Virus record (IMG/VR): IMGVR_UViG_3300006802_000277 | Span: 1 to 34,092 of that record | DNA: 34,092 bases | Reading direction: 5' to 3' (one strand) | Source of the DNA: a virus | In this document: one piece after another, positions 1-34,092 of the stretch | Numbering within the stretch: the first letter of the stretch is position 1 | Layout: every line of letters begins with the position of its first letter | The notes under the pieces: model-generated | What the model saw: only the letters and a program-made list of their open reading frames with translations | What the model was told of the DNA's origin: nothing | The model's database searches: none | Program-made: the position numbers and the translations under genes

Positions 1-642
1 TACATCCACAAGATTTTCGAAGACGGTGTGAACTACACCAAGGTCGAAGACTTGCATCGGCTGTCTAACATGCTGATGGAGGAGTATCACGTCACACCTA
101 AGCGGAAGAAGGATACCGACAAGTGTATCAACAACTTTCTCAGATTCAACAGCAATCTCAAGGGTGAGACAGTTTCTTGCGAGCTTCACAGCAAGATCGA
201 GCTAGCCGAGGGGATGCAGTATGAGTTCGTCATCGACCGGATCGTCAAGGGGCCGGAGGGCGGCTACCTCATCATAGACTACAAGACCTCAAAACGAGAG
301 AAGACCAAGGTAGAACTTTTTAACGACAACCAGCTTCGCGGGTATGCTTACGCAGTTAACAAACTGTATGACGTTCCGTTTGGCAAGATTACCTGCGCCC
401 ATTACTACCCGCTGACTAACAATCTGGTGACGGTCAGATACTCAGCATCACAGATCTTCGAGTGGAAGAAGCGCCAGATCAACAAGGTCTGGAGAATTCG
501 CAAGATGAAGAAGACCGAGTTCGTCCCAATGGAGAACGAGTTCTGTAACTGGTGTGAATACAAGAACGGCTATTGCCCAAAGTTCAACGACCCACACACT
601 GTGAAGCACTGCATCAACGAAGAGAAAGAAGCTAAGAAATGA
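1..642 (+). CDS. RecB/Cas4-type PD-(D/E)XK nuclease, 5' truncated by window
   Basis: The frame is open from the first base, so this is the last 213 residues of a gene that begins outside the window; the GTG at 28 is probably not its start. Numbered from the window edge, the nuclease core is visible: D79 in an IDR motif, then D93-Y94-K95 in IIDYKTS, and Q111 in a QLRGYAYAV segment. This is the RecB-family order of metal and catalytic residues. A C-terminal C182-x2-C185-x6-C192 cluster resembles the iron-sulfur cysteines of AddB and Cas4; a fourth ligand could be upstream or C41. Such proteins cut or resect DNA during recombination or replication. It is richer in G+C than the genes to its right (28/60 and 30/60 G+C in the first two 60-base lines) and uses many C-ending codons. 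A terminator hairpin follows at 703. The fold is fairly sure; the exact role is not. Confidence 0.8.
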   Translation, partial: YIHKIFEDGVNYTKVEDLHRLSNMLMEEYHVTPKRKKDTDKCINNFLRFNSNLKGETVSCELHSKIELAEGMQYEFVIDRIVKGPEGGYLIIDYKTSKREKTKVELFNDNQLRGYAYAVNKLYDVPFGKITCAHYYPLTNNLVTVRYSASQIFEWKKRQINKVWRIRKMKKTEFVPMENEFCNWCEYKNGYCPKFNDPHTVKHCINEEKEAKK

Positions 643-943
643 ATGGAGAATATATCTCTATATCAATAGAATCAAAAAAATCTATAATAATTTCTTTCTT
701 ATAACGTCCCTTATTAGTTAAATAATTAATGAGGGACGTTTTCTTTATTGGTTTCTGATTCTTCATGGCTTGAAGAATCTTTAGTTGAAAAAGTTTAACT
801 AATCTCTCGGAGTAGAGATGCTTCCAATCTTCTCTGAACTTAAAGCTTAAAGTGTATTCTATTAAATCATAGAACTCTAATATGCTTATCTTTATGTCGT
901 TATCATACATACCTATACCTAAAAACACCAAGGCTTCAAGCAT
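632..943 (-). CDS. Small hypothetical protein, uncertain
   Basis: This 103-residue minus-strand frame is the only one that fills the 643-994 interval. I do not recognise it. The product looks protein-like: mixed charged and hydrophobic helices, a W in a REDWKHLYSERL stretch, a KKTSLINYLTNKGRYKKE segment that could be a helix-turn-helix-like DNA contact, and an acidic C terminus. The first ATG has AAGGA directly abutting it (too close). The ATG at codon 12, 10 bases after TAGG, is an alternative start giving 92 residues. A TATAAAGC box on the minus strand at 970-977 could drive it. Against it, its 3' third contains the + strand terminator hairpin, and its last 11 bases overlap the end of the nuclease gene. 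In T4-like phages small regulators such as gp33 have this size, but I see no gp33 similarity. Confidence 0.45.
   Translation of the reverse strand: MLEALVFLGIGMYDNDIKISILEFYDLIEYTLSFKFREDWKHLYSERLVKLFQLKILQAMKNQKPIKKTSLINYLTNKGRYKKEIIIDFFDSIDIEIYSPFIS
703..748 (+). terminator. Rho-independent terminator, 17-bp stem with T-rich tail
   Basis: Bases 703-719 pair with 724-740 around a 4-base loop (720-723). The outer nine pairs (703-711 with 732-740) are perfect Watson-Crick pairs. The inner stem contains two G-U pairs (712/731 and 717/726), and TTTTCTTTATT follows at 739. The two wobbles pair only in + strand RNA and would be A/C mismatches in minus-strand RNA. Together with the T-tract this points to function on the + strand, ending transcription of the upstream nuclease gene. 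It lies inside the minus-strand frame 632-943. Confidence 0.8.
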
Positions 944-994
944 TCCTTAGCCTGACCAAGCTTAAATAAGCTTTATAGCGAGATTTTTTCGAAA
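944..994. promoter_or_regulatory. Divergent late-promoter-like region
   Basis: This 51-base gap lies between a possible minus-strand gene (start 943) and the long + strand tail block (start 995). On the + strand, CTTAAATA at 961-968 matches the T4 late consensus TATAAATA at 6 of 8 positions, with the ATG 27 bases later. On the minus strand, TATAAAGC (970-977) matches at 6 of 8, with its ATG 27 bases away. No conventional -35 box is obvious, which fits late promoters of T4 type that use a phage sigma factor. Calling these late promoters is an inference from motif and context. Confidence 0.45.
958..973. repeat. Perfect 7-bp inverted repeat
   Basis: AAGCTTA (958-964) and TAAGCTT (967-973) are exact reverse complements separated by AA. 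The repeat overlaps the + strand late-promoter-like box and touches the minus-strand one. It could be an operator or simply reflect two overlapping promoters. It lacks a T-tract, so it is not a terminator. Confidence 0.6.
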
Positions 995-1510
995 ATGAGT
1001 GATCTACTAAAAAATTTTTCTTCAGCAATGAACGATATTGGACTTCGTAGTCAAGTATCTAGGAAAAGAGTAGTTAGTAGTTTTGGTATCAAACCTGGTT
1101 CTGTATACACATTTTTCTACGAAGGCAAGCAAGTTGTATTTTACGTAGTTCAAACTAACAGAGCACCACAAGCAGTTTATATCTCTAATCAAGGAAATAA
1201 GCTAGTCACTGGGTTTAAAACTGAATTTAACCCAGAAGAAACTAATGAATCCTTAAAGCTATTAGTTAAGAATTTATTTTCTAGTAGAAGAACAGCTAAA
1301 TATAGTAAGGCTACAGAAAGAGCTATTGCTGCTAAAGATCCTGTAGATAACAGAACCATTAGAGACTTAGGTAACGGGAAGTCTGGGGATAATATCCCAC
1401 CCAGTAGAACTAAAACCTTAATTGCTATCGCAGGAATACGGAACTTTAGAACTTATAACTTCAAAAAGATGTCTAATATTTATCAAATTATATTAAATAA
1501 GCAGGGATAA
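995..1510 (+). CDS. Hypothetical protein preceding tape measure
   Basis: This 171-residue protein is the first gene of the long + strand tail block. I do not recognise the family. The N-terminal half (about residues 33-80) reads as a small beta domain (GSVYTFFYEGKQVVFYVVQ), followed by a charged helical stretch with two arginine-rich patches (SSRRTAKYSKATER) and a C-terminal FRTYNFKKMSNIYQI motif. There are no cysteines, signal peptide or membrane segment. No clear Shine-Dalgarno is visible, as the ATG follows a T-rich run. It ends one base before the tape-measure gene, so the two are probably co-translated. Position suggests a tail-assembly factor, minor tube protein or tape-measure chaperone, but the sequence does not prove any of these. 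Confidence 0.75.
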   Translation: MSDLLKNFSSAMNDIGLRSQVSRKRVVSSFGIKPGSVYTFFYEGKQVVFYVVQTNRAPQAVYISNQGNKLVTGFKTEFNPEETNESLKLLVKNLFSSRRTAKYSKATERAIAAKDPVDNRTIRDLGNGKSGDNIPPSRTKTLIAIAGIRNFRTYNFKKMSNIYQIILNKQG

Positions 1511-1511
1511 C

Positions 1512-3392
1512 ATGGACGATAGAAAAGCAAGTGACCTAATAGAAGAGCTTAGAAAAGGCAGAGACCAGAGTAAAAGCGTTACAGAAGAATTAACTGATAT
1601 TAACAGTTTTCTAAAGCAACAAACAGCTTATCTTCGTTTAAATACTAGAGCATCTGAAATTTTAGGAATAAGCTTAAAAACTAGTCAGACTAGTATGAAA
1701 AGCTTAACGGCAGGGTTCGGTGCGATAGATAATGAACTTCAACAATTAAAACAAAATTTTAGTGATTTATTTACGACTAACCTTGCTCAAGTCGCTGGTA
1801 ATAAATTTGCTGGTGCAGCAATGAAAGAGCTTGGTGGAGATTTAAAAGCCCTTGTCCCAGTAACAACAGCTAATACTGTTCGATTAGCTTTATTCCAAGC
1901 TGGGTTAGAGAGAAACTCTGAAAGTTTATCCCTGTTTTTAGCTAGATCAGAGATTCTTGGAGAGAGTCTAGAGCAAGTTACTTTTAATCTTAGAGGAGTA
2001 AAAAATAACTTAGGACTAAATGATAAAACCCAAGTTATGCTTATTGACGCAGTTTCTACTGCTGCGGGAACTTATAAAACTTCTAGTGAAAGTGTTTTAA
2101 GAGGCTTACTATCCTTATCCAATGTTTTAGCTGTAACTAATACCCGAGTTAACCCAGAGACAGCTAGACTTATTACGTTGGTCCAAGGTATGGTTGATAG
2201 GGTAGCCCCTGACGCTCTACAAACAGCACTAGAGCCCCTACTTACCAGAGGCCCTGAATCTATTAGACTTGCAGGAGCCCTTGGGGTAGGGGCTGAACTA
2301 CAAAGACTTCAGGCAGGTGTGGGTAGTCAAGCAGAACAAGTAGAAAACCTTCAAAAGATACTGAGAGCTTTTGTGTCTTTCCGTGACCAGTTTGTTAGTG
2401 GAGATGTTCAATCTAATATTCTTACGTCTGATTTGATAGAGAAAGTAACACTTCTTAATTTAAATCAAATAGAAACTTTAAGAATAGCTGAACAATCTAT
2501 ACAACAAAACAAAAATAATATTGAAAAAATTGCTTCTATAAACGACGCTCAACTCAGTGTTGAGAAGCTAATGAAACATTTGTTCGATGGGTTCTCGGTA
2601 TTAAAAAATGGTATATTCCTATATCTAGAAAGATTAGTTGATAAGTGGGGACCAGAAGCCTTGAGTAAACTAGGTTTAATTGCTGCTGCTGTAGGAGTAG
2701 TTGTCGCGGGTTTAGCGGCTGTATCCTTGGCTTTAGCTCCGATAGCTCTCCTAATTGGTCCTTTACTTACAATAGCAAGTGGTATACTAGCTATAGCACT
2801 TTCTGTGGCAACTTTTGCCGTTCAAAATCCAGGTCTAATTGCTCTAGGCACTCTGGTGAGTTCGTTCACTCCAGCAGGAGGGATTACATCCTTGATGAAC
2901 CAATTGGGAAGCATGATCGTAGGCTTTATAACGACTTATATGAGTATTAGTAAAACACAGCTTGATAAATTTGTAGCTGACGCTACGACATATATTACGT
3001 CTATTCTCCCTCCTGGTTTGGTAAGTGGGGATTGGTTTAAAATGATAAAAGATACAGTAACTGATTTAGAAAAAAGTGTAGTTGATGCCCTCGCACCAAT
3101 AGCTCAAGATACAGATGTTTTAGCGAATGATGTTAGACAACAAAAATTCTCTGATTTAGAGAATGAAGCCAGGAGATACTCTATGTCTCATGCTAAGATT
3201 CTATCTGAGATAATCAAAAAGTCTAACAGAGACTTAAGTGTTGACATGACCGCTGAAAATGCTAGGTATGAGATGGTTAAACAGAATCTTTATTTACGAA
3301 CTATAGCTGAACACTTAGAAAGACAATCTGATCTAATGATGGATACCAAGTTCAGATGGAATAACGCTAAATCAGGAGATGGATCAAAATGA
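1512..3392 (+). CDS. Tail tape measure protein (gp29-like)
   Basis: This 626-residue protein has tape-measure architecture. It has a long helical, coiled-coil-prone N terminus (Leu, Gln, Glu, Lys rich, residues 1-90) and a mostly helical centre. A strongly hydrophobic block of small residues covers about 387-440 (runs such as LIAAAVGVVVAGLAAV), with another hydrophobic segment near 463-482 and a charged helical C terminus. Tape measures fill the tail tube, fix its length and can enter the host membrane during DNA ejection. Its size is close to T4 gp29 (590 residues). It starts one base after the preceding stop with a GCAGGGA ribosome-binding site, and its TGA overlaps the next ATG (ATGA). Downstream genes follow the standard contractile-tail order, which supports the call. 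Confidence 0.75.
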   Translation: MDDRKASDLIEELRKGRDQSKSVTEELTDINSFLKQQTAYLRLNTRASEILGISLKTSQTSMKSLTAGFGAIDNELQQLKQNFSDLFTTNLAQVAGNKFAGAAMKELGGDLKALVPVTTANTVRLALFQAGLERNSESLSLFLARSEILGESLEQVTFNLRGVKNNLGLNDKTQVMLIDAVSTAAGTYKTSSESVLRGLLSLSNVLAVTNTRVNPETARLITLVQGMVDRVAPDALQTALEPLLTRGPESIRLAGALGVGAELQRLQAGVGSQAEQVENLQKILRAFVSFRDQFVSGDVQSNILTSDLIEKVTLLNLNQIETLRIAEQSIQQNKNNIEKIASINDAQLSVEKLMKHLFDGFSVLKNGIFLYLERLVDKWGPEALSKLGLIAAAVGVVVAGLAAVSLALAPIALLIGPLLTIASGILAIALSVATFAVQNPGLIALGTLVSSFTPAGGITSLMNQLGSMIVGFITTYMSISKTQLDKFVADATTYITSILPPGLVSGDWFKMIKDTVTDLEKSVVDALAPIAQDTDVLANDVRQQKFSDLENEARRYSMSHAKILSEIIKKSNRDLSVDMTAENARYEMVKQNLYLRTIAEHLERQSDLMMDTKFRWNNAKSGDGSK

Positions 3393-4288
3393 CAGCTTAC
3401 GGCGATAAAGAAATCAGAGATAGGCAATTACATAAGAAAGGCTGGATAGAGTTCATCTTCCCAGAGAAAGGCAAGAGTAACTCTAAAAGTATTACTAGCA
3501 GTAATAAAATAAAAATGCCTTTTTATGAAAACCCTACCATCATCGAAATGAAATCAAGTAGACTTTCTACTTATAAATTAATAGGAAGAAACAGTGATTT
3601 ATATTCATATCTAGGAGCAGATTCTAGACAATTTGAATTGCAGTTTAGCTTCACTTTACCACACTTATTTCATTTTTTAGAAAGTTTTCCTAAAGCATTA
3701 CCAAAACAAAATCGCAAGTTTACTTTCTTAGGTAATGATAGAAAACTTAATCAGATATCTGAACCTTCTTTGTTAGACATTTTTGATGAAGCTGATAGGC
3801 TAGGTTTAGCTAGAAAAAATACAACAGCAGAACCTGAAGTAATCTCTGATACTTTTGAAGAAATTGGTCCACTAAAAGCAAGACAATCTATTAAAAACTT
3901 TGAAGAGAGATTTTTAGACTTTAGAGACTTAAATAGTGATCCACAAGGTGTTAGAGGGGCCTACCTATTTTTTATAAATTTAGTTAGATCTAGCGTAATA
4001 GGAAGTGAAGAAATTGGTTTAGGACCTCCAATCCTTAGATTGAATTTTGGAGCTATGTATAAAGACATTCCGTGTATTGTCACCAAATACAATATTGAAA
4101 TGGATCAGGATTCAGGGTATGATACTGTAACACTACTACCAAGAAGAGTTAATATTAATCTTAGTATGAATGAAGTTAGAGTGGGAGATTTCACATACCA
4201 TAACCCAAAAAACAAGGGAGTCGCAGACGACAATATCCCAACTTGGGAGTCTTTATTTAGGGCAGGAACTCTAGACCCTAGAGCTTAA
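3389..4288 (+). CDS. Baseplate tail-tube cap/initiator protein (gp48/gp54-like)
   Basis: This 299-residue protein is near the length of T4 gp54 (320). The C-terminal half reads PPILRLNFGAMY, then CIVTKYNIEMDQDSGYDTVT, then LLPRRVNINLSMNEV. This is the strand pattern of tube-initiator proteins, in which a tube-like beta-barrel binds the hub and starts tube polymerisation. The N-terminal half has a charged leader and a beta domain (YKLIGRNSDLYSYLGADSRQ). It starts with ATGA overlap from the tape-measure gene, so translation is likely coupled. It sits between tape measure and gp53-like genes, where P2-type operons carry gpU and T4 carries gp48/gp54 nearby. Assignment rests on pattern plus position; a LysM-containing or gpU-type protein is the main alternative. 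Confidence 0.6.
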   Translation: MTAYGDKEIRDRQLHKKGWIEFIFPEKGKSNSKSITSSNKIKMPFYENPTIIEMKSSRLSTYKLIGRNSDLYSYLGADSRQFELQFSFTLPHLFHFLESFPKALPKQNRKFTFLGNDRKLNQISEPSLLDIFDEADRLGLARKNTTAEPEVISDTFEEIGPLKARQSIKNFEERFLDFRDLNSDPQGVRGAYLFFINLVRSSVIGSEEIGLGPPILRLNFGAMYKDIPCIVTKYNIEMDQDSGYDTVTLLPRRVNINLSMNEVRVGDFTYHNPKNKGVADDNIPTWESLFRAGTLDPRA

Positions 4289-4310
4289 AACATATAGCAG
4301 AATATGAAAA

Positions 4311-4589
4311 ATGATGCACTATGCAATGGGATCTGAGACTGTTTTCCATAAAGGAGTAACTCTAAAAACCATAGTTGGGAATACTCAAGCAGATAAGTTA
4401 GTTCAAAAATTTAATGAACAAGAAAAAACCACTTATACAAAAGTGCCTACAGGACTTGAACATAGACCTGATCTGCTAGCTAATCAACTATATGGAGATC
4501 CCGACCAAATATGGTTAGTGTGTTTATCATCTAATAGATTCGATGTTTTCGAAGATTTTGATTCCGGCTCTATAATAGAATTACTGTAA
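4311..4589 (+). CDS. gp53-like baseplate wedge protein (LysM/gpX-type)
   Basis: This 92-residue protein resembles the core of T4 gp53. The motif RPDLLANQLYGDPDQIWLV followed by SSNRFDVFEDF aligns well with RPEELANAIYGNPQLYWVL and the CNDNYDPY that follows in gp53. Gp53 locks adjacent baseplate wedges; the same small fold appears as gpX (LysM-like) in P2-type tails. It is much shorter than T4 gp53 (196 residues), lacking the C-terminal extension. Two ATG codons stand in tandem at 4311 and 4314, and either may be used. A 22-base AT-rich gap separates it from the previous gene, one of the wider gaps in the block. Confidence 0.75.
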   Translation: MMHYAMGSETVFHKGVTLKTIVGNTQADKLVQKFNEQEKTTYTKVPTGLEHRPDLLANQLYGDPDQIWLVCLSSNRFDVFEDFDSGSIIELL

Positions 4590-4590
4590 A

Positions 4591-7056
4591 ATGAATTCTC
4601 TAAATCCAACTCCTGGGCCGTGCATCCTAATAACAGACAACCCAGACATAGCAACTGCTTTTAATGATGAGAAAGTTACTGAGGCGGCAGGTAAAGGGAC
4701 TGCTTCGGTGGCTTATCTAATTAGCCGTATTAGAGATACTTACCCACAAAGCTCTTTATTTCTTAGTAATCAAAACACAGGTTTCCTGTCATTAGATGTT
4801 GAGTGCATGGCAAACTCTTCTCCAAGAGCAACCATTACAGCATTTGAAACTTCTGAATTTTTTGAACTAAATATTTTAAGATCTGCCATAGCAAATCTTT
4901 TAGAGAAAAAAAATAGCGTAACAGAGTTAAGACCAATTATTGGTCCAACTAGAATTTTTTACATAGCTTTTGGCTCTGGAGACGAATTAAATTATTGGTC
5001 GTCTTTTTCAGGATATAGACTCATAGGCGCGGAAAGTTTTGATAATTTTGATGAAGCTAGACGCATCACTTTAGAGTTTGCTGCTGGATTTAGTTTATCA
5101 GACTTTTCGACTGATGCAATAAGCACTTTTGCTAATCCTGCCTTAATTAGAGAAGGTTATATTGCAGTATTTGATAAATTTAACAAGAGAGGTTCTGGCG
5201 GCGAGGATTTCGCTCCGATAAGCGTTTATGCAGCAGCTAACCCAAATATCAAAGCTAGAAGGGACTATAGAAACAAAAATTTACCATTTTATCTTGCATC
5301 AATAGAAAATGTTATTGATAAAGCTCTTCAAGTAATTTTTGATACAGATAATATTTTTATTATAAATTATAAAGAGCCTTACCCTTTAATTCAGCGTATT
5401 ATATTAGAAAATACTGTCCCAATTACTTTAGAAGTTGAACTTTCTAATATTTTAAATTTATCTGAGTTACCAAGAGCAGGTTCTTTAGAATTACAAAAAT
5501 TTAGAGTATTTAATAAAATTTTAGAAAATATAGCATCAATTTTTAATTTTAATCTTACTCCTGGTATCAAATCGCCTTCTAAACAAATTAGAACTTTACA
5601 AGAAATCATAAGCACTGACGATTTAAATTACACATTAGAAAGTCTGAAAACTTTAGGATTTTCTTTAAATACAGACATAGAGGGAGGAGTAAGCAAAGTT
5701 GAGATTGATAGAATATTAAAAAGCTTTCAGGATGGATACAATAAGCTATTAGGAACTGATAGTTACTCTTACATAAGAGAATCCGACTTGAGTGTTTTAG
5801 CAGCAGCAGACGAAGCTTTAATTAAGCAATTTGGAAAAAGCTTTTTTGATAGACGTAAACCTTTAGTGATTTTTGGGCCAAAGGAATTAATATCTAATTA
5901 TTTTTACGGTCTAAGCTATAAAACAAATTTAACATCTGATTTTAACGAGTCCTCAGAACAAGTAAAAAAAGTAAATCAAAAAAACTTTGAGACAGTTTTT
6001 AACTTATACAATAGCCAAAACTTAAATGATAATACATTAATTAAATTACTAGAAGGTCAAGAGGACTTAAAACAAAAATTTAATAATGTAATTAAAAATA
6101 ATAACTATCCAATATTTAAACATAATATGCAAAATAGTAATGTTCTATCTTTGAAAATATCAGATAATAGAGCTTACTTATTGTTACTGTCCCAAGCTTA
6201 TTCAGTATTAAGTGCTTATGCTTCTATTAAAACAACTTTATTAAAAGATCCTGCTTCAGAGTTAGAGTCTCAAGAAGCAAAAGAAATAGACGCTGCCATA
6301 AAACGTAGGCAGTTTACAGACGCTAGCGCGATCGGACCTAGAACACAGCAAGCACAACAGCGTGTTGATGACGCAACTCAAATAGAAGTTGACGCTATAG
6401 TAAAAAAATATCAAGAGAAGAGAAAAGAAGGTTTTATTTATAGATTAGCAGCAGCTACAAACAAAGAAAGATTAGATATGCTTTTAAGAGAAGGACGATT
6501 TAGTCCTAATATTGATTACGTAATAACGTCTACCTTTCTAGGTAGACCAGCCCCAAGTAGCGAACAATTAGATGCTATAAAAGCAGAATTATTTAGTGAA
6601 CAGATTTCTGTAGAAAGAAAACTTGAATTACTGAAGAGTGATAGAGGATTTAGTGAAGAGTTATTACAACAAGAGGCAGAAGCCTATATTGACTCAAGAT
6701 TAGAGAAGTATGGTCTTATACGAAGATTGGAGGACGGTTATGCCTCAGATCCTATAGCATTTTTCTCTGATCAATTAGATGTATTAGATAAACACTTATT
6801 TCAAGTTGAAATAGAAACTTTACCATTCTTTGCTATATCAAATTTTAGTTTCTTATTAAGTCCTTGTTTCTTATTCTCTCAAAGACCTCCATTTATTGGA
6901 GATAGAAAAACTAGGAATCCACTAGACTCTATTAGTGGAGGCTATTATATTACAGGTTATCACCACACAATAGACCAAAATAAAGTCGTTAGTAGATTTG
7001 TATTGTTTTCACTTCAGACTAAAGATATAAATGAAGATGATAAGTTAGGAGGCTAA
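4591..7056 (+). CDS. Baseplate hub protein (gp27/gpD-like), enlarged
   Basis: This 821-residue protein immediately precedes the spike gene, the usual place for the hub. The C-terminal about 60 residues (ISNFSFLLSPC, then SGGYYITGYHHTIDQNKVVSRFVLFSL) match the closing strands of gp27/gpD/VgrG-type hub domains, which form the ring that holds the spike and joins the tail tube. It is about twice the length of T4 gp27 (391). A charged helical segment around residues 555-725 (many E, K, R, Q) looks like an insertion, and the middle is AT-rich and Asn/Lys-rich. It starts one base after the gp53-like stop, and no clear Shine-Dalgarno is seen. The hub role is inferred from position and the C terminus; most of the sequence I cannot match. 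Confidence 0.6.
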   Translation: MNSLNPTPGPCILITDNPDIATAFNDEKVTEAAGKGTASVAYLISRIRDTYPQSSLFLSNQNTGFLSLDVECMANSSPRATITAFETSEFFELNILRSAIANLLEKKNSVTELRPIIGPTRIFYIAFGSGDELNYWSSFSGYRLIGAESFDNFDEARRITLEFAAGFSLSDFSTDAISTFANPALIREGYIAVFDKFNKRGSGGEDFAPISVYAAANPNIKARRDYRNKNLPFYLASIENVIDKALQVIFDTDNIFIINYKEPYPLIQRIILENTVPITLEVELSNILNLSELPRAGSLELQKFRVFNKILENIASIFNFNLTPGIKSPSKQIRTLQEIISTDDLNYTLESLKTLGFSLNTDIEGGVSKVEIDRILKSFQDGYNKLLGTDSYSYIRESDLSVLAAADEALIKQFGKSFFDRRKPLVIFGPKELISNYFYGLSYKTNLTSDFNESSEQVKKVNQKNFETVFNLYNSQNLNDNTLIKLLEGQEDLKQKFNNVIKNNNYPIFKHNMQNSNVLSLKISDNRAYLLLLSQAYSVLSAYASIKTTLLKDPASELESQEAKEIDAAIKRRQFTDASAIGPRTQQAQQRVDDATQIEVDAIVKKYQEKRKEGFIYRLAAATNKERLDMLLREGRFSPNIDYVITSTFLGRPAPSSEQLDAIKAELFSEQISVERKLELLKSDRGFSEELLQQEAEAYIDSRLEKYGLIRRLEDGYASDPIAFFSDQLDVLDKHLFQVEIETLPFFAISNFSFLLSPCFLFSQRPPFIGDRKTRNPLDSISGGYYITGYHHTIDQNKVVSRFVLFSLQTKDINEDDKLGG

Positions 7057-7058
7057 AA

Positions 7059-8168
7059 ATGAAATTATTAACAGCAAGTGTCATTAGTAATACTGATATT
7101 TACCAAGCTGGTAGATTCATTGTTAGCTCAACATCATTTACTGGTCCTAGATCTTGTATTTACACAAGCCCATTCGGTGGTTTACATAATCCAATAGATG
7201 GACAAAAAGCTGGATTTTTTGCTATACCTAGCATTGGACAGACTGTATTAATAGCACAAACCGATGACGTAGGGGGAGATAACTACTACTTAATTAGTGT
7301 TGTCCACGACATCGACACTAGATCAGACGGAGACTCAATCCCAGTCGTAGCCCGGTCAGGGCCTGTTCCTAAAGAACTTTATGACCTATATCCGGGATCA
7401 CCTCAAAAAGTTGTAATTAGAGACGCTTACTCTAATCGTCTAGTCCTCTCGCACGCTTACGCGCCCGAGAAGAATAAAGAAGTGAATAGAGCCGAGTTGA
7501 TTGGATCAAAAGGAAAGAAGCTTAGTTTAGATGAAAGTCCGTTAGTTAATAGAATTAGCTTAGAGAACGAGTATAGAGACGGGTTTTATCTTACGTCAGA
7601 CATCTCACCGATTTCCCCAGACATGGGAGAAAGGCATATGATCCTCAGAACTGTGGGGATGATGCAGCATCTGAGTGAATTAGGAATAGAAATGATAGTA
7701 ACTGAAGGCACTGAATTAACTATTTCTAATGAATCAACTGGTATAAATTCTGGTGGTGCCGCTGCCTTTGGTAATGTTAATCTAAGATCAAAGTTTAAAG
7801 ATATTAACATAACTTCTGATGGAGAGACTGGTAATATCTTAATTAGATCGTTAGGTTCTGATGGCGTAATTCAACTTAATTCTAATGGCGATATAATTAT
7901 AAAAACACCTTCAGATAAAAATGTATACATTGAGAGTGGTAATATTAACATAAAAGCCGAAGAAACTCTTAATCTTGAAGCACAGAACGTATATATTAAA
8001 GGCAATAATGCTACGACAATTTCAGGTGGCGGATCTTCGGTTTTAGATTTAACACCTTCGGACGCGAGTCTAGGAGGAACCTTAGTTAATCTAGCACCGC
8101 CTACTCCCCTACAGGCACCAAACGGAGCCGAAACTCGAACAGCAATTCAGAATGATTACGGAGAATAA
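7059..8168 (+). CDS. Baseplate central spike (gp5/gpV/VgrG-like), no lysozyme domain
   Basis: This 369-residue protein begins with an OB-fold-like domain (about 15-90), with SPFGGLHNP, then GFFAIPSIGQTVLIAQ and DNYYLISVVHD strands typical of gp5/VgrG N termini. A linker domain follows. Residues about 245-330 are short alternating strands (GNILIRS, GVIQLNS, GDIIIKT, KNVYIES, GNINIKA, ETLNLEA, QNVYIKG), the pattern of the triple-stranded beta-prism needle. The trimeric spike pierces the outer membrane. T4 gp5 (575 residues) has a lysozyme domain between these parts; here it is absent, so peptidoglycan cutting must come from elsewhere. A GGAGG ribosome-binding site precedes the ATG at good spacing, the strongest in the block. 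It ends in TAATG overlap with the next gene. Confidence 0.8.
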   Translation: MKLLTASVISNTDIYQAGRFIVSSTSFTGPRSCIYTSPFGGLHNPIDGQKAGFFAIPSIGQTVLIAQTDDVGGDNYYLISVVHDIDTRSDGDSIPVVARSGPVPKELYDLYPGSPQKVVIRDAYSNRLVLSHAYAPEKNKEVNRAELIGSKGKKLSLDESPLVNRISLENEYRDGFYLTSDISPISPDMGERHMILRTVGMMQHLSELGIEMIVTEGTELTISNESTGINSGGAAAFGNVNLRSKFKDINITSDGETGNILIRSLGSDGVIQLNSNGDIIIKTPSDKNVYIESGNINIKAEETLNLEAQNVYIKGNNATTISGGGSSVLDLTPSDASLGGTLVNLAPPTPLQAPNGAETRTAIQNDYGE

Positions 8169-11100
8169 TGGCAAACTTTGATATAAACTTATTTGCAAGT
8201 GTAGTAGGAAGAGACGGTAATCTTCTAGACTCAATACAAACAAGTTTTGGCTTCCCTTCATGCTTGAAGCAGCTAACTGCTGAAGCAGTCGCGTTGATAC
8301 CAAGATCTGTTCTAAATCAAGTTTTAGGATCGGGAGAGTCAGCCGAGGCTAAAGCTGACTCTGCATTAGCATCAATCTATAACACTTTTTCTTTCCGTAG
8401 TGGCGTAGTTAGTTATGTAACTAAAGACGGTCGAATACAGTTCGAGTCTAATAGTTCTGATTTGCTTGCAAATACGGATGCTAAGGAAGAAGTAAGAGAA
8501 ACTAACGCATTCCTAGATTTATTAAGTGACTTTGATGCAGCAGCGCAAGTTGGAGGCAATCTCTACAGAAACATTGAATCCCAATATCAGAGACTTCAAT
8601 CTATTAAGCAATGTCTAGAAAAGTTTAAAAATATTCAACGCTTCAAAAATGGATTGGGCGCAGATGAGGCTGCGGCTAACCTTACGAATGAACAATACGA
8701 CTCTCAAGTTGCAGCGGCTTACAGTAGATACTCTGCTCAAGTAAGTGCTATTGTCGCTGAAGCGGCAGCAATAAGTAATGTTGTATCGGTTATACGAACT
8801 GAGCTAGCCAGAAGAGAGCTAGACCCAAACGCAGAACCAGAAATAGATGCAAGATTTGCTAACTTAGTCTCAGGAACAAGTTTCAGAGTGGAATCAACTG
8901 ACGAGGATGATACAGGAGAGGAAATCATCAGGCTAGTTTATGGGCCACCAGAGACAACTAATGGTAGATATATCTTAACTACAGACGGACTCTATTATAA
9001 TTCACAAACGGACAATGAGCTAGAGCCAGTCTTACTATTTATATCAGATACTAGTGCATCAATAGGGGAAGCAGAAAAGTGGAAGTTTAACTTCCCTCCA
9101 AATGTTGGAGGGAAAGGTGACCAAATAAACTCAAAAACTTTTAATAAGTGGATAAATACTGTCTTTGATGAAAATATAATTGATGATTCTGAGGATCTAC
9201 AAGAGCACTACAACAGAGATCATTTTTTACAAGTTTTAGACGGACAAAAAGAAAAAAGAATATTAGACATAAATAAACAAATTGATAATCTGATAGAATC
9301 AGAAGCATCTCTTTCAATAATAGAAAATTTTAAACAAAGTTTATTAAGTGAAGTTGCTTATCACAATAGTAAAATAAACAGAAGGAAAAAGCAAATAGAA
9401 ATTGCTTTCAGAGCTCCTACAATTTTTGGAAGAGGCACAAGCCCCGCGCCTGGGAAAGTTCCAATTAATGATTTCTCTTATCTACAAGATTGTAATATTT
9501 CTCTGTCTTTGAATACACAAAAAAACTTAATCTTGAATCAAGAGGATGTTTCCGGTGTAGTCTTACCATTGAAGCCAACATTTGTAGTTAGCAAGTCCCC
9601 AGACGCCACCGAGACCATCGAACACCTGATAGTTCCTGAAGTGGGCATTGGTGGAATAATCATTGATGATACAGATCCCAATGACTCTAGTAGCTTGGAA
9701 CTTGCCATAAGTGATGTAGTGACTACTGATAACTTAATATCAGTTTACAACTTTTTAAATAGTAAAACAACAATACCTAGCTCTCTTGATTTTAATGTTT
9801 TAAACTGTAAGACCACAGATGATTACAATAATGCTCAACTAGTAGCACCTAATGCTGAATTTGTTTTCGGTAAATCTGATCAAGCCTCTTTTGGCTTTGG
9901 GTATGGACTAGGGGCGGCATATTTAGAAGGTATAACTAGAAACTATGGAATCTACCCTTCAGCTCTAGGTAGCTATGTAAAATTACCAGACACTGAAGAA
10001 TACCAGGACTGGCTATACTCTAAATCAGGGGCAACCTTTGATACTTGGGTTTACGCTCCGTATTTAACCTTTGATGATTCCTGGGACGATGGTTTAGATA
10101 CTTCAAGTCTTTACAGACTAATCCTTGCTTGCGAAAATACTGGATCACTTTCTTCAGTAACCAGATCTCCCTCGGAAGATATACTCAATGTTGGTTACAC
10201 CGATGGATCTGATTTTACTAAAGGTCTAATCATGGGCTTCACCCGAGACATTAGATGGAGAGGTCAGTCTGGGCCTACTAACGATGGCAGCCTACAGAAA
10301 GGCAAGGATGGAGGCTTTATATTAGCACCTACAATCGGATACGACTCTTCTTCAGTCGCTTTCATAGCAAAAGCAAAAGCCCAAAATACCTGTTTGAACA
10401 CTTCAGGTTGGTTAGGCATGTATGTTCCTTTAACTACACAGACAGATTCAGGTAAAACTTTAGAAGATTGCTCAAAGGGTTTCTGCCAGCTATCTCTTAC
10501 CTTCAATTATAAGACTGATACCGTCAGTCTATTTTTAGATTCTGAGCTTTTATCTACGTCTTCTATATCACAAGTTTTTGGATCTACTCCAACAAAATCA
10601 ATTAATTTACCGACATTTAAAAAACAAAATAGCTTTGAATACTCCCAAGATAGTGTTGGATATTTAGCTCCTGCATCTCTAAAAACTGGCCCAAGGCTGA
10701 ACAGCTACTTTACTCCATGGATTCTAGGCGGAGGTTACACAGACGGAATGTCTAAGACTGGTAACTTCATGGGCGGAGATTACGGAGGAGTTCGCAGTGG
10801 TTTACGAGGATTCTTAGGTAGCACAAAGTTTTATAGTAAACCGCTAACTCAAAAAGAATTAAGTTTTAATTATTCAGTTCAAAGTAAATTATACAAGAAC
10901 CTAGATGGCGTAAATAACGAATATAACATCATTATCGCAATCGGCCAGAGCAACATTGACGGAGTGTCAGCAACTTACGAAGACCCAGGAGTTCCTGAAA
11001 GATTCAGAAGAGTCCAAGCAAGAACTAAGATCTGGATGCCTGAGAGCTTCTCAGCCAGCGCAGGAACTTGGGAATACTTAGACCCAGTGAATATCTCGAA

Positions 11101-11848
11101 CCAAAGCTATGGTGGATATAACACAACTAGGTATGAGGTTCCTGGCATTGATCCTCAATTCCGATTTAACTTCTATTCCCATAGGTATTATGATCCCGTC
11201 ATGCAATTTATGCAGAGAATGGCAGATGACCTTAATGACGATGTATATCTCATCAAGAATACTAAGGGAGGAACATCAATGCTTAGTGGACTACCTGCAC
11301 CAGTTGACCTACTCTCTTGGACTAGTAATACCACAGCACCAGGACTCCAAGGTTATGATTTATACTCCACTCTGAAGTTCGATACTTCAGCAGCTATCTC
11401 TGCTTTGAGAGGGCCTTCCTATACTAAGGTTACAGTTAAGGCTATCTTGATGATGCAAGGTGAATTTGAATCAGGCAACTCAACGTTCCCGGGCACGCCT
11501 TACACCAATCCTGGAGACATGGCTCAGGAGTGGGATCAGTGCTTCACCGAACTCTTATACCCCAGACTCCAACAAGATATTAAGGAAAGCCTCGGAACAC
11601 CAGACGCCCCGGACATCCCTGTAATCTTTACAAAAGTCCATAGTGAGCTAGAGTCTGCGTCATTCCCGTATGTTTCGGACGTTCAAACACAACAAGAGAC
11701 AGCAGCAGCTAGAGCAGAACTTAATGCTTATTTAGTTGATGTTGATGGATTAAGCTTCACTGACGGAACTAGAGTCCACTTTAATGCTGAATCTCTGACG
11801 ACTATTGGTAATAAACTTTACGACAAGTATAAAGAGATTACTGAGTAA
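8168..11848 (+). CDS. Tail fibre/adhesin with LamG-like domain and C-terminal SGNH (sialate O-acetylesterase-type) esterase
   Basis: This 1226-residue protein has three visible parts. The N-terminal part (1-420) is helical and probably attaches to the baseplate; residues 430-600 are beta-rich. Residues about 615-910 look like a LamG/concanavalin-type lectin fold (ATFDTWVYAPYL, CQLSLTFNYKTDTVSLFLD, TPWILGGG). Residues about 918-1226 are an SGNH esterase of the CE6/SASA kind: G926-Q927-S928-N929 (nucleophile S928), G1034-G1035-T1036-S1037, Q1097-G1098-E1099, and D1199 with H1204 in DGTRVHFN. All catalytic blocks are present, so it should be active. The likely job is removing O-acetyl groups from host capsule or LPS sugars during adsorption. 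The gene lies between spike and gp25, an accessory position in tail operons. Its G+C content rises sharply at the esterase domain. Confidence 0.8.
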   Translation: MANFDINLFASVVGRDGNLLDSIQTSFGFPSCLKQLTAEAVALIPRSVLNQVLGSGESAEAKADSALASIYNTFSFRSGVVSYVTKDGRIQFESNSSDLLANTDAKEEVRETNAFLDLLSDFDAAAQVGGNLYRNIESQYQRLQSIKQCLEKFKNIQRFKNGLGADEAAANLTNEQYDSQVAAAYSRYSAQVSAIVAEAAAISNVVSVIRTELARRELDPNAEPEIDARFANLVSGTSFRVESTDEDDTGEEIIRLVYGPPETTNGRYILTTDGLYYNSQTDNELEPVLLFISDTSASIGEAEKWKFNFPPNVGGKGDQINSKTFNKWINTVFDENIIDDSEDLQEHYNRDHFLQVLDGQKEKRILDINKQIDNLIESEASLSIIENFKQSLLSEVAYHNSKINRRKKQIEIAFRAPTIFGRGTSPAPGKVPINDFSYLQDCNISLSLNTQKNLILNQEDVSGVVLPLKPTFVVSKSPDATETIEHLIVPEVGIGGIIIDDTDPNDSSSLELAISDVVTTDNLISVYNFLNSKTTIPSSLDFNVLNCKTTDDYNNAQLVAPNAEFVFGKSDQASFGFGYGLGAAYLEGITRNYGIYPSALGSYVKLPDTEEYQDWLYSKSGATFDTWVYAPYLTFDDSWDDGLDTSSLYRLILACENTGSLSSVTRSPSEDILNVGYTDGSDFTKGLIMGFTRDIRWRGQSGPTNDGSLQKGKDGGFILAPTIGYDSSSVAFIAKAKAQNTCLNTSGWLGMYVPLTTQTDSGKTLEDCSKGFCQLSLTFNYKTDTVSLFLDSELLSTSSISQVFGSTPTKSINLPTFKKQNSFEYSQDSVGYLAPASLKTGPRLNSYFTPWILGGGYTDGMSKTGNFMGGDYGGVRSGLRGFLGSTKFYSKPLTQKELSFNYSVQSKLYKNLDGVNNEYNIIIAIGQSNIDGVSATYEDPGVPERFRRVQARTKIWMPESFSASAGTWEYLDPVNISNQSYGGYNTTRYEVPGIDPQFRFNFYSHRYYDPVMQFMQRMADDLNDDVYLIKNTKGGTSMLSGLPAPVDLLSWTSNTTAPGLQGYDLYSTLKFDTSAAISALRGPSYTKVTVKAILMMQGEFESGNSTFPGTPYTNPGDMAQEWDQCFTELLYPRLQQDIKESLGTPDAPDIPVIFTKVHSELESASFPYVSDVQTQQETAAARAELNAYLVDVDGLSFTDGTRVHFNAESLTTIGNKLYDKYKEITE

Positions 11849-11879
11849 ATCTTGAATATATATTGACTAGAGGTATCAA

Positions 11880-12344
11880 ATGTTTAATCTAGGAGAACAA
11901 GAAGTTGTTAGAGGAACTATCCCATCTAATGAAATTTTAGCTGGTATTAGACGAAAATCAAATAGTAAACGTCTTGGTCTTAAATTTCCTTTTGAAAATA
12001 CACTGAATGGTTACTTCTCTAAGATGGCAGATACCTCCGTCGTAAAGTCTAATCTTAGACAGTTAATAATGACAGAGCCAGGAGAGAGGTTAATGCTACC
12101 TGATTACGGGTGTCCTCTGAAATCTTTGCTATTCTTGCCTCTAGATGATGACCTTATCTCTGAAATGAGAGAGAGAATTTTTTTCTCAGTAAACACTTAT
12201 TTACCGACTGTAGAAATTTTAAGATTAGATGTTGAAGCATTAGATGAGTTTGCATCTAACGGCGTGCCTACTATTAAAATTACTTTAGTATGTAAGATTC
12301 GAGACTCTATTGATTCTATCTTTGATGTGAGTGTAGTATTATGA
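11880..12344 (+). CDS. 25: Baseplate wedge protein gp25 (gpW-like)
   Basis: This 154-residue protein belongs to the gp25/gpW family (T4 gp25 has 132 residues). Diagnostic segments are LRQLIMTEPGERLMLPDYGC, then LKSLLFLPLDD, a helix (ISEMRERIFFSVNTYLP) and TVEILRLDV. Gp25 is the conserved wedge core that bundles with gp6 and gp53 and contacts the sheath, passing on the contraction signal. The ATG is 31 bases after the fibre gene stop, with AGAGG in good position. It overlaps gp6 by ATGA, so translation is likely coupled. The N-terminal 35 residues are a basic extension compared with short family members. Confidence 0.9.
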   Translation: MFNLGEQEVVRGTIPSNEILAGIRRKSNSKRLGLKFPFENTLNGYFSKMADTSVVKSNLRQLIMTEPGERLMLPDYGCPLKSLLFLPLDDDLISEMRERIFFSVNTYLPTVEILRLDVEALDEFASNGVPTIKITLVCKIRDSIDSIFDVSVVL

Positions 12345-13957
12345 ACTTTGATGGAACAGTCGGCTCAGATTTCCTAAAAGCCGTAAGATACCCAGAAGAA
12401 CGAAAGCAAAGTCTCATAGACTTCGCTGGCTCAGACTTCACTACTCTTAGGCTAAATTTAATTGATTATATCAAAGCAGTTTACCCATTAGATTATAACA
12501 ATTTTGTTGAATCTGATTTAGGTATGATGCTCGTAGATTTAGTCGCTTATGTCGGGGCTATGACCTCTATGAAAGCAGACTACTTAGCTAATGAGAACTA
12601 TTTGAGGACAGCAAAGAATAGAAATAATGTTAAAAAACTATTAGAACTCATAGGGATTCGATTAAAGGGACCAATAGCAGCAGCGGCTAACGCGACAATC
12701 TCCTTTGAGGAGTCTCCTTATGCTCAAGCGGATGATGTCTTAGTAATAAATTTTGCAGACAGAATTGTCCAAATAGCTTCTCCAGAAGATGGAGCACCAC
12801 TTACATACACGCTCTATAAAGTTACTAATGGCCTAGTTGATCTACCAAACGCTGAAGCCTCAATAACTCTAACTGAATCAGAGGGCGTAGGTTTTGATTA
12901 TGATAATCCAGGGTCTGTGGTTATTCATGATAACTTAGTATTACTGGAAGGTGCTTTGGTTAGAAAAACTGGGACTTTTGGAAGCTTCACAGGCATAAAA
13001 ACTGTAGCCCTGGATAGCAGCCCAGTCATAGAAGGGTCCATTGAAGTATTTATCAATGGCACTAACCAAACCAGTGGAGTCTATAGCAGAGTAGATAACA
13101 TATACTTCGCCTCGGGCGGAGATGCTAAAATCTTCCAAGTTATCTCTGACGATGATTTTAAAGCCACTGTAGTGTTTGGCGATAACCTGATCGGGAGATC
13201 CCCAGCCCCAGGTGATAGCTATGTCATAACGTATCGAGTTGGTGGAGGGACAAGAGGTAACATTAATAAAGAAATCATCAATGCTCCTATACAACTAACT
13301 AATACAACTCAATCAACTACATCCAATGGAACACTAGAGAACTCTAGTAAAGCGACGGGAGGCTCTGACGCAGAAACAGTAGAGCACGCTAAGAAGTATG
13401 GACCGTTATCCTTCCGAAGACAGGATAGAGTAGTTACTCTACATGATTTTGATTCTTTTGTGAATAGCTTTATTTCTTCGTATGGCTCCATTGGTAAATC
13501 TGTTGCAGCCACGAGACGAGCTTATTCCTCTGCAAATATTATTGACGTTTATGTATTAGAGAAAGCATCTGATTTGCAAATGAGAAAAGCAACTCCAACT
13601 TTTAAGAAAGAACTAATAGATGCTATAGAACCAAAAAAGATGTTGACAGACGAGATAGTTGTAGTTGATGGTTTGATAAGAACCTTAGACTTAGTGGTGA
13701 CCGCTAGAATAGATAGGGAGCTTAGAGAAAACTCTGAGATTATTAAACTAAAAATTAGAGACGCCATACTATCTTACTTTAATGTTGACAACAGAAGTTT
13801 TGGTCAATCATTTGAACCTGCTGACTTAGCTAGAGTTGTATTTCAAATACCTGAAGTAATATTCGCTTCGGTAGACAATTACCCAGAAACTGTCCTCATT
13901 GATTTCAATGAGATAATTCAGTTAAATAATCTAACCATTAACCTAGTGAGAGTTTGA
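12341..13957 (+). CDS. 6: Baseplate wedge protein gp6 (baseplate J-like)
   Basis: This 538-residue baseplate_J-family protein is shorter than T4 gp6 (660). The N terminus has DFTTLRLNLIDYIKAVYPLDY followed by DLGMMLVDLVAYVGAMTSMKADYLANE, the helical start of gp6-type wedges. The centre has ADRIVQIASPED and VVFGDNLIGRSPAPGDSYVITYRVGGGTRGN, the typical J-domain GD/GR/GG motif region. The C terminus ends FGQSFEPADLARVVFQIPEV, again family-typical. Gp6 forms the iris ring that encircles the hub and couples wedge movement to sheath contraction. It is coupled at both ends: ATGA from gp25 and TGATG into the following gene. Confidence 0.9.
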   Translation: MNFDGTVGSDFLKAVRYPEERKQSLIDFAGSDFTTLRLNLIDYIKAVYPLDYNNFVESDLGMMLVDLVAYVGAMTSMKADYLANENYLRTAKNRNNVKKLLELIGIRLKGPIAAAANATISFEESPYAQADDVLVINFADRIVQIASPEDGAPLTYTLYKVTNGLVDLPNAEASITLTESEGVGFDYDNPGSVVIHDNLVLLEGALVRKTGTFGSFTGIKTVALDSSPVIEGSIEVFINGTNQTSGVYSRVDNIYFASGGDAKIFQVISDDDFKATVVFGDNLIGRSPAPGDSYVITYRVGGGTRGNINKEIINAPIQLTNTTQSTTSNGTLENSSKATGGSDAETVEHAKKYGPLSFRRQDRVVTLHDFDSFVNSFISSYGSIGKSVAATRRAYSSANIIDVYVLEKASDLQMRKATPTFKKELIDAIEPKKMLTDEIVVVDGLIRTLDLVVTARIDRELRENSEIIKLKIRDAILSYFNVDNRSFGQSFEPADLARVVFQIPEVIFASVDNYPETVLIDFNEIIQLNNLTINLVRV

Positions 13958-16900
13958 TGACATCACAAAGATTTACTACAAAGAAAAGAAAGTTTTTTAA
14001 CAGAAACTTCTCAGATGTAATTCAATTCTTTTTACCTGAGCAATATATCCAAGCAGATTTGGAGAGTTCAGGTGTAGTTGTAGATCCAACTTTAGATATT
14101 ATTAAATCTCATGTAGATATTGCTAATAATATTAATTCTATTAGACCTCTAGATCCTGGCGAAGATTTTGATTCATTAGATACTTTTGACGGTATTTTGC
14201 CGTTTTTTATTAAACAGAATAATTTCACACAAATTTCATCAGAGGAATTTGATAGACATATCCTGAATCCATTAGGATATTCTTTTAAAGATTTTAACGG
14301 AGCTGTAGAATTTAGATCGGCTTTACAGAATAATATAATACCAAAAATTCAAACGAATTACGCACAAGATATTTTTAGTGGAGCATCTGGTGTTGATGAG
14401 TTAACTTATAGAATAGGCTGGTTCTACTTCTTAGCTGGCAGTTCTACTTACTCTTATCAACCATCATCAATTGTAGTCGATTATTTTGTGGATAATCTCT
14501 ACAAAGGAAATTCTTTAGATATTGCTGACGGCATCAATGCTCTTACAACTTTTATCTGGCACAATCAGAGCAGTCTATCTAATTACATCCCTAGTAACTT
14601 TCTTTCTGGGTCAGATACCTATACAAGCGGCACACAAAACTTAGAAAAACTAAAAACCTATAACTCCATAATTTACTCTAGAGATTACCTGAACTTAGGT
14701 GACACTAAAGTAAAAGATGCCTTTGAACTGTTTGATCAGACACAAGAATACTATCAAGACACCGTATCAAACGGTCCGTTCTGGAGACTTGTCAAGGCTT
14801 ATTCTTACGCCTTCGCTGATAGACAAAATGAAGTTAACCAGATAGAGACCCTCTACGATTTAGAGCAATGCCCGGACGACTTACTCCCAGAACTAGCAAA
14901 ACTTATAGGCTGGGAGCTTATTGGCTACGATCCCAAAAAATGGAGATTGCAACTTGCTAATGCGGTTTCTGTCTATAAAGCCGCAGGCACGAAGAAAAGT
15001 ATTACCACAGCAGTAAATAGCGTCTTCACCCCAGGAGTAGTCGATGTTTCTGGAAGTATTCAAGAGCTTTGGGAATCATATATTCCATTCTTAATTTTGT
15101 ATAGTCTAGCTACGGAATCAATCCACTTCAAAGACTATTCTACCTGGACTCCTGACAAAGCAACGCAGTTAGGTTTATTTGATTATGATTACACTAATTT
15201 TGAGAATAACATAAGACTAGCTGTAGACAAAATTTTATTAGTTTTATTTAATGAGTTTCCTAATCTTTTTAGATTAGCAGGAAAGCCATTTCCTATAGAT
15301 TCATCATCATTTGTATTTAATTACAGGAATGTTGATTATCCTATCCCTCCATTTGAAGAAATTCCATACTACTTAAGTTGTGATGTTAGTAAGCCATTTT
15401 TGCTAAGGCTAGCAGATCTGTTAGTTTGTTTTGGCGTTCCCGAAGAATTTGCCCTAAAGGTAACTGATTATATTGATGTTAATACGATCTCTACTGTAGA
15501 CGAAGCATATCAAGATTACTCAGAAAATAATGGATGGTTATTTTTTACATTAACTCACCAACAAGCTCCTAACTGGAGTTCAATAGTCATTGATCCTAGA
15601 AACAAGAGAGAGAATTACTTATCACTATGGAATGGAAAGTCTTCTCATTATAAATTAAATTTTGAGGCTGAGTCATTTAATTTCTCAAAAGATACTTTTG
15701 AAGTTGATTCTAGACTAGCAATACTTGTAGCCAATCGACTAGCTGACATCTTCTCTCCGGCCAAGGCTGTAAAAGATTCTTCTGTATTGTTACGAGATAC
15801 AGATTTCTACAATAGTATCGACCAAATTAACCCAGACATTTACTTAGACAAAGGAGATGAATTATCAGGTGATTTGTCTGCTGTAGTGTTATCCAATAGC
15901 GAAGAATCAGCTATGGATATTTTGGGACCACTTGTAGAGTTTAGTGGAGGAAGATTTACATACTCTTCAATAGTAAATACTGAATTATCTTCTACCGCAA
16001 CCATAGTCTCATTAAGAAATAGTTACAGAAGAAGAGGCTTACATAATAAGCTGAATATTGCTGGGTATTATGATAGAACTGGATTTAATCAGCCATCTTT
16101 CAATGAGATGTTACCAGAGAAACGTGGAGGGATAACTTATAAATTATCTTCATACAATTACTACAATAATCCTTTCCTACCTCTTAACCCACTTAAAGGA
16201 TACGCACCGGACGATGACCAGTATGGTTTTGTAAAGGCTCTGTTGCCAAGAACAGTAGAAAGGGTTTATCTACCAATGGCTAGTGCCTATGGCGGAGGAG
16301 GCTCAACTGCTAACTTTGATTTCACTCAAATAAATAGACTCTTAAATGAGGTTTCTGGTAGAAGTTGTCAATCTATTCTCAAATTTTATGTCGATCATCC
16401 TAATTATATTAACTTAGAAACTAAGGAAGTTTACGACGAAGTAGATGCAGTAACTAGAAGGCGTAGATATTATGGGTTACCTGCATTCCTAGAGAATCAA
16501 GGGATAGGTAAACAAAGTTACCTTGTTCCTCTTAGGAATGGGGTAGAGTATGGCTTATCAGGTTATGAGACAGGACTACCACTAAATAGTGCTATTTCTG
16601 GTATATCTGTAGACTATTCTAACACGTTATTCTTGAGTGCGTGCTCTGCATTAATTATGGAGCTAGGTAGTGTTTACGATGGAGATCCGAGAATCGCACA
16701 CATTGAAGTCGGATTCTTAGGTCACGAGGGCAATTGGTCTAATGCTTTAGCTTATGACCATAGTGTAGATCGTTATACCTTCTCAAGAAAAGCTCCTGTG
16801 GAGTCTATAAATTTATTAGTTAGTGCGTTTGACGAAGCTTTTGATATAACAAAAATTTCTGGTAGATATCTTGATACCTTAGACAATGAGCTAGAAACTA

Positions 16901-19524
16901 CAAATAGATTATTGCCTATTAGGCCAACAGCATTAACTTCTGTAGATATTGATGTAGGTCTTAATGACACTAACTTTACTAAGACTACTTTAGGTCGTGG
17001 CTCTGGCTACACACAAGTTCAACAATCATTTTACGGAGTCGCTGATAACTACCTGACAAAAATGAGGGTAGCAGAAATAGATCCGATTGAAACACGCTTT
17101 TGGAATGTTTTTAGAACTAGAGGAGCCTCTTTAACTTACCAAGATTTAGGAGAGTCATTACTTTCTTTCAGACCAAGTATTATCTCCTTCGATGATGGTT
17201 ACAAGGAGCTAGATAGAATACGTCGGTTACCTCAATATGCTAATCCGATTCTTTATCAAAGACAGTTAGAATCAACTATCGCCATGGGATATAACTTCCA
17301 TGTATCCCTTTCTTATCTACCAAATGTTGTTTTTGAAGATGAACGCTTCTATGTTAGCCTTACTGTAGAGAACAATGGAGTAGCACCATTTTACTATAAC
17401 TGGCCGATGATCCTAACGTTCACTGATGGATCAACCTTCCTAGATATGCAGACACCGTGGGACATTCGGCAAGCTACACCAGGAACTAAAATCTATTTCT
17501 ACTTTGTCCCAGCGAACCAAATAAAAGCTAATTTTTCAACGCCTTCAGAACTTACGGTGTTGTTAAGTATTCAAAAACCAGCAAACTTTATTCAACCCAT
17601 TCAATTTGCAAACGAAGAACAAATTCTTGGAACGCCTTACGTTTCTTTAGGGTCTTTCAGTTATCAGAATAGATTAGAGTTTGAAACCTCTGGTCTTAAT
17701 GAGTTCCCTCTAGGATTTATACCCTCGTCTTTGACCTTCGCTCCTGTGGAAGCTAGATGTGATGGAACCCTACAGGTAGTCCCTCCAGTGTATGATCGCT
17801 GCGCTATTTATTCATCAGCTAACTACTATGGTTATGATATTTCTGGAACCTTAAGTCCTCGTGGTTACTTAGGGTTACCTAATAGCCAAGGTGACATATT
17901 CTTGTTAGAAGCTGAGACCTATGTTGATCGAGGTCAACTAGATCCGTTTATGAGAGTTCTTCATAAGATAGAAGTAGGAAAAATTTATCAAAAGTATCAA
18001 AAAATAATTGATGACAATATTTATACTTATGCTTCTAGAATGAAGCACTCAAATGTTTTAGATGAGTTGGTTAATACTGAAATCAACTGTAGTGGTATAT
18101 TCCTTAGTTCTTTAGAAGCTTATGAAAATTCTCAGTTAGGTAAAAAAATACACAAGTTATTTAACTTATACACAAGTGCGTTTAATAGGCACCCAACCCC
18201 TTACAACCCAGTCAGGGATTCTGGACCTAAAATTTATTCTCATGCGTATGGAGGTATACTAGAGAATGGAGATTTTGAGGATCGTGGTTCTATTGCTACC
18301 CAATATAACACTTACACTGTAAAAGCTAGCGAACCCAAGGTGCTAGATCTGTATAGTGCGTATTTCTCAGGAACCCCAGGCTCACTGGCCTTCTTTGATA
18401 CTTCAATTGCAGATGATCCAAGCTCTATAATTGCGTCTTCAACATTGACTCCAAATACTATAGAATTAGTTAACTCTTCAATTATAAATGGGGTTGATAT
18501 AGTTCATACCTCAGCGGTATCACGATATAATCAATTTGTTGTATATGATTTACAACAACAAGAAAATAATTCTTATATTTATAATAATGCTTTTGTTAGA
18601 TTAAAAGCTAGAGACGGTCTACCAAGACTTAGATTTAGAGTGAAGGGTTCTGATTTCTCGGACTCTTACGACACGTTTAGAGCTAGTAACTTCTTATGCC
18701 CTGAACACGATTTTAGACTACAAATAAAAGCCTTAGCCGCAAAAGAAGATGGCACTGAATTTACTGATGCAACTTTAGGTGTTTGGATTCACACTGAGGT
18801 AGAGAACGGCGATGACACTTGGCACTTTGGCGTAGACGGTAACTGGCACTTAATAAAGACCACTGAATTGCCAATATCTAGGATTTTGTCGGAACTAACA
18901 CATAAAGCTACATTCGAGAGAATTCCAAGAAACACTCCGGGTGGCCCTGCACTAGAGTGCTTAGATCCTAATAACGTTAGCCCAAATCGACGATTCTTGA
19001 GTGGCATAGGAGTGTTCTCAGAAGAAGACTTCAAAACATATGATTTTAAATTTAATACTAAAAATTATTGCAACATTAAAACACCAGAAGAATACTTTAA
19101 GTATAATCATAAACCTCACAGATTCGATCAACACTATGTAATTGAAGTTTTCATGTTACCAGAGGCTCAAAATATAGATAGATTTATATTATTGGATACT
19201 GTTAACTTAAGAGACGATACAATATACGATATGACTAAGATAGATGTGACTGGCACTCCGACAGGACACAAAAAGTTCCCTCTATGTAATATTTATCATG
19301 TTAATTTAGATAGAGAAGACATAAGAGCTATCCTGAACTATTATAATTCTGTGGCAGGCAAAGGTAGATTTGAAGGAAAACTAAGTCGAGATGAAGTAGA
19401 AAGTTCTGGCTTAAATCTCGTCTCAGGAGGAAGCAGGTCAGCTTATAGAGTTAACCCAGCTAACTCTACTATTGCTAGAGATGCTCAAACACGTAACTTC
19501 ACGTTAGTGGATTTCTTTGATTAA
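13957..19524 (+). CDS. Giant baseplate wedge protein with tail protein I-like domain (gp7-like)
   Basis: The ATG at 13957 overlaps the gp6 stop (TGATG) and is preferred to an in-frame TTG one codon earlier, giving 1855 residues. Residues about 255-400 match the P2 gpI/gp7 family: PFWRLVKAYSYAFADRQNEV, DDLLPELAKLIGWEL, VSVYKAAGTKKSI. These proteins link the J-type wedge to tail fibres. T4 gp7 has 1032 residues, so this one carries a long beta-rich extension. A segment about 1105-1205 (VSLTVENNGVAPFYYNWPMI, TPWDIRQATPGTKIYFYF) resembles the Ig-like DUF4832 domains of carbohydrate-active proteins. A C-terminal part (GVWIHTEVENGDDTWHFGV) looks like another jelly-roll. It may combine wedge and glycan-binding roles. 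Wedge identity is well supported; the outer domains are inference. Confidence 0.75.
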   Translation: MTSQRFTTKKRKFFNRNFSDVIQFFLPEQYIQADLESSGVVVDPTLDIIKSHVDIANNINSIRPLDPGEDFDSLDTFDGILPFFIKQNNFTQISSEEFDRHILNPLGYSFKDFNGAVEFRSALQNNIIPKIQTNYAQDIFSGASGVDELTYRIGWFYFLAGSSTYSYQPSSIVVDYFVDNLYKGNSLDIADGINALTTFIWHNQSSLSNYIPSNFLSGSDTYTSGTQNLEKLKTYNSIIYSRDYLNLGDTKVKDAFELFDQTQEYYQDTVSNGPFWRLVKAYSYAFADRQNEVNQIETLYDLEQCPDDLLPELAKLIGWELIGYDPKKWRLQLANAVSVYKAAGTKKSITTAVNSVFTPGVVDVSGSIQELWESYIPFLILYSLATESIHFKDYSTWTPDKATQLGLFDYDYTNFENNIRLAVDKILLVLFNEFPNLFRLAGKPFPIDSSSFVFNYRNVDYPIPPFEEIPYYLSCDVSKPFLLRLADLLVCFGVPEEFALKVTDYIDVNTISTVDEAYQDYSENNGWLFFTLTHQQAPNWSSIVIDPRNKRENYLSLWNGKSSHYKLNFEAESFNFSKDTFEVDSRLAILVANRLADIFSPAKAVKDSSVLLRDTDFYNSIDQINPDIYLDKGDELSGDLSAVVLSNSEESAMDILGPLVEFSGGRFTYSSIVNTELSSTATIVSLRNSYRRRGLHNKLNIAGYYDRTGFNQPSFNEMLPEKRGGITYKLSSYNYYNNPFLPLNPLKGYAPDDDQYGFVKALLPRTVERVYLPMASAYGGGGSTANFDFTQINRLLNEVSGRSCQSILKFYVDHPNYINLETKEVYDEVDAVTRRRRYYGLPAFLENQGIGKQSYLVPLRNGVEYGLSGYETGLPLNSAISGISVDYSNTLFLSACSALIMELGSVYDGDPRIAHIEVGFLGHEGNWSNALAYDHSVDRYTFSRKAPVESINLLVSAFDEAFDITKISGRYLDTLDNELETTNRLLPIRPTALTSVDIDVGLNDTNFTKTTLGRGSGYTQVQQSFYGVADNYLTKMRVAEIDPIETRFWNVFRTRGASLTYQDLGESLLSFRPSIISFDDGYKELDRIRRLPQYANPILYQRQLESTIAMGYNFHVSLSYLPNVVFEDERFYVSLTVENNGVAPFYYNWPMILTFTDGSTFLDMQTPWDIRQATPGTKIYFYFVPANQIKANFSTPSELTVLLSIQKPANFIQPIQFANEEQILGTPYVSLGSFSYQNRLEFETSGLNEFPLGFIPSSLTFAPVEARCDGTLQVVPPVYDRCAIYSSANYYGYDISGTLSPRGYLGLPNSQGDIFLLEAETYVDRGQLDPFMRVLHKIEVGKIYQKYQKIIDDNIYTYASRMKHSNVLDELVNTEINCSGIFLSSLEAYENSQLGKKIHKLFNLYTSAFNRHPTPYNPVRDSGPKIYSHAYGGILENGDFEDRGSIATQYNTYTVKASEPKVLDLYSAYFSGTPGSLAFFDTSIADDPSSIIASSTLTPNTIELVNSSIINGVDIVHTSAVSRYNQFVVYDLQQQENNSYIYNNAFVRLKARDGLPRLRFRVKGSDFSDSYDTFRASNFLCPEHDFRLQIKALAAKEDGTEFTDATLGVWIHTEVENGDDTWHFGVDGNWHLIKTTELPISRILSELTHKATFERIPRNTPGGPALECLDPNNVSPNRRFLSGIGVFSEEDFKTYDFKFNTKNYCNIKTPEEYFKYNHKPHRFDQHYVIEVFMLPEAQNIDRFILLDTVNLRDDTIYDMTKIDVTGTPTGHKKFPLCNIYHVNLDREDIRAILNYYNSVAGKGRFEGKLSRDEVESSGLNLVSGGSRSAYRVNPANSTIARDAQTRNFTLVDFFD

Positions 19525-19535
19525 GGAAATTTAAA

Positions 19536-20534
19536 ATGATTAATGGTATAGTTGAAATATTTGTAAATGATAATAAGATCTCAGAAGAATCCAATATGAT
19601 TATGGATAATACTGGAGAGCTTATTGTGGATATGTTAACTATGCAGAAATCCATAGCCGACGTGGCTGTTGCATCAAAGATTTTAGATACATCTAACTTT
19701 ACTGTTAGAGCGGCTTCTCTAGGCAAGGATGCAGAGGGATACAAACACCACGCTCATTCTGATTTAATTAATATCAACGATGGAATCATTAGAGTGATTC
19801 ACTATGAAGACTTCTCGCTATCTAGCTATCATACAAGTGCGTTTGGATTACTAACTAATACTCCAATATTACCTCAAGCTTCTCACCCTAAAATGCAAAG
19901 GCTAGAGGAAAAGTCCACTGCGGTTAGCGGTTTATTTGATTATGGACATAACCCAAACCAAATTCTAAGTGGAACAAAATTCGGTTGTTACGCACCGACG
20001 GGAACTATAGACCTGTATCTAGTGTCAGGAGCCATTTCCCCCGACGAGGGGTCTAGCAAAGTTTATGCTTCTGCCACCATCACTAATACCGCAGGACTCA
20101 ATACTTGGACTAATCCATCAGCAATAGATTCTAGAGGGTTCATAATTAACACAACCAGCTCTATGGAAGAAGGTAGAACTTTAGAAGTTGCTGGTGATTA
20201 TAGAGGGTTACTTCTGTCCTATGACACTGAGTGGAGTAACGGTGGCTTACAGATTAGATATGTTTTAGGCATAGAACCAGAAGACTTATTAGTTCTAAAT
20301 GCTTATGGAGGCATATATAATATAGGACTTTGGAGAATTGATCTTAGAAAGATGTTAGATAAAGGTATGCTACCTCCATACGATTTATCTGCATCTGATG
20401 AAATAGAATATAAATTGCTTGCCAGAAAAAGCTTTTCAAGTGATTTAACCTATTATGTTGATGATGGATCTATTGCAGGAATAAAGGCATTGAATTCACC
20501 ATTAAAAATTGTTTGGCGCTGGGTATTCAAATGA
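19536..20534 (+). CDS. Virion structural protein, probable baseplate/appendage part
   Basis: This 332-residue protein sits right after the giant wedge protein, with an AAGGA ribosome-binding site. It starts with a strand-rich module (GIVEIFVNDNKISEES, MDNTGELIVDMLTM) common in phage fibre-attachment proteins, where a short domain is followed by an N-x-(I/L)-x-x-x-(G/M) turn. The C terminus ends IVWRWVFK, and the next protein closes in the same style (LVFRWTLSF). The two are probably diverged relatives. Its length equals T4 gp8 (334) and it occupies a wedge-like position, but I see no real gp8 sequence match. It is mostly beta with few charged clusters. The function is structural and otherwise unknown. 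Confidence 0.7.
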   Translation: MINGIVEIFVNDNKISEESNMIMDNTGELIVDMLTMQKSIADVAVASKILDTSNFTVRAASLGKDAEGYKHHAHSDLININDGIIRVIHYEDFSLSSYHTSAFGLLTNTPILPQASHPKMQRLEEKSTAVSGLFDYGHNPNQILSGTKFGCYAPTGTIDLYLVSGAISPDEGSSKVYASATITNTAGLNTWTNPSAIDSRGFIINTTSSMEEGRTLEVAGDYRGLLLSYDTEWSNGGLQIRYVLGIEPEDLLVLNAYGGIYNIGLWRIDLRKMLDKGMLPPYDLSASDEIEYKLLARKSFSSDLTYYVDDGSIAGIKALNSPLKIVWRWVFK

Positions 20535-21151
20535 GACATAATTTTTTAGAAGATTTAGATATCAAAGGTCATTTACAGATCACAAAATGCTACCAAGACG
20601 GTAGCCAAGAAATTGTATTTGATGACCACAATATCATTGTGTCTGGTATGGGATTAGGACTAGCCCAGATGTTTAGTTTATCTGGTCCGCCAACTGTTCT
20701 AGATTATCAAATTGACAGGTTTCAAGTAGGTGTTAGTGGATCTTCTAATTTAGAGGTTGTCAGCACTAATGAATTAGCAGGACCACTGAGTTCTCTTAGT
20801 GAATATGGGGATCAAGCAAGAATATTTATTCTCAGCGGAAATCACGCTCTTACGCTCGATAACTATAATGAAGCAGAATGGTTTGGTTACATACCACAAC
20901 ATAAAGTTTCTAGAGTAGGACCAAATTCAGTAAGATATACATTAACACTAGACCAAGATGCAGCAAATGAGATTCAGAGAGATGGGGAGACTGTAGCACT
21001 GAATGAAGTTGGCTTATTTATGAAGAACCCTCTTGGAGATAGATTTAGTTTAGGCGAAGATACTTCTGTGCTCGTAGCTTATAGATATTTTAGCCCAATA
21101 GCTAAGACAACAGACTTTAGTTTAGTTTTTAGATGGACATTGAGTTTCTGA
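20531..21151 (+). CDS. Virion structural protein related to preceding gene
   Basis: The ATG at 20531 is chosen because it overlaps the preceding TGA (ATGA), as elsewhere in this operon; an in-frame TTG at 20513 is less likely. The product has 206 residues. It begins with IKGHLQITKCYQDGSQEIVF and DDHNIIVSGMGLGLAQM, the same module type as the upstream protein. It continues with YQIDRFQVGVSG and ends AYRYFSPIAKTTDFSLVFRW plus a short strand. That ending is frequent in phage fibre and baseplate-peripheral proteins. It is probably a small adaptor that connects wedge to appendages. No enzymatic motif is visible. Confidence 0.7.
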   Translation: MRHNFLEDLDIKGHLQITKCYQDGSQEIVFDDHNIIVSGMGLGLAQMFSLSGPPTVLDYQIDRFQVGVSGSSNLEVVSTNELAGPLSSLSEYGDQARIFILSGNHALTLDNYNEAEWFGYIPQHKVSRVGPNSVRYTLTLDQDAANEIQRDGETVALNEVGLFMKNPLGDRFSLGEDTSVLVAYRYFSPIAKTTDFSLVFRWTLSF

Positions 21152-21152
21152 T

Positions 21153-24100
21153 ATGGCTACTTATTTAATGAACGATCTTTACACGGCATCTGGTTCGGCC
21201 AGATTATTTGGCTGCTGGACCGAAGCGGTCACAAAACACACGCCGTCTAATTTCTACAACTACGAAGAAGATAACTTACCTCTCTATGATTTGGATGAGA
21301 GAGACGAGCTTCTTTGGGAGCAGCTAGGATACCCGACATCTTCGATTCCTGGCATGGTTCTTCTTGTCTCAGCAGACGCTCCAGCAGGATCTGTAGCTTG
21401 CAATAAGAATATATTTTATGATGTAAGTTCTTTACAGAAAGCATTACCAAAATTTATTAATTACCCATTGATAATTGAAGTCGCCAGTTATGGAGATTTA
21501 GGAGAACTTGAGTTAAAAGACATAACAATGGGACCATCAGGTAGTTTAGAAATAATCAATAGATTAAATCATGCTCCTCCCTTTTTTCAGGTTATTGATG
21601 CTTCCGCTTATTCACGAGTCTCTACAGGACCTCATACAAACTATGCTATAAACAAAAATGTGTCAGCAGGGGTTGAAAGTAATTTTTATAATTTTATTTC
21701 AAATGCTAACGGATTTTCTCCGTCATCCTTACTTCTTAATACTTACGTCATGTCTGGAGGCGTGGCTATATCACAGTTCAAGACCGATGAAAGGGCACTA
21801 ACGGCTTTCAAAGGGTTTTACGGAAGTAGACCAGCTTCACAAGAAGTCTCCAACCAAGAGTTCACCAGATTGTCTGTGGCTGATTTAACTCTGCCATTAA
21901 ACTGGGGATTACTGATGAATGTAACAGGGTCAGTCTATGAGGAGCAAAGTTTATCAGAAATTTACTCATATGATCCTAGTTGCTTTAACCAAACTACAGG
22001 AGATGAAACGTTTAGAACCTTCCCTCTTGATATCGAAGATTCTTCAAGCTACCAAAGGTTTGTAGCTTACGGAAACTATTTTAGAAAAATTACAGTGACT
22101 AACTGTAACGGTCCTCTTTATATTAGAGGTTTCTATTGCTCAGGAGATGGTGAGACTTCAGAAATAGGTGTAGAGGTTAATGATTCTACAGTTAGTTTTG
22201 AAGGTTTAGCAGTAGATCACTTCGTATCTAAAGGAATCAGCATTAAAAATTCAACAGTAGACTTTAAGAGAGATCTTTTTGTAAACAGATGTTATGGGCT
22301 GGACTCTGGTGGTAATAGATTATCAGGTGATTGGCTTACCATAAATTCTAAGTCATTTGATCCTCCCAAGGATGATTCTGCCGGGATAGAAGCACTCAAC
22401 TCAGAAATATTTTTTGATACGACCGAGGAGCATACAGCACCATTAGCAGCAGCTAATAGCGGCGTATTTAACGCAGGTCTATACTTGAGAGTAATATCTA
22501 GAAACTCGACAGGTATGAGACTAATAAACTCTTTAGTAAGAGGAGGCAGCTCAAGACCAACAGACAGATTAAACTCAGCCGCAGGTGTCTACTACATGGA
22601 TTTCTTATCTTTTGAAGGAAACGCTAATTACGGTATTGAGTTAGAGAATAGTAGATTTAGATTTGAAGGTAGACTAGAAGTATTTAATAATACTAGAGGT
22701 ATAAGATCTGCTAACAGTAACTTTAATGTTGAAGAATTTTGTGTAGAGAATAATCAGATCTATGGCATGTATTTAGATAATTCCGAATTTAAATTTAATT
22801 TAAATGGGGTTTCTGCCACAGAAAGATTTGATTTTTCTTGGTCAAGAGCCATCATACCTGATACCAGATATACCAAACAGTTCTCTTACAAATTTAAACA
22901 AAATGGTCAACATCTGATCATGCGTAATTCAACGTTCAGACCTAGCAAATTTCCTAGCATGGAAAAGTTTTTTGGTAGAATGTTGATGATTGATGCTCAC
23001 GGAATTAGTGATGATAGTATTGGGTCTTTGTTACCATCAGTTCAGATGGACTCATCTGTAGCTGAATTTATCCATCTCACTTCAATTAGGGCTGGGGAAT
23101 CGCTGAAGGTCGCTAAGGGTGCTCACATTTATGCCTCAAATAATTCAGAATTAACTTGTCTAGGGACTGTTAGTGCTATGAATTCTTTCATAGCGGGTAG
23201 TGATACTCCAACATATAGTGAAATGAAGCATTACGCAGCTATTTGTGCTGAGAATGGATCTACTGTTAAGTTTAGAGGACCAAACATAGTCTATGACGGG
23301 GCAGTAAACGTTTATGCTAATAGAAATTCTAGCATCGTATTCGAACCACACAAAAAACAAAATGGTGAGTTTGATATCGAAGGATTCTCATTAACTGACT
23401 CAAGATCTCATACGATGATAGAATTAAAGGGTTATAATTCTTGCTTGGTGGCAAATAACAACTCAAATATTATAATGGAAGATTTGGGTGATTATACAGT
23501 TAATTGGCCTTTTGACGAGACAGTTTCTACTAACTATGCAACATCCTCAGAAGGATTTAACTTCGCCACTTACACGTCAGCAGGATTCTTCCAGTTCTAC
23601 CCGAACCCTAACGAGTCTTATGACTATACACAATTCCCACAAGTCTTACAGAATAGAGGAACTCTATGCCAAATGACAGAAAATGGCGCAGGTAGTAATG
23701 AGTATTATTTTGGGAGAAACTTCTGGGACATTGATCCATTCGATTTATCTGCTCTTACAGAAGGCGGAGTTTGCTTACGAGCTTTAAACAACTCAAATGT
23801 TAGAGTTAGGAATGTTCACTTCCCTTGTGGTTGGTGGAATGCGAGTGCCGCCTATTATGATACTAGTTCCTCTGAAGGCTTCTGTTGTAGAACGTTTATT
23901 TGGAACGTAGCTAACAACTCTACTATGCACGTTGACCACGTTAGTGTTAGCTCAACTTATCCTTACTTAGCAGGTTATCATGGGCCATCAGCAGTCTGGG
24001 TAAGTGGTGCTAACAACGAACCAGCGTATGGATTACCTTCAGGCACACCTGATACCTCTTCCCTCTCAATTTTAGATTTCTTTGGAGTGGGCTCTGGAGT

Positions 24101-24602
24101 AGGTAATGCGTGGGTTATCCCTGATGGCACGGTTGCTGTATATGGTCAAACAAGTTTTGAGAATCAAGGACCTTTTAGACTTTACGTTGGTGTAGACTCT
24201 ATGGCAAATAGTTTGGTCCATGCAGGAGGAGTTGGTCTTATCCAACAAATATATGCTCAAGGATACGCACCATCTGGGCCAGCATACTGTTTACCTGATA
24301 CAAGTGCGTTATATGGAAAACTTTTCCACGTAAATGAAAATGGCAATCTAGCAACGTCAGGGTATTTTTATGCTGACCAAATGGTCAAGTGCGATCCTAA
24401 CTCAATTATGTTAGATGAATCAGCAGCTAGCTTGTTTGCAAATGCTAAAAACGGCGCAATGGGGACATCAAGAAGACCTCAAATATGCACTATTTATTCA
24501 GCAGAAAATTCTAACTATGGAGAAGGTAGAAAAGCTATAAATGGTGTGGTAGGTAAGGGATTCAAGAGTGCTAATATTTTTGATCTACTAGAAGAGAACT
24601 GA
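21153..24602 (+). CDS. Large beta-helix appendage protein (tailspike-like)
   Basis: This 1149-residue protein has an N-terminal docking motif at residues 34-58 (FYNYEEDNLPLYDLDERD), shared with the next protein. From about residue 343 to 927 it carries roughly 15 rungs of the form (N/D/E/R)-N-S-x-hydrophobic-x-hydrophobic, for example NDSTVSF, KNSTVDF, ENSRFRF, DNSEFKF, RNSSIVF, NNSNVRV and NNSTMHV. This spacing and the Asn ladder indicate a right-handed parallel beta-helix, the fold of many tailspikes and pectate-lyase-like proteins. Such proteins bind or cut surface polysaccharide. I cannot pick out catalytic acids, so binding only is possible. The C terminus (980-1149) is a separate domain. 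It starts one base after the preceding stop. Confidence 0.7.
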   Translation: MATYLMNDLYTASGSARLFGCWTEAVTKHTPSNFYNYEEDNLPLYDLDERDELLWEQLGYPTSSIPGMVLLVSADAPAGSVACNKNIFYDVSSLQKALPKFINYPLIIEVASYGDLGELELKDITMGPSGSLEIINRLNHAPPFFQVIDASAYSRVSTGPHTNYAINKNVSAGVESNFYNFISNANGFSPSSLLLNTYVMSGGVAISQFKTDERALTAFKGFYGSRPASQEVSNQEFTRLSVADLTLPLNWGLLMNVTGSVYEEQSLSEIYSYDPSCFNQTTGDETFRTFPLDIEDSSSYQRFVAYGNYFRKITVTNCNGPLYIRGFYCSGDGETSEIGVEVNDSTVSFEGLAVDHFVSKGISIKNSTVDFKRDLFVNRCYGLDSGGNRLSGDWLTINSKSFDPPKDDSAGIEALNSEIFFDTTEEHTAPLAAANSGVFNAGLYLRVISRNSTGMRLINSLVRGGSSRPTDRLNSAAGVYYMDFLSFEGNANYGIELENSRFRFEGRLEVFNNTRGIRSANSNFNVEEFCVENNQIYGMYLDNSEFKFNLNGVSATERFDFSWSRAIIPDTRYTKQFSYKFKQNGQHLIMRNSTFRPSKFPSMEKFFGRMLMIDAHGISDDSIGSLLPSVQMDSSVAEFIHLTSIRAGESLKVAKGAHIYASNNSELTCLGTVSAMNSFIAGSDTPTYSEMKHYAAICAENGSTVKFRGPNIVYDGAVNVYANRNSSIVFEPHKKQNGEFDIEGFSLTDSRSHTMIELKGYNSCLVANNNSNIIMEDLGDYTVNWPFDETVSTNYATSSEGFNFATYTSAGFFQFYPNPNESYDYTQFPQVLQNRGTLCQMTENGAGSNEYYFGRNFWDIDPFDLSALTEGGVCLRALNNSNVRVRNVHFPCGWWNASAAYYDTSSSEGFCCRTFIWNVANNSTMHVDHVSVSSTYPYLAGYHGPSAVWVSGANNEPAYGLPSGTPDTSSLSILDFFGVGSGVGNAWVIPDGTVAVYGQTSFENQGPFRLYVGVDSMANSLVHAGGVGLIQQIYAQGYAPSGPAYCLPDTSALYGKLFHVNENGNLATSGYFYADQMVKCDPNSIMLDESAASLFANAKNGAMGTSRRPQICTIYSAENSNYGEGRKAINGVVGKGFKSANIFDLLEEN

Positions 24603-24603
24603 T

Positions 24604-26922
24604 ATGGCTGAAATAAATTATAGAGATAGCGAATATAGATTTCGTTCACCAGTTAGATACTTTACCGCAAATGACCCATATTACTGGGAGGTAGACAATA
24701 TCCCTCTCCAGCAATTAATGGAGAATGATTTATGGCTTAGAGATCAACTCACTCAAGGTGGCGGTAGTTCATTTACAGGTATTAATAGGCGAGACATTAA
24801 TGAGCTTAAACCTTATGTAGATGAGACTAATAATATCGTTAAAGTAAAGCCTGGTAGATTTACCGCAAGAATAAATGATATTAGTTCTTCAGTTAAGTTT
24901 CAAGAAATTCGAAGAATCGCAGGTCAGATGTTCAATGAGAGACACACCTGGGAATTTACGACTTACGACTCAACAGCAGTTCAAGCTAATATTGACAAGA
25001 TTGTCTCTGAAGTAGAAACCGACGCTACATTTTTAAATGGTTTGTCAGAGAGAGCTTTTACTCACCCCTCTGTCACTCCATACATCCCTTATATTGATTA
25101 CAGAACTGGTGCTTCTACCTGGAACCCGAACTTACCTCTTAGAGATATTGTATTCTTTATTGTAGACCCCACCACGGGCACAATCCCAGGATCTGATAAT
25201 AGAGTTATCGGATCAAACTTTTCTGAGCGACAGGAAGCACAGATGGTGGCGGATCAAAGTATCCAACCATATTTTATGCAGTATTGGAGAGGTGTCGCTA
25301 GAACGTCTGTGGTAGATGTCCCTGAAGAGTTAGAGATAGAAATTCCTGCGTTCAACCTGTCAGACTTTGATTACATAGACAGAAATGGTAATGTAGTTTC
25401 TCGTCCTGGAGCGGAGCTTAGAATAGACTTATTATTTGTCTACTCTAAACCAATTGATTCTTTAGAATCTAAAGTTCTTGATCCGACTAACCCAGAAGGT
25501 AGAAGAGTCATTACAAGAGCTGAGTTAGGAATAGTTAAGGGAGCTGGAGCAGTTTTCAGCCTTCTTAGAGGTAACAGAACAACAGTCGAAGATGACGGTG
25601 GTTTTGATGAAGTCGGAAATCCTCAAATTGTTGGTAGCGTAGCAGACCATAAAGGAACTTTCGCAGGATTTTCTAATGAGGGTGTTCACGGATCTTTCCC
25701 ATCACCTGATGACTTAATGAATATCTCTCCGTTGATTTCTGAACAGTTAGAGGATAATGATCCTTTTTTAATCGGTCAAACAGTTTTACCAATTGCTTAT
25801 GTTGTTGTTAGAAAAAATCCATCAGTTAACCAAGCTGGTGTTCAAGTTCTAACAGAGTCATCAATCATTGATATTAGACCGTTCTTTAGAACAACTGAGT
25901 TATCTTATAATGAGCGTGCTGGTATAGCCGCAGCTATGCCTTCATTATCAATATCTAATCCTGTAGTAACCAAACTAGAACTTAGGTATGAGACAAAACG
26001 TCTATACGATGATTATATCTCTAGGATAAATCCAGCTAGCCAAGGTTTAGTCGATGGATCTTTCCCAAGAGTTGTTGCAGCAGGATACGTTATGGGTGGA
26101 TCACTATTTGGGCCTGAAGCAGCAATACAAGAACAATATCTTAGACAGAATCCAAACCTGACACCAGCTCAACTAATTTCAGAAATGGTGGCTAAACATG
26201 GATATAGACCAGACATAATAATTCCATCCTATCCTGACTGGGATTTAGCTCGTTGGGCTACAGATTTTGCTGTAGCTGGAAACTTTAGTCCCGGCCCAGG
26301 AACTCAAAGAAATGACTGGGTTAATCTTGCACGTAGAGGCGATATAAATACTGCCGAAGAAGAATTTGATTTTGGTTCATTTGAAACAACAGAAAGACTA
26401 AATAGAATTAAAAAAATATCATCAGAAGCATTCCAAGGTAAAGCTGATATTCTATTTGTCAAAAAAACTTTTACAGTTGATAGATCTCAAATAGGTTGGG
26501 ATGTAGAGGATTTCCATGTTACGGCAAACTTCTTTAACTGTGTGCCATTATCCTGTCGCTATAACTCTAATGATGACAGAGTTTATCCTGGAGCATCAGA
26601 TATTTGGATAAGCAAGACACCTAATGGATTTACTATTTATGTAGCTTGGAGCGCAGCTTCCATGAGAACAACCGGTAATGGAGGTGGTCCCGAATATCCT
26701 TCAAATGCAAGAAGCAGCAGAAACTACTCAGGATTTCTAGTTACGGACGGTGAGATGTTTAATAGACTAGGATCTAAAGGTGCCGCAAACGCTAGACTTC
26801 CTGGAGAGCCCGCTATGGGTATTTCAACTTACCCGACTGTAACATTCCAAGTAATTGGTATGCCGACAGCTTATAGAGGTATGGCTACTAACACTAAAGG
26901 AAATCTAGTAAGGTTCTACTGA
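24604..26922 (+). CDS. Virion structural/appendage protein with shared docking motif
   Basis: This 772-residue protein starts one base after the beta-helix gene stop. Residues 26-49 (YYWEVDNIPLQQLMENDLWL, then RDQL) repeat the docking motif of the upstream protein, here followed by a GGGSS linker. Next comes an extended region (DINELKPYVDETNNIVKVKP, GRFTARIND) usual in fibre-attachment proteins, then a long mixed domain with several helices (around 440-620). The C-terminal beta domain (FHVTANFFNCVPLSCRY and following) ends NLVRFY. No enzyme motif, signal peptide or membrane segment is visible. Similar proteins with a DNIPL motif occur in marine T4-like phages as baseplate-associated structural proteins (from memory). 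It is probably a trimeric or multimeric connector. Confidence 0.65.
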   Translation: MAEINYRDSEYRFRSPVRYFTANDPYYWEVDNIPLQQLMENDLWLRDQLTQGGGSSFTGINRRDINELKPYVDETNNIVKVKPGRFTARINDISSSVKFQEIRRIAGQMFNERHTWEFTTYDSTAVQANIDKIVSEVETDATFLNGLSERAFTHPSVTPYIPYIDYRTGASTWNPNLPLRDIVFFIVDPTTGTIPGSDNRVIGSNFSERQEAQMVADQSIQPYFMQYWRGVARTSVVDVPEELEIEIPAFNLSDFDYIDRNGNVVSRPGAELRIDLLFVYSKPIDSLESKVLDPTNPEGRRVITRAELGIVKGAGAVFSLLRGNRTTVEDDGGFDEVGNPQIVGSVADHKGTFAGFSNEGVHGSFPSPDDLMNISPLISEQLEDNDPFLIGQTVLPIAYVVVRKNPSVNQAGVQVLTESSIIDIRPFFRTTELSYNERAGIAAAMPSLSISNPVVTKLELRYETKRLYDDYISRINPASQGLVDGSFPRVVAAGYVMGGSLFGPEAAIQEQYLRQNPNLTPAQLISEMVAKHGYRPDIIIPSYPDWDLARWATDFAVAGNFSPGPGTQRNDWVNLARRGDINTAEEEFDFGSFETTERLNRIKKISSEAFQGKADILFVKKTFTVDRSQIGWDVEDFHVTANFFNCVPLSCRYNSNDDRVYPGASDIWISKTPNGFTIYVAWSAASMRTTGNGGGPEYPSNARSSRNYSGFLVTDGEMFNRLGSKGAANARLPGEPAMGISTYPTVTFQVIGMPTAYRGMATNTKGNLVRFY

Positions 26923-26923
26923 G

Positions 26924-29900
26924 ATGACCGAGATTAAGTTTGGCTGCGGAGAATTTTTTCCCGGAACAAAACGAACACCACCCCCAAAAGGTGGGGGCGA
27001 CCCACCAGACTTAATTGCAGTAGATCCGAGAGTCCCTACTCCTCCTCCGATTTCAGTCCCACCGCCACCGGTTGAAGACTTTTGGGTTTGCACTTGCACA
27101 GAAGTAACTACACCGATGCCTCCAGGAGACCCTGGCAATACGACCACCTGTGATTTAGCGACAAGAAAGTGTATTAAACAAAGTATGATGCCTGTTGGTG
27201 TTCCAAGAAGCGCGCAATCCTTCTTAACAAAGCAAGCATGTGAGAATATTGGGTTTGGAGAAGAACCTTGTTCTGTAGTTTTATTTAAATGCTATGAGTA
27301 TGAAAAATACTGCCCAGAAATTCAACAGTTTATCTGGACTAAAACTTGTATAAATTGCAAAAATCCTACAACCGGCGGCAACAGATTCCCAGGACCTATC
27401 TGGGCGAACGGATGTATTCATCCCTCAATCATTCAATGTCAGATACAAGAAGAATGCTACGATGTTGAGTGCCCTCCACCAACAGGAGAAGTCCCACCAG
27501 CAGATAGAGAGCCAGGAGGAGACCCAGGAGGCAATTTAGATCCAAGAAGGCCAGGTAATCCCACTGAAAAATTTAGAGGGCCTATAACACCTGGGGGTAG
27601 AAGAACTCCAATGTGGAAGTGTCAACAAGGTCTCAAGAGATATTGTCCACCACCAAACCAAACGAACGTAAGCGCAACTTACTCTGAATGTCAATATGTA
27701 TTGAACCCTCCAGTAAACGCCAGTCGCCGAGATGGATGGTTTGATAGTCAACAAGAGTGTAGAGAGTCTTGCTACCAAAGAGTTGTTTATAGCCCCTGTC
27801 CAATCGTCATAAGAGATCAAACAGATTTACCTGGGACCATAACTACTTTCGAGCCATTACCACCAGATAGCCTACCACTTCCCGAGCCAGACAACAATAC
27901 TGGTGCGGACACCAGATTCGGACGACTTCCAGGAGGCCCTGCAATCTTAAACAACCGTGAGGATACTTCGACAATATCTCAAATATTACCAGGACCTCTT
28001 CCTCGTATATTCGATGGAGGAAGCACAACGTTTGAAGATACCACTCGGAGAAGAGATGAAGATACATTTAGATCTCCTTTAGGATTAGAGAATGCTTCAT
28101 TTAGAACGATAGTTGATAATGAAAATTTATTAACTTCCATTAATCAATCAATCATAAATGAAAGTTTTAATGAAGCTAATATGTTTAAAGTGATTGATGT
28201 AGAAAATTATTATCAATCTGAATTTAGTGACACTTCTCTTAGTGGTCAAGGAGATCTTTATCATCCCATCTATAACATTTTTAATTACGAAAAAACTGTA
28301 TTTGACTCAACTCAGTTTGTTGAAAATGATTTAAGGCGAGATATTTTCGCAGAACTTGTTAGCCCAGAAGTTAAATATCTGCTAGAAAATAAAAATAAAG
28401 AAGGGGAGTGGAGTGATAAATTAGCTTTAGGACTATCTCACATTAAATTAATTAAATCGTTAAGAGTTGATGTTTACGAGTTGTTTAAATCAATTTTAGA
28501 TATAGACGGACAACCACTGCCAGCAGATTTTTTTGTCAGTATGATAAAACGCCATTTAGTCTATGGCACAATTGATAACTTAGATATGAGTTATTTTTCA
28601 AAGTTAAAAGATACTCAAAAAGAAAGAAAACATTTAGAACTTTTAAAATCACAAAACAACGAGCTAAATCATAGAGCTGCTTTAGGTCTAATTGCTAATT
28701 CTGGCTTTAGTGTTGATATCAATAAATATTCAGTAATTCAAGATAAGATCGAAGCTGCAAGACAAAGACATTTACTGACAGATCTTGAAACTAGTGTTCC
28801 TGTCGAAGTTTTAGATGGCACAACTCTAAATATCCCACTAACTGATGCTGGATTATCTGTAAGTTCTTTAGCGGACGTTGAGGAGTTTGTAGATGTGGGT
28901 CCTGGAGATGGTTACTACTTTGTTATAGAAACATTAGATGGTCTTGAGATACCCCTGGAGTTGGATACTGCGGTTTCTGCTAGTTACGCTATAACTCCTG
29001 ATGTTAGAAAAATTGCTCTGGAGATGATCGGGAAAAATCATTACATGAACTTTACAGTCAGCTCCTCTTTTAATAATTCAGAATTTGGTGCTGATTATAA
29101 CACTAACTACACCGCAAGTGCTCAATATTATAAGTTAGAACTTTCTTCAGTAACTGAGTTACCCAGCGATGATAACTTTGTTACCGTAACTTTTGCGAAG
29201 TATGTATTGTTAACAGATGAAGATAAGATCTACGAACACTCTAGAACTTATGGAGCGAAGTCCACTCAACTTAACCTTCAGTATGATGATCCTTTTATTC
29301 AATATGCACAGAATAATGGATCATTTAATATGAGCAAAAATGATATTACTATGAAAAACTTTGAAGGCAACAGAACTTCAGGATCTTACTCAAAGATAGT
29401 AAGACCAATGCCTCAAGCTATAATAATAAATCCAACAAATAACATAGAAAAAAATCCTTTCTATGTTTATTCAAATTTAGAAACTATAACAGAAAACCAG
29501 GTTTCTCGAAGAGTCTTTGCAACACCTAATTTTGGTTTAGATAAATTCCAAGAACGTAGATCACCAATACCAAACAAACTAACTGCTTTTGAAGAAAACA
29601 CATATCAATTAGGGTTAGTAGGAATAAAAGATACTCAAAATGTTTATTATCCTTTTGATAAATCAATTTATTCCGAAAAATTTACTGTCACAAAAAGATC
29701 TCCTGAAGGAGAGATCTTCTATAATTTACTAGAGAATACATTAAAAGCTAATTATACTTTCTCGTATCTAACTTGGTGGGATGTATACAGAAGATTGACG
29801 ATGACTGAAATGACTAGATTCATCTATTCTGTCCCACAAAATTTCTTAGCAAGTTTAGAGAAAGGATTTAAAGGCTATAAAATAAAACCAGTTCTTCAAA

Positions 29901-30007
29901 GAGATTTGGCACTTTCTTCTGATCTAAAATTGAAACCTGAAAAAGAAGAATCTAAAATTGTTTTAACAGACAGGCTTAGGTATAAAACTACAAACATAAT
30001 AGCTTGA
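26924..30007 (+). CDS. Cys- and Pro-rich virion protein with Cys-free C-terminal region
   Basis: This 1027-residue protein splits sharply in two. Residues 1-292 contain 21 cysteines and many prolines (PPPKGGGDPP and a VPTPPPISVPPPPV run near 38-50). At least two modules share a layout: W54-x-C56 with C83-x22-C106, and W231-x-C233 with C256-x22-C279, each closing with a second Cys after 3-9 residues. This suggests small disulfide- or metal-stabilised domains on a proline-rich stalk. Residues 293-1027 have no cysteine. They include a helical region (about 440-620) with HIKLIKSLRVDVYELFKS and a beta region with YYKLELSSVTELPSDDNFVT. Phage genes with W-x-C and spaced-Cys modules are known in marine T4-like phages, of unknown function. 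Context implies a virion appendage. It starts one base after the previous stop. Confidence 0.65.
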   Translation: MTEIKFGCGEFFPGTKRTPPPKGGGDPPDLIAVDPRVPTPPPISVPPPPVEDFWVCTCTEVTTPMPPGDPGNTTTCDLATRKCIKQSMMPVGVPRSAQSFLTKQACENIGFGEEPCSVVLFKCYEYEKYCPEIQQFIWTKTCINCKNPTTGGNRFPGPIWANGCIHPSIIQCQIQEECYDVECPPPTGEVPPADREPGGDPGGNLDPRRPGNPTEKFRGPITPGGRRTPMWKCQQGLKRYCPPPNQTNVSATYSECQYVLNPPVNASRRDGWFDSQQECRESCYQRVVYSPCPIVIRDQTDLPGTITTFEPLPPDSLPLPEPDNNTGADTRFGRLPGGPAILNNREDTSTISQILPGPLPRIFDGGSTTFEDTTRRRDEDTFRSPLGLENASFRTIVDNENLLTSINQSIINESFNEANMFKVIDVENYYQSEFSDTSLSGQGDLYHPIYNIFNYEKTVFDSTQFVENDLRRDIFAELVSPEVKYLLENKNKEGEWSDKLALGLSHIKLIKSLRVDVYELFKSILDIDGQPLPADFFVSMIKRHLVYGTIDNLDMSYFSKLKDTQKERKHLELLKSQNNELNHRAALGLIANSGFSVDINKYSVIQDKIEAARQRHLLTDLETSVPVEVLDGTTLNIPLTDAGLSVSSLADVEEFVDVGPGDGYYFVIETLDGLEIPLELDTAVSASYAITPDVRKIALEMIGKNHYMNFTVSSSFNNSEFGADYNTNYTASAQYYKLELSSVTELPSDDNFVTVTFAKYVLLTDEDKIYEHSRTYGAKSTQLNLQYDDPFIQYAQNNGSFNMSKNDITMKNFEGNRTSGSYSKIVRPMPQAIIINPTNNIEKNPFYVYSNLETITENQVSRRVFATPNFGLDKFQERRSPIPNKLTAFEENTYQLGLVGIKDTQNVYYPFDKSIYSEKFTVTKRSPEGEIFYNLLENTLKANYTFSYLTWWDVYRRLTMTEMTRFIYSVPQNFLASLEKGFKGYKIKPVLQRDLALSSDLKLKPEKEESKIVLTDRLRYKTTNIIA

Positions 30008-30008
30008 C

Positions 30009-30989
30009 ATGGTTAATATATTAACAGTAGGAACTCACATAAGTCTAGGTCACGGCTGTGCGAATGCTATTACCTGCACAACTCCAAATAATAGCAAAGT
30101 AACGGTAGAAGGACTTTTAGCAGTTAATACTACTAGTCCATGTGTCCCTCATAACTTTTGTGGACCTGACGCTCCTCACATACCTATAACATTACCTTCA
30201 CAAACAACTGTTAAGGTAAACGGAGAACCAGTTAATGTTGATGCAACTCCTTTAGGATGTGGAGATATATTATTTTCGTTCGCACCGTCTAAAGTAGCTC
30301 TGTTTAGAAATCCTGGCTCCAACCAAGTGCCTGGGCAAATAGCCGATCGGGTTGCTTATATCTCAGACTACCCTAAAGTTAACTATCGGGCAGACAAAGC
30401 TATCAAAGTTATTTACAAAAAAGATGGATTCGGAGAAGGAGCTCCTTATGTCGCTGATACCTTTTGCCCTTTTGGTGGGTCTTTCTCGATTCAAGATGCT
30501 TACACTCCAATAGCAGTTTCTTCTTCTGCTGGGATCACCGAATCCAGAAATTACCCAGGTCCGCCCATATCATCTAGATCAGGCGCTGTGGGAATCCCTA
30601 GTTATTCAACACTAAATAATCCCTTGCCCATAGCACTAAGAATATTAGGAGTTTATGGAGTATCTGTATCAACCGATAATTTTCTAAATAGACGGGTAAG
30701 AGGGGAACGTTTAGATCACAATCTTCAACTAGATCCTAATACATTGACGATCTCTAATTTAGAATCAATAAGGCTTACACCTAGTATTAGAAATTCTATT
30801 CTAGGTAAGTTATTTGGAGAACCAATAAAAGCATTTTTGTTAATAGACTATATCCCAGGATTTTTTTATGGAGATATTTTTGTAGAACCTCCTCTTCTTT
30901 ACCCAGAACAAGTCGATGGGGGGTGGACTACAAATAGAGTTCAAAGTATTGGGATAGGTTTTACGAGACAGAGAGGTGGTAACTGCTAA
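30009..30989 (+). CDS. PAAR-like tip protein with extra C-terminal domain
   Basis: This 326-residue protein has a PAAR-like N terminus (residues 1-90). It shows VGTHISLGHGCANAITC, a strand KVTVEGLLAVN, CVPHNFC and TTVKVNGEPVNVDATPLGCG. H15, C17, H48, C51 and C84 are possible zinc ligands. PAAR proteins cap the spike needle with a sharp conical tip (gp5.4 in T4) and can carry effector or extra domains. Here residues about 100-326 form an unrecognised domain, with a GYYGDIFVEPP-like aromatic patch and a final GFTRQRGGNC. The gene ends the tail block, 22 kb from the spike gene, unlike the adjacent arrangement seen in many phages. Fold call is fair; the zinc residues are inference. Confidence 0.65.
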   Translation: MVNILTVGTHISLGHGCANAITCTTPNNSKVTVEGLLAVNTTSPCVPHNFCGPDAPHIPITLPSQTTVKVNGEPVNVDATPLGCGDILFSFAPSKVALFRNPGSNQVPGQIADRVAYISDYPKVNYRADKAIKVIYKKDGFGEGAPYVADTFCPFGGSFSIQDAYTPIAVSSSAGITESRNYPGPPISSRSGAVGIPSYSTLNNPLPIALRILGVYGVSVSTDNFLNRRVRGERLDHNLQLDPNTLTISNLESIRLTPSIRNSILGKLFGEPIKAFLLIDYIPGFFYGDIFVEPPLLYPEQVDGGWTTNRVQSIGIGFTRQRGGNC

Positions 30990-30993
30990 TGAT

Positions 30994-31012
30994 TTATTTA
31001 AAAAATAAATAG
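30994..31012. repeat. AT-only 8-bp inverted repeat after tail block
   Basis: ATTTATTT (30994-31001) and AAATAAAT (31005-31012) are exact reverse complements around AAA, starting five bases after the PAAR gene stop. It has no G+C and no T-tract, so it is a weak terminator at best. Its right arm overlaps the first late-promoter-like box. Confidence 0.5.
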
Positions 31013-31038
31013 CATATTATCTATTACTAGAATAAATA
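31006..31038 (+). promoter_or_regulatory. Tandem late-promoter-like boxes (two AATAAATA copies)
   Basis: AATAAATA occurs at 31006-31013 and again at 31031-31038. Each matches the T4 late consensus TATAAATA at 7 of 8 positions. The second lies 19 bases before the ATG of the acidic protein gene, with GAGG between them as ribosome-binding site. The 68-base gap is the largest in the + strand block after 995, as expected for a new late transcription unit for head genes. Function is inferred from motif and place. Confidence 0.55.
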
Positions 31039-31057
31039 CTTTTACGAGGATAGTATT

Positions 31058-31408
31058 ATGTCAAACTCAAATGATGTTAAGATGTTTCTAGAAGGCTGCG
31101 ATTGGGCAAGCCTCGGCTTAGAGCCAAAGAATGTTATTTCAGAATCAGTTGAAGATCACGATGGTGATTATGAAGAACTCCACGAAAGTGATGAGATAGA
31201 AGCTGGTTTCTACGATGTCGATGGTGAGCTTTTCTTTGTCAACGAAGATCAAGAAATCTTTGATGTCTTCTCCGATGAAGATGATCAAGTTTTTATTTTC
31301 CATGAAAGCTACGGTCTTCACCAAGTCTTTGAAGACGCTGATTCACTAATGTTCGAAGAAGTTGATACTGATGGCTTTGAAGTTCTTGAAGAAGACATTG
31401 AGGACTGA
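31058..31408 (+). CDS. Highly acidic small protein, probable prohead core component
   Basis: This 116-residue protein has 40 Asp/Glu, only two Lys and no Arg. The second half repeats short aromatic-acidic strands (ELFFVNEDQEIFDVFSDEDD, then QVFIFHES and DSLMFEEVD). I do not recognise the family by sequence. In T4-type head operons a small acidic core protein (gp67) lies upstream of the protease gene. This gene has a similar place and charge, although its beta-like pattern differs from gp67. Late-promoter-like boxes and GAGG precede it. It could be a scaffold-core protein or a charge partner for the basic proteins encoded just downstream. A DNA-mimic role is a further, unsupported, possibility. 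Confidence 0.75.
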   Translation: MSNSNDVKMFLEGCDWASLGLEPKNVISESVEDHDGDYEELHESDEIEAGFYDVDGELFFVNEDQEIFDVFSDEDDQVFIFHESYGLHQVFEDADSLMFEEVDTDGFEVLEEDIED

Positions 31409-31410
31409 GT

Positions 31411-31812
31411 ATGAATCATTCATACCCAAGCATAAGTGTCTCTCAATTTTTTGAGGACATGGTAAACGAGGGTAATGTTAGGCCGGAGGCAGATCCTATA
31501 ACTGTCTCCGACCCTTCTATGCCTGATCTCAGAGAAATTCCTGATGTTGATCTCGGCAATTTATTTGGTGCTCCGAAAGCTCCTAAGAAAGTTGTTGCCG
31601 AGGCTAAGGAACAATCAAAAGACATGAAGCAAGAAATGCTTGAACTCATGATGGAGTTCAAGCAAGTTGTCCAGAAGGCTAATAAACTCTTTGCTGAAAT
31701 GACAGCAGGGACTACGACAGTAGGAATGTTAGGAGTGAATTTAGCTGGTCCTACCAATAAAGCAAAATCTCCTAAAAAGGCCGTGAAAACACTTAGAAGG
31801 AAACAGCTATGA
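31411..31812 (+). CDS. Small helical protein, possible prohead core protein (gp68-like position)
   Basis: This 133-residue protein starts two bases after the acidic protein stop. The N-terminal half is acidic and Pro-rich (DPITVSDPSMPDLREIPDVD, then LGNLFGAPKAP). A clear amphipathic helix (about 65-100, EQSKDMKQEMLELMMEFKQV) suggests a coiled coil. The C terminus is basic (KAKSPKKAVKTLRRKQL). V18-N19-E20 then Gly near the N terminus could be a prohead protease site. Location upstream of gp21 matches gp67/gp68 in T4, but I see no direct sequence match. It overlaps the next gene by ATGA. Confidence 0.7.
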   Translation: MNHSYPSISVSQFFEDMVNEGNVRPEADPITVSDPSMPDLREIPDVDLGNLFGAPKAPKKVVAEAKEQSKDMKQEMLELMMEFKQVVQKANKLFAEMTAGTTTVGMLGVNLAGPTNKAKSPKKAVKTLRRKQL

Positions 31813-32306
31813 GATACCTTACACCAGTTCGTTCTGATTCCATTGTCCCTCTAACCATGGACAGCCTGATGGAGACTGCTAAAGAAAAGATGGAAAAACC
31901 TCGCCTCGGGATGATTCACAATCCACCAACACCCAAGCTCCCCAGATCAATCTCAAAACCCTCTCCTAATGATAAGAAGGTAAAGCCGGGCGTTAAACCT
32001 TTTGTAAAAGAAGATAATGATCTGTTGGAAGGCAAGTATAAGGATCAAAGAGAAGCAGGCAATGTAAAGGGTCCAATCGCTAAAGCAGCTATGAACAAGC
32101 TTCGCGGCAGCAAGGGCAAGATGGTAAGAGGTAAGCTAAAGCCAGCTACTTCTAAGGCTGCTCGTGAAGCTTATAAGAGAGCAGCAAGAGCAGCAGCAGG
32201 CACCTCAAAACCAGCAAAGGCACCTGAAGATAGACTTCCAGAGCCAAGAGGCGGTGATGCCGGTTCAACTGAGGCTAACATCAGAAAAGCAGGAGATCGT
32301 CAATGA
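31809..32306 (+). CDS. Very basic small protein, probable internal head or core protein
   Basis: This 165-residue protein has about 38 Lys/Arg and long low-complexity stretches (KAAMNKLRGSKGKMVRGKLK, then KAAREAYKRAARAAAG). It should be largely disordered or helical and bind nucleic acid or the acidic core protein. L20-M21-E22 then Thr fits the [L/I]-x-E rule for gp21-type cleavage. I do not recognise a family. It overlaps both neighbours by ATGA, so the head genes are probably translated together. Codon use is richer in G+C than in the tail block. Confidence 0.7.
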   Translation: MRYLTPVRSDSIVPLTMDSLMETAKEKMEKPRLGMIHNPPTPKLPRSISKPSPNDKKVKPGVKPFVKEDNDLLEGKYKDQREAGNVKGPIAKAAMNKLRGSKGKMVRGKLKPATSKAAREAYKRAARAAAGTSKPAKAPEDRLPEPRGGDAGSTEANIRKAGDRQ

Positions 32307-32806
32307 AAACGTTAACAAGAGTTAATCTAGAAGAAGCAAAACGTTGCTGGAAAGGTTACAAGCCAACTCCAGGCAAGAGACCTTATTCAAAAGGTTCCTG
32401 CATGAAGGAAGCCACTGTTCTTAAGACAGAAAAGCTTACGGGTAAACGAAGGAAGCTAGACAAGAACAAGAATGGCAAGCTTGATTCTCAAGACTTTAAG
32501 ATCCTTCGTGGAGAAGAAACCGTTGCCGAAGGTAGCCCTGCTTGGCAACGGAGTGAAGGAAAGAATCCTTCAGGCGGTTTAAACGCTAGGGGCGTCGCAT
32601 CATACCGTGCAGCAAATCCAGGATCAAAGCTGAAGACTGCTGTGACAACCAAACCATCTAAATTGAAGAGAGGCTCAAAGGCAGCCAGTCGTCGTAAGTC
32701 TTTCTGCGCTCGCATGGGCGGAATGAAGGAGAAGCTTACAGGGGCTGAGACTAAGAGTGATCCTGATTCAAGAATTAATAAATCACTACGGAAGTGGAAC
32801 TGCTGA
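32303..32806 (+). CDS. Basic protein with CWKGY motif, EF-hand loop and DUF6321-like C terminus
   Basis: This 167-residue protein has three recognisable parts. Residues 14-34 (RCWKGYKPTPGKRPYSKGSC) match a short Cys-containing motif common in phage structural proteins. Residues 53-64 form a canonical EF-hand calcium loop, with D53, N55, N57, G58, L60, D61 and D64 in the right places. Residues about 78-167 (SPAWQRSEGKNPSGGLNARG, then RRKSFCARMGGM and RKWNC at the end) match the DUF6321 pattern of phage proteins as I recall it. The protein is very basic. L9-E10-E11 then Ala is a candidate prohead protease site. Location points to a prohead or internal head protein that may bind DNA and calcium; its molecular role is unknown. 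Confidence 0.75.
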   Translation: MKTLTRVNLEEAKRCWKGYKPTPGKRPYSKGSCMKEATVLKTEKLTGKRRKLDKNKNGKLDSQDFKILRGEETVAEGSPAWQRSEGKNPSGGLNARGVASYRAANPGSKLKTAVTTKPSKLKRGSKAASRRKSFCARMGGMKEKLTGAETKSDPDSRINKSLRKWNC

Positions 32807-33210
32807 TGAGCTTTTTATCTATAATTAACGAAGCTAAAGGTTCTGAGGTCTATGGTTCTAAAGAAGGCACCAAAGGTAAGAATCGTTCCGGCGTAACTAA
32901 ATCCCAAAAGTCGAGAGTAAAGGTTTACCCCTCAATAATGAGTGCTCTCAGATCAGGACAAATAGGGGATATATTTTCAACTGATGGTTCTGAACGACTT
33001 TACGTAATTAGTAAACAAAAGTGGGGCACGGACAAAGATCAGGTAGTAGCAGGTAGAATCGCAAAAGGATTTACTCCTGGTTCCGCTACACCATCTGCGT
33101 CATGGTCCTCAATTAAGAAGCATTCAGTAAGAACTAAATTACGCTACAGAAAAGGTTCTGTAAGTCGAGATCTTAAACGTAAATACGGATCAAGAATTAA
33201 AGCAAAGTGA
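32806..33210 (+). CDS. Basic small protein with predicted N-terminal propeptide
   Basis: The ATG at 32806 shares a base with the previous stop (TGATG) and is preferred to an in-frame GTG at 32794. The product has 134 residues. It starts MSFLSIINEAKG: I7-N8-E9 then Ala fits the gp21-type cleavage rule and would release a nine-residue propeptide. The rest is basic, with a compact centre (VYPSIMSALRSGQIGDIFST, RLYVISKQKWG) that looks like a small beta domain, and an Arg/Lys-rich tail (KLRYRKGSVSRDLKRKYGS). I do not recognise it. Position just before the protease gene suggests a head protein processed during maturation. Confidence 0.75.
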   Translation: MSFLSIINEAKGSEVYGSKEGTKGKNRSGVTKSQKSRVKVYPSIMSALRSGQIGDIFSTDGSERLYVISKQKWGTDKDQVVAGRIAKGFTPGSATPSASWSSIKKHSVRTKLRYRKGSVSRDLKRKYGSRIKAK

Positions 33211-33217
33211 GGATAAT

Positions 33218-34092
33218 ATGCTGCTAAAAGAAGTAAGAGTTTTAACCGACTTACAGGTTATTTCAGAATCTCGTGACACGGGCGTAATGTGTATTCGTGG
33301 CACATTCCAACGCGCAGAAGAGGAAAACCACAATAAGCGAGTATATCCTAAAGCAGTATTAGAAGGTTGCGTCAAATCACTTCAAGAAAAGCTTTCTGGT
33401 AGAGAGCTTGTTGGTGAACTAGATCACCCCGCTGATGGAGTTGTAAAACTTCAGAATGCTTCTCACTTAATCACCAAGCTAGAATGGAAGGGTAATGATC
33501 TAATTGGTGAAGCAGAAATCCTCCCAACTCCAGCAGGTCAGATCGCAAAGAGTCTTATCAATGCAGGTGTGAAGATTGGTATTTCAAGTCGCGGTATGGG
33601 AACTCTCAGTGAATCATCAGAAGGCTCAAAGATTGTCAATGATGATTACAAGATGATTACCTTCGACCTTGTTGCTGACCCTTCAACCAAGGGCGCATAT
33701 CCATCACTGGCAGAATCAAGGCAACACGCTCTTGATTTTGTTGAGAATGTTATCAAGCCTGCAATTTCAGAGAAAGCTTTTGTTGCTCGTCTGAAGAAGC
33801 AACTCGATCTGATGGAGGCTAATAGATCAAAGATTGTCGCTGATATAGACACAGCCATCGACAATGTAGGAAATAACGGTGACCGAGAAGAAAGACTAGA
33901 AAAACTTCGACACAGAATAACCGGTGGTGGTGATGAGCCACAAAAGAAGTTAGGTCCTAAAATTCCTCAATCTAAGCATACAAAAGATGCTCGAAGGAAG
34001 AGAGCATCTAGAAGATCAGCAGCTAAGAAGAAGCTACAAGAAGCCATCAACGAAATGTGCGGCCCAAAAAAGCATGGCAGAAGGAGACTAAA
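33218..34092 (+). CDS. 21: Prohead core protease gp21, 3' truncated by window
   Basis: The ATG at 33218 follows a good GAGGAT ribosome-binding site; 291 residues are visible without a stop. It belongs to the T4 gp21 / S80 (herpesvirus-assemblin-like) family. ELVGELDHP (catalytic H70), GISSRG (Ser 123 or 124) and TFDLVADPS are present in the usual order. The enzyme sits in the prohead core, cleaves core and capsid proteins after [I/L]-x-E, and then itself. Internal candidate self-cleavage sites are I15-S16-E17 and an INE near residue 278. T4 gp21 has 212 residues; the extra here is a charged, basic C-terminal extension (ARRKRASRRSAAKKK). AAGGAGA close to the window end may be the ribosome-binding site of the next gene, expected to be the scaffold. 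Confidence 0.92.
   Translation, partial: MLLKEVRVLTDLQVISESRDTGVMCIRGTFQRAEEENHNKRVYPKAVLEGCVKSLQEKLSGRELVGELDHPADGVVKLQNASHLITKLEWKGNDLIGEAEILPTPAGQIAKSLINAGVKIGISSRGMGTLSESSEGSKIVNDDYKMITFDLVADPSTKGAYPSLAESRQHALDFVENVIKPAISEKAFVARLKKQLDLMEANRSKIVADIDTAIDNVGNNGDREERLEKLRHRITGGGDEPQKKLGPKIPQSKHTKDARRKRASRRSAAKKKLQEAINEMCGPKKHGRRRL

Follow-up and report, generated by a model that had tools for sequence, protein, structure and literature searches.

A modular cysteine-rich arm in a candidate baseplate protein shared by uncultured contractile-tailed phages

The product of the open reading frame at positions 26924-30007 of the window (here, the whole stretch of DNA analysed, a 34092-base IMG/VR virus record which may be a fragment) is proposed to be a baseplate or tail-tip protein of a contractile-tailed phage, carrying an exposed arm of disulfide-held modules that would likely make contact with the host. 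We assign this reading a probability of about 0.5. It builds on a bipartite layout, modular variation, split genes, paired gain and loss of cysteines and gene context, all of which were shown by comparison of sequences. The protein is, on the same kind of evidence, one member of an undescribed family common to many uncultured phages.

Cysteine distribution and features of the protein

The reading frame is open on the + strand and translates to a protein of 1027 aa, in which all 21 cysteines are located within residues 8-292 (positions 8, 56, 58, 76, 83, 106, 116, 123, 130, 142, 145, 164, 172, 178, 183, 233, 241, 256, 279, 283 and 292); the other 735 residues are free of cysteine. Assuming uniform placement, the chance of finding all 21 in the first 292 residues is ~3e-12. 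Cysteine accounts for 7.2% of these N-terminal 292 residues, compared with 0.71% for the window's other listed ORFs. The cysteines are distributed over an N-terminal anchor peptide (one) and three modules, designated here as M1 (six), M2 (eight) and M3 (six). A W-x-C motif is present at residues 54-56 and 231-233, while C-x22-C spacing is observed at residues 83-106, 233-256 and 256-279. The following features were delineated:

26924..30007, + strand: whole gene, encoding the 1027-aa bipartite protein (ORF, cysteine count)
26939..26965, + strand: N-terminal anchor peptide F6-G-C8-G-E-F-F-P-G14, containing the single cysteine that lies outside the modules
26966..27082, + strand: Pro/Gly-rich flexible linker, residues 15-53 (sequence; pLDDT <50)
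27083..27274, + strand: cysteine module M1, residues 54-117, six cysteines (counterparts in L129/L082 and L144)
27284..27475, + strand: cysteine module M2, residues 121-184, eight cysteines (HMM match; putative pairs C130-C183 and C145-C164, from co-loss)
27476..27613, + strand: Pro/Gly-rich linker, residues 185-230 (mostly low pLDDT)
27614..27802, + strand: cysteine module M3, residues 231-293, six cysteines (HMM match; AlphaFold beta-beta-alpha)
27614..27802, + strand: cysteines of M3, with putative pair C241-C292 and core C233, C256, C279 and C283
27803..28198, + strand: low-complexity linker, residues 294-425 (pLDDT <50)
28211..30004, + strand: conserved cysteine-free C-terminal domain, residues 430-1027 (aligned in 27 members; pLDDT mostly 60-90)

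The anchor motif FxCGxFxPG begins nearly all full-length family members, and its residues F6, C8, P13 and G14 are invariant among 15 aligned members. By profile comparison, M1 is only weakly related to M2 and M3.

Relatives in uncultured phages

The window protein yielded no match in Pfam (E up to 1), PHROGs, NCBIfam, PDB or cultured phages, and a direct protein search of IMG/VR was likewise without a match, the relatives being reached by other routes. The gp6-like neighbour (see below) led to 80 related loci, and in 14 of the 50 associated records that were searched a relative was identified, mostly of the C-terminal part. With alignment-based scans, the family grew to comprise 67 distinct sequences on IMG/VR contigs, a number of which are fragmentary. 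When the relatives were compared with profile libraries, no match above threshold was obtained, Pfam returning unrelated sub-threshold families. The family was absent from the cultured phages and prokaryote genomes scanned, and a scan for relatives by way of PAAR genes found nothing. The 595-kb phage record LR756511.1 was found to encode a relative of gp6, with no family member within ~20 kb of it.

The C-terminal domain of ~600 aa is conserved family-wide (67 distinct sequences) and contains zero to eight cysteines, while the number of cysteines following the anchor in the N-terminal part ranges from zero to 82. In L133, the two halves are encoded by separate genes, the first specifying 497 aa with 29 cysteines and the next 650 aa without cysteine; in L121, the anchor and cysteine part and the C-terminal part are also separate genes. 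Both its evolution and its composition thus mark the protein as bipartite.

The initial annotation had described a bipartite protein with 21 cysteines in its first 292 residues and none in the 735 that follow; the residue count agrees, and the separate genes of L133 and L121 strengthen the bipartite description. A match to a described family, which that annotation had named as grounds for giving up its view, was sought in Pfam, PHROGs, NCBIfam and PDB, and did not occur. Its W-x-C and C-x22-C modules also proved to be real, to the exclusion of one detail, as the identical x22 spacing is not conserved among relatives (see below); the third module, at residues 121-184, was absent from it.

Six members (L126, L130, L092, L166, L167 and L170) lack modules, which shows that the particle can do without them. 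Pure Pro/Gly linkers take the place of modules in L126 and L092. The member at L120:1597-8007 represents the extreme of the family, with 2137 aa and 84 cysteines; its modules comprise about ten copies of W-x-C...C...YxTxxxCxxxC in addition to CxC modules. The module-free member at L130:1971-4055 has eight cysteines in its C-terminal domain, compared with the usual zero to two in others.

Gene neighbourhood

The window contains a contractile-tail baseplate cluster with gp53-kind, gp25-like, gp6-like and PAAR-like genes, the gp names representing our own reading of PHROG wedge families:

4311-4589: gp53-kind wedge gene (PHROG wedge family)
11880..12344, + strand: gp25-like baseplate wedge gene (phrog_261, E 1.5e-14)
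12341..13957, + strand: gp6-like baseplate wedge gene (phrog_219, E 2e-41)
24604..26922, + strand: directly upstream gene, with an N-terminal DPYYxEVDNIPLxQL motif (homologue kept upstream of the family in relatives)
30009..30989, + strand: directly downstream gene, encoding a PAAR-like spike-tip protein (phrog_281, E 4e-5; NCBIfam PAAR, E 0.002, under its cut-off)

In relatives, a conserved order was observed in which a beta-helix fibre gene is followed by the gene with the DPYY motif and then by the gene encoding the cysteine arm; at loci with flanking sequence, a homologue of 24604-26922 usually precedes the family gene. Much of the close clade has a PAAR-like gene directly after the family gene; in the other clade, no PAAR gene is evident beside the conserved family gene. 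On a related contig, genes for a head protease and a major head protein are located downstream. Placement in a baseplate cluster with conserved gene order is as expected of a contractile-tail baseplate protein, and this gene order suggests that the protein is present in the virion.

The upstream protein (24604-26922) starts with F-x-x-NDPYY[FW]E[VI]DNIPLxQLxEN, which was identified in 29 of 37 homologues including that of the window, and a similar motif, EEDNLPLYDLDE, occurs in the fibre protein encoded by the preceding gene (21153-24602). This shared motif may represent a baseplate-attachment peptide. The PAAR-like protein (30009-30989) contains seven cysteines in 326 aa and has a long C-terminal extension beyond its PAAR part. 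Elsewhere in the window, a fibre-like protein of 1226 aa (8168-11848) contains a GQSN motif, which we take to be suggestive of a hydrolase domain of the SGNH/sialate esterase type, and an exonuclease-like gene (28-642; phrog_69, E 1e-14) lies at the margin of the structural cluster.

Variation among the cysteine modules

Relatives carry no module, one, several or more than ten. The equivalents of the C-x22-C segments in the nearest relative, L082, are x21 and x20, and loop length varies widely over 61 module matches; identical C-x22-C spacing was consequently rejected as a defining feature. In another clade, the first module type (type A) is replaced by a second type of ~110 aa, with the arrangement CxC...C...C...CxxxC. 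Among the loci examined, no protein outside the family was found to contain first-type modules, and no description of modular cysteine-rich tail proteins, or of strings of optional disulfide mini-domains, was found in the open-access literature.

Cysteine pairing

The number of cysteines after the anchor was even in 31 of the 35 members of the first set with a non-zero count. Among members found later, which served as an out-of-sample test, 18 of 19 had an even count as printed; with L148 corrected by removal of one cysteine upstream of its start codon, all 19 did. The counts are often 2 modulo 4, with values such as 6, 10, 14, 18, 22, 34 and 82, none of which is divisible by four.

For the analysis of pairing, 55 type-A modules were aligned, six partial or out-of-register matches being left out. 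Eight recurrent cysteine positions were recognized, and four of these (C1, C3, C6 and C7) are very rarely missing. C2 and C8 were both present in 40 modules, both absent in 14 and discordant in one; the corresponding numbers for C4 and C5 were 37, 17 and one. As judged by eye, the discordant modules (L133n_46 and L134_64) carry a displaced cysteine. The C2-C8 and C4-C5 associations also hold across 31 non-redundant clusters (P = 3e-6 and 2.5e-7, respectively), compared with P ~0.07 for the control cross-pairs C2-C5 and C4-C8, which gauge relatedness alone, kinship among members being a factor that inflates pairing P values.

Such gain and loss of cysteines by partner pairs is the behaviour expected of a disulfide-bonded protein, and the co-loss of C2 with C8 and of C4 with C5 indicates that these pairs form disulfide bonds more probably than part of a metal site. 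Because these positions covary, bonds are predicted between C130 and C183 and between C145 and C164 in M2, and between C241 and C292 in M3. The initial annotation had left a choice between metal binding and oxidation after release; pairwise loss and even counts favour disulfides, while the core four cysteines may hold a metal. As a general rule, its premise of rare disulfide use in virions may be correct; the phages Milano (PMC10811340) and 7-7-1 (PMC12796354) nevertheless provide clear precedents.

Structure prediction and comparison with Kunitz domains

AlphaFold prediction of M3, using 22 module sequences, returned a beta-hairpin followed by a helix, with a mean pLDDT of 80.8; comparison of this model with PDB gave no fold match at E up to 0.001. 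The full-length model had a mean pLDDT of 56.9, with a moderately confident C-terminal domain, and gave no usable fold match in PDB and BFVD. When PDB was searched with a C-terminal domain profile, no relative emerged, and the fold searches of PDB and BFVD revealed neither a lectin fold nor a binding fold of another kind.

M3 resembles Kunitz/BPTI domains in its cysteine spacing (C-x7-C-x14-C-x22-C-x3-C), in the order of hairpin and helix, and in its F-x-[ST]-x3-C-x3-C ending. The corresponding spacings of BPTI are x8, x15, x20 and x3; the six cysteines of the Kunitz pattern are bonded 1-6, 2-4 and 3-5, and two-disulfide Kunitz forms exist, such as anntoxin (2kcr). The module differs from this pattern in having an extra cysteine, C8, after the helix and in lacking Kunitz cysteine 4. 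The sequence hits of the module profile in PDB were headed by anntoxin, at E 0.33, and included ixolaris, at E 4.1; none of them is significant. Assignment to the Kunitz family was rejected, as there was no Pfam Kunitz match, no Kunitz chain was present among 37 weak matches (a test with power limited by the small size of the domain), and the optional pairs C2-C8 and C4-C5 (module numbering), with C8 after the helix, do not reproduce the Kunitz bonds.

Discussion

Phage particles assemble in the reducing cytoplasm. In the proposed role as a baseplate or tail-tip protein, the conserved C-terminal domain and the N-terminal FxCGxFxPG peptide would attach the protein to the particle, and the flexible Pro/Gly-rich arm between both ends would carry M1-M3 as small, independently folding modules, optional and exchangeable between relatives. 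The module disulfides would form once the particle leaves the cytoplasm, oxidation being expected to require either lysis or an oxidizing compartment. The arm would then act as an exposed adhesion or attachment arm touching the host surface, with disulfides stabilizing the mini-domains outside the cell; this host-binding role of the modules is our inference.

Known systems offer partial parallels. In Milano, the baseplate, sheath and fibres contain inter-chain disulfides, with reduction being required for contraction, and cysteine makes up 2.1% of the structural proteins (PMC10811340); in phage 7-7-1, the capsid holds disulfides (PMC12796354). These phages and the window virus have in common a contractile tail, cysteine-rich structural protein and disulfides in the mature particle, the last being predicted from sequence in the present case. 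Milano and 7-7-1, however, possess many cysteine-rich structural proteins with many inter-subunit bonds, whereas in the window virus, to the extent covered by the window, the cysteines are confined to the arm modules of one protein and apparently pair within modules; Milano-type enrichment was not found across the other listed ORFs (0.71%). Alg11 of the contractile injection system AlgoCIS has a disulfide, C268-C1000, which joins cage to iris and is needed for firing (PMC13314943), and what is described there is a single bond with no modular cysteine-rich arm. Ig-like domains in phage adhesins mediate surface binding and are likewise modular (PMC13370021); compared with these, the window modules are cysteine-based, of another fold and set in a low-complexity arm, and binding would be a presumed property.

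The Milano precedent raises the question of an inter-subunit lock, in which the cysteines, above all anchor Cys 8, would cross-link the protein to adjacent baseplate or fibre proteins, stabilizing the tail until reduction at the host, as inter-chain disulfides are reduced for contraction in that phage (PMC10811340). The anchor cysteine, being nearly invariant and left over after the even count, fits such a lock. Pairs gained and lost within one module fit intra-module bonds instead, the other window proteins are not cysteine-rich (0.71%, against 2.1% for Milano structural proteins), and members without modules exist, so that we regard a lock as distinctly unlikely. The modules might alternatively be metal sites, their four invariant cysteines (1, 3, 6 and 7) holding Zn or an Fe-S site in the cytoplasm, where assembly favours metal over disulfide; near-constant co-presence of the core four and the common CxxC are in line with this. 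Counts that are often 2 modulo 4, the pairwise disappearance of C2-C8 and C4-C5 and the lack of a zinc-family match in the profile searches argue against it, and we judge it improbable.

Variable module number and type between two conserved ends would also be compatible with modules that have no ligand and serve as rigid spacers, or as beads resistant to proteases, along a tether from the anchor to the C-terminal domain, and pure Pro/Gly linkers do stand in for modules in L126 and L092. The existence of two module types and of conserved surroundings, e.g. [FY]x[ST]x3C, suggests more than filler, and the split genes indicate that the tether need not be continuous; spacers are accordingly considered unlikely. 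Finally, the gene immediately precedes a PAAR-like gene, both here and in a number of relatives, a position that would suit a spike-tip cargo or effector that rides on the PAAR protein and is delivered into the host. Such a role is highly improbable given that the profile searches returned no family of toxins or enzymes with a score above cut-off, that the family is kept without an evident adjoining PAAR gene in the other clade, and that its large, strongly conserved domain is as expected of a structural part.

Beyond the reading of this single protein as a baseplate or tail-tip component with an exposed arm, it is possible, though somewhat doubtful, that uncultured large phages evolved their own class of disulfide modules, carried in variable number on the arm of a baseplate protein, folded after release and used for host contact. 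If true, such modules would be to phages what the disulfide-rich extracellular domains arranged in tandem are to animals. A tail protein that bears arrays of disulfide mini-domains raises the questions of when and how these are folded, and of whether oxidation following lysis arms the particle. Covariation yields specific, checkable predictions of bonds, and the modules may represent a compact, evolvable scaffold for host contact.

Follow-up and report, generated by a model that had tools for sequence, protein, structure and literature searches.

Does a phage gene that carries an EF-hand-type loop between two phage-specific motifs encode a calcium-responsive head protein, and what would the loop do there? 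The gene lies at 32303-32806 of a 34,092-base virus record, which was analysed over its whole length (the window) and carries baseplate-wedge genes (a gp53 family member and two PHROG baseplate-wedge matches). A first-pass annotation had read the product as a calcium-binding head protein that could sense the change from cell to sea water or help condense DNA.

A basic modular protein encoded near a gp21-type protease

Translation gave a 167-aa protein with a predicted pI of 10.4 and a net charge of +28. The features of the gene and its surroundings are listed below; the four orthologs are those of the window and of three same-locus relatives (L208, L209 and L210), whose protease is 93-97% identical.

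31058..31408, +, strongly acidic protein of 116 aa (net -38) that precedes the head genes, present in 4/4 orthologs
31411..31812, +, small gene; 4/4 orthologs have DM[VLI]NE-G close to the N-terminus
31809..32306, +, basic neighbour gene that differs between orthologs; no family match below E 0.1
32303..32806, +, 167-aa modular protein gene, CWKGY + EF/dockerin-like loop + DUF6321 (translation, Pfam)
32303..32335, +, leader, residues 1-11, ending LEE before A12 (predicted cut; likeness to the T4 internal-protein capsid-targeting sequence)
32336..32410, +, CWKGY module, residues 12-36, ending MKE before A37 (predicted cut)
32411..32530, +, EF/dockerin-like loop-helix module, residues 37-76, ending VAE before G77 (predicted cut)
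32459..32494, +, 12-residue loop, residues 53-64 (translation, pattern search)
32531..32803, +, DUF6321 module, residues 77-167, net +17 (Pfam, alignment)
32794..33210, +, basic neighbour gene; its second Met (32806) as start would give MSFLSIINE-A
33218..34090, +, gp21-type prohead protease whose frame is still open where the window ends (Peptidase_S77, E 4.8e-28)

The protease is the second gene downstream of the modular gene. The IxE of the neighbour at 32794..33210 is retained in 4/4 orthologs, as is an [MI]KE-A border after the CWKGY module. The acidic protein at 31058..31408 is likened to T4 gene 67 by analogy, not by homology.

The full EF-hand loop claimed for this gene is indeed present at residues 53-64 of the translation. 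It reads D53-K-N55-K-N57-G58-K-L60-D61-S-Q-D64, a canonical 12-residue loop with ligands at positions 1, 3, 5, 9 and 12 and glycine at position 6, and it lies, as described, between CWKGY (15-19) and DUF6321 (86-165). A generic EF loop arose by chance in 23/200,000 shuffles of the protein, and in a six-frame translation of the window the loop was the sole match of the search pattern. The profile search proposed as a check on the domains upheld DUF6321 (PF19846, residues 86-165, E 7.5e-18, 65.4 bits against a curated cut-off of 28.5); EF-hand_1 stayed under its curated cut-off (residues 50-66, E 0.0044, 16.9 bits against 25.4), as did Dockerin_1 on the EF module (14.2 bits against 22.9), and the CWKGY motif drew no Pfam match in the same scan. 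The protein holds no second hand, and its single loop makes up neither a pair of hands nor a two-repeat dockerin. Within DUF6321, C135 and the C-terminal C167 are invariant across 21 aligned rows.

Conservation and nature of the loop

The loop was expected to be conserved in close relatives, and this was true of half of them. All ligands are kept in two of the four orthologs (the window and L209), and the whole EF cassette is missing from L208 and L210, yet CWKGY and DUF6321 remain there. Because two of the four same-locus orthologs are without it, the EF loop is, on comparison of these genes, an optional cassette that is gained and lost. It also follows that, if the protein generally senses sea water or condenses DNA, it cannot depend on the loop to do so, and the proposal of such a role was not sustained in that form; a calcium-sensor reading is possible but would concern an accessory piece. 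A motif search of the stretches scanned at 26 other protease loci found no DUF6321, CWxGY or EF module.

Across the wider family, ligand conservation was followed in two scans of viral contigs with ligand positions freed in turn, which are not independent because each pattern held the remaining ligands fixed. With positions 1, 9 and 12 free, D1 and D12 were each found in 69/69 distinct peptides among 80 loci, with S, D, T, N or G at position 9 (among the matches listed). With positions 3, 5 and 6 free, position 3 was N in 64 and D in two of 66 distinct peptides, position 5 was N or D in 66/66, and position 6 was G in 55, N in 10 and D in one (again among the matches listed). Ligands D1, D12, N/D3 and N/D5 are strongly conserved in this wider set, among the matches listed. 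The ten distinct loops with N for G at position 6 are EF loops of L268-L286 (among the matches listed).

A profile was built from 35 hand-picked EF segments out of 91. Nearly all of its best 60 of 126 matches among PDB sequences were EF-hand/calcium-binding or dockerin proteins, with a best E of 1.8e-4 and one leucine-rich-repeat protein at 0.007, and Dockerin_1 matched 29/35 profile members at E up to 0.1. The low-confidence model of the 167-aa protein (mean pLDDT 63.5; residues 40-50 below 50) places helices at 30-46 and 62-68 around the loop, and a tandem-loop model has exit helices only (mean pLDDT 52.4); tandem EF copies were seen in L161, L259 and L273. Foldseek of the 167-aa model against the PDB returned zero matches at E up to 10. 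The phage module shares with EF-hands and type I dockerins a loop of 12 residues, D-x-N-x-[DN]-G-x-[IL]-x-x-x-D, with a helix behind it; unlike them it is single, is modelled without an adjoining entering helix, scores under the Pfam cut-offs and is typically flanked by LKGxQxK and DFKxLR. It is closer to one dockerin-like loop-helix than to a pair of EF-hands, and metal binding is likely.

The sub-threshold Pfam score, the lack of a partner hand in the 167-aa protein and the low-confidence models, which show no helix next to the N-terminal side of the loop, would also fit a fortuitous DxNxNG turn that binds no metal. Such a turn is hard to reconcile with freed positions that keep D1 and D12 in every peptide, and D/N3 and D/N5 likewise (among the matches listed), or with PDB matches that are nearly all calcium-binding proteins (best 60 of 126), and we consider it very improbable.

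A putative capsid-targeting leader and predicted cuts at module borders

The reading that we favour, with somewhat better than even confidence, is that the gene encodes a head-packaged chain of basic mini-modules, one of them metal-binding, that is cut by a gp21-type protease. On this reading a distant T4-like phage would make an internal head protein that consists of a few mini-modules in a chain, and a T4-like N-terminal capsid-targeting leader would bring it into the prohead core. The gp21-type protease two genes downstream would remove the leader and cut at LEE-A, MKE-A and VAE-G, giving three basic pieces: a CWKGY peptide, an EF/dockerin-like metal-binding peptide and the DUF6321 domain. 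The pieces would remain on the packaged DNA, neutralising its charge, and may also pass into the host. The metal loop, an optional addition, would most likely fold on calcium (or magnesium) and stabilise its own piece. We infer the head location of the 167-aa protein, its cleavage, metal binding and DNA contact from motifs, gene context and relatives.

T4 internal proteins enter the prohead via a ten-residue leader, in which residues 4 and 7 matter for targeting and 8 and 10 for processing, and T4 gp21 cleaves after L/I-x-E (PMC9026906). T4 IPII and IPIII start MKTYQEFIAE-A and IPI starts MKTFKEF (NC_000866). The 167-aa protein starts MKTLTRVNLEE-A, followed by CWKGY; it has hydrophobic residues at 4 and 7 and a hydrophobic-x-E in the leader, with the leader Glu at 10/11 as compared with 10 in T4. 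After removal of proteins sharing their first 12 residues, such starts were found in 27/145 module proteins vs 64/1900 other ORFs (p 2e-11). Directly behind a leader stand CWxGY in L004, L108 and L273 (MVTFKEFITE-K before CWTGY in L273), DUF6321 in L269, L280, L278 and L283 (L278 has MKSFKQFLEE-S), and the EF module in L246 (MKSYTQFLE-A; ORF open at the contig end).

The likeness to T4 IPI-III thus extends to a short leader with hydrophobics at 4/7, a hydrophobic-x-E before A/G, small basic proteins (net +2, +4 and +9 in T4) and a prohead protease in the genome. In contrast to IPI-III, the window protein has several modules with predicted cuts and a metal loop, and its gene sits near the protease, whereas the T4 ip genes adjoin denV, e and 57B, not gene 21. 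In BLASTP, the DUF6321 part (32602-32803) gave a weak match to T4 IPIII (L302 3835-4416, minus strand; 30% over 77 aa, E 0.034 among three sequences, 20 bits), which may be chance, and the 167-aa protein had no match to IPI or IPII. Elsewhere, a cytidylyltransferase-like protein (L085 6005-7255) starts MKNLFQFLAE-A, and the next protein (L085 7266-9164) carries another acidic loop motif, DYDGDGKIESGKDEY; a similar one stands beside the EF module in L163.

Cut-type motifs, defined as [LIVFM]xE within 14 residues before a module, were counted for 144 modules in the 135 of 194 module proteins kept after near-duplicate removal, leaving out modules <=8 residues from the start. The motif preceded 79/144 modules, compared with 36.7 +/- 4.5 in composition-kept shuffles (max 49, n=1000), and EF, DUF6321 and CWxGY each exceeded the shuffles separately (0/1000 apiece). 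A hydrophobic residue stood at -2 of the Glu in 43% of cases vs 19-27% at other distances; this spacing signal came mainly from CWxGY (61%) and KWF (58%), with EF modules at 36% for -2 and 32% for -3, and DUF6321 modules at 35% for -2 and 29% for -1. The 167-aa protein has four cut-type motifs, namely LEE-A, MKE-A and VAE-G at borders and one within DUF6321, and L209 has three, all at borders; MKE-A has Met, not L/I, before x-E. With border windows set post hoc, motifs at all three borders, each followed by A/G, arose in 0/200,000 shuffles, and in 145/200,000 without the A/G condition. In stand-alone EF genes the nearest Met codon lies 1-2 positions before the module's Leu in 28/48, and internal EF modules with a motif (51/97) have one residue between the motif Glu and the module Leu in 29/51; starts of stand-alone EF modules and predicted cuts in fused ones coincide within about one residue. 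The motif also precedes 10/48 stand-alone EF modules.

That 65/144 modules are without the motif, and that EF and DUF6321 modules show only a weak spacing signal, would be expected of a virion protein that stays uncut, its linked modules forming a multivalent basic DNA- or core-binding chain and its E-rich borders being mere acidic linkers. The peptides of two relatives in cyanophage S-CREM2 virions, ORF137 and ORF160 (see below), which are not located in the published table (PMC10665884, Table 3), are also compatible with an uncut chain. The excess of motifs over shuffles for three module types and the fall of the border near the gene start of stand-alone modules argue for cleavage, and we regard the uncut chain as unlikely.

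Modules recur in fused and stand-alone forms

The loop had been described as lying between two phage-specific motifs, and the co-occurrence check did not show these to be its fixed partners: a fixed trio of loop, CWKGY and DUF6321 was rejected, since all three modules recur independently and same-locus orthologs lose the loop. Among the matches listed, a strict EF motif inside a DUF6321 ORF was found only in the window's own copy (L081) of 80 loci. DUF6321 itself was found by tblastn in 532/50,697 phage records, mostly of cyanophages, with pelagiphages next. In environmental contigs it is often a gene of its own, of 92-93 aa, and elsewhere it forms a part, as a rule the last, of proteins as long as 994 aa (both among the matches listed). 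These long proteins are strings of short cysteine- and lysine-rich modules: KWF (SLHKWFKGSKS), CYHK (DACYHKVKSRYSVWPSAYASG), CWxGY and DUF6321. The cyanophage DUF6321 proteins of cluster T4-GC 119, of which the S-P4 member is annotated as a structural protein, share the C-terminal domain with the 167-aa protein. Those of S-P4, P-RSM4, ACG-2014f and S-SM1 have 365-856 aa and other modules, without the EF module; the window's, unlike those four, has 167 aa and lies near the protease gene.

The EF module occurs both as stand-alone basic micro-proteins and within long proteins (among the matches listed), in two sub-types. Stand-alone modules have D5 in 44/48 and S9 in 29/48, and internal ones N5 in 57/75 and D9 in 57/75; the window loop is of the internal type. 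T7-like cyanophage P-SCSP2 has five consecutive small genes between its scaffold and major capsid genes, in the order YPSAYAN-type, EF, a 50-aa gene, RRWF-type and DUF6321 (Pfam 85.5 bits), where YPSAYAN and RRWF kinship was judged by eye. HTVC023P has consecutive YPSAYAN, KKWF and EF genes, and in P-SCSP1c a DUF6321 gene directly follows the capsid gene. L086 encodes a 35-aa EF-loop micro-protein (3031-3138), and EF matches of this type have zero annotated features beneath them in 17/17 P-SCSP1 records (among the matches listed). We rejected the name "RecA-like" given to L084 2992-3243, a DUF6321 gene in Pelagibacter phage Greip; this 83-aa gene matches only DUF6321 in Pfam, and the recombination label is probably a mislabel. 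Our search of open-access journal papers found no literature naming DUF6321, and the matching passages of the P-SCSP1u paper (PMC10575957) have nothing on these module proteins.

In whole records, gp21 was found in 3/3 T4-like cyanophages with fused proteins (S-CREM2, S-SM1 and S-P4) and in 0/3 phages with single-module genes (P-SCSP2, P-SCSP1c and HTVC023P), which comprise T7-like cyanophages and a pelagiphage. Among 50 larger, mostly partial environmental records, gp21 was found in 7/24 fused vs 1/25 stand-alone cases (p 0.023), an association that is weak because this second sorting was picked after the first had failed. The first, cruder sorting of the same 50 records, made by cut motifs, included untranslated sequence, found zero modules in five records and gave no gp21 association (p 0.72). 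The second was made by ORF length, left L048 unsorted and scored L258, from a 1.4-kb stretch, as stand-alone. Capsid genes of the gp23 type occur in 7/50 of these records, and therefore most of these fragments stop short of the head genes.

Stand-alone module genes in phages without gp21, together with the gain and loss of the EF cassette, could also mean that the modules are a kit of injected effectors, which travel into the host along with the DNA and do their work inside it, packaging being the route only. We know of no host target for such a kit, and no enzyme family or solved relative of the 167-aa protein was found in Pfam, the PDB or Foldseek, which speaks against it. T4 offers a parallel, as its injected IPI inhibits a nuclease of the host, and conservation among internal proteins is poor (PMC9958956, PMC9026906). 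On balance we hold an effector kit to be doubtful and prefer packaged, protease-released modules that stay with the DNA.

Relatives in S-CREM2 virions

Mass spectrometry of S-CREM2 detected 52 virion proteins of 219 genes, among them ORF137 with four unique peptides (4.1% coverage) and ORF160 with seven (PMC10665884, Table 3). ORF137 is a DUF6321 protein (40.8 bits) without a T4-type leader, and ORF160 carries KWF-, CWPGY- and CYHK-type modules, judged by eye. Table 3 gives no positions for the peptides of either protein, and the authors caution that the regulatory proteins may have co-purified (PMC10665884). The description of the 167-aa product as a head protein gains partial support from these DUF6321 and CWxGY relatives in virions and from the gp21-type protease two genes away; we infer that the S-CREM2 relatives lie in the head rather than the tail. 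No EF module of this kind was found in S-CREM2, where the only loops are one in the portal and one in a 104-residue open stretch, and no EF-module protein with virion data was found. The portal gene (L307 24599-26422) has its EF-like loop, DLNGDGQVSQDE, near the C-terminus.

The virion data also bear on a role in assembly alone, in which the protein would join the prohead core and then, like the core proteins of T4, be broken down and largely expelled, with the loop aiding core assembly. The position of the gene just upstream of the protease and the exit of most T4 core pieces from the head (PMC9026906) would agree with this. The detection of relatives in mature virions (PMC10665884) and a strong positive charge that fits DNA-filled heads make it quite unlikely, and we retain the packaged chain as the better account.

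A strict T4-derived leader fits six annotated S-CREM2 proteins, of which gp6, 13, 14 (whose gene starts with GTG), 136 and 154 are in the virion list and the sixth, the 55-aa gp175, is missing from it. A looser pattern separated virion proteins weakly from the rest (5/52 vs 4/167, p 0.037). Such leaders may predict virion cargo of cyanophages, as far as these sequence matches go. T4-type leaders (MKx[FL]xxFLxE) are seen on virion-detected proteins at L305 3837-5081, 10310-10546 and 10579-12846 and at L307 34608-35468, which are a SAM hydrolase, gp13, an APH/ChoK-like kinase and a cytidylyltransferase; the Cas9-like gp12 of S-CREM2 has FASFMAE-A at about residue 25.

Discussion

A family of modular, head-targeted proteins, probably cut by a protease, is a stronger result than the loop that drew attention to the gene. 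More tentatively, and with well under even confidence, we suggest that CWxGY, EF/dockerin-like, DUF6321, KWF and YPSAYA modules could form a marine kit, which phages with gp21 would cut from leader polyproteins and others would encode as micro-genes (in some cases next to the capsid gene), one module being calcium-gated between cell and sea water. In the giant phages phiKZ and SPN3US a gp21-like protease cuts head-packaged proteins after a short x-x-E (PMC9026906), and we liken the window protein to these by mechanism alone. According to a proposal in the same review, T4-like phages can package a variety of proteins by means of the leader (PMC9026906). In the open-access literature we found no marine capsid-targeting proteins or head polyproteins and, for EF-hand head proteins, nothing relevant except an orphan phage protein in which an EF-hand is predicted (PMC5795418).

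If this account is true, the novelty would lie in the kit of modules, in its occurrence in both fused and split form, and in the metal loop. DUF6321 and its companion modules would gain a function class, as head-packaged, protease-released peptides, and a metal-binding module would be placed inside the phage head. The T4 capsid-targeting code would then extend to ocean phages, and virion cargo would become readable from sequence.
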